Shown here piece by piece: positions 1 through 64,000 of a stretch of DNA of 64,000 nt. The stretch is taken from contig NZ_SMNA01000008.1 in assembly GCF_004353825.1 (NCBI RefSeq), forward strand, positions 1 to 64,000, in the 5' to 3' direction. How positions within the stretch are numbered: position 1 is the stretch's first letter; every line of letters begins with the position of its first letter. The position numbers and the translations under genes were made by a program. The notes beneath the pieces were generated by a model. That model worked only from the letters and a program-made list of their open reading frames with translations, ran no database searches and was not told the DNA's origin. This DNA is from Occultella glacieicola (lineage in GTDB: Bacteria; Actinomycetota; Actinomycetes; Actinomycetales; Beutenbergiaceae).

Positions 1-2364
1 ACCGACCACGGCGACGTCGCGCGGTACGTCCCTCGTGGTGACCGCTCCGGCGGCCCGCGCCCGCCCCGCCCCGGCAACAACCCGTTCGCGTCGTCCCAGG
101 GCATGCCCCGACCGGGCGGCACCGGCGGTGCGGCAGGCCCGCGTCCCGGCGGCACCGGCGGCCCGCGTCCCGGCGGCACCGGTGGTCCGCGCCCCGGCGG
201 CGGGAACCGGCCCACGCCCGGCATGATGCCCGGGCGCAGCGCGGTCTCCCGACCCGGTGCTCCCGCCCGTAGTGGTGGGCCCGGCGGCGGTCGTGGTGGC
301 CGAGGTGGCCCCGGTGCCGGTGGTGGCGGTGGCTTCGGTGGCCGTCCCGGCGGCGGCGGTGGTCCCGGTGCCGGTGGTGGCGGTGGCTTCGGTGGCCGTC
401 CCGGCGGCGGCGGCCGTGGTGGTCGTGGCGGTACCCAGGGCGCGTTCGGTCGCGCCGGAGGGCGTCCCGTCCGTGGCCGCAAGTCGAAGCGAGCCAAGCG
501 CCAGGAGTTCGAGCAGCAGTCCGCGCCGTCCATCGGCGGCGTCCAGGTCCCCCGGGGCGACGGGTCCACCGTCATCCGGATCCGCGCCGGCGCGTCCCTC
601 GCGGACTTCGCCGACCGGATCGACGCGAACCCCGCGAGCCTGGTCACGGTCCTGTTCCACCTCGGTGAGATGGCGACCGCGACCCAGTCCCTCGACGAGG
701 ACACCTTCCAGGCCCTCGGCGCCGAACTCGGGTACGTCATCGAGATCGTCTCGCCCGAGGAGGAGGACCGCGAACTGCTCGGCACGTTCGACATCGACCT
801 CGAGGCCGAGGAGGCCGCCGAGGACGACTCCGATCTGGCGCCGCGGCCCCCGGTCGTGACCGTCATGGGTCACGTCGACCACGGGAAGACCCGACTTCTC
901 GACGCGATCCGCAGCACCGACGTGGTGGCCGGCGAGGCCGGTGGCATCACCCAGCACATCGGTGCCTACCAGGTGCAGGCCCAGCACGAGGGTGCCGACC
1001 GTGCGATCACGTTCATCGACACACCCGGTCACGAGGCGTTCACCGCCATGCGTGCCCGTGGTGCGCAGGTGACCGACATCGCGATCCTGGTGGTCGCCGC
1101 GGATGACGGCGTGATGCCGCAGACCGTGGAGGCGTTGAACCACGTCCAGGCCGCCGGTGTGCCGATCGTGGTCGCCGTGAACAAGGTGGACAAGCCGGAC
1201 GCCAACCCCGACAAGATCCGCCAGCAGCTCACCGAGTACAACCTGGTGGCGGAGGAGTACGGCGGCGACACCATGTTCGTCAACGTCTCGGCCCGCAACC
1301 GCACCGGGATCGACGACCTCCTCGAGGCCGTCCTGCTGACCGCGGATGCCGCGCTGGAGTTGAAGGCGAACCCGAACAAGGACGCCCGAGGCGTGGCCAT
1401 CGAGGCCAACCTGGACAAGGGGCGCGGCGCCGTGGCGACCGTGCTGGTCCAGTCCGGGACGCTCCGGGTCGGGGATGCCATCGTCGCCGGCACGGCACAC
1501 GGTCGCGTCCGAGCGATGTTCGACGAGCACGGCGAGACCGTGCCCGAGGCGAGCCCCGCTCGTCCCGTTCAGGTCCTCGGTCTGACCTCGGTGCCGCGCG
1601 CCGGTGACACCTTCCTGGTGGCCCCGGACGACCGCACGGCACGCCAGATCGCCGACAAGCGTGAGGCCGCGGAGCGGGCCGCCACCCTGGCCAAGCGCCG
1701 GAAGCGGATCTCGCTCGAGGACTTCACCCAGGCGCTCGAGCAGGGCAAGGTGGAGACGCTCAACCTGGTCCTCAAGGGCGACGTCTCCGGTGCCGTCGAG
1801 GCGCTCGAGGACGCTCTGCTCAAGATCGACGTGGGCGACGAGGTCGATCTCCGGATCATCCACCGCGGTGTCGGTGCGATCACGCAGAACGACGTCAACC
1901 TGGCGACGGTGGACAACGCCGTCATCATCGGCTTCAACGTGCGGCCCGCCGAGCGGGTCACCGAACTGGCCGACCGCGAGGGTGTCGAGATCAAGTACTA
2001 CTCGGTCATCTACTCCGCGATCGAGGACGTCGAGAACGCACTCAAGGGCATGCTCAAGCCGGAGTTCGAGGAGGTTCAGCTGGGTACCGCCGAGGTGCGC
2101 CAGGTGTTCCGTTCCTCGAAGGTCGGCAGCATCGCCGGTTCGATCATCCGCTCCGGCACGATCCGGCGGAACTCGAAGGCCCGGCTGCTGCGCGATGGCG
2201 TCGTCATCGCCGACAACCTCACGGTCGAGTCCCTGCGCCGCGAGAAGGATGACGTCACCGAGGTCCGCGAGGGCTTCGAGTGCGGTATCGGACTCGGGTA
2301 CCGGGACATCCAGGAGGGCGACGTCGTCGAGACCTTCGAGATGCGCGAGAAGCCGCGGGCCTGA
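1..2364 (+). CDS. infB: Translation initiation factor IF-2 (5' truncated by window edge)
   Basis: GTPase that delivers initiator fMet-tRNA to the 30S subunit. The reading frame is open from base 1 without a start, so the N-terminus lies outside the window; 787 codons are visible. The first third is a Gly/Arg/Pro-rich disordered region typical of actinobacterial IF-2, with two internal tandem repeats. The G domain follows, with the G1 loop GHVDHGKT at visible codons 290-297 and G4 NKVD at 394-397, then domains II-IV to the C-terminal tRNA-binding barrel. rbfA lies downstream in the usual order, but a strong hairpin separates them. The DUF503 gene often found between infB and rbfA is absent. 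Identification is certain. Confidence 0.97.
106..204 (+). repeat. 24-bp in-frame repeats in infB (PRPGGTGG units)
   Basis: Three copies of a 24-base unit encoding PRPGGTGG (106-129, 139-162, 163-186) and a partial fourth from 187, interrupted once by the codons for AAG. They lie in the disordered N-terminal part of IF-2. Seen directly. Confidence 0.85.
307..414 (+). repeat. 54-bp tandem duplication in infB
   Basis: Two head-to-tail copies of a 54-base unit (307-360 and 361-414) that are nearly identical at the DNA level and encode the 18-residue segment [18 protein letters not shown]. The near identity suggests a recent slippage or unequal crossover event. Copy number probably varies between strains. 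Confidence 0.85.
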
Positions 2365-2383
2365 CCCCGGTTCGGGCCACGGC

Positions 2384-2416
2384 GTGGTCCGGGTGGGCAC
2401 ATCCCGCCCGGACCAC
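2384..2416 (+). terminator. Hairpin between infB and rbfA (attenuator or terminator candidate)
   Basis: A 10-bp perfect stem (2384-2393 with 2407-2416) continues inward through a G-U pair and three G-C pairs to a five-base loop. No T-tract follows. A second, perfect 8-bp hairpin (2435-2455) ends just before the rbfA ribosome binding site. Together they could trim or attenuate the infB-rbfA transcript. Structure is by eye only. Confidence 0.5.
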
Positions 2417-2477
2417 ACCATCGTGATCACAACGGCGGCGCCGGTCGGGCGCCGCACAGACGAGGAGGAGCACGGCC

Positions 2478-2942
2478 ATGGCAGACAGCGGACGTGCGCG
2501 CAAGCTCAGCGACCGGATCCAGCAGATCGTCGCGACCATGCTGGACACCCGGATCAAGGATCCGCGGCTCGGTTTCGTCACGGTGACCGACGTCCGCGTC
2601 ACCGGTGACCTCCAGCACGCCACGGTGTTCTACACGGTGCTGGGCGACGAGGAGGCGCGCACCGCCTCGGCCGCGGCCCTGGAGTCCGCCCGCGGGCTGA
2701 TCCGCTCCGAGGTGGGCAAGCAGACCGGGATCCGGCTGACCCCCACCCTGGAGTTCGTCCTGGACGCGGTGCCGGAGACGGCGGCGCACCTCGAGGACGC
2801 GCTCCGCAAGGCGGCCGAGCACGACGCCGAACTCGCACGTCTGCGCGAGGGCGCGGCGTACGCGGGGGAGGCCGATCCGTACCGGAAGCCGGCGACACCG
2901 ACCGACCCGTCCGAGGACGGCAGCCGGCCGAACGCCGACTGA
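2478..2942 (+). CDS. rbfA: 30S ribosome-binding factor RbfA
   Basis: KH-type factor that binds 16S rRNA and helps late 30S maturation. The 154-residue length is normal. The N-terminal half carries the family signature around [13 protein letters not shown], and the Ala-rich YTVLGDEE strand and EVGKQTGIR helix follow. The C-terminal tail (about residue 125 on) is acidic and unconserved. The ATG is preceded by a GAGGAG ribosome binding site with normal spacing. It follows infB as in most bacteria. Here the downstream neighbour is not truB but a convergent MFS gene, so the classic rbfA-truB linkage is broken by an insertion. Confidence 0.96.
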
Positions 2943-2951
2943 GGAAGACAC

Positions 2952-3005
2952 AACAAGGGCCGTCGGGTCCGATCCCCGAGGGGACCGGACCCGACGGCCC
3001 TCGTT
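2952..3005. terminator. Strong bidirectional terminator between rbfA and the MFS gene
   Basis: A 19-bp inverted repeat with one mismatch (2952-2970 with 2987-3005) whose loop holds a second small hairpin (2973-2984). It lies exactly between two convergent genes, so it can end both transcripts. No clear U-tract, as is common in high-G+C actinobacteria. Confidence 0.8.
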
Positions 3006-3029
3006 GCGCGAGGGCTCGGACCTCGGCGC

Positions 3030-4490
3030 TCAGGCCTCGGCCGTGGCGAGCTCGGCCTGCTCCGGGCCGGTGGCCGCGCGGCGCGGCAGGAACAACCCGG
3101 CCACCGTTGCGATCGCGAGCACGCCCGACCCCACGACCAGGGCCGCAACGAGCCCGTCGGCATAGGTCTGCGGGTCGAAGCCGCCACCGGCGCCGAGGAA
3201 CACGGCCGTGAGCACCGCGACGCCGAGCGCGACGCCGACCTCCCGCACGGTCGAGTTCACGCTCGACGCGCTCGCCCGATCCCGCTCCGACACGTCGGCG
3301 AGCACCGCCGTCGACAACGGCGCGAACGTCAGGCCCATGCCCACGCCGGCGAGCACGAATGCCGGGACCAGGGTGGTGTAGGCGCCCGGGTCCGCGGCGA
3401 CGCCCCACGCCAGCCACGCCATCGCCACGGTCTGCAGGGCGAGCCCGGTGGTCGCCAGCACCCGGACGCCGACCCGGCCCGCGAGGGCCCCGGCGACCGG
3501 AGCGACCAGCATCGGCGCGGCGGTCCAGGGCAACGTCCGCACCCCTGCCTCCAACGGGGTGAACCCCTGTGCGACCTGAAGGAACTGGGTCAGCAGGAAC
3601 ACGGCACCGAACATGCCGAGCGAGAACGCGAAGCCGGTCACGTTGGCCGCCGTGAAGCTACGGACCCGGTACAGGGCGAGGGGCACCAACGGACTCGCGG
3701 TGCGCCGCTGCCGGAACACGAACAGCACCAGCAGAATGGCCGCGGAGCCGAGCATCGCCAGGATCAGCGGATCGGTCCAGCCGCGGTCGTTCGCGTCCAC
3801 GATCGCCCACACACCGAGCAGGATGCCCCCGCCCGCGGCCAGCACACCGAACAGGTCGAGCCGCTGCCGCCGGCCACGCGCGTTGCGTAGCCCGATGAGG
3901 ATCAACGGCACCGCGACCGCGGCGACCGGCACGTTCAGCCAGAAGATCGACTGCCAGCTGAGCCCCTCCACCACGGCCCCGCCGATCAGCGGCCCGAGCG
4001 CGATCCCGAGCCCGGAGACCCCACCCCAGATCCCGATGGCCATGGGCCGGCGGGCCGGCGGCACCGCGTCGGCGAGGAGCGTCAGTGACAGAGGAAGGAT
4101 CGCCGAGGCCCCGATGCCCTGGACGGCACGGGCGGCGATGAGCTGGTCCGCGGAGCCGGACATCGCGCTCGCGATCGAGGCGAGGGTGAAGATCGTGACA
4201 CCCGCCAGGAAGACGGTGCGTCGCCCGACGCGGTCGCCGAGGATCGCGGCGGGGATCATGCCGGTGGCGAAGGCGAGGGTGTAGGCGTTCACGAACCACT
4301 GCCGTTGCTCGACCGTGGGCGCCAGATCGGCCGAGAGCACCGGGAGGGCCCCGGTCATCACGAGATTGTCCAGGGTGGCCATGAACATGGGCAGTGAGGC
4401 CGCCAGCAGGGCGAGCCAGACCGGCGGCGTCCGCCGAGTGGCGGGTGCGGTGTCGGGATCGGACGGGATGGACTTGAGGAGGGTGGTCAC
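3030..4490 (-). CDS. MFS drug exporter, DHA2 (14-TMS) type
   Basis: Proton-coupled efflux permease of the inner membrane, EmrB/QacA-like. At 486 residues it has the size and hydrophobic pattern of 14-helix DHA2 members. Motif A appears as GDRVGRR after helix 2 and a motif C-like GPLIGG in helix 5. The start is GTG with a GGGAG ribosome binding site; the ATG just upstream is closed by a stop after three codons. It is divergent from a TetR gene with a 23-bp palindrome in between, so it is most likely repressed by that TetR and induced by a substrate drug. The substrate cannot be told from sequence. Confidence 0.9.
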   Translation of the reverse strand: MTTLLKSIPSDPDTAPATRRTPPVWLALLAASLPMFMATLDNLVMTGALPVLSADLAPTVEQRQWFVNAYTLAFATGMIPAAILGDRVGRRTVFLAGVTIFTLASIASAMSGSADQLIAARAVQGIGASAILPLSLTLLADAVPPARRPMAIGIWGGVSGLGIALGPLIGGAVVEGLSWQSIFWLNVPVAAVAVPLILIGLRNARGRRQRLDLFGVLAAGGGILLGVWAIVDANDRGWTDPLILAMLGSAAILLVLFVFRQRRTASPLVPLALYRVRSFTAANVTGFAFSLGMFGAVFLLTQFLQVAQGFTPLEAGVRTLPWTAAPMLVAPVAGALAGRVGVRVLATTGLALQTVAMAWLAWGVAADPGAYTTLVPAFVLAGVGMGLTFAPLSTAVLADVSERDRASASSVNSTVREVGVALGVAVLTAVFLGAGGGFDPQTYADGLVAALVVGSGVLAIATVAGLFLPRRAATGPEQAELATAEA

Positions 4491-4540
4491 GAGTGCATCT
4501 CCCAGGGTCGGGGCGGTTGCTGCGGCGTCGGCGGGCGCCA

Positions 4541-4563
4541 GTAAGCATTCACTGATTACTTAC
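4541..4563. promoter_or_regulatory. TetR operator candidate, 23-bp palindrome
   Basis: Imperfect palindrome with 11-base arms matching at 9 positions around a central C (arms GTAAGCATTCA and TGATTACTTAC). It sits in the intergenic space between the divergent MFS and tetR genes and is conspicuously A/T-rich for this genome, the usual design of a TetR-controlled efflux pair. Confidence 0.75.
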
Positions 4564-4588
4564 GCGGAGGACGTTAGTTATCGTCTGA

Positions 4589-4594
4589 TACCTT
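4589..4594 (+). promoter_or_regulatory. -10 element of tetR, leaderless start
   Basis: TACCTT ends seven bases before the ATG at 4602, so the transcript would begin at or next to the start codon. No Shine-Dalgarno sequence is present. Confidence 0.5.
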
Positions 4595-4601
4595 GTCAAC
4601 C

Positions 4602-5186
4602 ATGACGATCGAGGAACCACCGCAGGCCCGCGGCCCGGTTCGCCGGATGAGCCGGGAGGAGCGGCGCGAGCAGATCCTGGACGCCGCCACCTCGGTGTTC
4701 GCCACCGGCGGCTACGCGGGCACCAGCACCGATGACGTGGCCAGGGCAGCCGGGGTGTCCCAGCCCTACGTGGTCCGGTTCTTCGGGACGAAGGCCGATC
4801 TGTTCCTGGCCGTGTTCGACCGGATCACCGCACAGATCATCGATCGCTTCGAGGCGGTGGCGCCCGGGCCCGATGCGAAGTCCCGGATGGCCGGCGCGTA
4901 CACGGACCTGATCGCGGATCCGACCAGTCTCAAGGTGCTCATGCACGGCTTCGTGATCGGTTCCGAACCGGCGATCGGGGCGCGTGCGCGGGCGACGTTC
5001 GCGCGGATCTTCGCGCTCTACCTGGACCGCACCGGCGGCACCGCCGAGGAGGCCCGGAACTTCCTCGCGCACGGGATGCTGCTCAACGTGCTGTTCGCCA
5101 TCGAAGCGCCCCAGCATGCCGCGACGGGTGGCGCGCTAGCCGACCTGGTGCGCTGCGCCCTCACGGGAGAGGGGCTCGACGCGTGA
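4602..5186 (+). CDS. TetR-family transcriptional regulator of the MFS pump
   Basis: 194-residue repressor. An N-terminal helix-turn-helix (about residues 25-70, including ATSVFATGGYAGTSTDDVA and the recognition segment VSQPYVVRFFGTK) is followed by a helical ligand-binding domain. The ATG at 4602 is chosen over a TTG nine bases upstream because a -10 hexamer ends seven bases before it and no ribosome binding site exists. It is divergent from the MFS exporter and probably represses both genes from the palindrome between them. Its stop overlaps the GTG of truB in a GTGA junction, an odd coupling of an accessory regulator to a housekeeping gene. Confidence 0.9.
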   Translation: MTIEEPPQARGPVRRMSREERREQILDAATSVFATGGYAGTSTDDVARAAGVSQPYVVRFFGTKADLFLAVFDRITAQIIDRFEAVAPGPDAKSRMAGAYTDLIADPTSLKVLMHGFVIGSEPAIGARARATFARIFALYLDRTGGTAEEARNFLAHGMLLNVLFAIEAPQHAATGGALADLVRCALTGEGLDA

Positions 5187-6085
5187 GCACCGAGCCCGCC
5201 GTGGACGGCATCGTTCTGGTCGACAAGCCCGGGGAGTGGACAAGTCACGACGTGGTGGCCCGGGTCCGACGGCTCGCCGGGACCCGCAAGGTGGGGCATG
5301 CGGGCACGCTCGACCCGATGGCCACCGGCCTGCTGGTGCTCGGGGTGAACCGGGCCACCAGGCTGCTGACCTATCTGGTCGGCGCCGACAAGACCTATCT
5401 GGCCACGATCCGGCTGGGTCAGGCGACCGTCACCGATGACGCCGAGGGCGAGATCACGGCGAACCCCGGCCTCGGCGACGTCGACGACGAGACGGTGGGC
5501 TCCGCCGTCGCCGGGCTCACCGGCCCGATCGAGCAGGCACCGAGCGCCGTGAGCGCGATCAAGGTCGACGGCAAGCGGTCGTACGCGCGGGTCCGGGCCG
5601 GAGAGGACGTGAGCCTCCCGGCTCGGCCGGTGACCGTGCACGCCTTCGAGGTGCTCGCGAGCCGCCAGGGCATCGCCGACGACGGCACCGCGGTGCGGGA
5701 CCTCGACGTCGAGGTGCGGTGTTCCAGCGGCACCTACATCCGGGCGCTCGCGCGCGATCTCGGTGTGGCGCTCGGCAGCGCCGGCCACCTGACCGCGCTG
5801 CGCCGGACCCGGGTCGGCGACTTCGGCGTCGTGGAGGCGCGGACGCTGACGGAACTGGCTGACGGCGGCGTCCACCCGCTGGGGATGAGCGAGGTCGCCC
5901 GCCGCACCCTGCCGGTCCGGCACCTCACCGACACCGAGACGACCGAGCTTCGCTACGGACGGCGGCTCCCGCCGTCGGGCCGTGACGGTGTGGTGGCCGC
6001 GTTCGCGCCGGACGGGCACGTCGTCGCCCTGGTCGCCGACCGTGGCGGCGTGGCGCGCCCGGTGCTCGTGCTCGACCCGGCCTGA
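5183..6085 (+). CDS. truB: tRNA pseudouridine(55) synthase TruB
   Basis: Makes the conserved pseudouridine 55 in the T-loop of tRNAs. The N-terminal catalytic domain holds the signature GHAGTLDPMATG with the nucleophile Asp44, followed by KTYLATIRLG. The RNA-binding segments around CSSGTYIRALARDLG and the C-terminal PUA-like region are present, and 300 residues is normal. The GTG start shares four bases with the tetR stop, implying translational coupling. The expected neighbours rbfA and ribF are both displaced by inserted genes. Its TGA is directly abutted by the stop of the convergent hydrolase gene, with no base between. Confidence 0.97.
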   Translation: MSTEPAVDGIVLVDKPGEWTSHDVVARVRRLAGTRKVGHAGTLDPMATGLLVLGVNRATRLLTYLVGADKTYLATIRLGQATVTDDAEGEITANPGLGDVDDETVGSAVAGLTGPIEQAPSAVSAIKVDGKRSYARVRAGEDVSLPARPVTVHAFEVLASRQGIADDGTAVRDLDVEVRCSSGTYIRALARDLGVALGSAGHLTALRRTRVGDFGVVEARTLTELADGGVHPLGMSEVARRTLPVRHLTDTETTELRYGRRLPPSGRDGVVAAFAPDGHVVALVADRGGVARPVLVLDPA

Positions 6086-7285
6086 TCACTCGCCGGGCGC
6101 GACCGCCCCCCGCAGGACGCGGGTGCGCATCGTCGAGCCGGGATCGATCCGGACGCCCGCCCACCACGCGTCGAGACCGGGGGAGTCGGTACCGGCGACG
6201 AGCTCGGCGTAGGCGCGGGACGAGTGCGGGTTCACGGTGCCCCAGGTGCCGGTGACCGCGATCGCGCGGTCCGGAGCACCGCCGATGCGGGCGACCGGGT
6301 CGAACGGGTTGCGCACGGACACCAGGGTGGTCCCGGCCGGGACCTCGAAGTTGCCGCCGCCGGCCCCGGTCGTGATGATCGAGGCGATGTGGTGACGTGC
6401 ACGGACGTACGGGTCGGCCGCCAGATCGAGTGCCGCGAAACTGCTCTGACTGTGCGTGGCCAGGTGGATCGGCACCCCCGCCGGCACCTCCGCCATCGCC
6501 GCGAGCAGGAGCCGCCGCAGCGGCGTGTCCTTGCCGGATGCGGCCCCGACGGCGCCGTACGCGCCCATCGGGTTCGCGCCGCCCGGGTCCAGCGACCAAT
6601 CCTGGGTGCCGGGCGCGTAGAGCAGAGCGACCCGGCTGCCGTCCGGCCGGGTGATGACGTCGACGCGCACCGCGCCGTCGTGGTCGTACAGGTCCGCCAT
6701 GTCGTGGAGCAGGTCGGCGGGAGATGTGGGCAGGGCGTCGGCCGGCGCGATCTCGTCGGTGATGTCGGTGACCGTGGTGCGCTCGGCACGCTCGTCCGCG
6801 ACCCCCACCAGCGCATCGACGAGCCTCGGGCCGGTGACCGCACTGAGGACGGCCCCGACCGGCCCCCCGACCGCGCTGCCGAGGAGCGCGAGCAACGCCC
6901 CGCCGGTGCCGCGGGCCCAGCCGGCCTCACCCGCCTCCCGAGCGGCATTGGCTGCCGGGTCGACCGCAGGACCGGCGAGCGCGACGGCACCGGTCGGTTC
7001 CGTGGTCGCGGCGGCGGCGCTGGCGTCCTCCTGCTCGACGGCGTCCCCGGCCACCTGCACGGACGCGGTCCGCAGGGCGTCGCTGACGCCGCGCAACGCG
7101 GGTGCGCAGCGCCCGGTCCAGTCGTCGGCGAACCGCCGTCGGTCGGGGCCCGACCAGCTCAGCGCGCCGACGCTCCGATCCAAGCGGCCCACGGTGTCGC
7201 CCAGCACGCGGGCACCGTCCGCGGCGGCCGCGGACCAGGCCCGTAGGGCGGCGACGTCGGCACCGTGGGTGAGCGAGGTGGGCAT
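6086..7285 (-). CDS. WXG100-like N-terminal domain fused to an alpha/beta hydrolase
   Basis: 399-residue protein. Residues 1-90 form a predicted helical hairpin with W44-S45-G46 at the turn, like WXG100/ESX substrates. An Ala/Gly-rich hydrophobic stretch (about 125-165) follows. A C-terminal alpha/beta hydrolase-like domain (about 205-375) has a plausible nucleophile S279 in the elbow THSQSS, acid D329 and H354; the elbow departs from GxSxG because both glycines are replaced. The enzyme substrate is unknown. The start at 7285 is preceded by TAGGGT at seven bases, a leaderless arrangement; longer upstream frames run into the divergent gene. It could be an ESX-type secreted lipase or esterase. 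The N-terminal assignment rests on pattern, not a search. Confidence 0.7.
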   Translation of the reverse strand: MPTSLTHGADVAALRAWSAAAADGARVLGDTVGRLDRSVGALSWSGPDRRRFADDWTGRCAPALRGVSDALRTASVQVAGDAVEQEDASAAAATTEPTGAVALAGPAVDPAANAAREAGEAGWARGTGGALLALLGSAVGGPVGAVLSAVTGPRLVDALVGVADERAERTTVTDITDEIAPADALPTSPADLLHDMADLYDHDGAVRVDVITRPDGSRVALLYAPGTQDWSLDPGGANPMGAYGAVGAASGKDTPLRRLLLAAMAEVPAGVPIHLATHSQSSFAALDLAADPYVRARHHIASIITTGAGGGNFEVPAGTTLVSVRNPFDPVARIGGAPDRAIAVTGTWGTVNPHSSRAYAELVAGTDSPGLDAWWAGVRIDPGSTMRTRVLRGAVAPGE

Positions 7286-7292
7286 GACGGCG

Positions 7293-7298
7293 ACCCTA
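7293..7298 (-). promoter_or_regulatory. -10 element of the WXG100-hydrolase gene, leaderless
   Basis: Minus-strand TAGGGT, seven bases before the ATG; no ribosome binding site follows. Confidence 0.5.
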
Positions 7299-7402
7299 GG
7301 GCGGTGCCCAAGCGCCCACCAGAGCCGCCCGGGCGGAACCTTCCGCCGTGTGCGCCGTCGTCGGCGGGTGGACCTGTCCGCCCCGGGAACGTCGGCGATC
7401 GG

Positions 7403-7408
7403 TACGGT
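7403..7408 (+). promoter_or_regulatory. -10 element of the divergent 189-residue gene, leaderless
   Basis: TACGGT ends seven bases before the ATG at 7416. With the minus-strand element at 7293-7298 it gives two back-to-back leaderless promoters about 105 bp apart. Confidence 0.5.
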
Positions 7409-7415
7409 GTTCGGG

Positions 7416-7985
7416 ATGACCGCCTTCCCGGACCCGAGCGACGGCTCACCGTCGGTTCCCGTGCTGCGGCTGGGCGTGACCGAGCTGGCCCACCTGCTGG
7501 GGATCAGTCCGACGCCGGCGGCGCGGATCAGCCGGATCGGGTTCGGCCTCGACGATGACGTGGACCGGGCGCCGGGCAGGCGGTCGCTCGTCCGCCGTGG
7601 GCTGCTCGGCCCGCACGGTCCGGTCGGGGACGCGAAGCGGGTGATGGAGGTCCTCACCCACGGACGGTCCTGGCTCCGGGTCGTCGGCGCGACGGGCGAC
7701 GCCGCGCACGTGGTGATGGGCACGACCCGCGCGGTGGTCAGCTCGCCGATCCCGGACGGGCACGAGTTCGCGCCCATCGTCGCGTCGGTGGCGGTCGCGG
7801 AGGCGGTCGCCGACCTCGCCTGCGCCGTCGTGCAGCGCTCGGGACGGCCCGCCAAGGTGCAGGTCGTCCGTCTCGGGTACGGACGCTCCGACGAGGTCAT
7901 CGAGGTGCCGACGGACCGCCTCGAGCGCGATGTCGTGGTCGACGTGGCGCGGTCGCTCGGTCTTCCGCTGAGCGACGTGCGCTGA
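7416..7985 (+). CDS. Protein of unknown function, possibly EspG-like
   Basis: 189 residues, soluble, not confidently recognised. The N-terminal part (LGVTELAHLLGI, then a basic RRSLVRRGLLGPHG segment) resembles the opening of ESX-secretion chaperones of the EspG family, which are longer (about 250-280 residues). The rest alternates beta-strand-like and helical segments (SWLRVVGAT, AHVVMGTT, VQVVRLGYG). The start is chosen at the ATG that follows TACGGT by seven bases. It is divergent from a WXG100-like hydrolase, which would suit a substrate-chaperone pair. That role is inference; the gene itself is well supported by codon usage and boundaries. Confidence 0.7.
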   Translation: MTAFPDPSDGSPSVPVLRLGVTELAHLLGISPTPAARISRIGFGLDDDVDRAPGRRSLVRRGLLGPHGPVGDAKRVMEVLTHGRSWLRVVGATGDAAHVVMGTTRAVVSSPIPDGHEFAPIVASVAVAEAVADLACAVVQRSGRPAKVQVVRLGYGRSDEVIEVPTDRLERDVVVDVARSLGLPLSDVR

Positions 7986-8007
7986 CCCACACTGCCGAGC
8001 GGTTCTC

Positions 8008-8036
8008 TTGACGCGCGGCATATCGCGATATATCGT
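8008..8036 (+). promoter_or_regulatory. PadR promoter with overlapping palindromic operator
   Basis: A -35 TTGACG (8008-8013) and -10 TATCGT (8031-8036) are separated by 17 bases. Two overlapping perfect palindromes, ATATCGCGATAT (8020-8031) and CGATATATCG (8026-8035), cover the spacer and -10. This places repressor binding on RNA polymerase contacts and predicts autorepression by PadR. Confidence 0.75.
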
Positions 8037-8061
8037 GACTATGTCGACGAAAGGACACGAC

Positions 8062-8805
8062 ATGACGTATCACGACGAATCAGAGATCTACGGCGCACGT
8101 GGGCGCCGGGGCCGGGGCGTTCCCGGCGAGTCCCGCGGACGAGGCGACGGCGGCCGGTACGGCGACCCGTTCGAGCCCGGGCAACTGCCCGACGGGCTCG
8201 CCGGGCGGGGCTTCGGCCCGAGGCGCCGCCGCGGCGGGCCGGGCGGTGGGTACGGACCGCGGCCCGACGAGGCCGGTGGGCCGGACTTCGGAGGCCACGG
8301 ACACCGGGGCCGCGGAGGCGGTCGTGGTCGGCGCGGCGGTCCGCGCCCGCGCGGTGACGTCCGGGCCGCCATCCTGCTGCTGCTCGCCGAGGAGCCACGG
8401 CACGGCTACCAGTTGATCCAAGAGATCGGAGAGCGGAGCGCGGGCGCCTGGACGCCGAGCCCCGGATCGGTCTACCCGACCCTGCAGGCGCTCGAGGATG
8501 AGGGATTGCTCACCATCGAGACCGTCGACGGCCGCCGTACCGCGGCGCTCACCGAGGCGGGCAGGAGGTACGTGGAGGACAACCGGGACGGCCTCGGTAC
8601 CCCTTGGCAGGTCGGCGGGCACGAGGCAGCGCTGGCCGTCCGCCGCAGCATGATGGCCTTCGTCGATGCCGCGAAGCAGGTGGTCCGGGTCGGCGACGCC
8701 GCGCAGCACAAGGCGGCCGTGGCGATCATGGACGGCGCCCGCAAGGACCTCTACCGGATCCTGGCCCAGGAGTCCGGACCCGCCGGCGAGGAGTCCGACG
8801 GGTAA
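8062..8805 (+). CDS. PadR-family transcriptional regulator with Arg/Gly-rich N-terminus
   Basis: 247-residue regulator. About residues 10-95 are a low-complexity Arg/Gly/Pro region with many RG and RGG steps. A PadR winged helix follows (about 97-170: AAILLLLAEEPRHGYQLIQ, then SPGSVYPTLQALEDEGLL), with a helical C-terminal dimerisation segment. The ATG at 8062 is chosen because an AAAGGA ribosome binding site precedes it and the promoter -10 lies upstream at 8031-8036; starts further upstream fall inside the promoter. No target pump is adjacent, so it may act mainly on itself and on distant genes. Confidence 0.88.
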   Translation: MTYHDESEIYGARGRRGRGVPGESRGRGDGGRYGDPFEPGQLPDGLAGRGFGPRRRRGGPGGGYGPRPDEAGGPDFGGHGHRGRGGGRGRRGGPRPRGDVRAAILLLLAEEPRHGYQLIQEIGERSAGAWTPSPGSVYPTLQALEDEGLLTIETVDGRRTAALTEAGRRYVEDNRDGLGTPWQVGGHEAALAVRRSMMAFVDAAKQVVRVGDAAQHKAAVAIMDGARKDLYRILAQESGPAGEESDG

Positions 8806-8887
8806 CGACTTCGCGCACACCCACCCGGAGGTGGCACGCTTGGCCTCGGTGTCCCGACCTGGGACCACATGGGAGGCGAACAAGAAC

Positions 8888-9877
8888 GTGCGGCGCTGGA
8901 ACGGCATCACGGAGATTCCTGCGGACCTGGCCGCGAGTGTGCTCACCATCGGCAACTTCGACGGCGTCCACCTCGGCCACCGCGCGGTGCTGGCCGAGGT
9001 GGTGGCCGCGGCGCGCGCCGAGGGCGTCCCCGCGGTAGCGGTCACGTTCGATCCCCACCCGGCCACCGTGCACCGGCCCGAGAGCGCGCCGACCCTGCTC
9101 ACCGGCCTGGACGACCGGCTTGCGCTGATGGCGCAGACCGGTCTGGACGCCGTCCTGGTCATCAACTACACCGAGGAGTTCGCCCGGCAGGCGCCGGAGG
9201 AGTTCGTGCGCCGCTACTTCGTGGACGCCCTGCACGCACGCCGGGTAGTGATCGGGGAGGACATCCGGTTCGGCTGGGGGAACGTCGGTGACCGGACCAC
9301 GATGAGCGAACTGGGTGAGCGCCTGGGGTTCGACGTCGAGGTCGTCCACGACGTGGCCGAGCCGGGGGAGCGTCGCTGGTCCTCCACCTGGGTGCGTGAA
9401 CTCCTCGCCGAGGGCGACTGCGCGGGTGTCGCGCGGGTCCTCGGGCGACCGCACCGGATGCGCGGGGTGGTCGTGCACGGCGAGGCCCGCGGACGCGAGA
9501 TGGGCTTCCCGACGGCGAACCTCGACACCGCGGCGACCGGCACCATCCCCGCGGACGGCGTGTATGCCGGGTGGCTCGTGCGGCACCCCGGATCCGCGGA
9601 GGAGACCACCCTGCCGGCGGCCATCTCGATCGGCACGAACCCGACCTTCGACGGCGTCCAGCGGCGTGTCGAGGCCCACGTGCTCGGCCGGACCGACCTG
9701 GACCTGTACGACGAGGAGGTCGTGGTGGAGTTCGTCCGTAGGCTACGCCCGACCCTGCGCTACGAGGGCATCGCCGCGCTGATCGACCAGATGCGACAGG
9801 ACGTCGTCGCGGCTGCGGACGTGCTCGGGGTGCCCCATCCGGCGCCGCTGCCGGCCTCGGGCTCCACCACGCACTGA
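8888..9877 (+). CDS. ribF: Bifunctional riboflavin kinase / FAD synthetase
   Basis: Phosphorylates riboflavin to FMN and adenylates FMN to FAD. The 329-residue protein starts with an adenylyltransferase domain bearing GNFDGVHLGH (nucleotide-binding HxGH-type motif) and an ATP-site segment RWSSTWVRELL. A riboflavin kinase barrel follows, with MGFPTANL. The GTG start is chosen because GGGAGG lies 11 bases upstream and the family N-terminus begins just there (RRWNGITEIP). It precedes rpsO and pnp as in many actinobacteria. The usual upstream partner truB is separated by three inserted genes. Confidence 0.95.
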   Translation: MRRWNGITEIPADLAASVLTIGNFDGVHLGHRAVLAEVVAAARAEGVPAVAVTFDPHPATVHRPESAPTLLTGLDDRLALMAQTGLDAVLVINYTEEFARQAPEEFVRRYFVDALHARRVVIGEDIRFGWGNVGDRTTMSELGERLGFDVEVVHDVAEPGERRWSSTWVRELLAEGDCAGVARVLGRPHRMRGVVVHGEARGREMGFPTANLDTAATGTIPADGVYAGWLVRHPGSAEETTLPAAISIGTNPTFDGVQRRVEAHVLGRTDLDLYDEEVVVEFVRRLRPTLRYEGIAALIDQMRQDVVAAADVLGVPHPAPLPASGSTTH

Positions 9878-10027
9878 GAGCAGCCGAGAGCAGGGCCACA
9901 GACGCCGATTCCTCGACGGGAAGCCCCGGGTGATAACCTGATCGTTGCCGTCAGATCGGCCGCGGATTCGTCATGCCCGGGAGAACATGCCCCGGTGCTC
10001 CGCGCAACGAGAACACCAAGGAGAACC

Positions 10028-10297
10028 GTGGCCCTCGATGTCGCAGTCAAGAAGCAGATCATTGCCGAATACGCCACCCACGAGGGTGACACCGGCTCCC
10101 CCGAGGTCCAGATCGCGCTGCTCTCGCGGCGGATCAAGGACCTGACCGAGCACTTCAAGGAGCACAAGCACGACCACCACTCGCGTCGTGGCCTGCTGCT
10201 CCTGGTCGGCCAGCGCCGTCGCCTCCTCGGCTACCTGCGCGACGTCGACATCGAGCGCTACCGCTCGCTCATCGAACGTCTCGGCCTGCGCCGATAG
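10028..10297 (+). CDS. rpsO: 30S ribosomal protein S15
   Basis: Binds the central domain of 16S rRNA early in 30S assembly. The 89-residue protein has the normal length, with the signature [17 protein letters not shown] and the basic C-terminal helices ending LGLRR. GTG start with AAGGAG five to ten bases upstream; an in-frame ATG at 9995 is rejected because it would add residues not found in the family. A strong hairpin follows the stop. pnp is downstream, the near-universal rpsO-pnp order. Confidence 0.97.
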
Positions 10298-10304
10298 TGA
10301 CGTG

Positions 10305-10344
10305 ACCGGCCGGCCCGGGACCCCAGGGTTCCGGGCCGGCCGGT
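10305..10344 (+). terminator. rpsO terminator
   Basis: A 14-bp perfect stem (10305-10318 with 10331-10344) with a 12-base loop, eight bases after the rpsO stop. No T-tract. It may also set the level of read-through into pnp. Confidence 0.8.
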
Positions 10345-10372
10345 TCATGTGCCCGCCGGTGCGCGGGCGCCG

Positions 10373-10419
10373 CATCACCCACAACCACAACACCCATCAC
10401 TGCAGCAAACCACCCACTC
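10373..10419 (+). other. C/A-rich, G-poor leader segment upstream of pnp (rut-like)
   Basis: A 47-base stretch made almost only of C, A and T, with two G residues, inside a genome where G is abundant. This composition is that of unstructured RNA favoured by Rho. It lies between the rpsO hairpin and pnp, so it could be a Rho-loading site or an open segment of the pnp leader. Composition seen directly; role inferred. Confidence 0.4.
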
Positions 10420-10518
10420 GGGGCTTTCGTTGGTCCTCGGTAGTGGCTTCCGGACTCCGGTCCGAGGGCCTCGATCGATGACCGCCGAGCCCCGGACGAA
10501 CACGAAGGAGGGCACCCC

Positions 10519-12756
10519 ATGGAGGGTCCCGAGATCCAGTTCGCCGAGGCCGTCATCGACAATGGCAGTTTCGGCACCCGTACCGTCCGCTTCGAGACGG
10601 GCCGTCTCGCCAAGCAGGCGGCCGGCGCCGCCGTCGCGTACCTCGACGAGGACACGATGCTTCTGTCGACCACCACGGCCGGCAAGTACCCCAAGGACCA
10701 GTTCGACTTCTTCCCGCTGACGGTGGATGTCGAAGAGCGTCAGTACGCCGCGGGGAAGATCCCCGGCTCGTTCTTCCGCCGCGAGGGTCGTCCCTCGACC
10801 GAGGCGATCCTGGCCTGCCGCCTGATCGACCGCCCGCTGCGTCCGCTCTTCGTCAAGGGCCTGCGCAACGAGGTCCAGGTCGTCGAGACGATCCTGGCGA
10901 TCCACCCTGACGACTCCTACGACATCCTCGCGATCAATGCCGCGTCGATGTCCACCCAGCTCTCCGGCCTGCCGTTCTCCGGGCCGGTCGGCGCCGTCCG
11001 GATCGCCCTGATCGACGGGCAGTGGGTCGCGTTCCCGCGGTACAGCGAGACCGAGCGCGCCGTGTTCTCCATGGTCGTCGCCGGCCGTGCGGTCACCGCC
11101 GCCGACGGCACCCCCGACGTCGCGATCGCCATGATCGAGGCCGAGGCCACCGACAACGCCTGGACCCTCATCAAGGAGCAGGGCGTCGGCGCCCCGACCG
11201 AGGAGGTCGTCGCGCAGGGCCTGGAGTCCGCGAAGCCCTTCATCAAGGTGCTCGTCGACGCCCAGGCGGACCTCGCCGCCCGTGCCGCCAAGGAGGTCCA
11301 GGAGTTCCCGCTGTTCCCGGACTACCAGGGTGACGCCTACGCCGCGGTCGAGGCCGAGGTCGGCCAGTCGCTGTCCGACGCCCTCGCCATCGCCGGCAAG
11401 CAGGAGCGCGAGAGCCGGATCGACGAGATCAAGGACGCCATGGTCGGCGCCCTGCAGAACGGCTTCGACGGTCGCGAGAAGGAGCTCTCCGCGGCCTACC
11501 GCGCCGTCACCAAGAAGCTGATCCGGCAGCGCATCCTCACCGACGGTTTCCGGATCGACGGGCGTGGGCTGCGGGACATCCGCACCCTCTCCGCCGAGGT
11601 CGAGGTCCTGCCCCGGGTGCACGGTTCGGCGCTGTTCGAGCGCGGCGAGACCCAGATCCTGGGCGTCACCACGCTGAACATGCTGAAGATGGAGCAGCAG
11701 CTGGACACGCTGTCCCCGCAGACGCGCAAGCGCTACATGCACAACTACAACTTCCCGCCGTACTCGACCGGTGAGACCGGCCGGGTGGGCAGCCCGAAGC
11801 GGCGCGAGATCGGCCACGGCGCCCTCGCCGAGCGTGCGCTCGTGCCGGTGCTGCCGAGCCGCGAGGAGTTCCCCTACGCGATCCGTCAGGTGTCCGAGGC
11901 CCTCGGCTCCAACGGCTCGACGTCGATGGGCTCCGTGTGTGCCTCGACCCTGTCCCTGCTGAACGCCGGGGTGCCGCTGCGCGCGCCCGTCGCCGGCATC
12001 GCGATGGGTCTGGTCTCCGACTCCGTGGACGGTGAGACCCGCTACGCGGCGCTCACCGACATCCTGGGTGCCGAGGACGCGTTCGGCGACATGGACTTCA
12101 AGGTCGCCGGTACCCGCGAGTTCGTCACCGCCATCCAGCTCGACACCAAGCTTGACGGCATCCCCGCCTCGGTGCTCGGTGGTGCGCTCACCCAGGCCCG
12201 CGAGGCCCGGCTGCACATCCTGGACGTCATGGCCGAGGCCATCGACACCCCGGACGAGATGGCCCCGACGGCGCCTCGCGTCATCACCGTCCAGGTCCCG
12301 GTCTCCAAGATCGGTGAGGTCATCGGGCCCAAGGGCAAGATGATCAACCAGATCCAGGAGGACACCGGCGCCGACATCTCCATCGAGGACGACGGCACCG
12401 TGTTCATCGGCGCGACGGACGGCCCCTCGGCCGAGGCCGCGCGTCAGGCGATCAACGCGATCGCCAACCCGCAGATGCCCGAGGTGGGCGAGCGGTTCGT
12501 GGGCACGGTCGTCAAGACGACCTCCTTCGGCGCGTTCGTCTCGCTGTCCCCGGGCAAGGACGGGCTGCTGCACATCTCCCAGGTGCGCCGCCTCGTCGGT
12601 GGCAAGCGGGTGGAGAGCGTCGACGACGTGCTGGCGGTGGGTCAGAAGGTCGAGGTCGAGCTGGCCGAGATCGACCCGCGCGGGAAGCTGTCGCTGCACG
12701 CCGTCGTTGCCGAGGACGACGCAGAGAAGCCGGAGTCCGCTCCTGCGGATGCCTGA
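10519..12756 (+). CDS. pnp: Polyribonucleotide nucleotidyltransferase (PNPase)
   Basis: 3'-5' phosphorolytic exoribonuclease; in actinobacteria it also makes 3' RNA tails. The 745 residues comprise two RNase PH-like domains (the second with the [13 protein letters not shown] active-site region), a KH domain with GPKG, and a C-terminal S1 domain ([19 protein letters not shown]). The ATG has an AAGGAGG ribosome binding site. The 3' end overlaps the next gene by eight bases, so the M16 peptidase is probably cotranslated. A 220-bp leader upstream holds a terminator and a G-poor segment. Confidence 0.97.
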
Positions 12757-14131
12757 CGTGTCCGAACTGATCCTCGGTCCGGCGCTCTCGCCGGGTACCG
12801 AGGTCACCGTGGAGACCGGAGCCGGCGCCGTGGTGCGCCGCTCCGTGCTCCCCGGTGGGATCCGAGTGCTGACCGAGGCGATGCCCGGTCAGCGCTCGGC
12901 CGCGATCGGTGCCTGGGTGGCCGTCGGGTCTCGTGACGAGACCGACGGCCACCACGGCTCCACGCACTTCCTCGAGCACCTGCTGTTCAAGGGCACTCCC
13001 AGCCGGGACGCGATGGAGATCGCCTCGGCCTTCGACGCCGTCGGGGGTGAGGCGAACGCCGCCACCGGCAAGGAGCACACCTGCTACTACGCGCGGGTGC
13101 TCGACAACGACCTCCCGATGGCCACCGACGTCATCCTCGACATGGTCACCTCCGCGGTCCTCGACCCCGAGGACTTCGACAGCGAGCGGGAGGTCATCCT
13201 CGAGGAGCTCGCGATGAACGAGGACGACCCTGTCGACGTCGCGCACGAGCGCTTCTCGGCGCTCGTCTTCGGGGGTCATCCGCTCGGGCGACCGATCGGG
13301 GGCACGCCGGAGAGCATCCGCGCGGTGCCTCGGGACGCCGTCCACGAGCACTACCGCCGCACGTACACCCCACCCGAACTGGTGGTCACCGCCGCCGGCG
13401 GCGTCGACCACGATCAGCTCTGCGAGGCCGTGACCCGCGCCGTCACCGCCGGTGGCTGGGTGCTGGACCCGGCCGTCGCGCCCGCCGCGCGCCGGAGCCC
13501 GAACTCGGATGCCCTGGCGCTGCTGCCCACCGTCGGCTCGGCCGCGACCGTGCGACGCAGCACCGAGCAGGCGAACATCATCCTCGGTGGACTCGGCCCT
13601 GTCGCCGGGGACGATCGCAGGTTCGTGCTGTCGGTGTTGAACGCGGTCCTCGGCGGGTCGATGAGCTCGCGGCTGTTCCAGGAGATCCGCGAGAAGCGCG
13701 GCCTCGCCTACTCGGTCTACTCGTTCGCCTCCGGCTACGCCGAGACCGGCACGTTCGGGCTCTACGCCGGCTGCGCGCCCGGCAAGGTGGCGCAGGTGGT
13801 CGAACTCCTCGACGCCGAGTGGGCGCGACTGGCGACCACCCTGATGGACGACGACGAGCTCGCACGGGGCATCGGTCAGATGTCCGGCGGGCTCGTGCTC
13901 GGCCTCGAGGACTCCGGTTCGCGCATGTCCCGTCTCGGCCGGGCCGAGATCACCATGGGCGAGTTCGTCGGCCTCGACGAGACCCTCGCCCGGATCCGGT
14001 CCGTCACCGCCCAGCAGATCCGGGACCTGGCCGCCGAGCTCCACGCGGCGGCGCGCCACCTGGTGGTCGTCGGCCCGTTCGAGCACGACGTCGCGGCGAC
14101 CGCGTTCGCGGCCCTGCCCACGTCGGCCTGA
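12749..14131 (+). CDS. M16-family zinc peptidase (processing-peptidase-like)
   Basis: 460-residue insulinase/mitochondrial-processing-peptidase relative. The inverted zinc motif H73-F-L-E76-H77 binds zinc with E153 (76 residues on) as third ligand and E76 as catalytic base. An N-terminal catalytic half and a C-terminal inactive half are visible; the latter has the conserved [19 protein letters not shown] segment. The ATG at 12749 lies inside the end of pnp; a GTG at 12758 is an alternative. The pnp-M16-dapB order is standard in actinobacteria (pepR). The substrate is not defined. Confidence 0.93.
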
Positions 14132-14155
14132 GACGAGCCGGCCGCGGTGCGCGGC

Positions 14156-14161
14156 TAGCAT
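14156..14161 (+). promoter_or_regulatory. Possible -10 element inside the dapB start region
   Basis: TAGCAT overlaps the first ATG of dapB and ends seven bases before the in-frame ATG at 14169. If active it would give a leaderless dapB mRNA starting at codon 4. Confidence 0.35.
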
Positions 14162-14975
14162 GACGACCATGTCGACCATTCCGACCATGCCGAACAGGCC
14201 GAACAGGCCGAACACCGGTGCTGCGCCCCTGATGATCGCCGTCCTCGGAGCCGCCGGGCGGATGGGCTCGACGGTCTGTGACGCCGTCCAGGGCGCTCCG
14301 GACCTGGCACTCGGTCCCCGGCTGGACGTCGGCGACGACGTGGCGGCTCTCGCCGGTCGCGGGGTGTCGGTCGCCGTGGACTTCACCGTGCCGTCCGCCA
14401 CCGAGGCGAACGTGCATGCACTCATCGACGCCGGGATCCACGCCGTGGTCGGGACCACCGGTTGGACCGAGGACTCGCTGGCGCGCGTGCGGACCCACCT
14501 CGCCGAGGACGGTCGCGGGCTCGGAGTGCTCGTCGCCCCGAACTTCGCGCTCTCCGCGGTGCTCGCGATGCGGTTCGCCGCTCAGGCGGCCCGCTACTTC
14601 GAGTCGGCCGAGGTGATCGAGCTGCACCACCCGAACAAGGTCGATGCGCCGTCGGGCACGGCCATGCACACCGCCCGTGCGATCGCTGCCGTCCGTACGC
14701 AGGCGGGCCTTGGCACCGGCCCCGACGCCACCGAGAGCACACTCGACGGCGCACGCGGCGCCGTCGTCGACGGCGTCCACGTGCACGCGGTGCGGTTGCG
14801 CGGCCTCGTCGCACACGAGGAGATCCTGTTCGGGAACCCGGGCGAGCAGCTCACCATCCGTACGGACAGTTTCGAGCGTTCCTCCTTCATGCCGGGTGTG
14901 CTGCTCGCGACGCGCACCGTCGCCGAGCGCCCCGGGCTGACGGTCGGGTTGGACGGGTACCTGGACCTGGGCTGA
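14160..14975 (+). CDS. dapB: 4-hydroxy-tetrahydrodipicolinate reductase
   Basis: NAD(P)H-dependent step of lysine and diaminopimelate synthesis. The Rossmann motif MIAVLGAAGRMG, the VGTTG loop and the substrate-binding HHPNKVDAPSGTA segment are intact. The 271-residue frame has an unusual N-terminal extension of about 24 residues encoded by 9-bp tandem repeats before the conserved MIAV. Start is uncertain: the ATG at 14160 is given, but a leaderless start at 14169 or the ATG at 14232 are possible, and none has a good ribosome binding site. dapA, usually nearby, lies about 15 kb downstream after accessory genes. Confidence 0.93.
   Translation: MTTMSTIPTMPNRPNRPNTGAAPLMIAVLGAAGRMGSTVCDAVQGAPDLALGPRLDVGDDVAALAGRGVSVAVDFTVPSATEANVHALIDAGIHAVVGTTGWTEDSLARVRTHLAEDGRGLGVLVAPNFALSAVLAMRFAAQAARYFESAEVIELHHPNKVDAPSGTAMHTARAIAAVRTQAGLGTGPDATESTLDGARGAVVDGVHVHAVRLRGLVAHEEILFGNPGEQLTIRTDSFERSSFMPGVLLATRTVAERPGLTVGLDGYLDLG
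14166..14210 (+). repeat. Five 9-bp tandem repeats at the dapB 5' end
   Basis: Degenerate units ACC/AAC-ATG/ATT/AGG-TCG/CCG at 14166, 14175, 14184, 14193 and 14202; the last two are identical. They keep the frame and encode TMS, TIP, TMP, NRP, NRP. Confidence 0.75.
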
Positions 14976-15081
14976 TCCGCCCCCCATCTGAGCCGGGCCG
15001 GATCGACGGAACCGCATCAGAACGGCCGGATCCCCCTGGGGGTCGGACCTGTGCGGCGCTGCCGGGCTCGGCCCTGTTCGG

Positions 15082-15104
15082 TTGTCGGCGGCCGGGGTTA
15101 GCAT
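15082..15104 (+). promoter_or_regulatory. RecA-NDp/PafBC-type promoter of the ECF-like sigma gene
   Basis: TTGTCGGCG (15082-15090), eight bases, then TAGCAT (15099-15104). The known DNA-damage promoter class of actinobacteria is TTGTCRGTG, eight bases, TANNNT; the upstream box matches at eight of nine positions and the spacing is exact. The hexamer ends seven bases before the ATG, so the mRNA would be leaderless. Confidence 0.65.
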
Positions 15105-15111
15105 TTCGGTC

Positions 15112-16095
15112 ATGTCAACGACACGATCTGTCGATGCCGAGTTCGCGGAGATCATCGCCCCGTACGAGCGGGAGATCTTCGCCCATTGCTACCGGATGAT
15201 GGGTTCGGTCCATGATGCCGAGGACCTCGCCCAGGAGACCATGCTCCGGGCGTGGCGCGGGTACGCCCGGTTCGCGGGTGCCTCCTCCGTGCGGACCTGG
15301 ATCCACAAGATCGCGACGAACACCTGCCTGACCGCGCTCGAGTCGCGGCAGCGTCGGCCGTTGCCGACCGGACTCGGCGCCCCGAGCACCGCCCCGGACG
15401 CACCGCTGGTCGAGCAGGACATCCTCTGGCTCGAGCCCGCCCCGGACGGGGCGCTCGGCCACGACGACCCCGGCGACGTGGTCGAGTCGCGAGAGTCGGT
15501 GCGGCTGGCCTTCGTGGCGGCGTTGCAGCTCCTGCCGCCGCGCCAGCGTGCCGTGCTCATCCTGCGGGACGTGCTGGCCTGGCGGGCCGCCGAGGTGGCC
15601 GAGGCGACCGGTCAGAGCGTCGCCAGTGTGAACAGCCTGCTGCAGCGGGCCCGGGAGAAGGTGGCGAAGGCCGCCCCGACCCGCGAGGACGTGCTCGAGC
15701 CCGACTCCGCTGCCGAGCGTGAGTTGCTGGCGCGCTACGTCGACGGGTTCGAGCGGTACGACATCGCGGGCCTGGTGGAGCTGTTCACGGCGGACGCGGT
15801 CTGGGAGATGCCGCCGTTCGAGGGCTGGTACACCGGCCCGGAGAACATCGGGGAACTCATCGCCACCCGGTGCCCGGCCACCGGGCCGGGGGACATGCTG
15901 CTGGTGCCCACCCGCGCCAACGGTCAGCCCGCCTATGGGCTCTACATGCGCGGCGAGGACGGCCGCCACCATCCGTTCCACCTGCATGTCGTCGAATGCT
16001 CCGGCGGGGGAGTGCGGCACGTCGCGGCGTTCTTCGACACGTCGCTGTTCGAGACGTTCGGACTCCCGGCGGTCGTGGACGCCGCGATCGTCTGA
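15112..16095 (+). CDS. ECF-like RNA polymerase sigma factor with SnoaL-like C-terminal domain
   Basis: 327 residues. Region 2 (about 10-80) carries YRMMGSVHDAEDLAQETMLRAW. Region 4 (about 135-185) carries LPPRQRAVLILRDVL and the helix-turn-helix WRAAEVAEATGQSVASVNSLLQRAR. A SnoaL-like domain fills the C-terminal third (about 205-320, YVDGFERYDIAGLVELF, ending FFDTSLFETFGLP). This matches the SigJ/SigX5-type group, where the tail replaces an anti-sigma factor as control element. The ATG at 15112 is chosen over an earlier in-frame start because a promoter sits just upstream. That promoter looks damage-inducible. Target genes are unknown. Confidence 0.9.
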   Translation: MSTTRSVDAEFAEIIAPYEREIFAHCYRMMGSVHDAEDLAQETMLRAWRGYARFAGASSVRTWIHKIATNTCLTALESRQRRPLPTGLGAPSTAPDAPLVEQDILWLEPAPDGALGHDDPGDVVESRESVRLAFVAALQLLPPRQRAVLILRDVLAWRAAEVAEATGQSVASVNSLLQRAREKVAKAAPTREDVLEPDSAAERELLARYVDGFERYDIAGLVELFTADAVWEMPPFEGWYTGPENIGELIATRCPATGPGDMLLVPTRANGQPAYGLYMRGEDGRHHPFHLHVVECSGGGVRHVAAFFDTSLFETFGLPAVVDAAIV

Positions 16096-16129
16096 CGGGG
16101 CTTGCGCCGCAGGCCGATGCCCGACGGCG

Positions 16130-16471
16130 TCAGCTCGCCACCGTGAAGTCCGTTGCCGCGGTGAGGCCGCGGGCCGGGGTCCGACCGGCCGACGCCGTCT
16201 GCGCATGGTGCGGATCGGCGGCGACCGGCTCGATCCCGGACTCGGCCCGCCGGTTGTCCCGATCGCGCCGCTGCCGGTCCGAGCGCTCCAGCACGATGCC
16301 GAGCCCGATGCCGAGCAGGGTGCCGGCCGCGACCCCGATCGCGATGTCCACGACGATGTTGCCGAGAGCCACACCCACGGCCATGCCGAGCCCGATGCCG
16401 GTGCTCAGCCAGGAGCCGCGTGGCGAGGACACGGTGGGCTTGCGAGTGCCGGGAGTACTGGTCTGCAGCAT
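16130..16471 (-). CDS. Small glycine-zipper membrane protein of unknown function
   Basis: 113 residues. Two closely spaced hydrophobic, glycine-rich helices (about 20-62, with GIGLGMAVGVALG and GTLLGIGLGIVLE) form a predicted hairpin in the membrane. A charged Arg/Asp segment and an unstructured tail follow. Similar short glycine-zipper proteins are common in actinobacteria and mostly unstudied. TAGGCT lies six bases before the ATG, a leaderless start. It is convergent with the sigma factor gene, 34 bases away. No function is assigned. Confidence 0.7.
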   Translation of the reverse strand: MLQTSTPGTRKPTVSSPRGSWLSTGIGLGMAVGVALGNIVVDIAIGVAAGTLLGIGLGIVLERSDRQRRDRDNRRAESGIEPVAADPHHAQTASAGRTPARGLTAATDFTVAS

Positions 16472-16477
16472 GGCTCC

Positions 16478-16483
16478 AGCCTA
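16478..16483 (-). promoter_or_regulatory. -10 element of the glycine-zipper gene, leaderless
   Basis: Minus-strand TAGGCT six bases before the ATG. Confidence 0.45.
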
Positions 16484-16591
16484 GGAATCAGGACGTTCCG
16501 GCGCGTCCGCCGACCGGACGATCCTGGTCTCCCCCCAAGGGTGGACGGCGCTCGACCGGCTGGCGGTCGGACGGTCCTGGCGACCTACCGG

Positions 16592-16611
16592 CCTCATCCC
16601 GACGGATGAGG
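16592..16611 (-). terminator. Hairpin after yqhA
   Basis: Perfect 8-bp stem CCTCATCC / GGATGAGG with a four-base loop, ten bases past the stop of the minus-strand yqhA-like gene. The rest of the 150-bp gap to 16471 shows nothing else recognisable. Confidence 0.5.
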
Positions 16612-16621
16612 GCGGCCCGGC

Positions 16622-17248
16622 TCAGTGCTGGGACTCGAGCGCCCGACCTTCGCCCGGGGCGTCGCTCGGCGTGCTGGACGCGGCAGCGAACCGAGCGTTC
16701 GCGGCCCGCTGGTGGGAGGTGAGGGACATCCGGTCGATCCACGCCAGTGCGAGCGCCGAGAGGATGAACGCGATGTGGATGACCGTCTGCCAGAGCATGA
16801 CCTCGGGCTTGGTGGTGTTGCTCTCGATGAACGTGCGGAGCAGGTGGATCGAGGAGATCCCGATGATCGACATCGCGAGCTTCGTCTTCAGCACGTTCGC
16901 GTTCACGTGGGAGAGCCACTCCGGTTGGTCCGGGTGGTTGTCGATCCGGATCCGGGAGACGAACGTCTCGTACCCGCCGATGATCACCATGATCAGCAGG
17001 TTCGAGATCATGACCACGTCCACGAGGCCGAGCACGATGAGCATGGTGTCCGCCTCCTCCATCGGGTGGCCGGAGAAGACCTCGGTGATCAGGTGCCAGA
17101 GCTCCTGCATGAACATCCACACGTACGCCGCCTGCGCGACGATCAGGCCCAGGTACAGGGGTGCCTGGAGCCATCGGGACAGGAAGATGAAGTAGCCGAG
17201 TGAGGAGGCTGCGGGGTGGTTGTCGTTGCGGTCGGCTCGTTTGAGCAT
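16622..17248 (-). CDS. yqhA: UPF0114 family inner-membrane protein, YqhA-like
   Basis: 208 residues with four predicted membrane helices. Family-defining stretches are clear: SRWLQAPLYLGLIVAQA, LVDVVMISNLLIMVIIGGYE, and KTKLAMSIIGISSIHLLRTF. The E. coli homologue is about 164 residues; this one has extra length mainly in a polar C-terminal tail. The biochemical function of the family is not established. A GAGAGGA ribosome binding site precedes the ATG, and a hairpin follows the stop. It appears monocistronic. Confidence 0.88.
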   Translation of the reverse strand: MLKRADRNDNHPAASSLGYFIFLSRWLQAPLYLGLIVAQAAYVWMFMQELWHLITEVFSGHPMEEADTMLIVLGLVDVVMISNLLIMVIIGGYETFVSRIRIDNHPDQPEWLSHVNANVLKTKLAMSIIGISSIHLLRTFIESNTTKPEVMLWQTVIHIAFILSALALAWIDRMSLTSHQRAANARFAAASSTPSDAPGEGRALESQH

Positions 17249-17418
17249 GACGCGGTCCTCTCGGTCCGTCGGTGGGGATTGCGCCCCACTGACGGCGGGG
17301 CGGCGTTGATGCTAGCAGTCGGGCGTGACCACTTCGTGATCTCCAACGCGACCGTGGGCGCAGCGGTTCCCGGATGTGAGGAAGGTCGCGCGCGTCGCGG
17401 CGCGGGCCCCGGTGGCAT

Positions 17419-20400
17419 TCAGCCGGCGAGGTGGCTCCACCTCGGGGCGAGCCGGTCCCACGGCCCGACGTCGGCCACGGTGCCGTCGACCAGCACCACC
17501 ACCCGGTCCGCCCGGGCGAGCGCGGCCCGCTTGGACGTGGCGCCGACCACGGTGGTGCCCCGCTCCCGCAGCGCCGCCCAGAGCTCGATCTCGGTCGAGG
17601 CGTCCAGGGCGCTCGAGACGTCGTCGGCGAGCAGGAGTTCGGTGTCCGCGGCGAGGGCACGCGCGAGCGCGAGGCGCTGCACCTGACCACCGGACAGCCG
17701 CACGCCACGGTGTCCGACGAGGGCGTGGGGTCCGCCGGCCTCCTCCACGTCGTGGGTGAGGCGCGCGCCCCTGATCGGGCCGTCGAGGTCGCGGGCGTGG
17801 TCGAGTCGGACGTTGTCGGAGAAGGTGCCGGACAAGACCCGTGGCACCTGGGCCACGTGCGCGACCTGAGCCGGCCGCAGGAACGCCTGCGCGTCGCTCA
17901 CCGCGACCCCGTTCCAGCGGACATCACCGGTGTGCTCCACCAGGCCGGCGAGCGAGGAGAGCAGCGACGACTTGCCCGAGCCGACCTGCCCGAGCAGCAG
18001 GATGAGCTCGCCGCGCCGGACCTCGAGGTCGACGTCGCACACGCCGATCGTGCCGTCGTCGTGCACGGCGCTCAGGTGACGCAGCTCGAGGCGCTCGAGC
18101 GGCTCGTGCGCGGGTGCGGTGGGCGCGGGGGCGACGCCGGTGACCAGGTCGACCCCGGGCCGGGCTGCGACCAGGTCGGCACCGTCGGCGAACCGGGCGG
18201 TGGCGACCTGCCAGGCCCGGGTGCCGGGCGCCTCGGTGACCACGGCGCCGGCGACGACCCCGAACCAGGCGAACCCCATCACGGCGTTGGCGACGAGCAG
18301 GGTGGTGGCCAGGTCCCATCGGCCGGTGAGCAGGAACCCCCACGCGACGACGACGCCCACGTACAGGGTGACCATCGGAACCGAGTCCAGCACGGCCTGG
18401 ACACGGTGCTCGAAGATCGCCGCGCGGACCCGGCCGGAGTCGACCTCGCCGAGGTGCCGGCGTACGTCAGGGGTGCGGGCCGCGAGCTTCACCGTGCGGG
18501 CCGAGTCCAGCGCGGAGACGAGGGCACGGCCGAAGCGGGCCCGGGCCGCGGACGACGCGGTCGCCGAGCGGCCCGCGATCGGCCGGCCGATCGCCGAGGC
18601 CGCGGCGGAGACCACCATGACGGCGAGGAGCACGGCGCCCGCGGTCCAGGTCCCGCTGATCAGGGCGGTGACCGCCACGATCAGGAGGCCGTTGATGAAG
18701 TCGACCCAGCGGTCCGCGTACCGAGCGAACCGATCCGCGTCCATCGCCCGGGCCACGACCTCGCCCGGCGGCGTGGCGGGCAGCCGGTGCTGCCGGGTCT
18801 GCCCGTACATGACGGTCATCCGGATCCGCAGCAGGACCTCGACCCACCACCGCGGGTACAGGCCGATGGCTCGGGACAGGATCAGTGGCTGCGCGAGCAG
18901 CAGCAGAGCGAGCGCGACGACGAGCACCACGGGAACTGTGCCCGTCTGGACCTGCTGGACCGTGCGGCCCCAGAGGTACCCGCTGACCGCACCCTGGGCG
19001 GCCACGAGGCTCGCCAGCAGGAACAGGAAGGCGGCGAAGATCCCCCACCGCGGCCGCACCAGCAGGCCGTTGAAGATCCCACGGGCCAGGCTCGGACCCG
19101 TGCCCGGCTCGGGCACGTCCGGCGGGGTGCCGGTCCGACGGCGCCCGCCCACCGACTCCGCGGCGTTCAGCGCGCCGGCCGCACCATCGGAACCCGCCGA
19201 CGTCGTCTGGTCGGGCACGCTGCGCTGGAGCGTGTCGCCTGCCCGCGCACCGGCGTCGATCTGGCGATCGGAGACACCGTCCTTCTCGTAGTCCTCGTCG
19301 TCCAGCGAGCCGTCGCTCGCGCCCGCCTCCACCAGCGTGCGGAACGGGCCGGGCGTCCGGGCCAGCTCGGCTCGCGGGCCCTGCTGCACCACACGGCCGT
19401 GATCGAGCACGGCGACCAGTCCGGCTCGCTCGATGGTGCCGAGGCGGTGCGCGACCAGGACGCCGGTGCGCCCGCTGAGCAGCCGGTCCGATGCCGCCAC
19501 CACGCGGGCCTCGGTGAGCGGGTCCATCCGGGCGGTCGCCTCGTCGAGGACGACCAGCTGCACGTCCCGGACGAGCAGGCGCGCGAAGGCGACCAGCTGC
19601 TCCTCACCGGCGGACAGCGTGGTGCCACCCGGGCCGAGGAGGGTGTCCAGGCCGTCGGGCATCCCGGACGCCCACTCGGTCAGCCCGAGCTCACGGACCG
19701 CGGCCTCGATGTCGGCCCGCGGGACGTCGGCGAACAGCGCGATGTTCTCGGCGAGCGTCCCGGCCAGGATCTCCGTGCGCTGGGTGACCACGCCGACGGC
19801 GCGACGCAGCTTCTGCAGGTCGAGGTCGCGGACGTCGGCACCACCGAGGAACACCATGCCGCGCTCCGGCTCCACGGCCCTCGACAGCAGCGCGGCCAGC
19901 GTCGACTTTCCGGAGCCGGTCCGGCCCACGAGCGCGATCGTCTCGCCCGCCGGGACCCGCAGGTCGACACCGCTGAGCGCGAAGGTGCCCTCGGCGTAGG
20001 AGAACTCCAGGTCACGCAGTTCCAGGTCGAGTGACCCGGCCGGGACGTCGTCCCCGCCCTCGGGCTCGGGCTCCAGGGCGAGCATCTGCCGCAACCGCAG
20101 CACCGCGCCGAGCCCTTCCTGGATGTCGGGCAGGTGGTGGACCAGGTTGTCGATCTGTCCGATGAACATCGCGGTGACCAGGAACAACGTCACGAGCTGC
20201 TGCACGGACAGGCCGCCGTCGGCGGCGATCACCGCGCTGACCACGGCGATCGCGGCGAGCAGCGAGTAGGTCAGCAGCCCGGCCCGCCGGATCAGCCGCT
20301 CCTCGACCCGCACCACCTTGTGGAACTTGTCGTGGACGAGCGCCGAGAGCTGGGCCAGGCGCCGCACCGCGAACGCCTGCCCGAGGCTCGTGCGCAGGTC

Positions 20401-21063
20401 GTTGCGGGCGGCGACGGCCTCCTCGAAGGCCGCGGCGTGATCGGTCCAGGCCATCTCCTCGATCACCTTGCGGCGAGCGATCTCGCCCAGCATCTTCCGG
20501 GTCACGAACCAGACGAGGCCGGCGAGCAGCGGGAACAGGAACCAGGACGGCCACCACGTCAGGCCGGCGACGATCCACATGGGCACGGTGCCGGCGACGG
20601 TGCGGCCCGCGCCCCAGAGCTGGCGGCGCACCAGGGTCCCGACGGCGTGGGTGTCGTCATCGACCCGGTCGAGCACCTCGCCCACGGCCTGCTCGGAGAG
20701 CGCCGCGAGCGGCTGACGAAGGGCCGCGCTGAGCAGGTCGCTGCGGAGCTTCCCTTCGGCCCGGTCGACCACGCCGGCCCAGATCACCTGACCGACGCCG
20801 TCGAGCAGCGCGCCGCCCACCACGCACGCCGCGAGCAGCGCGAGCCCGGCAATCGTGGCGTTCTCGGCCAGCCGGCCGGCCGCAGCCGTGCCGAGCACCT
20901 GGCCGAGGGCGCCGATCGTGAGCGCGACCAGGGCGATCGCGGCGGCGGGCCGCCGCAGGCGCCGCCAGTCGAGCCGGCGAGCCGGGTCGGTCGGGACCGG
21001 CGCAGGCAACGGCGACGCCTCGGGAACGGGCGTGGTCTCGGGGGTGCGTGGTGCGTCGATCAT
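17419..21063 (-). CDS. Fused double ABC exporter (TMD-NBD-TMD-NBD) with one degenerate ATP site
   Basis: 1214-residue single-chain type IV ABC exporter: TMD1 about 40-325, NBD1 345-580, an acidic linker 581-660, TMD2 665-945, NBD2 985-1214. NBD1 has Walker A GRTGSGKST (380-388), catalytic E508 and H539, but signature LSAGE (483-487). NBD2 has Walker A GQVGSGKSS (1025-1033) and an intact LSGGQ (1123-1127), but D1148 in place of the catalytic Glu and S1177 in place of the switch His. NBD1 Walker motifs pair with the NBD2 signature, so one site is canonical and the other degenerate, as in heterodimeric exporters. The first half of the fusion resembles CydD/CydC-type pairs only loosely. The cargo is unknown. 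Confidence 0.9.
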   Translation of the reverse strand: MIDAPRTPETTPVPEASPLPAPVPTDPARRLDWRRLRRPAAAIALVALTIGALGQVLGTAAAGRLAENATIAGLALLAACVVGGALLDGVGQVIWAGVVDRAEGKLRSDLLSAALRQPLAALSEQAVGEVLDRVDDDTHAVGTLVRRQLWGAGRTVAGTVPMWIVAGLTWWPSWFLFPLLAGLVWFVTRKMLGEIARRKVIEEMAWTDHAAAFEEAVAARNDLRTSLGQAFAVRRLAQLSALVHDKFHKVVRVEERLIRRAGLLTYSLLAAIAVVSAVIAADGGLSVQQLVTLFLVTAMFIGQIDNLVHHLPDIQEGLGAVLRLRQMLALEPEPEGGDDVPAGSLDLELRDLEFSYAEGTFALSGVDLRVPAGETIALVGRTGSGKSTLAALLSRAVEPERGMVFLGGADVRDLDLQKLRRAVGVVTQRTEILAGTLAENIALFADVPRADIEAAVRELGLTEWASGMPDGLDTLLGPGGTTLSAGEEQLVAFARLLVRDVQLVVLDEATARMDPLTEARVVAASDRLLSGRTGVLVAHRLGTIERAGLVAVLDHGRVVQQGPRAELARTPGPFRTLVEAGASDGSLDDEDYEKDGVSDRQIDAGARAGDTLQRSVPDQTTSAGSDGAAGALNAAESVGGRRRTGTPPDVPEPGTGPSLARGIFNGLLVRPRWGIFAAFLFLLASLVAAQGAVSGYLWGRTVQQVQTGTVPVVLVVALALLLLAQPLILSRAIGLYPRWWVEVLLRIRMTVMYGQTRQHRLPATPPGEVVARAMDADRFARYADRWVDFINGLLIVAVTALISGTWTAGAVLLAVMVVSAAASAIGRPIAGRSATASSAARARFGRALVSALDSARTVKLAARTPDVRRHLGEVDSGRVRAAIFEHRVQAVLDSVPMVTLYVGVVVAWGFLLTGRWDLATTLLVANAVMGFAWFGVVAGAVVTEAPGTRAWQVATARFADGADLVAARPGVDLVTGVAPAPTAPAHEPLERLELRHLSAVHDDGTIGVCDVDLEVRRGELILLLGQVGSGKSSLLSSLAGLVEHTGDVRWNGVAVSDAQAFLRPAQVAHVAQVPRVLSGTFSDNVRLDHARDLDGPIRGARLTHDVEEAGGPHALVGHRGVRLSGGQVQRLALARALAADTELLLADDVSSALDASTEIELWAALRERGTTVVGATSKRAALARADRVVVLVDGTVADVGPWDRLAPRWSHLAG

Positions 21064-21071
21064 CGCCCCCG

Positions 21072-21077
21072 AGGTTA
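21072..21077 (-). promoter_or_regulatory. Possible -10 element of the fused ABC exporter
   Basis: Minus-strand TAACCT eight bases before the ATG. A near-leaderless transcript is likely; the gap is one base longer than at the other sites in this window. Confidence 0.35.
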
Positions 21078-21103
21078 CGTCCAGCCACCGACATGTCCCG
21101 CCT

Positions 21104-23317
21104 CTATTTTCCGCCCGGCGACCCGGCCACGCACCCCGCTCGGCCGGTTCCGAGAGACTCCTGATCGTCGGGTGTGACCACGATCACCTCGTGGCCGGTC
21201 AGCGCGGGTATCGACACCCACAGACGCGGCCCGTCCCGTCGGGTCACCAGCGGGTCCCCGGCGACGAGGCCGCGGGCGTGACTGAGCGCACCGTCGGGGT
21301 CGTGGATCCCGAGCCGGTACGGCCCGATGCTCCACAGGTCCTCGACGGTGCCGGGGGTGGCCTCCGAGCGCCCCGCGTCCAGGAGGTGGATCACCCAGTG
21401 ATCTCCCTGCCGGTACGGGTGCAGGTCGATCCGGCCCGGTCCTTCCAGGAGCACGGGCTCGGGGCCCCGGAGGGTCCACCGGACGAGGCCGGCGAGCAGG
21501 TGGTGGTGGTCGGCGAGGTCGTTGCGGCCCGCGCACCGGTCGAGGTCGGCGGCGAGGTGGACGGTGCGCCCGCGCCCGCCGGCTCCCTCGGTGACCACGA
21601 TCGCAGGCAGGGCGGGCTCCGCCACGGGCGGCCGCCAGGAGGTCTCGGGCGGGTAGACCCCGAAGGCCGGGACTGCGGTGGCGAGGACGTGCGCGCCCGG
21701 CCGGACCGCCACGTGCTCCAGGCGGCCGCCGAAGCCGATCAGGTCGGTGCCGGTGAGCTCGGACCAGATCGGCTCTGCCGAGTCGGGCCAGTCGCGGGTG
21801 CGCTCGAGGTAGGTGTGCCGGCGGGCGTCCTCGAAGCCGCCGGTGTGCGGGCCCGTCGCCCCGGTGGCCGTGCCGAGCGGGCGGGTGCCGAGGATCTCGG
21901 CGAGCGGCCCGGCCGGTGCCGGCTCGCCGTTCTCGTCGAGGGCCCCGAGGGGGCCGGAGGCGATCAGGTTGCCGCCCGCCGCGACGAACGAGGCGACAGC
22001 GTCGCGCTGCGCGGCGGTGAGCACGGCCAACTGGGGCAGCACCACGGTGGTGAACCGATGCCCCTGCTCCGCCAGGTCGTCGACGTGCAGGGGTGTGGCT
22101 GGGACGCGGGCCGCGAGCAGGGCCCGTCGGAACCCGTCCGCCGGGATGGTCGTTCGGGACACGGCGTCATCGCCGCCGTACACGGCGGCATTGAGGTCCG
22201 ACCAGACCAGCGCCACCCGTGCCACCGGGGTGCGGTCGCGGAGGTAGGCCTCGTTGCGCCGGTGCCACGCGAACAGTCGCCCGGCCCGGTCGTACTGGCG
22301 CCGGTCGCCATGGACCGCGCCGATGTGGTGCCACCACGGGTCGATGCCACCCGCGGCCCCGGCCGCCATCCACAGCGTCGCCTCGCCGGCGGGCATGGCC
22401 GCGAGCCGGAACACCGGGTTGCCCGCTCGGTACATCGCCATCGACTCGGCCAGGACGGACCCGGCGGACATCAGCTCGGTGAGCCTCCGCCCCGTCTCGG
22501 CGTTGTCCTCGAAGCCGCGCCCGCCACGGAACTGGTGGTCCACGAGCACCACCCGGGCATCCGAGACCAGCGCGCGGGCGTCGATGAACCGGTCCACCTG
22601 GGCGGTGGTCGAGGCCGGCAGCATGCCCAACCAGAGGCAGTCGGAACCGCCGTGCTCACGCGCGACCCGGGCGTTCTCGGCCCAGATCCGGCAGCGTCGG
22701 TCGACGTTCCAGCGGTACCAGGACCGGTAGGTGGCGTCGGCGAAGTCGACCACGTCGGGCAGGGCGAGGCCGGTTGTGTCGCGGAAGCCCGCGCGGCAGT
22801 GCGCACAGTGGCAGACCCGACGGCGGTCCAGGCCGGCCCAGCTGTTGTCCGCGAAGCCGTCGGGCCGGTACGCCGCGATGATCTCCGAGAGCACGGCGGG
22901 CAGGTGCTCGGTGTAGTACGGGCTGTTCACGCAGGTCACGGTCAGGTCGCCGGCCCGGTACGGGATGCCGTCCGCGTCGCGGGCGAGCCAGTCGGGCCGC
23001 GCTGTGGCCACCGCGGCACCGACCCGTGAGGAGTCCATCCGCGCCACCACGGCCAGCCCGGCGGCACGCGCATCGGCGGCGACCTCGCCGAAGAGATCCC
23101 GGTCGCCGAGGTAGCGGGCGCGGGCGTGCCCGTCGATCAGGGTCGGGTAGTAGGCCACGATCCCGCCGGCATTCACGATGACGGCGTCGATACCGGTGTC
23201 CCGCCACTGATCGCGCCACAGGTCGCGCGGATACCGGACGGGGTCCATCTCGGTGAGGTTCGTCTGCCCCCACCTCCGGACCCGGGTGTGCCAGGGGTGG
23301 GTCGAGGTGCCGGTCAT
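21104..23317 (-). CDS. Predicted glycoside hydrolase: TIM barrel plus GATase1-like domain
   Basis: 737 residues with no signal peptide, so cytoplasmic. The N-terminal half (about 10-350) is a clan-A-like TIM barrel with VNAGGIVAYYP, an invariant-looking GFADNSW (D157) and a C169-x-C171-x2-C174 cluster after strand 4, as in GH42-like enzymes. The second part (about 360-600) resembles the beta-galactosidase trimerisation (GATase1-like) domain, and a beta-rich C-terminus follows. The family is related to GH42 but the exact family and substrate are not certain. The ATG has an AAGGAG site. It is divergent from an ABC sugar importer and probably acts on the imported glycan. Confidence 0.75.
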   Translation of the reverse strand: MTGTSTHPWHTRVRRWGQTNLTEMDPVRYPRDLWRDQWRDTGIDAVIVNAGGIVAYYPTLIDGHARARYLGDRDLFGEVAADARAAGLAVVARMDSSRVGAAVATARPDWLARDADGIPYRAGDLTVTCVNSPYYTEHLPAVLSEIIAAYRPDGFADNSWAGLDRRRVCHCAHCRAGFRDTTGLALPDVVDFADATYRSWYRWNVDRRCRIWAENARVAREHGGSDCLWLGMLPASTTAQVDRFIDARALVSDARVVLVDHQFRGGRGFEDNAETGRRLTELMSAGSVLAESMAMYRAGNPVFRLAAMPAGEATLWMAAGAAGGIDPWWHHIGAVHGDRRQYDRAGRLFAWHRRNEAYLRDRTPVARVALVWSDLNAAVYGGDDAVSRTTIPADGFRRALLAARVPATPLHVDDLAEQGHRFTTVVLPQLAVLTAAQRDAVASFVAAGGNLIASGPLGALDENGEPAPAGPLAEILGTRPLGTATGATGPHTGGFEDARRHTYLERTRDWPDSAEPIWSELTGTDLIGFGGRLEHVAVRPGAHVLATAVPAFGVYPPETSWRPPVAEPALPAIVVTEGAGGRGRTVHLAADLDRCAGRNDLADHHHLLAGLVRWTLRGPEPVLLEGPGRIDLHPYRQGDHWVIHLLDAGRSEATPGTVEDLWSIGPYRLGIHDPDGALSHARGLVAGDPLVTRRDGPRLWVSIPALTGHEVIVVTPDDQESLGTGRAGCVAGSPGGK

Positions 23318-23369
23318 GGTGGTTCGCTCCTTCGCGCAATACAGGGGGAGATCTTGGCTTGCGGGAGAA

Positions 23370-23404
23370 CTTGTTTGACAAGATTACATGGCGACTGCAG
23401 ACTG
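23370..23404 (+). promoter_or_regulatory. Promoter with operator for the LplABC-type importer operon
   Basis: A consensus -35 TTGACA (23375-23380) sits inside a perfect inverted repeat CTTGT-TTG-ACAAG (23370-23382). A weak -10 CAGACT (23398-23403) follows at 17 bases. A repressor on this palindrome would block the -35 region and could also affect the divergent glycosidase gene. No regulator gene is adjacent. Confidence 0.55.
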
Positions 23405-23482
23405 AGCGAACCGCTTCGACAGTCCAGGTGACGGTCAGGCGGTACCAACCCCACGCCACGACGAAGTGAAGGTGATCGACAG

Positions 23483-25129
23483 ATGAATCCCCACCAGCGG
23501 CCGCGCATCGCTCGGCGTTCGTTCCTCACCCTGGCCGCAGGCAGCGCCGCGTCGGTGCCCCTGCTCGCGGCCTGCGGCTCGGGTCCCGGCGGCCCGGACG
23601 CCGGCCCCTCCGGAGGCGGAGCGGTCGACGTCGACTCGGTCATCCCGGACTACATCCCGCGGGACATCGTGACCCCGGACTTCCCGAGTGTCGACGGCTC
23701 GACCCCGGGGTACCTGAGCTTCCCCGACGAGTTCGTGGCGTCGGTGGACGAGGTCCCCGGCCGCGGCAGCTCGTTCACCGCGATGACCCCGTTGTGGTCC
23801 ACGGTGCCCCCAGGCCTGCCGGACAACAGCTACATGGTCACCGTGAACGAGGAGATCAACGCCGACTTCCGGTTCCAGATCACCGACGGCAACGCCTACG
23901 GCGAGAAGCTCCAGGCGGTCCTGGCCGCGGAGTCGAGCGTGCCCGACTTCGTCACCATCCCCTCCTGGACCCTGCCGCCTCGATTCGGCCAGGCCGCCGA
24001 GAACCTGTTCGCCGACCTGACTCCGTACCTCGCCGGGGACAAGATCACCGCGTACCCGAACCTGGCCAACATCTCCTCCGAGGCGTGGCGCTGCTGTGTC
24101 TTCGACGGGAAGCTCTACGGACTGCCCTATCCGAGTGACCTGATCAACTCGGTGATCTTCTACCGGCACGACCTGACCACCGATCTCGGCATCGAGGTCG
24201 CGCCGACGAACGCGCAGGAGTTCCTCGACCTTGCGCTCGACCTGACCGACCCCGGGGCGAACCGCTGGGCCATGAACGACATGTGGGCGGGGGCACAGCT
24301 CATGTTCGGGGTACCGGACAAGTGGCTCCTCGAGGGCGGCAACCTGGTGCACCGCGTGGAGAGCGAGGCCTACCGGCAGGCGCTGGAGTTCCAGGCGGAA
24401 CTGTTCGCGGCCGGCGTGGTCCACCCCGATGCGGTCGCCGGCAACGAGCAGCAGGCCCGGCAGCGGTTCATCTCCGGCGAGGTCGTCCTCACCCCGGACG
24501 GCGCAGGTGGCTGGCTGAGCGCCACCCGGGAGGCGTACGCCGGCAACCCCGGCTACAACCAGCAGCCGGTCCCGGCGTTCGCGGGCGACGGCGGAACGCC
24601 CGTGATCTACAAGGGCACGCCGTCGAACCTGTTCACCTTCATCAAGAGGACCGACGACACCGAGCGGCTGGAGGAACAGCTCGCCCTCGCGAACTACTTC
24701 GCGGCACCCTTCGGCACGAAGGAGCAGATGCTGCTCGAGTACGGCGCCGAGGGCGTGCACCACGAGCGCGACGAGGCGAACGTGCCCACGCTCACCGAGA
24801 CCGGGCTGCGCGAGGTCGCCCGGACCTACACGTGGATCACGCGGCCACCGATCGTGGCGTCGCAGGTGCAGTACCCCTCCTATGTGGAGGACTTCGCCAC
24901 CTGGATGGCCGGCGTCATGGAGTACGCCGTGGACCCGGTGTTCTACACCCAGCAGATCGTCGAGCCGCCGGAGTTCGGCGCCCTCGAGCAGCCCTTCATC
25001 GATCTCGAGATGGACATCGCGCGAGGCCGCGCCGATATCTCCCAGCTCGACGGCGCGATCGAGAATTGGCGCTCGGCCGGTGGTGAGCAGCTGCGCGAGT
25101 TCTACGCCGAATACCTGGACGAGCAGTGA
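23483..25129 (+). CDS. ABC sugar importer, substrate-binding lipoprotein (LplA/YtcQ type)
   Basis: 548 residues. The N-terminus has a twin-arginine-like motif RRSFLTLA and a lipobox LLAAC with lipid-modified Cys31, so it is anchored outside the membrane. The large size and insertions match the LplA/YtcQ class that works with LplB- and YtcP-type permeases on complex carbohydrates such as uronides or rhamnogalacturonan fragments. It starts at an ATG with an AAGGTG site. Its stop overlaps the GTG of the first permease (GTGA). Ligand identity cannot be read from sequence. Confidence 0.9.
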   Translation: MNPHQRPRIARRSFLTLAAGSAASVPLLAACGSGPGGPDAGPSGGGAVDVDSVIPDYIPRDIVTPDFPSVDGSTPGYLSFPDEFVASVDEVPGRGSSFTAMTPLWSTVPPGLPDNSYMVTVNEEINADFRFQITDGNAYGEKLQAVLAAESSVPDFVTIPSWTLPPRFGQAAENLFADLTPYLAGDKITAYPNLANISSEAWRCCVFDGKLYGLPYPSDLINSVIFYRHDLTTDLGIEVAPTNAQEFLDLALDLTDPGANRWAMNDMWAGAQLMFGVPDKWLLEGGNLVHRVESEAYRQALEFQAELFAAGVVHPDAVAGNEQQARQRFISGEVVLTPDGAGGWLSATREAYAGNPGYNQQPVPAFAGDGGTPVIYKGTPSNLFTFIKRTDDTERLEEQLALANYFAAPFGTKEQMLLEYGAEGVHHERDEANVPTLTETGLREVARTYTWITRPPIVASQVQYPSYVEDFATWMAGVMEYAVDPVFYTQQIVEPPEFGALEQPFIDLEMDIARGRADISQLDGAIENWRSAGGEQLREFYAEYLDEQ

Positions 25130-26115
25130 CGGCTGCCCCGCAGGCGGCGCGGCGGCGCGAGCGGGCCGCCGCGCCGGCGCCCCAGGTGCCGACCTCGCCG
25201 CGCCGCAAACGCCCGATGCGTGCCCGGCTGCGCGAGGACTACCCGCTCCTGCTGATGTGTCTGCCGGTGGTCATCCTGCTCGCGGTCTTCATGTACGCAC
25301 CGATGCTCGGCAACGTCATCGCGTGGATGGACTACTCGCCCTACGTGGGGATCCTCGGCTCGGACTTCGTGGGCTGGTGGAACTTCCAGCGGGTGGTCGC
25401 CGACCCCCGGTTCTGGCACGCGGTCCAGAACACCCTGATCATCACCGGGTTCCAGTTGGTGTTCTTCTTCCCGGTGCCGATCGCGATGGCGATCCTGCTG
25501 AACAGTGTGCTCACGAAGCGGGTGCGCACCGCGATCCAGTCGATCGTGTACCTGCCGCACTTCTTCTCGTGGGTGATCGTCGTCTCGATCTTCCAGCAGA
25601 TCCTCGGCGGCGCCGGGCTGGTGAACCAGTTCCTGCGGTCCCGCGGCCTCGAGGCGGTCGAGATCATGACGAACCCGGACACGTTCCTGCTGCTGATCAC
25701 GTCCCAGCAGGTCTGGAAGGACGCCGGCTGGGGCATGATCGTGTTCCTCGCGGCACTGTCGACGGTGGACCGTTCGCAGTACGAGGCGGCCGCGGTCGAT
25801 GGCGCCGGCGCCTGGCGGCGGATCTGGCACGTGACGCTGCCGGCGCTGCGCCCGGTCATCATCCTGCTGCTGATCCTCCGGCTCGGCGACGCCCTCACCG
25901 TCGGGTTCGAGCAGCTGATCCTGCAGCGCGACGCCGTGGGCGCCGGGGCTGCGGAGGTGCTCGACACCTTCGTCTACTACTCGGGCATCGTCTACGGCGA
26001 CTGGAGCTACGCCGCCGCGGCCGGCCTGATCAAGGGCACCGTCAGCCTGATCCTGGTGCTGGGTGCCAACAAGATCGCGCATGTGTTCGGTGAGGCAGGG
26101 GTGTACCAACGATGA
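25126..26115 (+). CDS. ABC sugar importer permease, LplB type
   Basis: 329 residues with a basic cytoplasmic N-terminus and six predicted helices. The EAA loop that contacts the ATPase is EAAAVDGAGAWRRIWHVTLP. LplB-type features include the MYAPMLGNVIAW segment after helix 1. It is translationally coupled at both ends (GTGA upstream, ATGA downstream). No ATPase gene follows in this operon, so the transporter must borrow a shared MsmK/UgpC-like ATPase encoded elsewhere. Confidence 0.93.
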   Translation: MTAAPQAARRRERAAAPAPQVPTSPRRKRPMRARLREDYPLLLMCLPVVILLAVFMYAPMLGNVIAWMDYSPYVGILGSDFVGWWNFQRVVADPRFWHAVQNTLIITGFQLVFFFPVPIAMAILLNSVLTKRVRTAIQSIVYLPHFFSWVIVVSIFQQILGGAGLVNQFLRSRGLEAVEIMTNPDTFLLLITSQQVWKDAGWGMIVFLAALSTVDRSQYEAAAVDGAGAWRRIWHVTLPALRPVIILLLILRLGDALTVGFEQLILQRDAVGAGAAEVLDTFVYYSGIVYGDWSYAAAAGLIKGTVSLILVLGANKIAHVFGEAGVYQR

Positions 26116-27092
26116 CCACGACAGTCCCCAGAACGTCCGCCCGGGTGAGCGAGGCGGGAGGTTCCGCGGCACGCGGACCCGGGCACCGCCGTCGGCACCC
26201 CGATCGGCCGCCCTACGAGGCGGAGCCGGGACCGGTCGCCAAAACCGCCAAGACGACCGCGCTCACCGTGATCGTGCTGGCGGTCCTGGTACCGCTGTGG
26301 ACCGTCGTGGTCACCAGCCTGTCCACGCAGGCGGCGATCAACGACGCCGGTGGTCTGGTCCTGGTGCCTGGTGAACTGACCGTCAAGGCCTACACCGACA
26401 TCATTCGGGGCGGGGTCGTCACCCGTGCGGTCGGGGTGAGTGTCCTGGTGACCGCCGTCGGGACGGCGTTGAGCCTGGCGGTGGCGATCCTCACCGCGTA
26501 CGGGCTCTCACGTCCCGGGTCCCTCGGACACCGCCCGATCCTGTTCATGCTGCTCATCACCATGTTCTTCGGCGCCGGGATGATCCCGACCTACCTGGTG
26601 GTGGCGGGCCTCGGGCTGATCGACTCGCTCTGGGCGCTGATCCTGCCCACCGCGGTCTCGGCGTTCAACATCCTGATCATGCGGAACTTCTTCATGAACA
26701 TCGACCGCGGCATCCTCGACAGCGCGCGGATCGACGGGGCGAGTGAGTGGCGGATCCTCGGCCAGATGGTGCTGCCGCTGTCCAAGGCGGTGATCGCGGT
26801 GGTCGGCCTCTTCTACGGCGTCGCCTACTGGAACGCGTTCTTCAACGCCGTCCTCTACATCAACGACTCCGCCAAGTGGCCCCTGCAACTGGTCCTGCGC
26901 TCGTACGTCCTGCAGGGCCAGGCGGTGCCGGGCACCACCTTCGACCCATCCAGCCTCGACGGCGGTCAGACGGCCGGCCTGGCCATCCAGATGGCCGTCG
27001 TGGTGCTCGCCATGGTGCCGGTCCTGATCGTCTACCCGTTCGTCCAGAAGCACTTCTCCAGCGGCGTCATGATCGGCGCCATCAAGGGCTGA
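26112..27092 (+). CDS. ABC sugar importer permease, YtcP/LplC type
   Basis: 326 residues, six predicted helices after a polar N-terminus of about 45 residues. The EAA-type loop reads [20 protein letters not shown]. The segment [20 protein letters not shown] is typical of LplC/YtcP partners. It starts within the stop of the preceding permease (ATGA). Thirty-eight bases separate it from the ThuA-like gene, so transcription probably continues. Confidence 0.93.
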
Positions 27093-27130
27093 GCGAGCCC
27101 GCCCAGTCAACGATCCGAAGGGAACCACCG

Positions 27131-27910
27131 ATGACCGAGTCCGACACCCCGCTCCGCGTGCTCGTCTGGGGCGAGAACCGCCACGAACAGCTCGAGGAAC
27201 ACGTCGCGGCGCTCTACCCCGACGGGATGCACGGGGCGATCGCCGCGGGCATCACCGAGCAGGCGCAGGTGCCCGTGGAGGTCCGAACCGCCACCCTGGA
27301 CGACCCGGAACACGGCCTCACCGAGGCGGCTCTCGCCGAGACCGACGTGCTCACGTGGTGGGGGCACAAGGCGCACCGGGAGGTCTCCGACGAGGTCGTG
27401 GACCGGGTCCAGCAGCACGTCCTGGCCGGGATGGGTCTGGTGGTGCTGCACTCCGGGCACTTCTCGAAGATCTTCAAGCGGCTGATGGGCACCACCTGCA
27501 GCCTCACCTGGCGCAACGACGCCGAGCGGGAGCTGGTCTGGACAGTCGCACCCGACCACCCGATCGCCGCCGGGGTGCCGCACCCGATCGTGATCGACGC
27601 GCAGGAGATGTACGGCGAATTCTTCGACGTCCCGGTGCCCGACGAGACCGTGTTCCTGAGCACCTTCGCCGGGGGAGAGGTCTTCCGCAGCGGTCTCGTG
27701 TACCGTCGCGGCCGCGGGAAGGTCTTCTACTTCTCGCCCGGTGACCAGGAGTACCCCGTGTACCACCACCGCGACGTCCGGCGCGTGGTCGCCAACGCCG
27801 TCGCCTGGGCCCGACCCGAGGTCTCCGAGCGGTCGCTGCCCGGCCTGGTGCGGGTGGGGGAGCAGCAGGACTGGTCCGGCCGCACGAGCGTGCCCGAGCC
27901 GGTGCGATGA
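27131..27910 (+). CDS. ThuA-like protein (type 1 glutamine amidotransferase fold)
   Basis: 259 residues. ThuA-family features: N-terminal strand [12 protein letters not shown], the [12 protein letters not shown] region, a [12 protein letters not shown] segment and the C-terminal [20 protein letters not shown]. ThuA proteins lack the amidotransferase Cys and are linked to sugar catabolism; trehalose utilisation (thuAB) is the name-giving case, often together with a Gfo/Idh/MocA dehydrogenase as here. A role in 3-keto sugar processing is possible but inferred. GAAGGGA precedes the ATG. The stop overlaps the next gene (ATGA). Confidence 0.88.
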
Positions 27911-29061
27911 CCTCCGCCACCGAGCGCCGGGTCGTGGTGGCGGGCGCGGGCAACATGGGCCGCAAGTGGATCGCCACCATCGCCGGGACGCCGGGCGCCC
28001 GGGTGGTCGGCATCCTCGACGTCGACCTGGCGGCAGCAACCGCGGCCGCCCGGAGCATCGACTCGCCCGGCGTGCAGGTCCGCACCGACGTCGCCGACCT
28101 CGCCGACCTGATCGCGACCACCGGCGCGGACGTGGTGATGGATGCCACGATCCCGGCGGCCCACCACCCGGTCACGGCCATCGCGCTGCGATCCGGCTGC
28201 GCGGTGATCGGAGAGAAGCCCGCCGCGCAGACCGTGGCGCAGGCCCTGTCCCTGTGCGCCGGGGCCGAGGCCTACGAACGGCTCGTGCTGGTCAGCCAGT
28301 CGCGTCGGTACAACCCCCACGTGGACGCGCTCGTGGCCCACGGAACCGTCCTCGGTGACCTGGGAATCCTGCAGACGGACTTCTACCGGGCGCCGCACTT
28401 CGGCGGCTTTCGGGAGGAGATGGACCACCCGCTGCTCCTGGACATGGCGATCCACCCGTTCGACACCGCCCGCTATGTGCTCGGCGCGGAACCCGTCTCG
28501 GTGTTCTGCCGTTCGTTCAACCCGTCCTGGAGTTGGTACCGCGGGGACGCCGCAGCGGTCGCGACGTTCGAGATGGACTCCGGCGCCCAGTACACCTACA
28601 ACGCGAGTTGGTGCAGCGACGGTGCCGAGACCTCGTGGAACGGGTCCTGGCGGCTGAACGGGACCCACGGCACGGTGCTCTGGGACGGCGAGTCCGACCC
28701 CGTGCCCGACGTCGGCCCGCAGGTGCCCCCGTCCGGCCACGCCGCGGACCACGGTGCCGCGAGGTCGGGCATCGCCGGTGCCTGGGACGCGTTCCTGGCC
28801 GCCCTCGAGGCGCCGCGGGTCGCCGGCCCGCGGGGCCACATCCATGAGAACGTGCTCAGCCTGGTCATGGTCGAGGCTGCGATCGCCTCGGCCCGGGCCG
28901 GCCTGCCGCTCGCGATCGACGACCTGCTCGAGCGGGCCCGGGAGCGTGCGCTCGCCGACGAGACCGACCCGGTGGTCCGGGAGCGGTTGGCGTGCTGGGG
29001 CCCGGTCCGCGAGCACCTGCTCGCGGCGGGCCGGGCAGGGGTGGCGGGCGTGCTCGGTTAG
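27907..29061 (+). CDS. Gfo/Idh/MocA-family oxidoreductase
   Basis: 384 residues. NAD(P)-binding Rossmann domain at the N-terminus with [13 protein letters not shown] (GxGxxG) and the family EKP motif in GEKPAAQT. The C-terminal alpha/beta domain holds the catalytic-type segment [13 protein letters not shown], in which the histidine of the HxxD pattern is near residue 180. It probably oxidises or reduces a hydroxyl of the sugar brought in by the preceding transporter. Coupled to the ThuA gene by an ATGA overlap. A hairpin lies just after its stop. Confidence 0.92.
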
Positions 29062-29074
29062 GGCGGGGCCGGAT

Positions 29075-29100
29075 GCCCGACGGCGATCGTCGCCTCGGGC
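29075..29100. terminator. Hairpin between the oxidoreductase and GNAT genes
   Basis: Stem GCCCGA / TCGGGC, one-base bulge, GGCGA / TCGCC, three-base loop. It lies between convergent genes and can serve both. Confidence 0.55.
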
Positions 29101-29135
29101 GCACCGGCCGGGGTCGGCCGCGGCGTTCGGACGCC

Positions 29136-29687
29136 TCAGAGCGTGGCGGTCCAGGCGGCCTCGGGCACCTGGGTGCCCGCCACCTCGAGCACCCGGCGGA
29201 CCCCGATCGGCTCGAACCCGGCGGTGCTCAGGAAGTCCTCGCGGGAGGCGTCGCCGTGGAGCACCCAGGTGCGGACGTGGCTCGCGCCGGTGCTCCCCAG
29301 GATGTCGGTGCAGGCGGCGAGCAGCCGCGAGCCGTGGCCCTCGCGCAGGTGCGCTGGGTCCACGTAGAGGGCGACGACCTCGCCGGTGTCCGTCGACTCG
29401 GGGGCCGGCGCGAGGGCCGCGAACCCGACCACCTCCGGACCGGCACACGCGGTCAGCATCCGGTGCTTCGCCGTCGGCGGTGCCTTGATGGCCGCGCCCC
29501 AGGCGGCGGCGAACACCTCCGGCTCGAGCCCGTCGAGCACCCGTGCCGGGAGGACCTCGGCGTGCGCCGCACGCCAGGCCGCGACCTGGATGGCGCCGAG
29601 GGTGTCGGCGTCCTCCGCCAGGGACGGGCGCACCGAGACGTCGGCGGTGAGGCCGTGGGAGTGTCCCGCGTGGTTCTGCGAAGTCAT
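29136..29687 (-). CDS. GNAT-family N-acetyltransferase
   Basis: 183 residues. The acetyl-CoA pyrophosphate loop is in ALYVDPAHLREGHGSRLL (pattern V-x-P-x6-G-x-G), with the preceding strand GEVVALYV and the following helix LLAACTDIL. A short His-rich N-terminal extension (HAGHSHG) is unusual. TAGCCT lies six bases upstream of the ATG, suggesting a leaderless message. Substrate not predictable. It stands alone between the sugar operon and dapA. Confidence 0.88.
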   Translation of the reverse strand: MTSQNHAGHSHGLTADVSVRPSLAEDADTLGAIQVAAWRAAHAEVLPARVLDGLEPEVFAAAWGAAIKAPPTAKHRMLTACAGPEVVGFAALAPAPESTDTGEVVALYVDPAHLREGHGSRLLAACTDILGSTGASHVRTWVLHGDASREDFLSTAGFEPIGVRRVLEVAGTQVPEAAWTATL

Positions 29688-29693
29688 CCTCCC

Positions 29694-29699
29694 AGGCTA
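29694..29699 (-). promoter_or_regulatory. -10 element of the GNAT gene, leaderless
   Basis: Minus-strand TAGCCT six bases before the ATG. The GGGAGG in between touches the start codon directly, too close to act as a ribosome binding site. Confidence 0.45.
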
Positions 29700-29784
29700 G
29701 GCGGTCCCGGCCGGGGCGAGGTCCACCGGTTCCCGGCGATGGCCCCACCGGCGGTCCGATGCCGCCGCGCAGGCGTGCAAGCGG

Positions 29785-29790
29785 TACCGT
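29785..29790 (+). promoter_or_regulatory. -10 element of dapA, leaderless
   Basis: TACCGT ends six bases before the dapA ATG; no ribosome binding site is visible. Confidence 0.5.
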
Positions 29791-29796
29791 CATCCC

Positions 29797-30711
29797 ATGC
29801 CCAGCCTGAGCCCATCGCGCACGTTCGGGTCCGTCTCGGTGGCGATGGTCACCCCGATGAACCCCGACGGCAGCATCGACATCCCGTCGTCCCGTCGACT
29901 CGCTCGGCACCTGGTGACCGCGGGCTGCGATGCCCTGGTCCTGAACGGGACCACCGGTGAGTCCCCGACCACCCACCAGCCGGAGAAGGACGAGTTCGTC
30001 GAGGCCGTGGTCGAGGAGGTCGGTGCGGAGGCGATGATCATCGCCGGTGCCGGCTCGAACGACACGGCGCACGCCGTCCGGATCGCCGAGGCTGCGCAAC
30101 GGACCGGAGCGCACGGCCTGCTCGTGGTCAGCCCGTACTACAACCGCCCCTCCCAGGAGGGCGTCTACCAGCACATCCACACCGTCGTCGAGGCCGTCGA
30201 CCTGCCGGTCATGCTGTACGACATCCCAGGCCGGACCGGTGTCTCGATCGGGGACGAGATCCTCGATCGGCTCGCTGAGCATCCGCGGGTGAAGGCCGTC
30301 AAGGACGCCACCGGCGACGTCGCCCAGGGCTTCGACCGGATGCGACGCACCGGCCTGGAGTTCTACTCCGGCGACGACGCCCTGAACATGGCCTGGCTGA
30401 CCCACGGCGCCTCCGGCGTCGTCAGTGTGGTCGGGCATGTCACCGCCCGGGGCTACGTGGACATGGTCCGCGCGGTCGACGAGGGCGACCTCGCCACGGC
30501 ACGGGACCTGTCCGCCCGGCTGCGGCCGGTCCTGGACGCACTGATGGGCGGCGGGCAGGGTGCGGTGATGGCCAAGGCCGCGCTCGCGCTCCAGGGCGTC
30601 ATCGGCCAGGCCACCGTCCGTCTGCCGCTCGTTCAGCCGAGCGCCGCCGAGATCTCTGACCTGCGCGCCGTGTTGCGCGCCCATGGACTACTTGAGGAAG
30701 TCACTAGATGA
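29797..30711 (+). CDS. dapA: 4-hydroxy-tetrahydrodipicolinate synthase
   Basis: Condenses pyruvate and aspartate semialdehyde in lysine/diaminopimelate synthesis. The 304-residue TIM barrel has the family motifs NGTTGESPT, SPYYNRPSQEG and LYDIPGRTG (Y141), and the Schiff-base K169 in AVKDATGD. The start coincides with a leaderless promoter six bases upstream. Its stop overlaps the rnj ATG (ATGA), the dapA-rnj pairing typical of actinobacteria. Confidence 0.96.
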   Translation: MPSLSPSRTFGSVSVAMVTPMNPDGSIDIPSSRRLARHLVTAGCDALVLNGTTGESPTTHQPEKDEFVEAVVEEVGAEAMIIAGAGSNDTAHAVRIAEAAQRTGAHGLLVVSPYYNRPSQEGVYQHIHTVVEAVDLPVMLYDIPGRTGVSIGDEILDRLAEHPRVKAVKDATGDVAQGFDRMRRTGLEFYSGDDALNMAWLTHGASGVVSVVGHVTARGYVDMVRAVDEGDLATARDLSARLRPVLDALMGGGQGAVMAKAALALQGVIGQATVRLPLVQPSAAEISDLRAVLRAHGLLEEVTR

Positions 30712-32393
30712 GCCATCCCCACCCCGATCTCCAACTCCCCGGGCCGCTCGCGCCCGGCGCCCTGCGCATCGTGCCCCTCGGCGGGCTCGGCGAGGTGGGC
30801 CGCAACATGACCGTCTTCGAGCACGACGGCAAGCTCTTGATCGTCGACTGCGGGGTCCTGTTCCCCGAGGACCACCAGCCCGGCGTGGACCTGATCCTGC
30901 CGGACTTCGACTACATCGCCGACCGCATGGACGACATCGAGGCGATCGTGCTCACGCACGGCCACGAGGACCACATCGGAGCCGTGCCCTACCTGCTGCG
31001 GCTGCGGCGCGACATCCCGCTGGTCGGTTCCCAGCTCACGCTGGCGTTCCTCGAGGCGAAGCTGAAGGAACACCGGATCACCCCGAACCTGCAGGCGGTC
31101 TCGGAGGGCCAGCGCCGCACCTTCGGTCAGTTCGACCTCGAGTTCGTGGCCGTGAACCACTCGATCCCGGACGCGCTCGCGGTGGCCATCCGGACGTCGG
31201 CCGGGTCCGTGCTCCACACAGGCGACTTCAAGATGGACCAGCTGCCCCTGGACGGGCGGATCACGGACCTGCGCGCCTTCGCCCGCCTCGGCGAGGAGGG
31301 CATCGACCTGTTCATGGTCGACTCCACCAACGCCGAGGTGCCCGGCTTCACGGTCGCCGAACGGGAGATCGGTCCGGTCCTGGACGGGGTCTTCACCCGG
31401 GCCGACGGCCGGATCGTGGTGGCCTCGTTCTCCTCGCACGTGCACCGCGTGCAGCAGGTGCTGGACGCCGCGAACGCCCACGGGCGCCGGGTGGCGCTGG
31501 TGGGCCGGTCGATGGTGCGGAACATGACGATCGCCGCCGAGCTCGGCTACCTGCACGTGCCCGACGGCGTTCTGATCGACGTCAAGAAGATCGACGACCT
31601 GCCCGACGACCGGGTGGTGCTGATGTGCACCGGCTCCCAGGGTGAGCCGATGGCGGCGCTCTCGCGCATCGCGAACCGGGACCACCGCGTCTCGGTGGGC
31701 CCGGGGGACACGGTGATCCTGGCGTCCTCGCTGATCCCCGGCAACGAGAACGCCGTGTTCCGAATCATCAACGGCCTGATCCGCCTCGGTGCGAAGGTGG
31801 TGCACCAGTCCAACGCGCGCGTGCACGTCTCTGGGCACGCCTCCGCAGGCGAGCTGCTGTACTGCTACAACATCGTGCGCCCGAAGAACGTGATGCCGGT
31901 GCACGGGGAGATCCGCCACCTGGTCGCGAACGGGGCGCTCGCCGTCTCCACCGGGGTGCCGCCGGAGCGGGTGGTGCTCGCGGAGGACGGCGTGGTCGTC
32001 GACCTGATCAAGGGCAAGGCGCGCATCGCCGGCGCGGTGCCGTGCGGCTATGTGTACGTGGACGGCTCCTCCGTCGGCGGGGTCACCGAGGCCGAACTGA
32101 AGGACCGCCGGATCCTCGGCGAGGAGGGCTTCATCTCGATCTTCGCCGTGGTGGACTCCTCGACGGGCAAGATCGTCTCCGGCCCGCAACTGCACGCCCG
32201 CGGCGTGGCCGAGGCGGACGAGAAGCTCGCCGAGATCGTCCCCGAGGTGACCAAGGCGCTGACCGAGGCCACCGCCGGCGGCAACGTCGATACTCATCAG
32301 CTGCAGCAGGTCATCCGCCGCGTCGTCGGCCGCTGGGCCTCGACCCGGCTGCGCCGCCGTCCGATGATCATCCCCGTCGTCGTCGAGGCCTGA
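30708..32393 (+). CDS. rnj: Ribonuclease J
   Basis: Metallo-beta-lactamase/beta-CASP ribonuclease with 5' exo- and endonuclease activity in mRNA decay and rRNA maturation. The 561-residue protein has the metal motif HGHEDH, further ligands in HTGDFKMD and the VDSTNAE region, the beta-CASP part with SFSSHVHRVQQ, and a C-terminal domain. Human-type CPSF relatives are larger. Translation is coupled to dapA. A hairpin terminator follows. With pnp nearby, the window holds two main RNA-decay enzymes. Confidence 0.96.
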   Translation: MSHPHPDLQLPGPLAPGALRIVPLGGLGEVGRNMTVFEHDGKLLIVDCGVLFPEDHQPGVDLILPDFDYIADRMDDIEAIVLTHGHEDHIGAVPYLLRLRRDIPLVGSQLTLAFLEAKLKEHRITPNLQAVSEGQRRTFGQFDLEFVAVNHSIPDALAVAIRTSAGSVLHTGDFKMDQLPLDGRITDLRAFARLGEEGIDLFMVDSTNAEVPGFTVAEREIGPVLDGVFTRADGRIVVASFSSHVHRVQQVLDAANAHGRRVALVGRSMVRNMTIAAELGYLHVPDGVLIDVKKIDDLPDDRVVLMCTGSQGEPMAALSRIANRDHRVSVGPGDTVILASSLIPGNENAVFRIINGLIRLGAKVVHQSNARVHVSGHASAGELLYCYNIVRPKNVMPVHGEIRHLVANGALAVSTGVPPERVVLAEDGVVVDLIKGKARIAGAVPCGYVYVDGSSVGGVTEAELKDRRILGEEGFISIFAVVDSSTGKIVSGPQLHARGVAEADEKLAEIVPEVTKALTEATAGGNVDTHQLQQVIRRVVGRWASTRLRRRPMIIPVVVEA

Positions 32394-32394
32394 G

Positions 32395-32416
32395 CGACCC
32401 CCGGCGCGCGGGGTCG
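32395..32416. terminator. rnj terminator
   Basis: Perfect 7-bp stem CGACCCC / GGGGTCG with an eight-base loop, directly after the rnj stop and before the stop of the convergent TetR gene. Confidence 0.7.
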
Positions 32417-32417
32417 T

Positions 32418-32990
32418 TCACCCGCGCGCCGGGGCTGGCCGCAACGCCTCGGCGTAGCGGTGCGCGTGCTCGGCGGCGTCGCCCGGGAGCAGGCCGGCCA
32501 GTTCCAGGCTGACCAGCCCGTGTGCCAGGCCCCACAGACGCAGCGCCATCTGGTCGGGACCCTCGCCGCCCGTGGCCCCGGCCGGTAGCCGGGCGACGGC
32601 GTCACGCAGCACCCCGAACGTCGGCTCGGCCAACGTGTCCTTGAGCCGGGGAACGACCTCGGCGGCGAACATCACCCGGTAGAAGTGCGGGTCGGCCAAC
32701 GCGCTCTCACGGTAGGCCAGCCCGAGCGCGAACAGGTCCGACCCGGGATCGTCGGTGCGTGGCACCGCCGCCAGGTGCCGACCGAACCGTTCGAAGCCCT
32801 CGTCCACCACCGCCGCGATCAGCCCGTCGCGGCTGCCGAACAGGGTGTAGACGGCGGCCGTGGTGGTGCCGGCCGCGGCGGTCACCGTGCGCAGGGACAT
32901 GCTGGCCGCGCCGTGCTCGGAGAGCGCCCGCGAGGCGTGCTCGAGCAGGCGGGTGCGCAGGACGTCGTCGTGGATGCGGGGCCGGGCCAT
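32418..32990 (-). CDS. TetR-family regulator with WHG-type C-terminal domain
   Basis: 190 residues. The N-terminal helix-turn-helix (about 10-55) includes ALSEHGAASMSLRTVTAAAG and the recognition helix TTAAVYTLFGSRDGL. The C-terminal domain carries a WGLAHGLVSLELAG segment, the WHG signature of one TetR subgroup. TATGAT lies six bases before the ATG, so the start is well fixed and leaderless. It is divergent from a small membrane protein whose promoter contains a palindrome; repression of that gene is the simplest reading. Confidence 0.9.
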   Translation of the reverse strand: MARPRIHDDVLRTRLLEHASRALSEHGAASMSLRTVTAAAGTTTAAVYTLFGSRDGLIAAVVDEGFERFGRHLAAVPRTDDPGSDLFALGLAYRESALADPHFYRVMFAAEVVPRLKDTLAEPTFGVLRDAVARLPAGATGGEGPDQMALRLWGLAHGLVSLELAGLLPGDAAEHAHRYAEALRPAPARG

Positions 32991-32996
32991 CGCTCG

Positions 32997-33002
32997 ATCA
33001 TA
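32997..33002 (-). promoter_or_regulatory. -10 element of the tetR gene, leaderless
   Basis: Minus-strand TATGAT (five of six to consensus) six bases before the ATG. Confidence 0.55.
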
Positions 33003-33006
33003 TGCC

Positions 33007-33046
33007 TTGACAGAGGTTTTCTCACAGCGTTAGATAACACTGTTAG
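33007..33046 (+). promoter_or_regulatory. Promoter and palindromic operator of the small membrane protein gene
   Basis: Consensus -35 TTGACA (33007-33012) and a -10-like TAGATA (33031-33036) at 18 bases. Two overlapping palindromes, GTTA-GA-TAAC (33029-33038) and TAACA-C-TGTTA (33035-33045), cover the -10 and start point, as expected for a TetR operator. Confidence 0.65.
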
Positions 33047-33065
33047 CAAACTTCGTGCAGATCGG

Positions 33066-33485
33066 ATGATCACCATGATCGAGCTGTCCCAGGCCGCCAC
33101 CTCGACGGCCGGTGTGGCGATCCTCGCCGCCGTCACCGTCACCAGCGGTGGTTACTTCCTGGTCAAGGTCGTCAGCGGCACGGTGCCGGCCACGCCCTTC
33201 CAGACCGCGTTCTTCCGCGCCGGGCACGCCCACGCCGGCGTGTTGATCGTCTTCGGTCTTGTCTGCCTCCTGCTGACCGAGGCGACGGCGTTGGCCGGCT
33301 TCTGGCGATGGCTCGCCGGCACCGGGGTACTGGTGGCCGCGATCGCCATGCCCGCCGGCTTCTTCTTCTCCGCCATGGGGAAGGGGCGGGAGCGGCCGAG
33401 CCGCTGGATCGCCATCCTCTACCTCGGCGCGGCGTCCCTGATCGCCGGCCTGGTCACGCTCGGGATCGGCCTCCTCCTGACGTGA
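33066..33485 (+). CDS. Small four-helix membrane protein with HAHAG motif, unknown function
   Basis: 139 residues with four predicted membrane helices (about 14-34, 44-68, 75-100, 112-138). The second helix begins FFRAGHAHAGVL; two histidines spaced by one residue at a membrane face could bind a metal or haem. No family name is assigned. ATG at 33066, with a second ATG three codons later; no clear ribosome binding site. It is divergent from a WHG-type TetR gene and has its own strong promoter with operator. Codon usage matches the genome. Confidence 0.75.
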   Translation: MITMIELSQAATSTAGVAILAAVTVTSGGYFLVKVVSGTVPATPFQTAFFRAGHAHAGVLIVFGLVCLLLTEATALAGFWRWLAGTGVLVAAIAMPAGFFFSAMGKGRERPSRWIAILYLGAASLIAGLVTLGIGLLLT

Positions 33486-33492
33486 GCCGCGT

Positions 33493-33517
33493 GGCGCCGG
33501 ACCCGGTCTCCGGCGCC
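33493..33517. terminator. Bidirectional terminator between the membrane protein and GH43 genes
   Basis: Perfect 9-bp stem GGCGCCGGA / TCCGGCGCC with a seven-base loop, between convergent stops. Confidence 0.75.
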
Positions 33518-33532
33518 CGGCCGCCGGGTCCC

Positions 33533-35833
33533 TCAGCGGTACACGCGGAACCAGTCGAACCGCGCGGTGATGGACGGCTGATCGGCCCGTTCGGCCAGAT
33601 CCTGCGCCACGAGCCCGACCTGGGGCTGCGGGCCCGCCGGAAGCGTGCGCGTGCCATGCCAGACCCAGTGGTCGCCGTCCATGCTGATCGCCGCGCGATA
33701 GAGATGCTCGCCGTTCTCGGCGACGGTGTGCCGCAGGCGCAGCCACATCGTGTCGCGGCTCGGGCCCAGAGCGGCATGACCGTACGCGACCGGCCCGCCC
33801 CTGCTGGTCTCCGTCGCGAACGCGACGAACCGGCGTGACTCCCGGGTCGTGTAGGCCAGCTCGACCCACTCGTCGTCGCCGGCGTAGGCGATCAGCCCGG
33901 CCTGGGGCCAGCCGTACGGGATGGAGTTCCCGAACGGGATGGTCACCCTGGTCTCCGCCGTCCAGGTGCCCTCCGGCAGGTCCCGCAGCAACAGTGACGG
34001 CAAGGTGTCCGCCTGGGGGCGCCGGTCGATCAGGGTCGATCGCTGGACGTCGAACCGGAACTGCCCGTCGCCGACGTTCGCCGCGGGGTCGCGCAGCCAG
34101 GTCCAGTCCGCGCCGGGGCCGTCGGTGAACTCGTCCGAGTGGGCCGGGTCGAGTGCCCCGACCACTGGGTCGGCCGCTTGTTCGGTGACCGGGGTGTACA
34201 GCCGTGCGACCGTGACGTCGTCGAAGTCGGCGTCGCTCCCGTCGGCGTGCAACGTGACCGGCCCCGAGCGTGCGGCGTCCGGCAGCACGACCGAGATCTC
34301 GGCGACCGGGTCGTACTGGCCGGACTCCGAGACGGACGCCCGCAGGTGGCGGCCGGACACGGTCACCTCGATCTCGTGCCAGGTCTCGTAGTCGAAGTTC
34401 GCCGGGAGTGCCGCGGCGGCCACGACGCCGGGGCCGCGCCGGTGCAGGCCGGAGAACACCAGCTGTGACGAGGCGCGGTCGATGGACACGCTCAGGCGAT
34501 GACGGCCGTGCGCCGGGAGGGAGATGCCGGCCTGCCCGCCGTCCCCGGCGGCCAGGCGCACCAGACCGCGGGCCCGAAGGTCGCCCTCGACCGAGACGGT
34601 CGAGACGAGCGGCGCGGCGGCGTCCGTATGGGCATACCCGCCGGTCGCTCCCCAACGGTGCTGCCACCCATCCGCGGCCTCCCAGCCGGCGAGGTCGACC
34701 TCGAAGGCGTCACTGACGTACGCGTCGTTGTTCGGTCCCGCCACCGGTCCCGACGGCATCCCCGCCCCGGCATTGCCGACCGGCCAACCGTCGATCCAGT
34801 CCAGTCTCGTGAGGGCGAGGCCGCGCGCGTTCTCGGTGCCCGCGACATACGGATCGAACCGGTCCGTCGCATGGCTGACGATCCAGTCCTGGCCGGACAG
34901 GTCGGTGGCGATCGCGTTGTGGCCGGTGCTGACGAACTCGTTGCCGTTCGGCGCCAGCACCGGCGTGCCGCCCCCTTGTGGTCCGTCCACGGTGTGCCCG
35001 TCCCGGTCGAGGAAGGGGCCGGTCGGCTCCACCGAGCGGCCCACCATGATTGGGTATCCGGAGGCGGCGCCGGCGCAGCATCCGCCGATCACCGACAGGA
35101 ACAGGTAGTAGTAGCCGTCCCGATGGACGACGTAGGGCGCCTCGTAGCGGTGGGCGTCGGTCAGTTGCACCGGTTCGCCGTCGGCGCGCAGGCCGTCCGC
35201 CGACAGCCGGACGACCCGCACGCCGCCCTGCACCGATCCGTAGTACAGGTAGCGCGTGCCGTCGGGCGTCGTCACCAACTCCGGGTCGATGTTGTTGCGG
35301 ATCTCGGTGACTCCCGGGCGCACCTCCCAGGTCTCGTTGCCGACGACCACCTCACCGGTGTCCGTCCACGGCCCCGCGGGGTGCTCGGCGGTCGCCGCCG
35401 CCACCGTCCGCCACGGGGTGCCGGGCGCCTGGACGACGTAGGAGTAGTAGAGGACGTAGCGCCCGTCCAGATAGGCGATCTCCGGTGCCCAGAACTGGCG
35501 GTTGGCATCGGCAGGTTTGCCGTCGTAGGTCGGGATCGTCTCGGGGGTGAACACCGGGCCCACCCACTCCCAGTTCACCAGGTCGGCGGACCGGCTGATC
35601 ATCATGTTCTGCTTCTGGTCGCCCTCGTAGCGGCGACCGTTGGTCGCGTACGCGTACCAGTAGCCATCGTGTCCGCGGATGATCGTGGGGTCGGCGAAGT
35701 TCCGGGTGAAGCTCGCGGACACCGGGTTCGTGTACGTGGCCATGGTCTCCTGACCTGGTGTGTGGTCGTGACCGGGTGACGGCGTGCCGGCCAGCGTGGT
35801 GAGAGCGATGGCGATACTGAGCAGTCGGCGCAT
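33533..35833 (-). CDS. GH43-family glycosidase (arabinanase/arabinofuranosidase type) with C-terminal beta-sandwich
   Basis: 766 residues. An N-terminal signal peptide (MRRLLSIAIALTTLAG) predicts export. The five-bladed propeller (about 35-340) shows the GH43 triad: D48 in NFADPT (base), D183 in NNIDPEL (pKa modulator) and E231 in YEAPYV (acid). Two beta-sandwich regions follow, about 375-560 and a GH43_C2/DUF1349-like 570-766. An internal ATG at 35743 has a good AGGAG site and would remove the signal peptide. It is the last gene of the ROK-headed operon and probably trims arabinose-containing glycans outside the cell. Linkage specificity is not predictable. Confidence 0.88.
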   Translation of the reverse strand: MRRLLSIAIALTTLAGTPSPGHDHTPGQETMATYTNPVSASFTRNFADPTIIRGHDGYWYAYATNGRRYEGDQKQNMMISRSADLVNWEWVGPVFTPETIPTYDGKPADANRQFWAPEIAYLDGRYVLYYSYVVQAPGTPWRTVAAATAEHPAGPWTDTGEVVVGNETWEVRPGVTEIRNNIDPELVTTPDGTRYLYYGSVQGGVRVVRLSADGLRADGEPVQLTDAHRYEAPYVVHRDGYYYLFLSVIGGCCAGAASGYPIMVGRSVEPTGPFLDRDGHTVDGPQGGGTPVLAPNGNEFVSTGHNAIATDLSGQDWIVSHATDRFDPYVAGTENARGLALTRLDWIDGWPVGNAGAGMPSGPVAGPNNDAYVSDAFEVDLAGWEAADGWQHRWGATGGYAHTDAAAPLVSTVSVEGDLRARGLVRLAAGDGGQAGISLPAHGRHRLSVSIDRASSQLVFSGLHRRGPGVVAAAALPANFDYETWHEIEVTVSGRHLRASVSESGQYDPVAEISVVLPDAARSGPVTLHADGSDADFDDVTVARLYTPVTEQAADPVVGALDPAHSDEFTDGPGADWTWLRDPAANVGDGQFRFDVQRSTLIDRRPQADTLPSLLLRDLPEGTWTAETRVTIPFGNSIPYGWPQAGLIAYAGDDEWVELAYTTRESRRFVAFATETSRGGPVAYGHAALGPSRDTMWLRLRHTVAENGEHLYRAAISMDGDHWVWHGTRTLPAGPQPQVGLVAQDLAERADQPSITARFDWFRVYR

Positions 35834-35875
35834 GACGGATCCCGATCGTTGAGGTTGTCGTGAAGGTCCGAGGGC

Positions 35876-37306
35876 TCACCAGGGGGCCAGCCGGGGATTG
35901 CTCCGGTCCTCGGTCGCGACCAGGACGTCGATGAGCTTGCCCTGCAGCGCGCTGCGGGTCGCTCGTGACGTCGGGTCGTCCCACAGGTTCGTGAGCTCGT
36001 CCGGGTCGGCCTCGAGGTCGTAGAGCTCACCCGAGGATGCGCGGGCGGTCGCCGGCGGGCCGTGGTGGACCACGAGTTTCCACCGGTCGTGGCGCAACAT
36101 GGTCACGTGCACCGGCGGGTCGTAGGGGTGCCCACTGTCGCGGTACTGGCACATCGCCCAGTCGCGCCAGTCCGGGTCACCGCCCCGGATCAGTCGTTCG
36201 AGACCGGCACCCTGGCTCGTCGGCGGGATCGGCAGGCCGGCGGCCTGCACGAACGTCGGTGCGAGATCGACCCACTGCACGAGCTCACTGCGGCGCTCAC
36301 CCGGCGCCGCGACGCCGGGCCACCGGATGATGAGCGGGACGCGCACCGCGCACTCATACATGAACGGTCCCTTGAGCATGAGCTGGTGATCGCCGAGCAT
36401 CTCACCGTGGTCGCTGGTGAAGACGACGATGGTGTTGTCGGCAAGGCCCTCGTCCTCGAGGGCGCCGAGGATGCGGCCGACCTCGTCGTCGACGAGGGAG
36501 ACCATGGCGTAGTAGGCCTTGCGTACGTCCCGCAACGCTTCGTCGGTGTAGGAGGTGTAGCCGGGTGCGTGCCCGCCATAGGACTCCTTCGAGGCCTCGG
36601 CCTGGATCGGCGGCTTGCTGTCGAGCTCACCGTCGCGCGTGACGATCGGTGGCAGCTCGACATCGTCGTAGCGGCGCAGGTACTCCTCGGGCGCGCCGAA
36701 CCCGTGATGCGGGTCGAAGAAGTTCGCGACGAAGAAGAACGGCTTGTCGCGCAGCCGCGACGAGCGCAGGAAGTCGATCGTCTCCTCGCCGATCCAGTGG
36801 CTGTAGTGGGCCTCGGTCGGCATGCTGTCGAACAGCCCGCGCTCGTGCAGGGCAGTCGTGTACAGGTCCGGGTGGTGGTCCTGCAACCACAGGTGGTAGG
36901 CGTTGTCGGGCGACCCGGGGTACGGGTCGTGCGCCCAGCGGAACACCCGGAAGCCGTCGTCGAGTCGCGGCTCGTCGCGCCCATCGGAGCAGGCGCCGAG
37001 GTGTAGCTTGCCGACCAGCCCGCAGTCGTAGCCCGCGTCGGCGAGGCGCCGGGAGAACAGCTCCTCGTGGCCGGCCAGGTCCACGCCGTTCGCATGGAGG
37101 CCGTGCGCGGAGACGTACCGTCCCGTCATCAGGCTTGCGCGCGAGGGTGCGCAGACGGGGTTCTGGACGTAGCAGTTCTCGAAGAGCACGCCCTGCCCGG
37201 CGAGGCGGTCGAGGTTGGGCGTCGACACGGCCGGATTGCCGTACGCGCCGACCATGTCGAACCGCTGCTGGTCGGTGCTGATGAGCAGGATGTTCGGGCG
37301 CGGCAT
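35876..37306 (-). CDS. Sulfatase, type I formylglycine-dependent (A)
   Basis: 476 residues of the alkaline phosphatase/sulfatase fold. The activation signature C52-A-P-S-R-A-S-L-M-T-G is intact, so Cys52 should be converted to formylglycine. N-terminal metal ligands are in ISTDQQ, and TSDHGEMLGDH provides the second metal-binding group. There is no signal peptide, so it acts in the cytoplasm. It starts one base after the GH51 stop, tightly coupled. It likely desulfates oligosaccharides imported by the operon's ABC transporter. The formylglycine-generating enzyme is not in this window. Confidence 0.93.
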   Translation of the reverse strand: MPRPNILLISTDQQRFDMVGAYGNPAVSTPNLDRLAGQGVLFENCYVQNPVCAPSRASLMTGRYVSAHGLHANGVDLAGHEELFSRRLADAGYDCGLVGKLHLGACSDGRDEPRLDDGFRVFRWAHDPYPGSPDNAYHLWLQDHHPDLYTTALHERGLFDSMPTEAHYSHWIGEETIDFLRSSRLRDKPFFFVANFFDPHHGFGAPEEYLRRYDDVELPPIVTRDGELDSKPPIQAEASKESYGGHAPGYTSYTDEALRDVRKAYYAMVSLVDDEVGRILGALEDEGLADNTIVVFTSDHGEMLGDHQLMLKGPFMYECAVRVPLIIRWPGVAAPGERRSELVQWVDLAPTFVQAAGLPIPPTSQGAGLERLIRGGDPDWRDWAMCQYRDSGHPYDPPVHVTMLRHDRWKLVVHHGPPATARASSGELYDLEADPDELTNLWDDPTSRATRSALQGKLIDVLVATEDRSNPRLAPW

Positions 37307-37307
37307 G

Positions 37308-38957
37308 TCAGTGCCCCCGGAGGTCGAACGTGAGCACGCTCACGGAGTGCGGCGCGATCGTCCAGCCGCCGTCCCGCGTCTCGACGGTGCCCAGGTCCCG
37401 GACGCCGATGACGTCCGGCTCCGCGAGGCTGTTCGCCGCCGTGACCGCGGCGTCCGCGCCGACGGCGAGCAGCCTCGCCGAACGGGGTGTGCCATCGGCC
37501 CGGCCGTCGAACACCGGGTGCAGCCGGATGGACTCGTCGCGGTGGCGGTTGATCACGGCGAGGCGCACGGTGCCGTCGTCGGCGCGGGTTGCCGAGACGT
37601 CGATGTACGGCACGGTCATGGTCGCGGACCTGAGCCGGCCGGACGGCTCCCGGTTGTCGCCCAGTGGCACCGACGCGGTGCGCGACGGACCGTCGACCTC
37701 AGCGGGCAGAACGGTGCGGCCGAGATGGCGACCGTACAGCTGCCACACGTGGTAGAGCGCCGAACCGAATGCGCCACCCGGGCGGGCGACGACGAGTCCA
37801 TTGGCATTGACGAGGTTCACCGGGTTCGCCATCGTGACCGGCGTGGCGTGGCCCACCGTGCGGTGGATGGCGTGGAGGACCCCCGCGCTGAACAGGGCAT
37901 CTCCCATGGTGCGTGGGCTCCACCGGTTCACGCGGAGCCCGGAGGGCCAGCCGTCGACGTCGCCGATGTCACGGGCCGCGATCCCACCGTCGTCACCCGC
38001 GAGTGGGGCGGGCCAGTCGGTGGGCTCGAGGTGGCGCATGGTCCACTCGTCGAGGGCGAGCTGTGGCGGGCTGGCCAGACCGCTCTGATGGGCGAGCGTG
38101 GTCACCAGGTGCGAGTAGGTGTTGATCTCCTGCTCGAAGTACAGCGACTGCGCCACGGTGTTCTCGTAGTCGTCCCCCGTCCACAGGTGCGTGGTCGCGC
38201 CGTAGAGGTGCAGCGAGAGCTGGTCGAGGTACTGCCCGGCCTGCTCGAGGAGCGGGCGGGTCCAGGACTCCTGGTCCCAGGGGATCCCGACCCCGACGAG
38301 CCTGAGATCGGGGTCGACGAGCCGCATGAACCGGGCATGCTCGCGAGCGGCGGCGGCGTACTCCTCTGCGGTCCGATGCCCCATCTGCCACGGTCCGTAG
38401 ACCTCGTTGCCGACGCCCCAGTACCGGACCTTCCACGGCTCGTTCCGCCCGTTCCTCCGGCGCATCCGGCTGAGGGCGGTGTCCCTGGTGGCGTTGGTGT
38501 ACTCGACCCATCGCACCGCCTCGTCGACGTCCCGGCAGGAGTGGACCAGGTACGGTTCCGCGCCGACCTCCTCGGTCCAGGCGAGGAACTCGTCGGTACC
38601 GAAGCGGTTGGTCTCGACGTCGCCCCAGGCGAGATCGAGGCGCGTCGGGCGGTCGTCCCGCGGGCCGATCCCGTCCTCCCAACGGTAACCGGACGTGAAG
38701 TTGCCTCCCGGCCAGCGGATCGGGCCGGGAGCGAGGTCTCGGACCAGGTCCGCGACGTCACGGCGGACCCCGTTGAGCAGCCCAGGCTCGCTCACCGACA
38801 GGGGCGAGCCCTCGTCGAACACACCCCCCTCGATGTTGCCGAAGAACGCGGACTCGAGGAAGTGGCCGTAGACATCGTCGCTGATCCTCCCGAGCGGTCG
38901 TGAGGTGTCGACCGTGACTCGGGCGTCGCGGCCGGCCGGGTCGTGGGCATGGGACAT
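37308..38957 (-). CDS. Alpha-L-arabinofuranosidase, GH51
   Basis: 549 residues, retaining exo-arabinofuranosidase. Acid/base E185 in GVGNEVYG and nucleophile E304 in LALDEW, in a TIM barrel (about 70-375), followed by a beta-sandwich. IRWPGGNF and FGTDEFL are family landmarks. No signal peptide: intracellular. The ATG at 38957 with GGAG nine bases upstream is chosen; a GTG at 38990 overlapping the permease stop (GTGA) would add 11 residues and is possible. It removes arabinose from imported oligosaccharides and is the key to the operon's likely substrate. Confidence 0.93.
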   Translation of the reverse strand: MSHAHDPAGRDARVTVDTSRPLGRISDDVYGHFLESAFFGNIEGGVFDEGSPLSVSEPGLLNGVRRDVADLVRDLAPGPIRWPGGNFTSGYRWEDGIGPRDDRPTRLDLAWGDVETNRFGTDEFLAWTEEVGAEPYLVHSCRDVDEAVRWVEYTNATRDTALSRMRRRNGRNEPWKVRYWGVGNEVYGPWQMGHRTAEEYAAAAREHARFMRLVDPDLRLVGVGIPWDQESWTRPLLEQAGQYLDQLSLHLYGATTHLWTGDDYENTVAQSLYFEQEINTYSHLVTTLAHQSGLASPPQLALDEWTMRHLEPTDWPAPLAGDDGGIAARDIGDVDGWPSGLRVNRWSPRTMGDALFSAGVLHAIHRTVGHATPVTMANPVNLVNANGLVVARPGGAFGSALYHVWQLYGRHLGRTVLPAEVDGPSRTASVPLGDNREPSGRLRSATMTVPYIDVSATRADDGTVRLAVINRHRDESIRLHPVFDGRADGTPRSARLLAVGADAAVTAANSLAEPDVIGVRDLGTVETRDGGWTIAPHSVSVLTFDLRGH

Positions 38958-38986
38958 TCCAGAGGGCTCCGTTCCTTGGGTGGCTG

Positions 38987-39889
38987 TCACTGCTTCACTG
39001 CTCCGGCGACGCTGTCGACGAACTTGCGCTGCAACACGACGAACACACCGATCACCGGGACCAGCGAGATGACGGCGGCGGCCGCCATCCCTGGCCAGTC
39101 CTGGCCGTACTCGCCGACGAACACCGTCATGCCGATGGCCAGGGTGCGCAGGTCCGGCTCACTGAGGGTGAACACGAGCGGTAGCAGGTAGGTGTTCCAT
39201 GCGAACAGGAAGGTCAGGATCACGACGGTCGCCGTGATCGGCCAGGCCAGGGGCAGCATCACCTGGAAGAAGATCCGGAACTGACCGGCGCCGTCGAGCC
39301 GGGCGCTCTCCTCGAGTTCCTTGGGTAGCCCCCGGAAGTAGCCGGCGTACAGGAGCGTGGCGGCGATCTGACCGCCGGCGCCCAGGCCCAGGATCACGCC
39401 CGCATGGGTGTTGAGCAGGCCGAGCTGGTCGGTCAGTTGCGTGACCGGAATGATCGTGTAGCCCTCGGGGAGGAAGAACGTCACCAGGAAGACCCCGATG
39501 AGGATCTTCTTGCCGGCGAAGTCGAACCTGCCCAGCACGTATCCGGCGAGGGCGCTGCGGATGACCACCACGAGCACCGTTCCGGCCGTGATCAGCACCG
39601 TGTTCACGAAGTAGGAAGCGAATCCGGCCTCGACCCAGGCCCTCGTGTAGTTCTCCCACACGAACTCGTCAGGAACGAGATCGAAGCCGCTGCCGAAGAT
39701 CTCGGACGGATGCTTGAGGGAGGCCGAGACGAGCCAGAGGAACGGATAGGTCCACAGGAGCGCCGCCGCGGTCAGCGCGACGAGGGCGACGACCCGGCCC
39801 GGGCGCACGTTCCGTCCACGTCGCGGACCGCGGCGTCGGGTCGGCGCGCCCTCCGCCGATTCCGGTCGGATCGCGGTCGCGGCGCTCAT
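38987..39889 (-). CDS. ABC sugar importer permease, UgpE/MalG type
   Basis: 300 residues, six predicted helices after a basic N-terminus. The EAA-type loop is EESARLDGAGQFRIFFQVMLP. Start codon lies in an ATGA overlap with the upstream permease stop. With the partner permease and the lipoprotein it forms a second CUT1-type importer in this window. Again no ATPase gene is present, so a shared ATPase is needed. Confidence 0.94.
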   Translation of the reverse strand: MSAATAIRPESAEGAPTRRRGPRRGRNVRPGRVVALVALTAAALLWTYPFLWLVSASLKHPSEIFGSGFDLVPDEFVWENYTRAWVEAGFASYFVNTVLITAGTVLVVVIRSALAGYVLGRFDFAGKKILIGVFLVTFFLPEGYTIIPVTQLTDQLGLLNTHAGVILGLGAGGQIAATLLYAGYFRGLPKELEESARLDGAGQFRIFFQVMLPLAWPITATVVILTFLFAWNTYLLPLVFTLSEPDLRTLAIGMTVFVGEYGQDWPGMAAAAVISLVPVIGVFVVLQRKFVDSVAGAVKQ

Positions 39890-40860
39890 GAGGCGCCCTT
39901 CGTCTGTCGACGCGCCCACCGCACCCCGACGGCCTGGACGACCGCGAGGACCATGGTCAGGAGTCCGAAGAGCACCGCCGCCGCCGACGCGTAGCCGAGC
40001 TGGGGCACCGTGGCCGCGAAAGCCGTCCGGTAGATGAAGATCTCGATCACCTCGGAGGAGAAGGACGGGCCACCGCCCGTGAGCGTCTGCATCAGGTCGA
40101 AGACGTTGAGTGCACCGACGGTGTCGATGAGGGTGATGATCACCAGGAAGGGCACGAGCAACGGCAGGGTGACGTGCCACAACTCCTTCCGCGCGTTTGC
40201 TCCGTCGAGCATCGCGGCCTCGTGCACGTCGCGAGGAATGGTCTGCAGAGCCGCCAGCCAGTAGATCATCGTGATGCCGAGCCACTTCCAGACCCACACG
40301 GCGATACCCGCGTAGAGCGAGGTGCCGGCGCTGGCGACGAGATTCGTGGGGGAGTCCGTGATCCCCGCCCAGACCAGCGCCAGGCTGATGGGACCGTTGG
40401 CGTCCAGCAGCAGCGTGAAGACGATGCCGATGATCGCACCGGTGGTGACCACCGGCAGGAAGAACAGTGTCCGGAAGAAGCCGGAGAACGGTGTTCTCCT
40501 GCTGTTCAGCCACAACGCGAGCAGCAGCGCCAGGCCCACGCGTGCGGGCACGGCCACCACCAGGAACAGGAGCGACTTCCGGAAGGCGTTCCAGAACAGG
40601 TCATCGGCCAGCAGGCGCCGGAAGTTGTCGAGCCCGGTGAACGTGCCCGTCATGGCGAAACCTGGCCAGTCCAGGAACGCGTACCACCACGACGCCACCA
40701 GTGGGTACACCGTGTACGCCCCGTATCCCAGGAGGGTCGGGAGCAGGAAGAGGTAGATCCACCAGTCCCGGCGCAGGCGTCGCCGCAGACTGAGGCGGTG
40801 GGGCTCCTTCGCCGTCGTCGGGCTGATGGCAGGTGCGGGTGCGGACGTCGTGAGCGTCAT
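39886..40860 (-). CDS. ABC sugar importer permease, UgpA/MalF type
   Basis: 324 residues with six predicted helices. The EAA loop is HEAAMLDGANARKELWHVTLP-like at about residues 215-235, here slightly shifted from consensus. LPTLLGYGAYTVYPLVAS marks the first helix of this family. Only four bases separate it from the lipoprotein gene upstream and it overlaps the second permease by four bases, so all three are cotranscribed. Confidence 0.94.
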   Translation of the reverse strand: MTLTTSAPAPAISPTTAKEPHRLSLRRRLRRDWWIYLFLLPTLLGYGAYTVYPLVASWWYAFLDWPGFAMTGTFTGLDNFRRLLADDLFWNAFRKSLLFLVVAVPARVGLALLLALWLNSRRTPFSGFFRTLFFLPVVTTGAIIGIVFTLLLDANGPISLALVWAGITDSPTNLVASAGTSLYAGIAVWVWKWLGITMIYWLAALQTIPRDVHEAAMLDGANARKELWHVTLPLLVPFLVIITLIDTVGALNVFDLMQTLTGGGPSFSSEVIEIFIYRTAFAATVPQLGYASAAAVLFGLLTMVLAVVQAVGVRWARRQTKGAS

Positions 40861-40864
40861 GGTG

Positions 40865-42379
40865 TCATCGCGCCGCGTAGGCCGCTTGGTCGTAGTCCTG
40901 ACTCGGCTCCCAGTTGGTGAACACCCAATCCTCGATGCTCACCTCGGCACCCTCGCCCGCGACGGCCGCGATGGCCCGGTCACGCTCGGCGCTCATCGCG
41001 TCGTTGAGCCGGGTCAGCTCGCCCCTGATGTCGCTGCTGCTGCCGGTGAGGATCGCCTGTGCGACCTCGCCGAGGTTCGGATGGATGTCCTGGGACTCGG
41101 CGGCCACACGCCAGGTCGACGGGTTGCCGGTCTCGGGCACCGGGCTGATCCGCACGTCGTCGGCCAGGTAGCCGATGTTCCGAGCGTAGGCCGGGTGCAC
41201 GTCGGCCTCGGCGACCACGTCGATGAGCGCGGGCGGTTGGTCCATCGCGCTCGCCAGTTGTGCCTGGAACTCCCGAGAACTCATCTGCAGCAGCAGTTCC
41301 GCAGCGATCTGGGGCTGCTGCGACTCGTTGCTGACCCAGAACACGCCGCCTCCGGGACCACGGTGGACGACGTTGCGGGTCGTCTCCGGGCATGGCAGAC
41401 GCCAGGCGTCGATGCCTCGCTCGACGGCCTCGGGCTCGTCCACCATGAGCCCGCCGATGATCCACGGTCCCCACGGGTAGATGGCCGCTTCGCCGGCCGC
41501 CCAGCGTGCGCGGGCATCTCGGGCACCCATCGACGCCCCCGACGGGTGGACCACGCCGTCCTGCTGGAGGGAGAGCAGGAACTCCAGCGCGTCCACGAAC
41601 GGCTGGGAGTTGAACACGTACGCACCGGTCGTCCAGTCGATGGTGCCGGGCGCGCCGGCACTCTGCGCCAGCCAGTTGACCAGCGCCGTGAGGTACGGGA
41701 CCTCCTTGGTCGGGATCAGGAGCCCGGGAACGCCCGCCCTGTCGGTGATCTGTCGTGCGGTGGCGCGCAGGTCGTCCCAGGTGGCCGGGCTCTGTGCGGG
41801 GTCGATGTCAGCCTGGCTGAGCAGTTCGGTGTTGACCCACGGCGTCGCGTCGTGGAAACGACCGGAGAACAGCGGAACGGAGTAGATCTCCCCGTCGAAC
41901 CGGTGCAGCCCGTCGAACAACTGGTCGACGATCTCGGTGCCGTCGAAGTCGGCATGTCCGCCGATCGGCTGGAACCAGTCCTCGCTGACCAGCGCGGCAG
42001 GTGTCGCATCCAGGCCCGCCAGGGAATGAACGTCCGGCATCTGGTTGCTGCGCCGCGCCACCTGGATCGCCTGCCCCAGATCGGGACCCTCCATCTGCCG
42101 TCGCTCGATCGTGACGCCCGAGTTGGCCGCCATGTACGGCTCGAACAGGCTCGCCTCGAGCATGCTCGTCAGGGGGCGGAACTGGTCCCACCACTGCAGG
42201 ACGCCGTCGTCGGCGCTCGGCCCGTCGGAGGACTGTCCGCCACCCGTGCAGGCGGCGAGCATCGCCCCCAGGCCGCCGGCGCCGACGGTTCCGAGGAATC
42301 CCCGGCGGTTCATGGCGAACGCCGCGCCCGGCAAGTTCCCCCTCCGGGACCCGACACCGTTGTCAGTCGTGCTGTTCAT
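40865..42379 (-). CDS. ABC sugar importer, substrate-binding lipoprotein (family 1)
   Basis: 504 residues. After a polar lead of about 22 residues comes a twin-arginine-like signal NRRGFLG (24-30) and lipobox MLAAC with Cys44. The mature part is a typical extracellular solute-binding protein of the UgpB/MalE class (LQWWDQFRPL near the start, GAAxYPWGPW-like segment mid-protein). ATG at 42379 has a CAGGAGA-type site; the ATG at 42313 directly before the signal is an alternative. Expected ligand is a sulfated or arabinosylated oligosaccharide, by operon context only. Confidence 0.9.
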   Translation of the reverse strand: MNSTTDNGVGSRRGNLPGAAFAMNRRGFLGTVGAGGLGAMLAACTGGGQSSDGPSADDGVLQWWDQFRPLTSMLEASLFEPYMAANSGVTIERRQMEGPDLGQAIQVARRSNQMPDVHSLAGLDATPAALVSEDWFQPIGGHADFDGTEIVDQLFDGLHRFDGEIYSVPLFSGRFHDATPWVNTELLSQADIDPAQSPATWDDLRATARQITDRAGVPGLLIPTKEVPYLTALVNWLAQSAGAPGTIDWTTGAYVFNSQPFVDALEFLLSLQQDGVVHPSGASMGARDARARWAAGEAAIYPWGPWIIGGLMVDEPEAVERGIDAWRLPCPETTRNVVHRGPGGGVFWVSNESQQPQIAAELLLQMSSREFQAQLASAMDQPPALIDVVAEADVHPAYARNIGYLADDVRISPVPETGNPSTWRVAAESQDIHPNLGEVAQAILTGSSSDIRGELTRLNDAMSAERDRAIAAVAGEGAEVSIEDWVFTNWEPSQDYDQAAYAAR

Positions 42380-42401
42380 TCCTGTCTCCTGTCTGAGCGG
42401 A

Positions 42402-43886
42402 TCAGCGCTGCACGTCGTCGAAGGAGCTGAGCGAGACGTCGTAGTCCTTCGCTCCGACGGGGTACATCGACGCCATCCAGTGGTAGAAGTTGTCTCCCCG
42501 CTCGCGCAGCTGGATGTACAGCCGCCGGAGCAGGCTGTTGCGAACCTGTTCGAGTTCGGGATGGGCGTAGCGGTTCTGCAACTCGTCGGGGTCATCGACG
42601 AGGTCGTACAACTCGTTGACCGACTCGGGATTGACGACGATCTTGTACCGGTCGGTCACGAGCATGCGCTGCGGGTAGGGAAAGTGATGCCCGTGGAACT
42701 CGAGCACGAGATCGTCGCGCCACACCGGTTGCTCGCCGCGTACGACGGGCGCCAGGCTGGTGCCATCCACCGCCTGGGAGCTGTCCAGCCCGGCGACGTC
42801 GAGGATCGTCGCCGTCAGGTCGAGCAGGGACGCGAAGTGATCCGCGACCTGCGGCTCGTGGCCACCGGGCAGCCGGACCACGCCGGGGACACGGTAGATG
42901 TCCTCGTAGGCCGCAGGGCCCTTGTCATGAAGCCGGTGCGCACCCGTGAACTCGCCGTGGTCGGCGCTGAAGAACACCGCGGACTCGTCGTAGACCCCGA
43001 GCTCCTTCGCCACCTCGACGATCCGGCCGATCTGTTCGTCGATCATCGTGACGTACCCCCAGTAGGCCGCGATGAGCTTCTTCGACGTCGCCGTCGAGAG
43101 CGTGTCGAAGGTCCAGTGCGCCGAGTAGTTGGCCTGCACCGGCGGCTTGTTCGCGAACGTCTCGGCCACCGACTTCGGCAGCGTGATCGCCTCCGGGTCG
43201 TACATGTCGAAGTAGTGCGAGGGAATGTTGTACGGCAGGTGCGGTCCGAAGAAGTGGGTCGCCAGGAAGAACGGTCGGCCCGCGGTCTCGTGCTCCGCGG
43301 CGTATGAACGCAGCAGGCCGATCGCACGCTCGGCGAGGAAGTACTCGAACGTGGCCTCGAGCGGCTGGTCCAGGCGGGCCGCGAGCAGGTTGCCCGGCGT
43401 GCCGTTGGGGAAGGTGCCGCGGATCTCGTCGGTGAGCGCGTACGGCGGCAGATCGTGCTCGTCCAAGTAGGCGACGTAGTCCGCGTGGTCGACCGGGTTG
43501 TGCCAGCCGTGCATCGGGATTCCGTCGAAGCCGTAGTCGTGCTGGGTGCGGTGCAGCCCCACGTGCCACTTGCCGATGAGGCCGACGTTGTAGTCGGCAT
43601 CGCGCAGCGCCCGGCTGAAGGTGAACTGATCGTCGGCGAGCTCGTCCCGATAGCCCACGTTGCGCTCGTAGTTCGCCAGGAGCTGGTGCCGGAACGGTGC
43701 GGCTCCCGTCAGCAGGCTCGCGCGGGCGGGGGTGCAGATCGCCGTCGGCGTGTAGAACCGTCGGAAGGTCGAGCCCTCGGCGGCGATCGCGTCCAGGACC
43801 GGGGTCGAGACGACGTCGTTGCCGTAGCAACCCAGCGTGTCGATGCGGTGCTGATCGGTGAGGAAGAAGAGGATGTTCGCCGTCAC
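42402..43886 (-). CDS. Sulfatase, type I formylglycine-dependent (B)
   Basis: 494 residues. Activation signature C51-T-P-A-R-A-S-L-L-T-G, the CxPAR variant of the usual CxPSR, generally accepted by formylglycine-generating enzyme. Metal-site segments are FLTDQHRID and FSADHGEFTGAH. No signal peptide, so cytoplasmic like sulfatase A. The two share the fold but differ through most of their length, suggesting different sulfate positions on the same glycan. Its start overlaps the ROK stop (ATGA); 22 bases separate it from the lipoprotein gene. Confidence 0.93.
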   Translation of the reverse strand: MTANILFFLTDQHRIDTLGCYGNDVVSTPVLDAIAAEGSTFRRFYTPTAICTPARASLLTGAAPFRHQLLANYERNVGYRDELADDQFTFSRALRDADYNVGLIGKWHVGLHRTQHDYGFDGIPMHGWHNPVDHADYVAYLDEHDLPPYALTDEIRGTFPNGTPGNLLAARLDQPLEATFEYFLAERAIGLLRSYAAEHETAGRPFFLATHFFGPHLPYNIPSHYFDMYDPEAITLPKSVAETFANKPPVQANYSAHWTFDTLSTATSKKLIAAYWGYVTMIDEQIGRIVEVAKELGVYDESAVFFSADHGEFTGAHRLHDKGPAAYEDIYRVPGVVRLPGGHEPQVADHFASLLDLTATILDVAGLDSSQAVDGTSLAPVVRGEQPVWRDDLVLEFHGHHFPYPQRMLVTDRYKIVVNPESVNELYDLVDDPDELQNRYAHPELEQVRNSLLRRLYIQLRERGDNFYHWMASMYPVGAKDYDVSLSSFDDVQR

Positions 43887-45058
43887 GCGGTCCGCGCCCC
43901 CTCGTGTGAGGCGGTCGCGGAGGTCGGGCGGGGGCCGACCGGGATCGTGCGGTCACGCAGCACGAGTGCGACGCTGCCCAGCGCGCCGTCGAGACTGCCG
44001 AGCTGTGCGACGTGGATCTGCAGGCTCTCGGCGGTGCGCGCGTTCACGTGGCGCACGATCGTCTGCCGCACCGCGCGGACCAGATACTCACCGGCCTCGG
44101 AGAGTGCGCCACCGAGAACGATCGAGGACAGGTCGAGGACCGTGCAGGCGTTCGCCAGCACCAGTCCGATACGCGCGCCGGCGTCCGCGATGACCGCATG
44201 GGCCCGGGACTCGGAACGGTCCAGCGCATCCACCAGATCCTCGACGGACGCCCTTCCCGCTCGGCGAAGGACTGCTCCCATGCCGACGTACGACTCCAGG
44301 CACCCGCGGTTCGAGCACCGGCACACCGGTCCGTTGGGGTCCAGGCACACGTGCCCGAACTCGCCGGCGGACCCGGTGTTGCCCAGGCGCGGTTCGTCAT
44401 CGATGATCAGCAACCCGCCGACGCCCTCGGCAAGGCGCATGTAGATGAGGTCATGCATGTCCTGCCCGGCCCCCCAGGAGAACTCGGCGAGCCCGGCGAG
44501 CCGTGCGTTGTTCTCCGTGCGGATCGGAACCCGGTAACTCTCCGTCAAGCGCTGCTCGAGCGCGGCCAGCACGCCCGCGCGACCCGAGATCGCCCCCGGC
44601 ACACCGACACCGATGGCGCGCAACGGCGACGAGGCGGAGCCCGGGCCGACCAGTTCGCGGACGAAGCCGGTCGCAGTCGCGGAGCGCCGTTCCCACGGCT
44701 CCTCCTTGCCGTGGTCGAGCATGCGCGAACCCAGGACCCGGTGGGTGATGTCGCACGCCACGACGGTCACCCGGGTGTGGCTGAACTCGACTCCGACGAT
44801 CACGCCCGTGGCCGGGTTCAGGGTCAGGTGCTCCGGGGTGCGTCCAACCCGTAGGCCCGCGGTGGGGGGTTGCGCGAGGACCACGAGCCCGGCGCTCCGC
44901 AGGTCCGAGGTGATCTCCGAGATCGTCGCGCGGGATAATCCGGTGCCCTCCGCGATCTGGGCTCGGCTCGCGCCACCACGCACTCGGAGCAGATCGAGCA
45001 CCTGCGCTTCGTGATGCACCCGCCGCGATCGGCGTGACGCTGCTATCGGCTTCGACAC
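43883..45058 (-). CDS. ROK-family transcriptional repressor of the sulfated-glycan operon
   Basis: 391 residues. N-terminal winged helix (about 15-75, with SRAQIAEGTGLSRATISEI), then a ROK domain with the sugar-kinase-like EFGHVCLDPNG histidine site and the zinc-type CRCSNRGCLE cluster. It is the first gene of an eight-gene operon and is coupled to sulfatase B, so it should be autoregulated and induced by a sugar from the pathway. GTG start at 45058, six bases after a CACGCT -10; a perfect palindrome overlaps the -35. No good ribosome binding site, consistent with a leaderless message. Confidence 0.92.
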   Translation of the reverse strand: MSKPIAASRRSRRVHHEAQVLDLLRVRGGASRAQIAEGTGLSRATISEITSDLRSAGLVVLAQPPTAGLRVGRTPEHLTLNPATGVIVGVEFSHTRVTVVACDITHRVLGSRMLDHGKEEPWERRSATATGFVRELVGPGSASSPLRAIGVGVPGAISGRAGVLAALEQRLTESYRVPIRTENNARLAGLAEFSWGAGQDMHDLIYMRLAEGVGGLLIIDDEPRLGNTGSAGEFGHVCLDPNGPVCRCSNRGCLESYVGMGAVLRRAGRASVEDLVDALDRSESRAHAVIADAGARIGLVLANACTVLDLSSIVLGGALSEAGEYLVRAVRQTIVRHVNARTAESLQIHVAQLGSLDGALGSVALVLRDRTIPVGPRPTSATASHEGARTA

Positions 45059-45064
45059 GGGACC

Positions 45065-45107
45065 AGCGTGGAAGGGGCCACCTCATTGCGTCAACAGCTT
45101 GACGCAA
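45065..45107 (-). promoter_or_regulatory. Promoter and ROK operator of the sulfated-glycan operon
   Basis: A perfect 9-bp inverted repeat TTGCGTCAA / TTGACGCAA with a four-base spacer (45086-45107). Its inner half provides a minus-strand -35 TTGACG, followed at 18 bases by CACGCT (45065-45070), which ends six bases before the GTG. Repressor binding would block the -35. This is the best-formed operator in the window. Confidence 0.8.
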
Positions 45108-45266
45108 CTTCTGCATGAACTCGACAAAATTAGACAGAACGACAGAACGCGGCCGTGTGCTCCCTTCGACAGTGCGTGTCATCCCGCACTCGGCGCCGGA
45201 TCTTTGGTTGAGTAGAGCCGACAGGCTTGTCTCGGCACGCCTGACGCGAGAGGACAACCAACAATC

Positions 45267-47987
45267 ATGGCGACCCGTACGACTTCCCCCGGACGGTCCG
45301 CCTCACCAGGACGCAAGAAGGGTTCGCCGAGCACGGCTCGGGCGGGCTCGACCTCGCGTTCCGGCGGGAGTGGGCGTAGTAAGCAGCCGGTGCAGCAGCA
45401 CCAGTCACCGCTGCCCGTGCGCATGGTGCGCGGGATCTGGATGGGGCTCGCCCACCTAGTCGGAGGGACGGCGCGCAGCATCGGATCCGGAGCCCGTAAC
45501 CTCGACCCCGCCCTCCGCCGGGACGGCATCGCCTTCCTGCTGCTCGCGCTCGCCGTGATCGTCGCCGTGCGTGAGTGGTTCGGGCTGTCCGGCGCCGCCG
45601 GGGAGATCGTGCACGCCGCGGCCGCCGGCCTCGTCGGCGTCCTCGCCATCGCGATCCCCGTGATCCTCGTCGGCATCGCGGTACGCCTCATGCGCCACCC
45701 GGAGCGCAAGGAGGTCAACGGCCGCGTGTTCATCGGCCTCAGTGCGATCACCGTCGCGGTCTGCGGCCTGGTCCATGTGGCCTCCGACCTGCCCGCGCCG
45801 CCGGCCTGGCAGGACGTCTTCGCCGCGGGAGGGCTGATCGGCTTCGTCGCCGCGAACCCGCTCTCGGCTGCCCTCACCGTCTGGGTGACCGTGCCGTTGC
45901 TCGTACTGTTGGCATTCTTCGGCCTCCTGGTCGTGACGGCCACACCGGTCGCCGCCATCCCGCGCCGGATCCGCCAGGGTGTGGACTGGGTCACCGGTGC
46001 GGACATCGACGCGCGGGCCGGCGACGACGCACCGGACGGCGACCACGACCCGGACGCGACCGAGAAGCTGGAGGGCCGCCCCCGCCGTCGGAGGTCGAAG
46101 GCGAAGGAGACGACCACCGCCGCTGCCGAGCCCGGCGCCTACACCGGCGACGAGGCGTTCGCCCACCCGCACGAGACCGAACCCGGCGACGCGCCGGAAC
46201 CGGCGCCGCGTGGCCGCAAACCGCGGGCGGGCAAACCGGCACCGGAACCGGCCGCCGTCGGGCCCGTCGACGAACCGGCCGAGGACCCGGGTGCGCCGGA
46301 GGACCTGGTCGCCCCGCCCACTCAGGCCCTGCCGGCCCGCGCCGAGCAGCTCGTCCTGGACCCGGGCCTGACCTACACGCTGCCCGGCGACGAGGCGCTC
46401 GTCCAGGGTGCGCCGCACAAGCTGCGTTCGCCCGCGAACGACCGCGTCGTCGAGGCGCTGACCACCGTGCTCACCGACTTCGGCGTCGACGCCCAGGTGA
46501 CCGGCTTCACCCGCGGTCCGACCGTCACCCGCTACGAGGTGGAGCTCGGTTCCGGGGTCAAGGTGGAGCGGGTCACCGCACTCAGCAAGAACATCGCCTA
46601 CGCCGTCGCGAGCGCGGACGTGCGGATCCTCTCGCCGATCCCGGGCAAGAAGGCCATCGGCATCGAGATCCCGAACGCCGACCGCGAGACCGTGGTCCTC
46701 GGTGACGTGCTCCGGTCCCCGGTGGCCCGCCGCAACGAGCACCCGATGGTGATCGGCGTCGGCAAGGACGTCGAGGGCGGCTACGTGGTCGCGAACCTCG
46801 CGAAGATGCCGCACATCCTGGTCGCGGGTGCCACCGGCGCCGGCAAGTCCTCGTTCGTGAACTCGATGATCACGTCGATCATGATGCGGGCCACCCCCGA
46901 GGAGGTGCGGATGGTGCTGGTCGACCCGAAGCGGGTCGAGCTGACCATCTACGAGGGCATCCCGCACCTGATCACCCCGATCATCACCAACCCGAAGAAG
47001 GCCGCCGAGGCCCTGGAGTGGGTGGTCCGGGAGATGGACGCCCGCTACGACGACCTGGCCGCGTTCGGGTACAAGCACATCGACGACTTCAACGCCGGGG
47101 TCCGCAACGGCAAGGTCAAGCCGCTGCCGGGTAGCGAACGCAAGATCGCGCCGTACCCGTACCTGCTGGTGGTGGTCGACGAGCTCGCCGACCTCATGAT
47201 GGTGGCCCCGCGGGACGTGGAGGCCTCGATCCAGCGGATCACCCAGCTCGCCCGCGCCGCCGGCATCCACCTGGTGCTGGCCACCCAGCGCCCGAGCGTG
47301 GACGTGGTCACGGGGCTGATCAAGGCGAACGTGCCGTCCCGGCTCGCGTTCGCGACCTCCTCGCTCGCGGACTCCCGGGTGGTCCTGGACCAGCCGGGCG
47401 CGGAGAAGCTGATCGGTCAGGGCGACGCCCTGTTCCTGCCGATGGGTGCCTCCAAGCCGATGCGCGTGCAGGGTGCCTGGGTCAGCGAGACCGAGGTGCA
47501 CGCCGTCGTCGAACACGTGAAGGGCCAACTCAAGCCCACCTACCGCGAGGACATCGTGGTGTCCGCGGCGAAGAAGCAGGTGGACGAGGACATCGGCGAC
47601 GATCTCGACCTGCTGCTGCAGGCGGCCGAGCTGGTGGTCACCACCCAGTTCGGGTCGACCTCGATGCTGCAGCGCAAGCTGCGCGTCGGGTTCGCCAAGG
47701 CCGGCCGGCTGATGGACCTGCTGGAGTCCCGCGAGATCGTCGGGCCATCGGAGGGCTCCAAGGCCCGCGACGTGCTGGTCCAGCCCGACGACCTGCCCGC
47801 CACGCTCGCGCTCCTGCGCGGCGAGAGCCCGGCCCCCGCCGCCGAGGATGACGAGCCGGTCTACGACGCCGGTCCCGAGGACCTCGTGGCCGCCGACCTC
47901 GACGACCGCGAGGAGGCCGTGGACTACTACGACTCCGACGACGACGACGACTCCGAGGACGCCTGGGACCTCACCAACCGGACCTGA
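45267..47987 (+). CDS. ftsK: DNA translocase FtsK/SpoIIIE
   Basis: Septal ATPase that pumps DNA during chromosome segregation. 906 residues: a basic N-terminus, four predicted membrane helices (about 85-230), an acidic/Pro-rich linker (235-365), the RecA-like motor with Walker A GATGAGKSS (521-529) and Walker B LLVVVDELADLM, and a gamma domain (about 775-840, TTQFGSTSMLQRKLRVGFAK) that reads orientation sequences. An acidic tail ends the protein. The start has a GAGAGGA-type site. It is divergent from the ROK operon, 208 bases apart. Confidence 0.96.
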   Translation: MATRTTSPGRSASPGRKKGSPSTARAGSTSRSGGSGRSKQPVQQHQSPLPVRMVRGIWMGLAHLVGGTARSIGSGARNLDPALRRDGIAFLLLALAVIVAVREWFGLSGAAGEIVHAAAAGLVGVLAIAIPVILVGIAVRLMRHPERKEVNGRVFIGLSAITVAVCGLVHVASDLPAPPAWQDVFAAGGLIGFVAANPLSAALTVWVTVPLLVLLAFFGLLVVTATPVAAIPRRIRQGVDWVTGADIDARAGDDAPDGDHDPDATEKLEGRPRRRRSKAKETTTAAAEPGAYTGDEAFAHPHETEPGDAPEPAPRGRKPRAGKPAPEPAAVGPVDEPAEDPGAPEDLVAPPTQALPARAEQLVLDPGLTYTLPGDEALVQGAPHKLRSPANDRVVEALTTVLTDFGVDAQVTGFTRGPTVTRYEVELGSGVKVERVTALSKNIAYAVASADVRILSPIPGKKAIGIEIPNADRETVVLGDVLRSPVARRNEHPMVIGVGKDVEGGYVVANLAKMPHILVAGATGAGKSSFVNSMITSIMMRATPEEVRMVLVDPKRVELTIYEGIPHLITPIITNPKKAAEALEWVVREMDARYDDLAAFGYKHIDDFNAGVRNGKVKPLPGSERKIAPYPYLLVVVDELADLMMVAPRDVEASIQRITQLARAAGIHLVLATQRPSVDVVTGLIKANVPSRLAFATSSLADSRVVLDQPGAEKLIGQGDALFLPMGASKPMRVQGAWVSETEVHAVVEHVKGQLKPTYREDIVVSAAKKQVDEDIGDDLDLLLQAAELVVTTQFGSTSMLQRKLRVGFAKAGRLMDLLESREIVGPSEGSKARDVLVQPDDLPATLALLRGESPAPAAEDDEPVYDAGPEDLVAADLDDREEAVDYYDSDDDDDSEDAWDLTNRT

Positions 47988-47993
47988 GGCCGC

Positions 47994-49328
47994 TCAGGAC
48001 CGGGGCACCACCACGGCGTCATCACCGGTCGGCGTTGGCGGCTCGATCCGCTCAGGGAACTCGGCGCCGGTCGAGTTCACCATCACCTGCTCCACGAGCT
48101 CCTGCCGGTTCGCCAGGGTGCCGGAGGACAGCGTCAGGCCCGACGGCGTGTCCCCGGCCAGCAGCGCGGGCAGCGGGTAGACCCGCTGGGCGCCGACCCG
48201 GTCCACGGTCATCGGGGTCCACTCCAGGCCGGTCACCCGGGCCGGGCCGTCGGCGGGCTTGACCACGGTCGCGGTCAGGAACAGCCCGGTGCCGGTCTGC
48301 GGGACGCAGCACAGGTCGTCCTGGTTGGAGATGAAGTTCCCCAACGAGTACGCGACCCACATGCCCGAGCCGTCCGGTCCGCCGTCGAGCAGTGCCATCG
48401 GCTGCGGCACGTGCGGATGGTTGCCGATGATCAGGTCCACCTGCCCCGAGGCGGCGAGCGCCTCGGCGACCTCGACCTGGTCGTCGGCGGGGGAGTTCTG
48501 GTACTCGTACCCCCAGTGGAGCGTCGCCACCACCAGGTCCGCGCCGGCCTCGCGGGCCGCGGTCGCCTGCGCGATCAGCGCGCCGGAGTCGATGAGCGTG
48601 ACCGACCACGGGGCGTCGGCCGGGATCGGCAGGCCGTTCGTGCCGTAGGTGGCGCCGATCTGCGCGACTCGGATCGTCTGGCCCTCCCGCTCGAGTTCGT
48701 AGATCTGCGGCGCGAGTTCCTCCTGCTCGCTCCGGGCCGAGCCGGCGTGGCCCAGGCCCGCCTCGTCGAAGGTGTCGAGGGTGTAGGCGAGGTTGTCGTA
48801 GCCGCGGTCGAGGGAGTGGTTCGTGCCGGTGGAGCACCCGTCCCAGCCGAGGTCGGCGAGGTTGCCCGCGATCTCGGTGGGCGCGCCGAACAGCGGATAG
48901 CCCGACGGCGTCTCGTCCGGCAGCGAGAGGGGCACCTCCATGTTGCACAGGGCGAGGTCCACGCCCGCGCTCCACGGGCGGGTCGCCTCGAGCAGCGGCG
49001 TGAAGTCGTAACCGCCGTCGATCCGGGCGTTGCGGATCACCGTGTCGTGCGGCAGCACGTCGCCGGCGGCGCCGATCGTGAACACGGCGTCCGGCTGTGG
49101 GGTCGGCGTCGGCTCTGGCGTAGCGGTCGGCTGGCTCGTGGTGCTCGGCTCGCCGGGGTCTGTGGTCGGCTCCGCGGCGGGGTCGGCAGGGCCGTCGGAG
49201 TTCCACGGCTGCCACGCCGCCAGGGCTCCGCCCGCGGTGACGCTGAGGATCAGGATCACCAGGATGGCGGGCAGCGGGAGGCCTCGGCGGCGTCGCTTGC
49301 GTCGCCGCGTGGCGGGGGTCTCGGGCAC
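47994..49328 (-). CDS. CapA-family (poly-gamma-glutamate synthesis-type) phosphoesterase-like protein
   Basis: 444 residues. One N-terminal membrane helix (about 18-40) anchors it, followed by a Thr/Pro-rich spacer (45-80) and an extracellular CapA domain with metallophosphatase-like motifs: AAGDVLPHD, NMEVPLS, GTNHSLDRG, LHWGYEY and IIGNHPHVPQ. CapA proteins belong to the calcineurin-like fold; in Bacillus they help release or attach poly-glutamate, but most actinobacterial members are unassigned. GTG start, six bases after TAGAAT, so leaderless. Convergent with ftsK by six bases and divergent from pgsA. Confidence 0.88.
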   Translation of the reverse strand: MPETPATRRRKRRRRGLPLPAILVILILSVTAGGALAAWQPWNSDGPADPAAEPTTDPGEPSTTSQPTATPEPTPTPQPDAVFTIGAAGDVLPHDTVIRNARIDGGYDFTPLLEATRPWSAGVDLALCNMEVPLSLPDETPSGYPLFGAPTEIAGNLADLGWDGCSTGTNHSLDRGYDNLAYTLDTFDEAGLGHAGSARSEQEELAPQIYELEREGQTIRVAQIGATYGTNGLPIPADAPWSVTLIDSGALIAQATAAREAGADLVVATLHWGYEYQNSPADDQVEVAEALAASGQVDLIIGNHPHVPQPMALLDGGPDGSGMWVAYSLGNFISNQDDLCCVPQTGTGLFLTATVVKPADGPARVTGLEWTPMTVDRVGAQRVYPLPALLAGDTPSGLTLSSGTLANRQELVEQVMVNSTGAEFPERIEPPTPTGDDAVVVPRS

Positions 49329-49334
49329 CCGCAG

Positions 49335-49340
49335 ATTCTA
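49335..49340 (-). promoter_or_regulatory. -10 element of capA-like gene, leaderless
   Basis: Minus-strand TAGAAT (five of six to consensus) six bases before the GTG. Confidence 0.55.
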
Positions 49341-49385
49341 TGTCGGGGCCGTGGGCGGGCCGCACCGGGGCCGGGGCCGGTCCCG

Positions 49386-49391
49386 TACCCT
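49386..49391 (+). promoter_or_regulatory. -10 element of pgsA, leaderless
   Basis: TACCCT ends six bases before the GTG start of pgsA. Confidence 0.5.
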
Positions 49392-49397
49392 GATCGG

Positions 49398-50036
49398 GTG
49401 ACGAGTGAATCCCGGTCCAGCGATGAAGCGACCGCCGAGGTCTGGAACCTGCCCAACGTTCTGACGATGGTCCGGGTGGTTCTCGTCCCGGTCTTCGCGA
49501 TCCTGCTCTGGCAGGACTCGACGGCGGCCCGCATCGGCGCGCTCGCGGTGTTCCTGATCGCCGCCTACACCGACCGGCTCGACGGTCAGATCGCCCGCAG
49601 CCGAGGCATCGTCACGAACTTCGGCAAGATCGCCGATCCGTTCGCGGACAAGCTGCTGACCGGCACGGCGATGGTCATGCTCTCCGTCATCGACCCCGGA
49701 CTGATGCCATGGTGGGCCACGATCCTCATCCTGGTCCGCGAGATCGGTATCACCGTGCTCCGGTTCGTCATGGTGCGCCGCGGCGTTGTGATGCCCGCCT
49801 CCAAGGGCGGCAAGCTCAAAACGGTCCTGCAGATCGTGTTCATCTCGCTGATGCTGCTGACGGTCGCGCTGGCCGGGTTGGCGTTCGGTGACGTGCTGCG
49901 GATCGTCGCCTTCGTGATCATGCTCGCCGCCCTCGTGGTCACCGTGGTCACCGGCGTCGACTACTGCTGGAAGGCCTGGCAGTCCGCGCGGTCCGGTGCC
50001 GAGGGTGCCGCCGCGGCCGACGGTGATGCCCGCTGA
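49398..50036 (+). CDS. pgsA: CDP-diacylglycerol-glycerol-3-phosphate 3-phosphatidyltransferase
   Basis: Membrane enzyme of phosphatidylglycerol/cardiolipin synthesis. 212 residues with several membrane helices. The CDP-alcohol phosphotransferase motif is complete: D59, D62-G63, A66-R67, G76, D80 and D84. Asn-Leu-Pro-Asn-Val near the N-terminus is typical. GTG start fixed by a -10 six bases upstream. The ftsK-pgsA-cinA-clgR order is the standard actinobacterial arrangement, here with a capA-like gene inserted after ftsK. It overlaps cinA by 11 bases. Confidence 0.94.
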   Translation: MTSESRSSDEATAEVWNLPNVLTMVRVVLVPVFAILLWQDSTAARIGALAVFLIAAYTDRLDGQIARSRGIVTNFGKIADPFADKLLTGTAMVMLSVIDPGLMPWWATILILVREIGITVLRFVMVRRGVVMPASKGGKLKTVLQIVFISLMLLTVALAGLAFGDVLRIVAFVIMLAALVVTVVTGVDYCWKAWQSARSGAEGAAAADGDAR

Positions 50037-50526
50037 CCGCACCGCCGCGATCCTCGCCCGCCTGATCGACGCAGGGCGCACCCTCGCGGTCGCGGAGTCC
50101 CTCACCGGTGGTGCGCTCGCGGCCGAGCTGGTCTCGGTCCCGGGGGTGTCCGCGGTGCTGCGCGGCGGGGTCGTGGCCTACGCGACCGACCTCAAGACCT
50201 CCGTGCTCGGCGTCGACGAGGACCTGCTCGCCGCCCACGGCCCCGTTCATCCGCAGGTCGCCCTCGAGATGGCCGACGGCGTCCGGGCGCGCCTCGGCGC
50301 AGACATCGGCCTGGGAACCACCGGGGTCGCCGGACCCGGACCCGCGGACGGCCGGCCGGCCGGCACCGTGTTCGTCGCGTGCACGACGCCCACCTGGCGC
50401 ACCGTGCGGGGCTATCACCTGGCCGGGACCCGACCCGCGGTCCGGTCCGCCACCGTGGCCCTCGCGCTCGCGCTGCTTCGTCAGGCCGGGGAACAAGTCG
50501 GGGACCGATCACGTTGGGACGAGTAA
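50026..50526 (+). CDS. cinA: CinA C-terminal-domain protein (NMN amidohydrolase, PncC type)
   Basis: 166 residues, the stand-alone CinA_C domain. Known members deamidate nicotinamide mononucleotide in NAD recycling. Signature VAESLTGG with the catalytic-type Ser is present, followed by [16 protein letters not shown] and [20 protein letters not shown]. The ATG lies within the end of pgsA. clgR follows after 158 bases that contain a small hairpin. Confidence 0.92.
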
Positions 50527-50590
50527 TGAAGCACAACATTGCGCCAGTGAACTCCCGGCCGGCGACCGGGGCCCCGAAGGGGCGAGGGCC

Positions 50591-50610
50591 GCATCGTTCG
50601 TCCACGATGC
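50591..50610 (+). terminator. Small hairpin between cinA and clgR
   Basis: Perfect 7-bp stem GCATCGT / ACGATGC with a six-base loop. It may end the pgsA-cinA transcript. A TACGGT (50637-50642) further on could be a clgR -10, with about 35 bases of leader; weak. Confidence 0.4.
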
Positions 50611-50684
50611 GCACGGCGCCCATCGCACCGGCGGGGTACGGTAGAACCACGGCAACGGCAACAGCGCGAGAGGAGGGACGCACC

Positions 50685-50996
50685 ATGGTGGTACTACGGC
50701 GTGAGATCGGTGATGTCCTTCGGGGCGCACGCCAACGCCAGGGACGCACTCTGCGCGAGGTGTCCTCGGCGGCACGGGTCTCGCTCGGCTACCTCTCGGA
50801 GGTCGAGCGGGGACAGAAGGAGGCCTCCTCGGAGTTGCTCTCCTCGATCTGCTCGGCTCTGAACATCCCACTCTCGGTGGTGCTGCGCGAGGTCTCCGAC
50901 CGCGTCGCACTCGTCGAGGGCATCGCGATCCCGGACACCATTCCCGCGGACTTCGCCTATCAGCTCGGTCGCGAAGAGGACCTCGCCACCGTCTGA
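50685..50996 (+). CDS. clgR: XRE-family regulator ClgR
   Basis: 103-residue helix-turn-helix protein (about 8-65, [33 protein letters not shown] in part) that in actinobacteria activates clp protease and stress genes. Position after ftsK-pgsA-cinA supports the name. AGGAGGG lies eight to nine bases upstream of the ATG. The last residues (EDLATV) are small and hydrophobic; ClgR of relatives is turned over by ClpCP through such a tail, but whether this one is a degron is not known. A hairpin terminator follows. Confidence 0.9.
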
Positions 50997-51014
50997 TCCC
51001 CTCATCGTCTCGAA

Positions 51015-51047
51015 CCGATGGCCCCGGCACTGCGCCGGGGCCATCGG
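51015..51047. terminator. Terminator between clgR and nei
   Basis: Perfect 14-bp stem CCGATGGCCCCGGC / GCCGGGGCCATCGG with a five-base loop between convergent genes. Confidence 0.85.
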
Positions 51048-51090
51048 CGTCTTCGCAGGTCGGTCGGACGGGAGGCACCGTCCCGCCGTC

Positions 51091-51876
51091 TCAGTCCGGT
51101 TGGCAGGTGGGGCAGTAGTAGGCGGGCCTGGTCATCGGTTCCACGCCGATCGGGGCGACGAGGATCGGGGTCCGGCAGCGCCGGCAGCCCCGGCCCTCGC
51201 GCCCGTGCACGTGCGTCGTGTATCCGGCCCGGGTGTCGCCGGTGGCCGTCAGCGCCGGGCCGTCCGCCGAGCGGCGCATCAGACGGTGGGCGGTCGCGAA
51301 GAGTTCGCGCCGCTCGCTCACACCCGAGACCGGCCGCCACGGGTTGACCCGGTGCCGCCACAATGTCTCGGCCAGGTAGATCGTGCCGATGCCGGCGGCC
51401 ACCGACTGGTCCAGGAGAGCCTCACCGATAGCTCGGTCCGGGTCTGTTCCCAGGTTCGCGACGGCGATGTCGAGGTTCGGTTCGTCGGCCATCAGGTCGG
51501 GGCCCAGATGCCGCAGCAGACCGTGCTCCTCGCGGGTGCGCACCAGGTCCATCATGCCCAGCTGCAGCCCGACGCAGGTCCACTGGTCCGTGCCGAGCAC
51601 GGCCCGGACGGTCGGGCGCCGCAGCGGTTCGGGCGGGTCCGCGGTGTGCCGGACCTGCCAGGTGCCGTCCATGCGCAGGTGGGTGTGCAGGGTGCGGCCG
51701 TCGTCCAGCCTGGTGAGCAGGTGCTTGCCGTAGGACACCGTGCCCACCGATCGCAGGCCGGTCAGGTCGTGCCCGGCAAGGCTGGGCCAGCGCAGTTCGC
51801 CGCGGACCAGGGGCCGGTCGCTCAGCGCGAGGCTGAGCCGTCGTGCCACCCGCAACAAGACATCGCCCTCAGGCAT
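51091..51876 (-). CDS. nei: Fpg/Nei-family DNA glycosylase (Nei2 type)
   Basis: Removes oxidised bases and cuts the strand at the site. 261 residues: P2-E3 at the N-terminus (MPEGD) give the Schiff-base nucleophile and acid, the helix-two-turn-helix region is near GTIYLAETLWRHRVNPWRPV, and a C-terminal zinc finger has CRRC and CPTC pairs. The MPEGD start, rather than MPELPE, marks the Nei branch. It lies six bases after the lhr stop, the lhr-nei operon known from mycobacteria. Confidence 0.92.
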   Translation of the reverse strand: MPEGDVLLRVARRLSLALSDRPLVRGELRWPSLAGHDLTGLRSVGTVSYGKHLLTRLDDGRTLHTHLRMDGTWQVRHTADPPEPLRRPTVRAVLGTDQWTCVGLQLGMMDLVRTREEHGLLRHLGPDLMADEPNLDIAVANLGTDPDRAIGEALLDQSVAAGIGTIYLAETLWRHRVNPWRPVSGVSERRELFATAHRLMRRSADGPALTATGDTRAGYTTHVHGREGRGCRRCRTPILVAPIGVEPMTRPAYYCPTCQPD

Positions 51877-51882
51877 CGAAGA

Positions 51883-54800
51883 TCAACCCCTGTCCTGGCG
51901 CAACCTTAACCCGCGGGGTGTCGCGATGAAGCCGGCTTCAGCGAGGGCGTCGACGAGCGGGGAGCGATCGGAGAGCGCGGGCGCGCCGTCGGCCCGGTGC
52001 ACCGTGAACCGGCCGAGCGCCCCGGTCCTGGCGACCCGCGCCAACTCCTGGGCGGCCGGGCCGAGGGTCGCCGGGTCCCGGGTGAAGGACAGGAGCGTCT
52101 TCGCGCCGCGCTCGAGATAGAGCACCAACTCACCACCGACGACGACGACGCTCGCGCCGACCTTCCGGCCCGGGCGGTGGCCACTGGTCTGCTCCACCAT
52201 GCCCATCGGCTCCGGCCAGCCGAGCGCAGCGCCGTACGGGTTGGCCGGGTCGGTGGCCGCCAACAGCAGCGCGCCGACGCCGGCGCGGGCGTCCGAGCGC
52301 AGCCGGTCCACGCTCTCGGGCAGCGCGAACTGGGCGGCGCCCAGGCCCTCGACGAAGTAGCCGCGGCGCACCTGCCCGGTCACCTCGAGTCCGGCCAGGA
52401 CCCGGTACACGGTCGAGAAGCCACCGGCGAACCGGTCGCCGACGGTGCCCCGGGTGACCAACCCGTCCCGCTCGAGCAGGGCTACCGCGGCGGCCGTCGC
52501 CCGGCGGGCCTCGTCCGAGCGGGGCGGCAGGCAGGACCATCGGCCGACGGCGTCGTCGGGCGTGGCGGGCCCCAGCGGGTGTGCGCCGGGCCGGCGCAGG
52601 GCGACCGACCGCAGCGATCGTCCCCGGGGGCGGGCCCGGTGGGTGCTGCGCGTGCCGGCCCGAGGCTTCGCACCGAGGCGGGCCCTCAGCGGGGTCAGGG
52701 TGTCGTTCGTGGCCGCGCCGTCCCAGGCGGCCTCCCAGAGCGCGGTCAGGATCTCGGCGGCCTCCGGCGGGTCCGACTCGGTCCAGCCGAGGCGGACCTC
52801 GGCGACGATGTCGCGGAAGAACCGGCCACCGCCGGCGGCGAGCACGTCGCGCACCGCCCGGCCCACCGCCGTGGGGTGTTCGGTGCTGGCCGGCGGCGCC
52901 AGGTCGGCGACGGCGTCCGCGGTGAGCAGCGCGACCATGCCGTCCGTTCCGGGTCCGCCCCCGGCGCCCACCCAGACCACCTCGCCGGCCGTGGTGAGCT
53001 CGTCGAGGAGTTCCGGGGCATAGTCGACCACCCGGGTGGGCAGGATCAGCGTCTCCAGCGCGGAGGCCGCAACCGGCGTACCGGCGAGCTGGTCGATCGC
53101 GGTCAGCAGGCCGTCGACCCCGCGGAGCTGGCGGACCTGGTGCCATCGCGGCAGGAACACCCCCAATGCCTCGGCCGGGACCGCCTCCACCTCCGCGCGC
53201 AGCACGGCCAGCGAGCGGCGACGGATCCGGCGCAGCACGTCGGCGTCGCAGTAGTCGGGGCCGGGCAGCGCGAGCGTCTGCGCGGTGTGCGCCTCGGCCG
53301 GCCGCAGGGTTCCCGAGTCGAGCAGGCCCCGCTCGGTCAGGTCCCGCAGCACGGGTGCGAGGGCGGCCGTGCCGAGCCCGAGCCGGGCCGCGACCTGCCC
53401 GGCGCGGAACGGGCCGTGGGTGCGGGCATGCCGGCGGACCAGGTCTGTCAGCGCCGTCGGGACCGGGGTGGTCATGGCCTCCGGCAGGCCCACCGGGAGG
53501 GCGACGCCGAGCGCGTCCCGGAGTCGTCCCGCGTCCTCGACCACGCACCACTGCGCCTGCCCGGCCACCCGGACACTGAGGATCCTGCGAGAGGCGGCGA
53601 GCTCGGTGAGCCACCCATCGAGCAGCTCGGGAGTCCGTACGCGTTCGGTCAGCTCGGCGTCGGTGATCGGCCCGAGCCGGCGGATGTGGTCCAGCACGGC
53701 CTCGGCGTCGCCGGCCAGGGAGGTCTCGGTGCGCAGCCCGACCTCGGCCTCCACCGACGCCAGGGCCCCGGGATCGAGGAGTTCGGCGACGTCGGCGCCC
53801 TCGCCGAGCAGCTCCGCGAGCAGGGTTGGGTCGAGGGTGAGCGCAGCCGCGCGGCGCTCGGCCAACGGTGCGTCTCCCTCGTACAGGAACTGCGCCACGT
53901 AACCGAACAGCAGGGACTGAGCGAACGGGGAGGGCTGCTGGGTGTGGACCTCGACCACCCGGACCCGGCGGCCCTGGATCTGACTCATGAGCTCGGTCAG
54001 GGCTGGAACGTCGAAGTCGTCCTGGAGGCACTCGCGCACGGCCTCGAGGACCACCGGGAAGTCCGGATAGTCCGCCGCGACCGAGAGCAGCTGGGCGCTG
54101 CGCTGGCGCTGCTGCCACAGGGGCTGGCGCCGGTCCGGGCGCCGGCGCGGCAGTAGCAGGGACCGAGCCGCGGCCTCGCGGAACCGGGCCGCGAAATGCG
54201 CCGAGCCGGCCAGGGCGGCGACGACCTCCCGGGAGGTCGCGTCCGGCTCGAGGAGCAGGTCCTCCAGGGGCAGTTCCCCGGCACCGCCGGCGCGCGCCGA
54301 CTCGGTCGAACGCACGGCGGACTCCTGACCGGCACCGTCGGCACCACCTCCAAGGCCGGTCAGATCCCAGTCGTCGGCGTCCCACACGTCCGCGGTGTCC
54401 GGCAGCCGCAGCACGATCCCGTCGTCGGAGTGCATCGCGGCCACGTCCATGCCGAAGCGGCGGCGCAGGTTCGCTCCGAGCACCAACGCCCAGGGGGCGT
54501 GCACCTTGGCGCCGTACGGGGAGTGGATCACCACCCGCCAATCCCCGAGCTCATCCCGGAACCGCTCCACCACGATGGTCCGATCGGTGCTCAACCGACC
54601 GGTCGCGGCCTCCTGGTCACGCAGGTAGGCGAGCAGGTTGTCGCGGGCCCAGTCGTCCAGGCCCCACTCGTCGAGCGAGGCCGGCGCGAACCCGGCAGCG
54701 CCGATCTCTCGGATCATCCCGCCGATGGCCCGGCCCAGCTCGGCGGGACGGCCCGGCGCGTCGCCCTTCCAGAACGGCAACCGGCCCGGCAGTCCCGGGG

Positions 54801-56760
54801 CCGGGGAGACGAGCACCCGGTCCGGGGTGATGTCCTCGATCCGCCAGGTGCTCGAGCCGAGGGTGAACGTGTCGCCCACCCGGGACTCGTAGACCATCTC
54901 CTCGTCGAGCTCGCCGACCCGTTTGCCGCCCCGCGCGCTGGTCTCCTGACCCACCACGTAGACGCCGTACAGGCCGCGGTCGGGGATGGTGCCGCCGCTG
55001 GTCGCGGCCAGCCGCAGTGCGCCCGGGCGGCCGGCCAGGGTGCCGGCGATCCGGTCCCAGACGATCCGCGGTCGCAGCTCGGCGAAGTCCTCGCTGGGGT
55101 AGCGCCCGGCGAGCATGTCCAGCACCGCGGCGAGGACCCCGGGCCCGAGGTCCGCGAACGGCGCGGCCCGGCGCACCAGCGTGGTCAGCTCATCGACGTC
55201 CCAGACGTCGAGGGCCGTCATCGCCACGATCTGCTGGGCGAGCACGTCCAGCGGGTTCGCCGGCACCGTGACCGCTTCGATCTGGCCCTCGCGTGCCCGC
55301 ACCGACGTGGTCGCGGCAGCGAGCAGGTCACCCCGGTGTGTGGGCAGCACCACCCCGTGCGACAGCGCCCCCACCTGGTGCCCGGCCCGGCCGATCCGCT
55401 GCAACGCACTCGCCACCGACGGCGGCGCACCCACCTGCACCACCAGGTCCACGGCGCCCATGTCGATGCCGAGTTCGAGCGAGCTCGTGGCGACCACGGC
55501 GGGCAGTGCACCGGACTTGAGCGCGGTCTCGATCGAGGTCCGCTCGTCCCGGCTCATCGACCCGTGGTGGGCGCGAGCGATGATGGCGTCCGCCGGAAGC
55601 GCGAGCCCGGTTCCTGATTGGGCCGGCGTCTGTGCCGCCTGGGCGGCGCCGGCGTCGAGGTCCGGCCCGAGCCCGAGACGCTCCGCCTGGACCTCGTTGA
55701 TCCGGGCCGTCAACCGCTCGGCACCGCGGCGGGAGTTCGTGAACACGATCGTGGAGGCATGCGAGGTGATCAGGTCCACGACCCGCTCGGTCACGTGCGG
55801 CCAGATCGACCCGCCGGCCGGCGGCCGGGATCGCGGCGAGGCGCCCGCGGCGTCCCCGGACAGGTCGAGGAGTGTCCCGCCGTCGCCGGCTGCGTCGCCC
55901 GAGGCGACCCCGAGCGGATCGAACGACGCGCCACCCTCGCCGCCCGGCCCACGGGCCGCCGTCGGGGTGCCGGCGACGTCCGCCAGGTCCGGGACCGGCA
56001 CCACGACGTCGATCCGCAGCTCCTTGCCCACGCTCGGCTGCACGATCCGGGTGGTGCGGCCACCGTCGGCCAGGGAGCGGGCGCCGGCCAGATAGCCGGC
56101 CACGGTGTCCACCGGCTGCACTGTCGCGGACAGCCCGATCCGCTGCGCCGGCGCGTCCAGCAGGGCGTCCAGCCGCTCCAGCGAGAGGGCCAGGTGGGCG
56201 CCGCGCTTGTTCCCGGCGAGCGCGTGCACCTCGTCGAGGATCACGTACTCGACGCCGCGCAGTCCCTCGCGCGCGGCCGAGGTGAGCACCAGGAACAGCG
56301 ACTCCGGCGTGGTGATCAGGATGTCCGGCGGTCTGGTGCCGAAGGCGCGGCGCTCGGCCGGCGGGGTGTCGCCGGTCCGGACACCGACCTGCACGTCGTT
56401 GACCGGCTCGCCCAGACCGGTGGCCAGGCGGGTGATCCCGACCAGTGGCGAGCGCAGGTTCCGCTCGACGTCCGCCGCGAGCGCCTTCAGTGGCGACACG
56501 TACAGCACCCGGCACCGGCGCGCGCGGTCGGCCGGCGCCGGAGCGAGCAGGAGATGGTCCAGGGCCCACAGAAACGCCGCGAGAGTCTTCCCCGAGCCCG
56601 TCGGCGCGACCACGAGCGCGTGGTGCCCGGAGGAGATCGCGTCCCAGGCCCCGGCCTGGGCCGACGTCGGGGCGTCGAACGCGCCGGAGAACCAGGCCCG
56701 GGTCGGCGCGCTGAAGCCCGCCAGCATGCTCTCGCTCGCCTCGGTGGTCACCTGGGCCAT
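51883..56760 (-). CDS. lhr: Lhr-type ATP-dependent DNA/RNA helicase (long form)
   Basis: Superfamily 2, 3'-5' helicase involved in DNA repair. 1625 residues: Walker A APTGSGKT (52-59), DEVH box (176-179), second RecA domain with GIDMGAVDLVVQVG and QRIGRAGH, winged helix, and the long C-terminal half peculiar to full-length Lhr. A Gly/Ala-rich low-complexity insert (about 305-355) interrupts the first helicase part. The start is uncertain: ATG 56760 fits the family N-terminus, ATG 56781 has a weak AGAGG. Operon with nei; divergent from DUF3046 across a region with TGTCGG repeats. Confidence 0.94.
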   Translation of the reverse strand: MAQVTTEASESMLAGFSAPTRAWFSGAFDAPTSAQAGAWDAISSGHHALVVAPTGSGKTLAAFLWALDHLLLAPAPADRARRCRVLYVSPLKALAADVERNLRSPLVGITRLATGLGEPVNDVQVGVRTGDTPPAERRAFGTRPPDILITTPESLFLVLTSAAREGLRGVEYVILDEVHALAGNKRGAHLALSLERLDALLDAPAQRIGLSATVQPVDTVAGYLAGARSLADGGRTTRIVQPSVGKELRIDVVVPVPDLADVAGTPTAARGPGGEGGASFDPLGVASGDAAGDGGTLLDLSGDAAGASPRSRPPAGGSIWPHVTERVVDLITSHASTIVFTNSRRGAERLTARINEVQAERLGLGPDLDAGAAQAAQTPAQSGTGLALPADAIIARAHHGSMSRDERTSIETALKSGALPAVVATSSLELGIDMGAVDLVVQVGAPPSVASALQRIGRAGHQVGALSHGVVLPTHRGDLLAAATTSVRAREGQIEAVTVPANPLDVLAQQIVAMTALDVWDVDELTTLVRRAAPFADLGPGVLAAVLDMLAGRYPSEDFAELRPRIVWDRIAGTLAGRPGALRLAATSGGTIPDRGLYGVYVVGQETSARGGKRVGELDEEMVYESRVGDTFTLGSSTWRIEDITPDRVLVSPAPGLPGRLPFWKGDAPGRPAELGRAIGGMIREIGAAGFAPASLDEWGLDDWARDNLLAYLRDQEAATGRLSTDRTIVVERFRDELGDWRVVIHSPYGAKVHAPWALVLGANLRRRFGMDVAAMHSDDGIVLRLPDTADVWDADDWDLTGLGGGADGAGQESAVRSTESARAGGAGELPLEDLLLEPDATSREVVAALAGSAHFAARFREAAARSLLLPRRRPDRRQPLWQQRQRSAQLLSVAADYPDFPVVLEAVRECLQDDFDVPALTELMSQIQGRRVRVVEVHTQQPSPFAQSLLFGYVAQFLYEGDAPLAERRAAALTLDPTLLAELLGEGADVAELLDPGALASVEAEVGLRTETSLAGDAEAVLDHIRRLGPITDAELTERVRTPELLDGWLTELAASRRILSVRVAGQAQWCVVEDAGRLRDALGVALPVGLPEAMTTPVPTALTDLVRRHARTHGPFRAGQVAARLGLGTAALAPVLRDLTERGLLDSGTLRPAEAHTAQTLALPGPDYCDADVLRRIRRRSLAVLRAEVEAVPAEALGVFLPRWHQVRQLRGVDGLLTAIDQLAGTPVAASALETLILPTRVVDYAPELLDELTTAGEVVWVGAGGGPGTDGMVALLTADAVADLAPPASTEHPTAVGRAVRDVLAAGGGRFFRDIVAEVRLGWTESDPPEAAEILTALWEAAWDGAATNDTLTPLRARLGAKPRAGTRSTHRARPRGRSLRSVALRRPGAHPLGPATPDDAVGRWSCLPPRSDEARRATAAAVALLERDGLVTRGTVGDRFAGGFSTVYRVLAGLEVTGQVRRGYFVEGLGAAQFALPESVDRLRSDARAGVGALLLAATDPANPYGAALGWPEPMGMVEQTSGHRPGRKVGASVVVVGGELVLYLERGAKTLLSFTRDPATLGPAAQELARVARTGALGRFTVHRADGAPALSDRSPLVDALAEAGFIATPRGLRLRQDRG

Positions 56761-56786
56761 TCTGCCTGGGGCCGCTGACATCAGCC

Positions 56787-56852
56787 TCTGTCGGCCCCTG
56801 TCGGTGGCCCCGTGCACCCTGTGTCGGCACCTGTCGGCACCGTGACCTACGC
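56787..56852 (+). repeat. Two 33-bp modules each with two TGTCGG boxes
   Basis: TGTCGG occurs at 56789, 56799, 56822 and 56832, always on the plus strand. Boxes within a pair are 10 bp apart and the pairs are 33 bp apart. The first 18 positions of the two modules match at 16. This looks like a duplicated regulator-binding site placed one helical turn apart. Confidence 0.75.
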
Positions 56853-56853
56853 T
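56831..56853 (+). promoter_or_regulatory. RecA-NDp/PafBC-type promoter of the DUF3046 gene, leaderless
   Basis: CTGTCGGCA (56831-56839), eight bases, TACGCT (56848-56853), then seven bases to the GTG. The TGTCGG core and the eight-base spacing match the actinobacterial DNA-damage promoter TTGTCRGTG-N8-TANNNT; the outer positions of the first box deviate (six of nine match). Confidence 0.6.
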
Positions 56854-56860
56854 GGCCCGC

Positions 56861-57091
56861 GTGAAGCATTCCGAGTTCTGGGCCGCCATGGAGGATACGT
56901 TCGGCCGCTACGCCGGCTCCCTGGCGCAGGACCTCGTCCTCGCGCCGCTGAACGGGCGCACCGCGAACGAGGCGCTCGCGGACGGGGAGAACCCGGACCG
57001 GGTCTGGGCGGCGATCTGCGTCGTCAACGAACTCCCGGAGTCCGTGCGCTGGCACCACCGCACCGCAGACCACAAGACGAAGCGCCGGTAG
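56861..57091 (+). CDS. DUF3046 family protein
   Basis: 76 residues: MKHSEFWAAMEDTFG at the N-terminus and the VWAAICVVNELPESVRWH segment are typical of DUF3046. Function unknown. In mycobacteria and many relatives the gene lies next to recA-recX, which suggests a link to DNA repair. Here it is divergent from lhr-nei, and an ABC exporter rather than recA follows. The GTG start is set by a -10 seven bases upstream; the message should be leaderless and may be damage-inducible. Confidence 0.92.
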   Translation: MKHSEFWAAMEDTFGRYAGSLAQDLVLAPLNGRTANEALADGENPDRVWAAICVVNELPESVRWHHRTADHKTKRR

Positions 57092-57107
57092 TAGGTTGCT
57101 AGCAACC
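57092..57107 (+). promoter_or_regulatory. Perfect 14-bp palindrome over the promoter of the DrrABC-type exporter
   Basis: GGTTGCTAGCAACC (57094-57107) is fully self-complementary. A -10-like TAGGTT (57092-57097) overlaps its left arm, so a bound dimer would block transcription. Placed between the DUF3046 stop and the ABC ATPase gene. No regulator is adjacent. Confidence 0.6.
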
Positions 57108-57132
57108 CAGCATCCGTGATGACATAGCCACC

Positions 57133-58053
57133 ATGTCCCTGATCCGCGCCACCGGCCTGCGCAAGACCTTCGGTGACTTCGTCGCCGTCGACGGCATCGA
57201 CGTCGAGGTCGCCGCCGGGGAGTCCTTCGGTTTCCTCGGCCCGAACGGCGCCGGTAAGACGTCCACGATGCGCATGATCGGCGCCACGTCCCCGGTCTCC
57301 GGCGGCGAGCTCACGGTTTTCGGGATGGACCCGGCCTCCCACGCCTCGCAGATCAAGGCCCGCCTGGGCGTGGTCCCGCAGACCGACGCCCTCGACGAGG
57401 AGCTGCGGGTGCGCGAGAACCTGCTCGTCTATGGCCGGTACTTCGGCCTGACCCGTGAGCAGGTCCGGGCCCGCACCGGGCCACTGCTGGAGTTCGCACA
57501 GCTGACCGAGAAGAGCGACGCCGTCGTCGAGTCGCTCTCCGGCGGCATGAAGCGCCGGCTGACGATCGCCCGGGCCCTCATCAACGAGCCGAGCCTGCTG
57601 CTCCTGGACGAGCCGACCACCGGACTCGACCCGCAGGCCCGCCACGTGCTGTGGGACCGGCTGTTCCGGCTCAAGCGGGACGGCGTCACGCTCGTGCTGA
57701 CCACGCATTACATGGACGAGGCCGAGCAGCTGTGCGACCGGCTGGTGGTGATGGACCACGGACGGATCGTCGCGGAGGGCTCACCCCGCTCCCTGATCGC
57801 CCAGCACGCCTCCCGGGAGGTCCTCGAGCTTCGGTTCGACGTCGCCGACCACGCCGAGCGGGTCGAGGAGGTCGCCGGCATTGCCGAGCGGGTCGAGGTG
57901 CTCGCCGACCGGCTGCTGCTCTACGTCCACGATGGCGACGGCGCCCTCGAGACCGTCGCCGCGCGCGGCGTGCACCCGCTCTCGGCGCTGGTGCGCCGGG
58001 CCTCGCTCGAGGACGTGTTCCTGCGCCTGACCGGGCGGAGCCTGATCGAATGA
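57133..58053 (+). CDS. ABC exporter ATPase, DrrA/NodI type
   Basis: 306 residues. Walker A GPNGAGKT (about 37-44), signature LSGGM, Walker B LLLLDEPTTGLD, and switch His in TTHYMDEAEQ; all catalytic residues are intact. The C-terminal extension of about 70 residues is typical of daunorubicin-resistance (DrrA) and NodI-like ATPases. It begins a three-gene operon with two ABC-2 permeases joined by start/stop overlaps. Drug or lipid export is likely; the cargo is unknown. Confidence 0.93.
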   Translation: MSLIRATGLRKTFGDFVAVDGIDVEVAAGESFGFLGPNGAGKTSTMRMIGATSPVSGGELTVFGMDPASHASQIKARLGVVPQTDALDEELRVRENLLVYGRYFGLTREQVRARTGPLLEFAQLTEKSDAVVESLSGGMKRRLTIARALINEPSLLLLDEPTTGLDPQARHVLWDRLFRLKRDGVTLVLTTHYMDEAEQLCDRLVVMDHGRIVAEGSPRSLIAQHASREVLELRFDVADHAERVEEVAGIAERVEVLADRLLLYVHDGDGALETVAARGVHPLSALVRRASLEDVFLRLTGRSLIE

Positions 58054-58955
58054 GCCGGGCACACGAGCAGGGCCCGACGGCGCCGCCCGGCTCCGCGGGT
58101 GAGGTCGCCTCGGTGGGTGGATCCGCCGTCGACGACGCCGGACGGGCGGAGACCCCGACGGGCCGGGTCGGCGGTGGCTGGCGCGCCGTGCTCGGCTACT
58201 GGCTGGCCGTGTACAAGCGGATCTGGCGCTCCACGGTGATCTCCTCGTTCCTGGCCCCGCTGCTCTACCTGGCCGGGATGGGCTACGGGCTCGGCGCGCT
58301 GATCGACTCCGGGGACCGCACCGCGGTGCCCGGAGTCCCCTATGTGGCGTTCGTCGCGACCGGGCTGGTGGCGGCCCAGGCGATGATGACGGCGTCCGCG
58401 GAGACCACCTACAACGTGTTCGGTGCGATCAAGTGGCTGCGCACCTACGACGCGATGCTGGTGACGCCGCTCCGGGTGGTGGACCTGGTCCGGGGCCACC
58501 TGGTCTACGTGCTGATGCGCCTGACCCTGGTGGCCGGGGTGTTCGTCCTGGTCTCGCTCGTGCTGCGGGCCATGGACGGCCCGCTCGCGCTGGCCGCCGT
58601 GCCGGTCGCCGTGCTCGGCGGGCTGTCGTTCGCCACTCCGATCTATGCGTTCTCCGCGACGATCCAGCGCGAGGAGGGCTTCAACGTGCTGCAGCGGTTC
58701 GTCATCATGCCCCTGTTCCTGTTCTCCGGGACGTTCTTCCCGCTCGCGCAGCTGCCGATGGGCCTGCAGGTGATCGGCTGGATCTCGCCGCTGACGCACA
58801 CGGTCGCGCTCACCCGGGCCCTCGGCCTGGGGCCGGACTCGCCGCTCTGGCTGGAGCCGTGGCGGTTCGCCGCGCACGTCGCCTACCTCGCGCTCTGGGC
58901 CGGCGCCGGCTACCTGCTCGCGGTGCGGGCCCTGCGCCGACGGATGGTCCTCTGA
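58050..58955 (+). CDS. ABC-2 type permease (first)
   Basis: 301 residues: a polar N-terminus of about 45 residues, then six predicted helices, with the ABC-2 signature region near FSGTFFPLAQLPMGLQVIGW. It starts at an ATGA overlap with the ATPase gene. Forms the membrane part with the next gene, to which its stop is fused as TGATG. Confidence 0.92.
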   Translation: MSRAHEQGPTAPPGSAGEVASVGGSAVDDAGRAETPTGRVGGGWRAVLGYWLAVYKRIWRSTVISSFLAPLLYLAGMGYGLGALIDSGDRTAVPGVPYVAFVATGLVAAQAMMTASAETTYNVFGAIKWLRTYDAMLVTPLRVVDLVRGHLVYVLMRLTLVAGVFVLVSLVLRAMDGPLALAAVPVAVLGGLSFATPIYAFSATIQREEGFNVLQRFVIMPLFLFSGTFFPLAQLPMGLQVIGWISPLTHTVALTRALGLGPDSPLWLEPWRFAAHVAYLALWAGAGYLLAVRALRRRMVL

Positions 58956-59770
58956 TGGCTACGGGCACCACTGCGGCTCCGGCCCGCCACGCGCTGCCGT
59001 TCCCGGTCGCGATGGCCCGCCCGGCCGCCCTCGTGGAGCGGAACCTGAGGGCCGCCCGGCACTACTGGCTGACATTCGTCTCCGGCTTCTTCGAGCCGGT
59101 GTTCTACCTGTTCGCGATGGGCGTGGGAATCGGGGCTCTGGTCGGTTCGGTCGACGTCGACGGGCGCGAGATCCCGTACGCGGTGTTCGTGGCCCCGGCG
59201 ATGATGGCGACGTCGGCCATGAACGGCGCCGTGTACGACTCGACCGGGAACGTCTTCTACAAGCTCAAGCACTCCAAGCTGTACCGGTCCGTGCTGTCCA
59301 CGCCGCTGCGGCCCTGGGACATCGCCGCCGGCGAGATCTCCTGGGCGCTGCTGCGCGGGCTGATCTACTCGGCGGCGTTCCTGCTGGTGGCGGCCGTGGC
59401 CGGGTTCGTCCCCTCGTGGTGGGCGCTGCTGGCGATCCCCGCGTGCACGCTGATCGGGCTCGGCTTCGCAGCCGTCGGGATGGCCGCGACCACCTACATG
59501 CGGTCCTGGAACGACATGGACTACGTGCAACTCGCGATCCTGCCGATGTTCCTGTTCTCGGCGACGTTCTACCCGCTCGCGACCTACCCGCCGGCGCTGC
59601 AGTGGGTGGTGCAGGCCACGCCGCTCTATCACGGCGTCGATCTCGTTCGTGGCCTGATGATGGGGGACCTGCACGTGGGCCTGTTGGTCCATGTCGGCTA
59701 CCTCGCGGTGTTCTCCGCGCTCGGTCTCTGGGCCACGACCCGCCGGATCGGGACCCTGTTGCTGACCTGA
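58955..59770 (+). CDS. ABC-2 type permease (second)
   Basis: 271 residues, six predicted helices and the ABC-2 signature FSATFYPLATYPPALQWVVQ. It is related to, but clearly different from, the preceding permease, so the transporter is probably a heterodimer of two permeases with two copies of the ATPase. Last gene of the operon. Confidence 0.92.
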   Translation: MATGTTAAPARHALPFPVAMARPAALVERNLRAARHYWLTFVSGFFEPVFYLFAMGVGIGALVGSVDVDGREIPYAVFVAPAMMATSAMNGAVYDSTGNVFYKLKHSKLYRSVLSTPLRPWDIAAGEISWALLRGLIYSAAFLLVAAVAGFVPSWWALLAIPACTLIGLGFAAVGMAATTYMRSWNDMDYVQLAILPMFLFSATFYPLATYPPALQWVVQATPLYHGVDLVRGLMMGDLHVGLLVHVGYLAVFSALGLWATTRRIGTLLLT

Positions 59771-59857
59771 GCCGTCATGGTGATCCCTCGGTTCGGGACG
59801 GCGGACGAGATACATGCTCGGCTGTCCACAGATGAGTGACGGCGGGGGCCTCCCGGC

Positions 59858-60153
59858 ATGATCATCGACACGTCGGCAGTCGTCGCCATCCTGCTGCGGA
59901 TCCCGTCCTCTCTCGTCGCCTCGACGAACTGCTGGCAGAGCTCCAGGTCGACGTGGCGCCGGTCGATGCGGACCAGTCCAGGATCGCCCGGCAGGCGTAC
60001 CGCGACTTCGGCAAGGGGTCGGGGCATCCGGCCCAGCTGAACTTCGGTGACTGCTCCTCCTACGCGCTCGCGTCGGCCGTCGACGAAGCGCTGCCGTTCA
60101 AGGGCCACGACTTCACCCACACAGACATCCGATCCGCGCTGGACGCGGGCTGA
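59858..60153 (+). pseudogene. vapC: Broken vapC (PIN-domain toxin) remnant
   Basis: The first 14 codons read [14 protein letters not shown], a canonical PIN start with the metal-binding Asp4. The frame then changes near 59900 and the C-terminal half continues in another frame: [19 protein letters not shown], then [17 protein letters not shown] with a metal-binding Asp and GHDFTHTDI. About 40 residues usually found between these parts, including a conserved acidic residue, are missing. Internal deletion plus frameshift has inactivated it. No antitoxin gene is recognisable upstream (59771-59857). Confidence 0.8.
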
Positions 60154-60162
60154 CCCGAACGC

Positions 60163-61008
60163 TCAGCCTCGGCCGTCCCGCCACGAGTGCACCGGGGCGT
60201 ACCCGAGCACGCGGCGGGCCTTGTCGATCGAGAGCATGGTGTCGTGCTCGCCGAGGTCACGCGTGATCGGGACGTCGGGAAAGACCTCGGCGACGAGTTC
60301 GGCGTTGGGTCGGGTGGTCACCGTGTCCGGAGAGGCGATGATGAACCGGTCGAAGCCGGTCACGTCGAGTTCGAGGGCGCGCAGCACCGCCTGCGCACCG
60401 TCGCGGGCGTCGATGTAGGACCACAGGTTCCACTTGCGATCGCGCGGGTCGGCGTCGAACGGGAACGCCTCGTAGTCCTGCGGGTACATCACGTTGGAGA
60501 ACCGCAACGCGATGATCTTCAGCTCCGGGTCCCACCGGGTGAGCTCGATCGCCATCGTCTCCTCGAGGTGCTTCACCAGGGAGTAGGTGGACTCCGGCCG
60601 TGCCGGGTACGCCTCGTCCACCGGGATGTACGGGGGCGGCGTGTCGAACGGGAGCCCGAGCACCGTCTCGCTGGAGGCGTACACGATGTTGCGGATCCCG
60701 AGCCGCCGGGCCGCCTGGAACACGTGGAACGTGGAGAGCAGGTTGTTCTGGAACGTCGCGACATCGCTGGCCAGGCCCGGCGCCGGGATCGCCGCCAGGT
60801 GGACCACGGCGTCCAGTCCGGCGTGGGTGTCGTCGATGCCGGCGAGCGCGTCGACCACCTGCCCATGATCGGTGAGGTCCACGCGGGTGAAGCCCGGTGC
60901 GCGCTCGCCGAACCGGTCCAGGGCGACGACGGCGTGCCCCGCCTCGCGCAGGTACGTCACCACGACCCGACCCAGCTTGCCGGACGCACCGGTCACCGCG
61001 ATCTGCAT
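60163..61008 (-). CDS. NAD-dependent epimerase/dehydratase (extended SDR)
   Basis: 281 residues. Rossmann motif TGASGKLG at the N-terminus, VVHLAAIP, and the catalytic YSLVK (Tyr-x3-Lys) with an upstream ASSETVLG Ser. It resembles UDP-sugar epimerases but is short, as in uronate dehydrogenase-like proteins; the exact substrate is open. The ATG follows TACGCT by six bases, a leaderless arrangement. It is convergent with the vapC remnant, with ten bases between. Confidence 0.88.
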   Translation of the reverse strand: MQIAVTGASGKLGRVVVTYLREAGHAVVALDRFGERAPGFTRVDLTDHGQVVDALAGIDDTHAGLDAVVHLAAIPAPGLASDVATFQNNLLSTFHVFQAARRLGIRNIVYASSETVLGLPFDTPPPYIPVDEAYPARPESTYSLVKHLEETMAIELTRWDPELKIIALRFSNVMYPQDYEAFPFDADPRDRKWNLWSYIDARDGAQAVLRALELDVTGFDRFIIASPDTVTTRPNAELVAEVFPDVPITRDLGEHDTMLSIDKARRVLGYAPVHSWRDGRG

Positions 61009-61014
61009 GGGCCG

Positions 61015-61020
61015 AGCGTA
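61015..61020 (-). promoter_or_regulatory. -10 element of the epimerase gene, leaderless
   Basis: Minus-strand TACGCT six bases before the ATG. It starts transcription within the 29-base gap to the next minus-strand gene. Confidence 0.45.
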
Positions 61021-61037
61021 CGCCCGACCGGCGCCGG

Positions 61038-61562
61038 TCAGCCCCCAGCGACCACCCTCGCCGCCGGGATGGTCAGGGCGTGCCGGGCCAGCACGGTCAG
61101 CCACACCATGACGAACGGGATGACGCTCACGTTCTTGATCGCCAGTTCCCAGGACAGGAACGTCGCCCGGGCGGAGGTCTCCAAGCCGGCCGCGACCGCG
61201 TCCGGGATCACCTTCGCCACGATCGTCAGCGCCACCAGCAGGGCGGCGCTGGCCAGCAGCACCCCCGTGCGGCCCTCGAGGAACCGGCTCAGCCGATCGC
61301 CGACCTCGGACCAGGGCGCGTCGGAGTCCGCGAAGACGCGTCGCACCACCCAGACCAGGAACAGCACCCGCACCGCCACCGTCACCACCTCGCCGCCGAC
61401 CCCGCCGGCCCAGGCGAACCGCTCGTCGCCGCCGACGGCGAGGAACCGCTGCGCCGACGCGACCGCCCCGAACGCGAACACCACCGGGTAGTGCCGCACG
61501 AAGAACACCCCCGCCACCCCGAACACCCCGACCGCCTCGCCCCATGCCCCGCTCCACCTCAT
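61038..61562 (-). CDS. Membrane protein of unknown function, MarR-linked
   Basis: 174 residues with four or so hydrophobic segments (about 8-35, 50-75, 98-118, 140-165). No recognised family or catalytic motif. An AAGGGA ribosome binding site lies about nine bases before the ATG. Divergent from a MarR gene with a 25-bp palindrome between them, so it is probably controlled by it and may have a transport or stress role. Confidence 0.7.
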   Translation of the reverse strand: MRWSGAWGEAVGVFGVAGVFFVRHYPVVFAFGAVASAQRFLAVGGDERFAWAGGVGGEVVTVAVRVLFLVWVVRRVFADSDAPWSEVGDRLSRFLEGRTGVLLASAALLVALTIVAKVIPDAVAAGLETSARATFLSWELAIKNVSVIPFVMVWLTVLARHALTIPAARVVAGG

Positions 61563-61577
61563 CGGACCAATCCCTTC

Positions 61578-61602
61578 AGTTCACTAAATGATTCAGTAGA
61601 CT
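61578..61602. promoter_or_regulatory. MarR operator candidate, 25-bp palindrome
   Basis: Arms of 12 bases match at nine positions around a central G (left arm AGTTCACTAAAT, right arm ATTCAGTAGACT). It is A/T-rich and sits between two divergent starts; TAGACT at its right end (61597-61602) can be the marR -10. Confidence 0.7.
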
Positions 61603-61632
61603 AAAAGGTATCATCGGGTGGAGGATGTGACC

Positions 61633-62103
61633 ATGCCCGATGCGGAACCCGACCAGATGCTCGAGCCGGACCGGCTCGGGGCCGACCTGAGCGACGCCGT
61701 CGTGCTCTTCCATGAGGCGATCGGTTCCCTGATGGGGCTGTCCGCCGCCGACCACAAGGCGCTCGGCATCCTGGGCCGGGAGGGTCCGATGTCCGCGGGG
61801 GAGTTGGCCGAGCGGACGTCGCTGACGGCGGGAGCGGTGACCGGACTGGTGGACCGCCTCGAGCGCGCCGGACTCGCGAGTCGCGAGCGAGACCCGGCCG
61901 ACCGGCGCCGCCTCGTGGTCACGGCCGCCCGGGCAGCCGACCCCCAGGTGGCCGAGGCGTTCGCCGGCCTCGGCTCCGCCATGGCCGCGGTGACCGCGCG
62001 ATTCACTCCGGACCAGCTCGAGACGATCGCCGAGTGGGTGCGGCTCACCAGCGCGGCGGTGCGCGGCCAGGCCGCAGCGATCGCGGCCCGTCGCGAGGCG
62101 TAG
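61633..62103 (+). CDS. MarR-family transcriptional regulator
   Basis: 156 residues. The winged helix (about 35-100) contains LGREGPMSAGELAERTSLT, the recognition helix GAVTGLVDRLERAGL and the wing RERDPADRRRLVV, all typical. ATG at 61633 is chosen because GGAGG lies nine bases upstream; a GTG at 61618 would place that site inside the gene. Divergent from a membrane protein and likely autorepressing through the palindrome upstream. Confidence 0.92.
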   Translation: MPDAEPDQMLEPDRLGADLSDAVVLFHEAIGSLMGLSAADHKALGILGREGPMSAGELAERTSLTAGAVTGLVDRLERAGLASRERDPADRRRLVVTAARAADPQVAEAFAGLGSAMAAVTARFTPDQLETIAEWVRLTSAAVRGQAAAIAARREA

Positions 62104-62122
62104 GCCGCGGCTCGCCGAGGGT

Positions 62123-62163
62123 GCGATCCTGCGGCTGAACCAGCCCATGAGCCGCACGATCGC
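62123..62163 (+). terminator. Hairpin after marR
   Basis: 14-bp stem with one mismatch (62123-62136 with 62150-62163), 13-base loop, followed by CCCTTCG. The remaining bases up to iclR show a possible -10 TAGGCT (62287-62292) and a GGGAGG site before the iclR ATG. Confidence 0.6.
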
Positions 62164-62312
62164 CCCTTCGCCGGCGGACGCACCGGACGAGGGTGTCGTC
62201 GTGCGGGCCAGAGCGGTGATGGGCCGCGGAACGGCACGGTCGCGCGCGGTGGTCCGATCGGGGCTGCCCACCGCGCCGGGCCGGACTAGGCTGCCCAGAG
62301 CGGGAGGTCCTC

Positions 62313-63062
62313 ATGGCAGAGCCGACCATCATCCACTCGGTCGTCCGAGCGCTGCGACTGCTGAACGAGGTCGCCGAGTCGGCGGTGCCCGTCACCGCCA
62401 AGCAGTTGGCGAGCCGCACCGGCACACCGTTGCCGACCGTCTACCACCTGCTCCGCACCCTCGTGCACGAGGACTACCTGACCCGGACCGCGCAGGGATA
62501 CCTGATCGGCGACCACGTCGACCGGCTTCGAGGGGCGACGGTCGGCGGGCTGCGCACCGATCGGGCCCACGAGATCCTCAGCTCGCTGCACGCCGACCTG
62601 GGCGCCGCGGCCTATCTGTCCGTGCTGGTGGACGGGGAGATCCAACTGCGGGACATCGTGGACAGCCCGGGTGCTCCGCGGGCGGACCTGTGGGTCGGCT
62701 TCCACGACGCCGCCCACGCCACCGCCCTCGGCAAGGCGGTGCTCTCGGCCCTGCCCGACGACGCCCGCCGGGACTACCTCGAGACCCACTCCCTCGAGGA
62801 CCTGACGCCGCGGACGCTGACGGACCGGCGGGCACTGCTGCGCCAACTCGGCACCCAGGCGCGGTTCCGACTGGACCGCGAGGAGTACTCGCTGGGCACG
62901 GTCTGCATCGCCGCCCCGGTGCCCTCGGAACAGACGGTCGCGGCCGTCGCGGTCTCCGTCCCCGCGCACCGCGGCGCCGAGGTCCTCGCCCGCGCCGTAC
63001 GGCTGACCCGCGCCGCCACCCTGATCGCACTGAGCTCCGACGAGGGCGCTATCACCATCTGA
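62313..63062 (+). CDS. IclR-family transcriptional regulator
   Basis: 249 residues. N-terminal winged helix (about 5-65: SVVRALRLLNEVAES, then LASRTGTPLPTVYHLLRTL) and a C-terminal GAF-like effector domain with HATALGKAVLSALP and a YSLGTVCIAAPV segment. GGGAGG precedes the ATG by five bases. It lies 80 bases upstream of a 2-oxoacid dehydrogenase gene in the same direction and probably controls that operon in response to a metabolite. Confidence 0.92.
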   Translation: MAEPTIIHSVVRALRLLNEVAESAVPVTAKQLASRTGTPLPTVYHLLRTLVHEDYLTRTAQGYLIGDHVDRLRGATVGGLRTDRAHEILSSLHADLGAAAYLSVLVDGEIQLRDIVDSPGAPRADLWVGFHDAAHATALGKAVLSALPDDARRDYLETHSLEDLTPRTLTDRRALLRQLGTQARFRLDREEYSLGTVCIAAPVPSEQTVAAVAVSVPAHRGAEVLARAVRLTRAATLIALSSDEGAITI

Positions 63063-63142
63063 AATAACGCCCGTTGCCGCCGTGCTCGCGCCGGGTGAGG
63101 CTGGAGCTGTCGAGGGGACCGACCAGCCAACGGAGGCATGAC

Positions 63143-64000
63143 ATGTCGACGACCACACCCGCACCATCGGTGCAGGGACTCGAGCCTGAGGTCCGGCTCG
63201 GTCTGTACTCCTCGATGGTGCTCGTGCGCACGTTCGAGGAGGCGATCCTGCGGGAGTACCACGCGGACAAGGGTCCGGGCTTCGACATCGGCAAGGGCCT
63301 GGTCCCGGGCGAGATGCACCTGGCGGCCGGGGAGGAGCCCGTCTCCGCCGGGGTCTGCGCCCACCTCACCGCGAACGACGCGGTCACCGCCACCCACCGC
63401 CCGCACCACTTCGCCATCGCCCACGGCATGGCGCTGCGCCCCATGGCTGCGGAGATCTTCGGCCGGACCTCCGGGCTCGGCCGAGGACGCGGTGGGCACA
63501 TGCACCTGTTCGACCCGGACACCCATTTCTCCTGCTCCGGGATCATCGCCGAGGGCTACCCGCCGGCGCTCGGCATGGCGTTCGCGTTCACTCGACGGGG
63601 CAGCGACGCGATCGCCGTCGCCGTGACCGGGGAGGGTGCGGCGAACCAGGGCGCGTTCCACGAGTCGCTCAACCTCGCGGCGCTCTGGAACCTGCCGGTC
63701 GTGTTCGTCGTCGAGGACAACGACTGGGGCATCTCGGTACCCCGGTCGGCGTCCACGTCGATCCCGAACAACGCCGACCGGGCCGCCGCCTACGGCATCC
63801 CCGGCCACCGGGTCGAGGGCAACGACGTCGACGACGTCCACGAGGTGGCCGGCCGGGCGGTCGCACGCGCCCGAGCGGGGGAGGGGCCGAGCCTGATCGA
63901 GGTGCACACGGTCCGGATGTGGGGCCACTTCGAGGGCGACGCCCAGGGCTACCGGCCCGATCTTGCCGAGGTCGGCGACCGTGACCCGATCCCCGCCTAC
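63143..64000 (+). CDS. 2-oxoacid (pyruvate/acetoin type) dehydrogenase E1 alpha subunit, 3' truncated
   Basis: 286 codons visible; the frame is still open at the window edge. Thiamine-diphosphate enzyme. The cofactor motif starts at G163-E164-G165 (usually GDG) and ends at E191-D192-N193, with THRPHHFAIAHGM and GRGRGGHMHLF as family landmarks. Glu for Asp at the Mg-binding position is seen in acetoin-dehydrogenase-like members. The ATG at 63143 has a GGAGG six bases upstream; an out-of-frame ATG at 63138 overlaps. Beta and E2 subunits should follow outside the window. Preceded by an IclR regulator. Confidence 0.92.
   Translation, partial: MSTTTPAPSVQGLEPEVRLGLYSSMVLVRTFEEAILREYHADKGPGFDIGKGLVPGEMHLAAGEEPVSAGVCAHLTANDAVTATHRPHHFAIAHGMALRPMAAEIFGRTSGLGRGRGGHMHLFDPDTHFSCSGIIAEGYPPALGMAFAFTRRGSDAIAVAVTGEGAANQGAFHESLNLAALWNLPVVFVVEDNDWGISVPRSASTSIPNNADRAAAYGIPGHRVEGNDVDDVHEVAGRAVARARAGEGPSLIEVHTVRMWGHFEGDAQGYRPDLAEVGDRDPIPAY

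Follow-up and report, generated by a model that had tools for sequence, protein, structure and literature searches.

A ROK-family gene cluster encoding two sulfatases in Occultella glacieicola, a candidate operon for a sulfated furanose-containing glycan

Organization of the gene cluster

The window (the whole stretch of DNA analysed here, 64 000 nucleotides from O. glacieicola) carries eight genes on the minus strand, which on re-reading of the sequence run in the order ROK, SulB, SBP, permease 1, permease 2, GH51, SulA and GH43. The first encodes a ROK-family repressor with a winged HTH (43883–45058; PF00480, 1e-40; MarR_2, 1.1e-6) and is followed by sulfatase B (SulB, 42402–43886; PF00884, 8e-47), a Cys-type protein with the motif C51-T-P-A-R that is predicted to be cytoplasmic. 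An ABC substrate-binding lipoprotein (SBP, 40865–42379; PF13416, 3e-19), with NRRGFLG...LAAC near its start, precedes two ABC sugar permeases with PF00528 domains: permease 1 (39886–40860) is nearest to UgpA/GlcT models and permease 2 (38987–39889) to GlcU/UgpE models, in both cases below cut-off. The remaining genes encode a GH51 protein without a signal that resembles alpha-L-arabinofuranosidases (37308–38990; PF06964, 3e-11), sulfatase A (SulA, 35876–37306; PF00884, 1e-53), which is also of the Cys type (C52-A-P-S-R) and predicted to be cytoplasmic, and a GH43 protein with a C-terminal concanavalin-like domain that is predicted to be secreted (33533–35833; PF04616, 8e-49; GH43_C2, 1e-6).

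The intergenic gaps computed from these coordinates are, from ROK to GH43, -4, 22, 4, -4, -4, 1 and 42 bases, which bears out the eight-gene order and the range of gaps (-4 to 42) in the original prediction. The eight genes are presumably co-transcribed, and it is their spacing, together with conservation of the upstream region, that points to one promoter. A terminator scan returned three terminator-like sites against 2.2 expected, none of them at the end of the operon. The N-termini, read by eye, agree with the further claim that only GH43 and the binding lipoprotein are exported: a signal-like N-terminus with divergent letters stands ahead of the domain in the window GH43 and six relatives, and the start of SBP is twin-arginine/lipobox-like, while in SulA, SulB and GH51 the domain begins right at the start of the protein.

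Promoter and upstream elements

A perfect 9-bp inverted repeat, TTGCGTCAA-N4-TTGACGCAA with a 4-bp spacer, lies at 45086–45107 and overlaps a -35-like hexamer, TTGACG, as had been predicted. The repeat is the sole match at up to three mismatches within the window, with no matches in 100 shuffles, and at the same threshold it has no second copy in the 5.34-Mb genome, on which ground it was rejected as the operator of a wider regulon. A comparative footprint of four promoter sequences (those of the window, O. aeris, Microbacterium sp. AK031 and Promicromonospora panici) found both arms of the repeat to be identical in the two Occultella promoters only, and the right arm, TTGACG(C/T)AATG, to be kept in all four. 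Outside Occultella only half of the repeat is conserved; a separate upstream element at 45109–45139 on the minus strand, TTCTGTC-N3-TTTTGTCGAG-N6-CAGAA, is conserved instead and is the candidate ROK operator.

A promoter-like sequence on the minus strand (45056–45094) consists of TTGACG (45094–45089) and CACGCT (45070–45065), separated by 18 nt as read from the sequence. The GTG start follows CACGCT by 6 nt, and the arrangement of CA..CT with a GTG 6 nt further on recurs in all four promoters with spacers of 17–18 nt, so that a leaderless mRNA from the GTG start at 45058 is possible. Scanning of positions 33300–45300 for the sigma-70 consensus called no promoters, the TTGACG/CACGCT pair included.

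The two sulfatases

Both sulfatases have the features of formylglycine (type I, S1) enzymes, namely C-x-P-x-R with a Cys nucleophile, the metal Asp/His residues and Lys. D12, C52, R56, K100, H200, D299, H300 and K312 of SulA are invariant in 48 of 48 alignment rows, as are C51, R55, K106, H108, D309, H310 and K322 of SulB in 30 of 30; AF2 models gave pLDDT values of 91 and 88, respectively. The formylglycine-generating maturation enzyme (FGE, PF03781) is found at three places in the genome (best E 1.5e-79) and, among relatives, adjoins the homologous operon in one locus (L036) and SulB in another (L085). The top labelled Foldseek matches are S1_46 for SulA (28% identity) and PsS1_NC for SulB (26–27%). 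Assigning a sulfatase substrate by fold was rejected, since carbohydrate sulfatases, choline sulfatases and phosphonate monoester hydrolases (PMHs) all match well. The type of ester is likewise not fixed by the fold, because the structural neighbours of SulA include both PMHs and arylsulfatases.

Glycosidases and other sugar genes

The window GH51 has the family domain and the catalytic residues E196 and E315, which do not vary across 20 aligned rows representing some 16 distinct genes, that of the window among them, and matches GH51 proteins of the PDB at 2e-83. Its match to the ArfA model NF051901 (9e-83, 278.9 bits) falls below the 625-bit cut-off of that equivalog. GH43 likewise has its family domain and the triad D48, D183 and E231, invariant in seven rows with the window's included; its nearest relatives are endo-1,5-arabinanases (the AbnA model and PDB arabinanases), the match to the AbnA model NF053747 (3e-38, 132 bits) being below the 480-bit equivalog cut-off. 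Elsewhere, the genome contains araA, UgpC-type ATPases and, near araA on C4, two stronger GH51 matches.

Genomic neighbourhood of SulA relatives

A GH51, GH43 or GH2 furanosidase lies within 8 kb of SulA in 33 of 44 loci with full flanks, whereas 1 of 20 sulfatases used as controls has such a neighbour (Fisher p 1.7e-7 with loci taken as independent, several being congeners or from one genome, and with furanosidase profiles derived from the very neighbourhoods counted). In the control set a C21 stretch of this genome was swapped for a G010 stretch and a C7 sulfatase match was left out; four C21 sulfatases added later had no furanosidase within 8 kb, bringing the controls to 1 of 24. The other 11 SulA loci have none of the three furanosidases within this distance, and in five of these (L180–L184) SulA adjoins its transporter, with no glycosidase among the neighbours inspected or the subset scanned with Pfam. 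A GH43 of the window type is found within 8 kb in 6 of the 44 loci, and in one locus (L054) SulB is missing from the 18 kb examined. The pairing of two cytoplasmic sulfatases with an arabinofuranosidase had been called uncommon; SulA and/or SulB recur with GH51 in several actinobacterial genera.

The gene most often found immediately 3′ of SulA is a GH2 (18 of 46 loci), which lies within 8 kb in 20 of 44 loci and is absent from the window operon. The GH2 of L036 is nearest to 7XYR (GH2_19, E 1.6e-103), and after 7XYR and 7SF2 come the galactofuranosidases 9J6N and 9J6M (GH2_18). The N-x-K motif is missing from 19 of 23 rows and, judged by position, falls outside the expected region in the other four, while the Asn-Glu pair is intact in all 18 full-length rows. 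The partner thus has the marks of GH2 group III, with nearest sequences in GH2_18/19 (for the L036 member only) and no NxK hexuronidase motif in the loop; a beta-glucuronidase was rejected on the same motif. This group is described as furanose-specific, acting on both arabinofuranose (Araf) and beta-D-galactofuranose (Galf) (PMC12243196). The nearest copy in the O. glacieicola genome, on C21, is 40% identical to the L036 GH2 and 64% to that of L052, and lies about 8.4 kb from one C21 sulfatase, just beyond the 8-kb limit. Taken together, the furanosidase linkage and a GH2 partner nearest to furanoside-active subfamilies argue that SulA probably serves sulfated furanosides.

A proposed pathway and its alternatives

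We propose, with a probability of roughly 0.55, that the cluster forms an operon under ROK repression and serves the use of a sulfated, furanose-containing glycan, whose furanose is most likely 5-linked alpha-L-arabinofuranose (as in a sulfated arabinan or arabinogalactan) and possibly beta-D-galactofuranose. The polymer would be cut outside the cell by GH43, and the binding protein and two permeases would import short, still-sulfated oligosaccharides using an ATPase shared from elsewhere. Both formylglycine sulfatases, matured by the FGE of the genome, would then desulfate these in the cytosol, after which GH51 would free the furanose, a step in which relatives would add a GH2 furanosidase or use it in place of GH51. 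Repression by ROK would be lifted by the freed or sulfated sugar. The sequence itself shows the gene order, the intact catalytic residues, the export pattern as read by eye and the statistical linkage of SulA to furanosidases; we infer the substrate identity, the order of steps, the ROK effector and co-transcription. The scheme of outside trimming, import of sulfated oligosaccharides and cytoplasmic desulfation in the original prediction fits this anatomy, and the linkage data favour a furanoside; its choice of arabinose is less secure, as Araf and beta-D-Galf are indistinguishable here given that both are substrates of the GH2 group to which the partner is nearest and that a GH51 arabinofuranosidase can cleave Galf.

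SulB may serve another ester, as some of its relatives stand beside SsuABC-type transporters or near anaerobic maturases. SulA would then be the glycan sulfatase and SulB would act on some other small ester of sulfate, either that of a sulfated monosaccharide or one used in sulfur scavenging, the operon joining carbon and sulfur functions. In 9 of 30 loci, relatives at 62–68% identity lie behind ROK with SsuABC-type transporters alongside (SsuABC-like proteins were scanned for L145 alone, the remaining loci by BLAST to L145), and those at 50–53% have anaerobic (anSME) maturases nearby in 5 of 30; in Bifidobacterium breve, a GlcNAc-6-sulfate cluster is repressed by the NagR paralogue AtsR2 (PMC9599254). 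We consider this division of labour unlikely, however, as all eight members of the window SulB clade (support 0.99) sit in GH51 loci, and the GH51 and Ssu contexts overlap in L141 and L142, where Ssu-type genes stand next to GH51.

Somewhat less probable still is that the sugar of the proposed glycan is beta-D-galactofuranose rather than arabinofuranose, in a sulfated galactofuranan or a Galf side chain. The galactofuranosidases that follow 7XYR and 7SF2 among the nearest structures of the GH2 partner point this way, both activities were present in three of four Streptomyces candidates, one of them the GH51 (PMC4560423), and Galf is reported in Cladophora polysaccharides. Against it, GH43 is nearest to endo-1,5-arabinanases and GH51 to ArfA, both under model cut-offs; only 6 of the 44 SulA loci have such a GH43 inside 8 kb. 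Finally, it is very improbable that the substrate is a phosphorylated furanose glycan and that the two 'sulfatases' hydrolyse phosphodiesters or phosphonates. PMHs do rank with the best structural matches of SulA (Z 40–43), and the PehA model matches SulA and SulB far under its cut-off, but carbohydrate and aryl sulfatases match about equally. The presence of FGE next to L036 and L085 genes is compatible with either class, because PMHs use formylglycine too.

Source of the substrate

The original equation of sulfated arabinans with algae is weak and mixes ring forms. The arabinans of Codium, Caulerpa and Cladophora are mainly pyranosic (PMC7550628), and the sulfated arabinose side chains of Codium arabinogalactan protein (AGP) have a parallel in wine AGP, which is likewise sulfated (PMC8406133); on the other hand, Chaetomorpha linum is reported to contain alpha-Araf that is 5-linked and sulfated (PMC9962809). 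Algae are therefore a possible source yet not the sole one. A marine or algal diet, also predicted, is not indicated, since the named SulA loci at at least 58% identity belong mostly to what we take to be soil, plant or saline-soil genera; marine or algal specialization finds no support in these hosts and is still conceivable for O. glacieicola itself.

Significance and comparison with known systems

We tentatively suggest, at less than even odds, that SulA founds a sulfatase group dedicated to sulfated furanosides, whether of Araf or of Galf, in terrestrial actinobacteria, in which the desulfation step stays fixed and the sugar-specific partners GH51, GH2 group III and GH43 are exchanged around it. 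No earlier account of one came up in the open-access literature searched. Such a group, if it exists, would point to soil or plant litter as holding a stock of sulfated furanose glycans. Organic sulfur in soil consists mainly of sulfate esters and sulfonates (PMC4267179), and few sulfatases have a characterized substrate (PMC5066984); a group tied to furanosidases by genome context brings one substrate class within reach of testing, and suggests that glycans with sulfated arabinose or Galf may serve as food outside the sea.

In ArfA-type arabinan systems, as in the window, ABC import is followed by a cytosolic GH51 and a GH43 arabinanase is secreted, but the window GH51 falls under the ArfA cut-off and we know of no sulfatases in such systems. 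Furanosidases of GH2 group III (GH2_18/GH2_19) are partners of SulA in relatives and not in the window operon. The AtsR2 cluster of B. breve, also an actinobacterium, resembles the operon in combining a NagR-paralogue repressor with a sulfated-sugar cluster (PMC9599254). It differs in acting on an amino sugar and in its anSME maturase. We take AtsR2 to be a ROK protein and the cluster to have a similar gene layout; to our knowledge it has no furanosidase. The PUL5/PUL13 loci of Bacteroides plebeius, with BpS1_8, act on sulfated AGPs from seaweed and wine and share sulfatases, arabinose-side enzymes and desulfation after import, but are Gram-negative SusC/D systems with a periplasmic sulfatase and desulfation ahead of the galactanase (PMC8406133). 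The window operon has instead ABC import, predicted cytoplasmic sulfatases and GH51, and ROK control, and would be an actinobacterial counterpart of these Bacteroides sulfated-AGP loci.

Organization of the operon

The operon comprises eight genes on the minus strand, running from 45058 to 33533, which encode a ROK regulator, sulfatase B (SulB), a substrate-binding lipoprotein, two ABC permeases, a GH51, sulfatase A (SulA) and a GH43, separated by gaps of -4, 22, 4, -4, -4, 1 and 42 bases. Gene order, gaps and the upstream inverted repeat are confirmed as originally described. It has no ATPase gene of its own; UgpC-type ATPases lie elsewhere in the genome, in two places above the model cut-off. 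Both sulfatases carry the Cys-x-Pro-x-Arg motif, their active-site residues are invariant (SulA, 48/48 aligned rows; SulB, 30/30) and their AF2 models are of high confidence (pLDDT 91 and 88, respectively). Counting the window's copies, E196 and E315 of GH51 are unchanged across 20 rows (approximately 16 distinct genes), as are D48, D183 and E231 of GH43 across seven.

In six relatives of GH43, signal-like N-termini with divergent letters precede the shared domain start, which supports secretion of this predicted enzyme. SulA, SulB, GH51 and most of the GH2 partners found in related loci start at or near the catalytic domain. The proposed order of events, import of still-sulfated oligosaccharides followed by desulfation, fits. 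Two GH2 partners (loci L058 and L061) have twin-arginine-like leaders, unlike other GH2 members, and because of this their GH2 step may be extracellular.

The perfect 9-bp inverted repeat (45086-45107) occurs once in the genome, with no second copy at three or fewer mismatches. Four promoters were compared: those of the window, Occultella aeris, Microbacterium sp. AK031 and Promicromonospora panici. Only the two Occultella promoters share both arms; all four retain the right arm with its -35-like TTGACG. Also kept in 4/4 is an element upstream of the repeat, consisting of TTC-GTC, then TT-TGTCGAG, then CAGAA after 6-7 bases; it is a better candidate for a general operator than the repeat itself. 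A consensus promoter scan called no promoter in this control region. A -10-like CA..CT box is conserved in 4/4 promoters (45056-45094 in the window; L033, L036 and L054), and its position 6 bases before the GTG start suggests a leaderless mRNA for the ROK gene.

Association of SulA with furanosidases

A pattern-based scan for SulA returned 61 loci; it covered one genome from each of 84,980 species, from which records of the window's genome or its closest relatives may be missing. Neighbourhoods were counted at the 44 of 57 distinct loci that have 7.9 kb or more of flank on each side; the other 13, which include the short copy of the window itself, fall below this and were left out. A GH51, GH43 or group III GH2 (GH2_18/GH2_19 furanosidases) lies within 8 kb of SulA in 33 of the 44 (GH51 in 20, GH2 in 20 and GH43 in six; the formylglycine-generating maturase, FGE, in one). 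Control stretches centred on other sulfatases, seven from the window's genome and 13 from family members, have a furanosidase gene in 1/20 (Fisher p = 1.7e-7, with several loci drawn from congeners or from a single genome). SulA neighbourhoods were also the source of the profiles, and either set could contain an undetected GH43 of a different subfamily. Four added sulfatases from contig C21 of the window's genome gave 0/4 within the limit, one having a GH2 just beyond. The pairing of cytoplasmic sulfatases with an arabinofuranosidase, originally described as uncommon, recurs in other loci and is not a curiosity.

The 11 SulA loci without a furanosidase are L047, L049, L060, L069, L078, L079 and L180-L184. 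In L180-L184, SulA is accompanied by its transporter and a LacI-type gene, and no glycosidase was found among the neighbours. The LacI-type regulators adjoining these transporters (L181:3747-5618, L182:3742-5613, L180:4029-5714; 561-623 aa) are single open frames with an extra N-terminal helix-turn-helix (HTH_28/29/32) in L180 and L181, the L182 regulator being as long as that of L181. In Jiangella asiatica (L079:11495-19067), two proteins of approximately 1100 aa immediately follow SulA; a search with one of them gave a laminin-G domain and no catalytic family.

The commonest downstream partner is a GH2 (cluster c4), represented in 23 loci, of which two or more duplicate a genome already counted. 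Of 46 SulA genes (those of named loci plus the window), 18 are followed directly on the same strand, within 300 bases, by a c4 member; the runner-up cluster takes this place in five. The nearest PDB entries to the L036 member are 7XYR (1.6e-103) and 7SF2 (8.9e-67), followed by the β-D-galactofuranosidases 9J6N and 9J6M (approximately 1e-63), with remaining GH2 at 1e-28. The N-x-K motif is absent from 19/23 rows; in the other four it lies in the first half of the sequence, and L072 has it 13 residues before the C-terminus as well. Asn-Glu is intact in all 18 full-length rows. In the SulA tree, read without branch supports, several of the loci around the window and O. aeris have both GH51 and GH2, so GH2 has probably been lost from the window's operon. 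A GH2 elsewhere in the window's genome (C21:107967-109760) shares 64% identity with the SulA-linked GH2 of Nonomuraea (L052).

Neighbourhoods of SulB

The 30 aligned SulB contexts comprise GH51 loci (15), an SsuABC-like transporter (seven), both (two), a nearby anaerobic sulfatase maturase (five) and one other. The window's clade (support 0.99) is GH51-linked in 8/8 members; its sister consists of a 10-member group (1.0), Ssu-linked except for L039, plus L153 (0.63), and the two join with support 0.99. Because relatives also occupy Ssu-linked and maturase contexts, the family may act more broadly, on small sulfated sugars or other esters, and SulB is assigned to the same glycan with less certainty than SulA. 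An operon of ROK, SsuABC-like transporter and SulB-type sulfatase recurs in actinobacteria (L141-L148, L085); those of L148 and L085 also have an FGE-like gene.

Maturation and arabinose genes elsewhere in the genome

An FGE (PF03781) is encoded at C21:75034-75945. Homologues adjoin the operon in L036 and SulB in L085 and, by BLAST, another lies near SulB in L148. The surrounding region, C21:72377-142789 (L102-L105), looks like a sulfated-glycan island from its gene content: four sulfatase-domain genes, including a second SulA-like gene (51%) with its own permeases, the FGE, and a LacI-like gene adjoining a group III GH2 gene. Two GH51 matches lie no more than 8 kb from an L-arabinose isomerase gene at C4:18306, so the genome seems to have an ordinary arabinose locus as well. 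The window's GH51 scores 46.7 bits for the domain versus 167 and 153 for the C4 pair, and looks like a specialized paralogue.

Distribution and substrate

The window comes from the genus Occultella (Ruaniaceae). Gene by gene, the O. aeris operon shares 86-94% identity with that of the window. Two other congeners lack a close SulA (best matches 37% in G001 and 35% in G003) and any SulB match at 1e-100, so the operon is not universal within Occultella. SulB at 1e-100 or better occurs in 38/396 genomes of the order, including those of the window and O. aeris. Named hosts whose SulA reaches 58% identity belong mostly to Kribbella, Nonomuraea, Jiangella, Phytoactinopolyspora, Pseudonocardia, Microlunatus, Actinopolymorpha and other genera of soil, plant or saline-soil type; Sciscionella sediminilitoris, judged from its name, may be coastal. 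Metagenome-assembled hosts at this level are Chloroflexi, Caldilineaceae, a Propionibacteriaceae and Ca. Ruania gallistercoris, and Rhodobacteraceae and Paracoccaceae records (L075-L077) stand at 49-52%. The marine diet originally suggested is not borne out.

In Codium, Caulerpa and Cladophora the principal sulfated arabinans are described as pyranosic (PMC7550628), a form unsuited to furanosidases. Passages elsewhere describe sulfated 5-linked α-arabinofuranose in Chaetomorpha linum (as cited in PMC9962809), galactofuranose side chains in Cladophora, with a small amount in freshwater C. surera (PMC5694217), and sulfated polysaccharides containing galactose, glucose and arabinose in water hyacinth (PMC3269731). 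The best structural matches of the SulA model are SpAS2, SpAS1, phosphonate monoester hydrolases, S1_25, S1_46 and PsS1_NC (Z 41-45), and those of SulB are PsS1_NC, then SpAS1 and others; the modelled fold does not fix the substrate of either enzyme. A sulfated furanose-containing glycan is supported as the substrate; its furanose may be arabinofuranose or galactofuranose. The operon is a further form of the known sulfated-glycan utilization loci.
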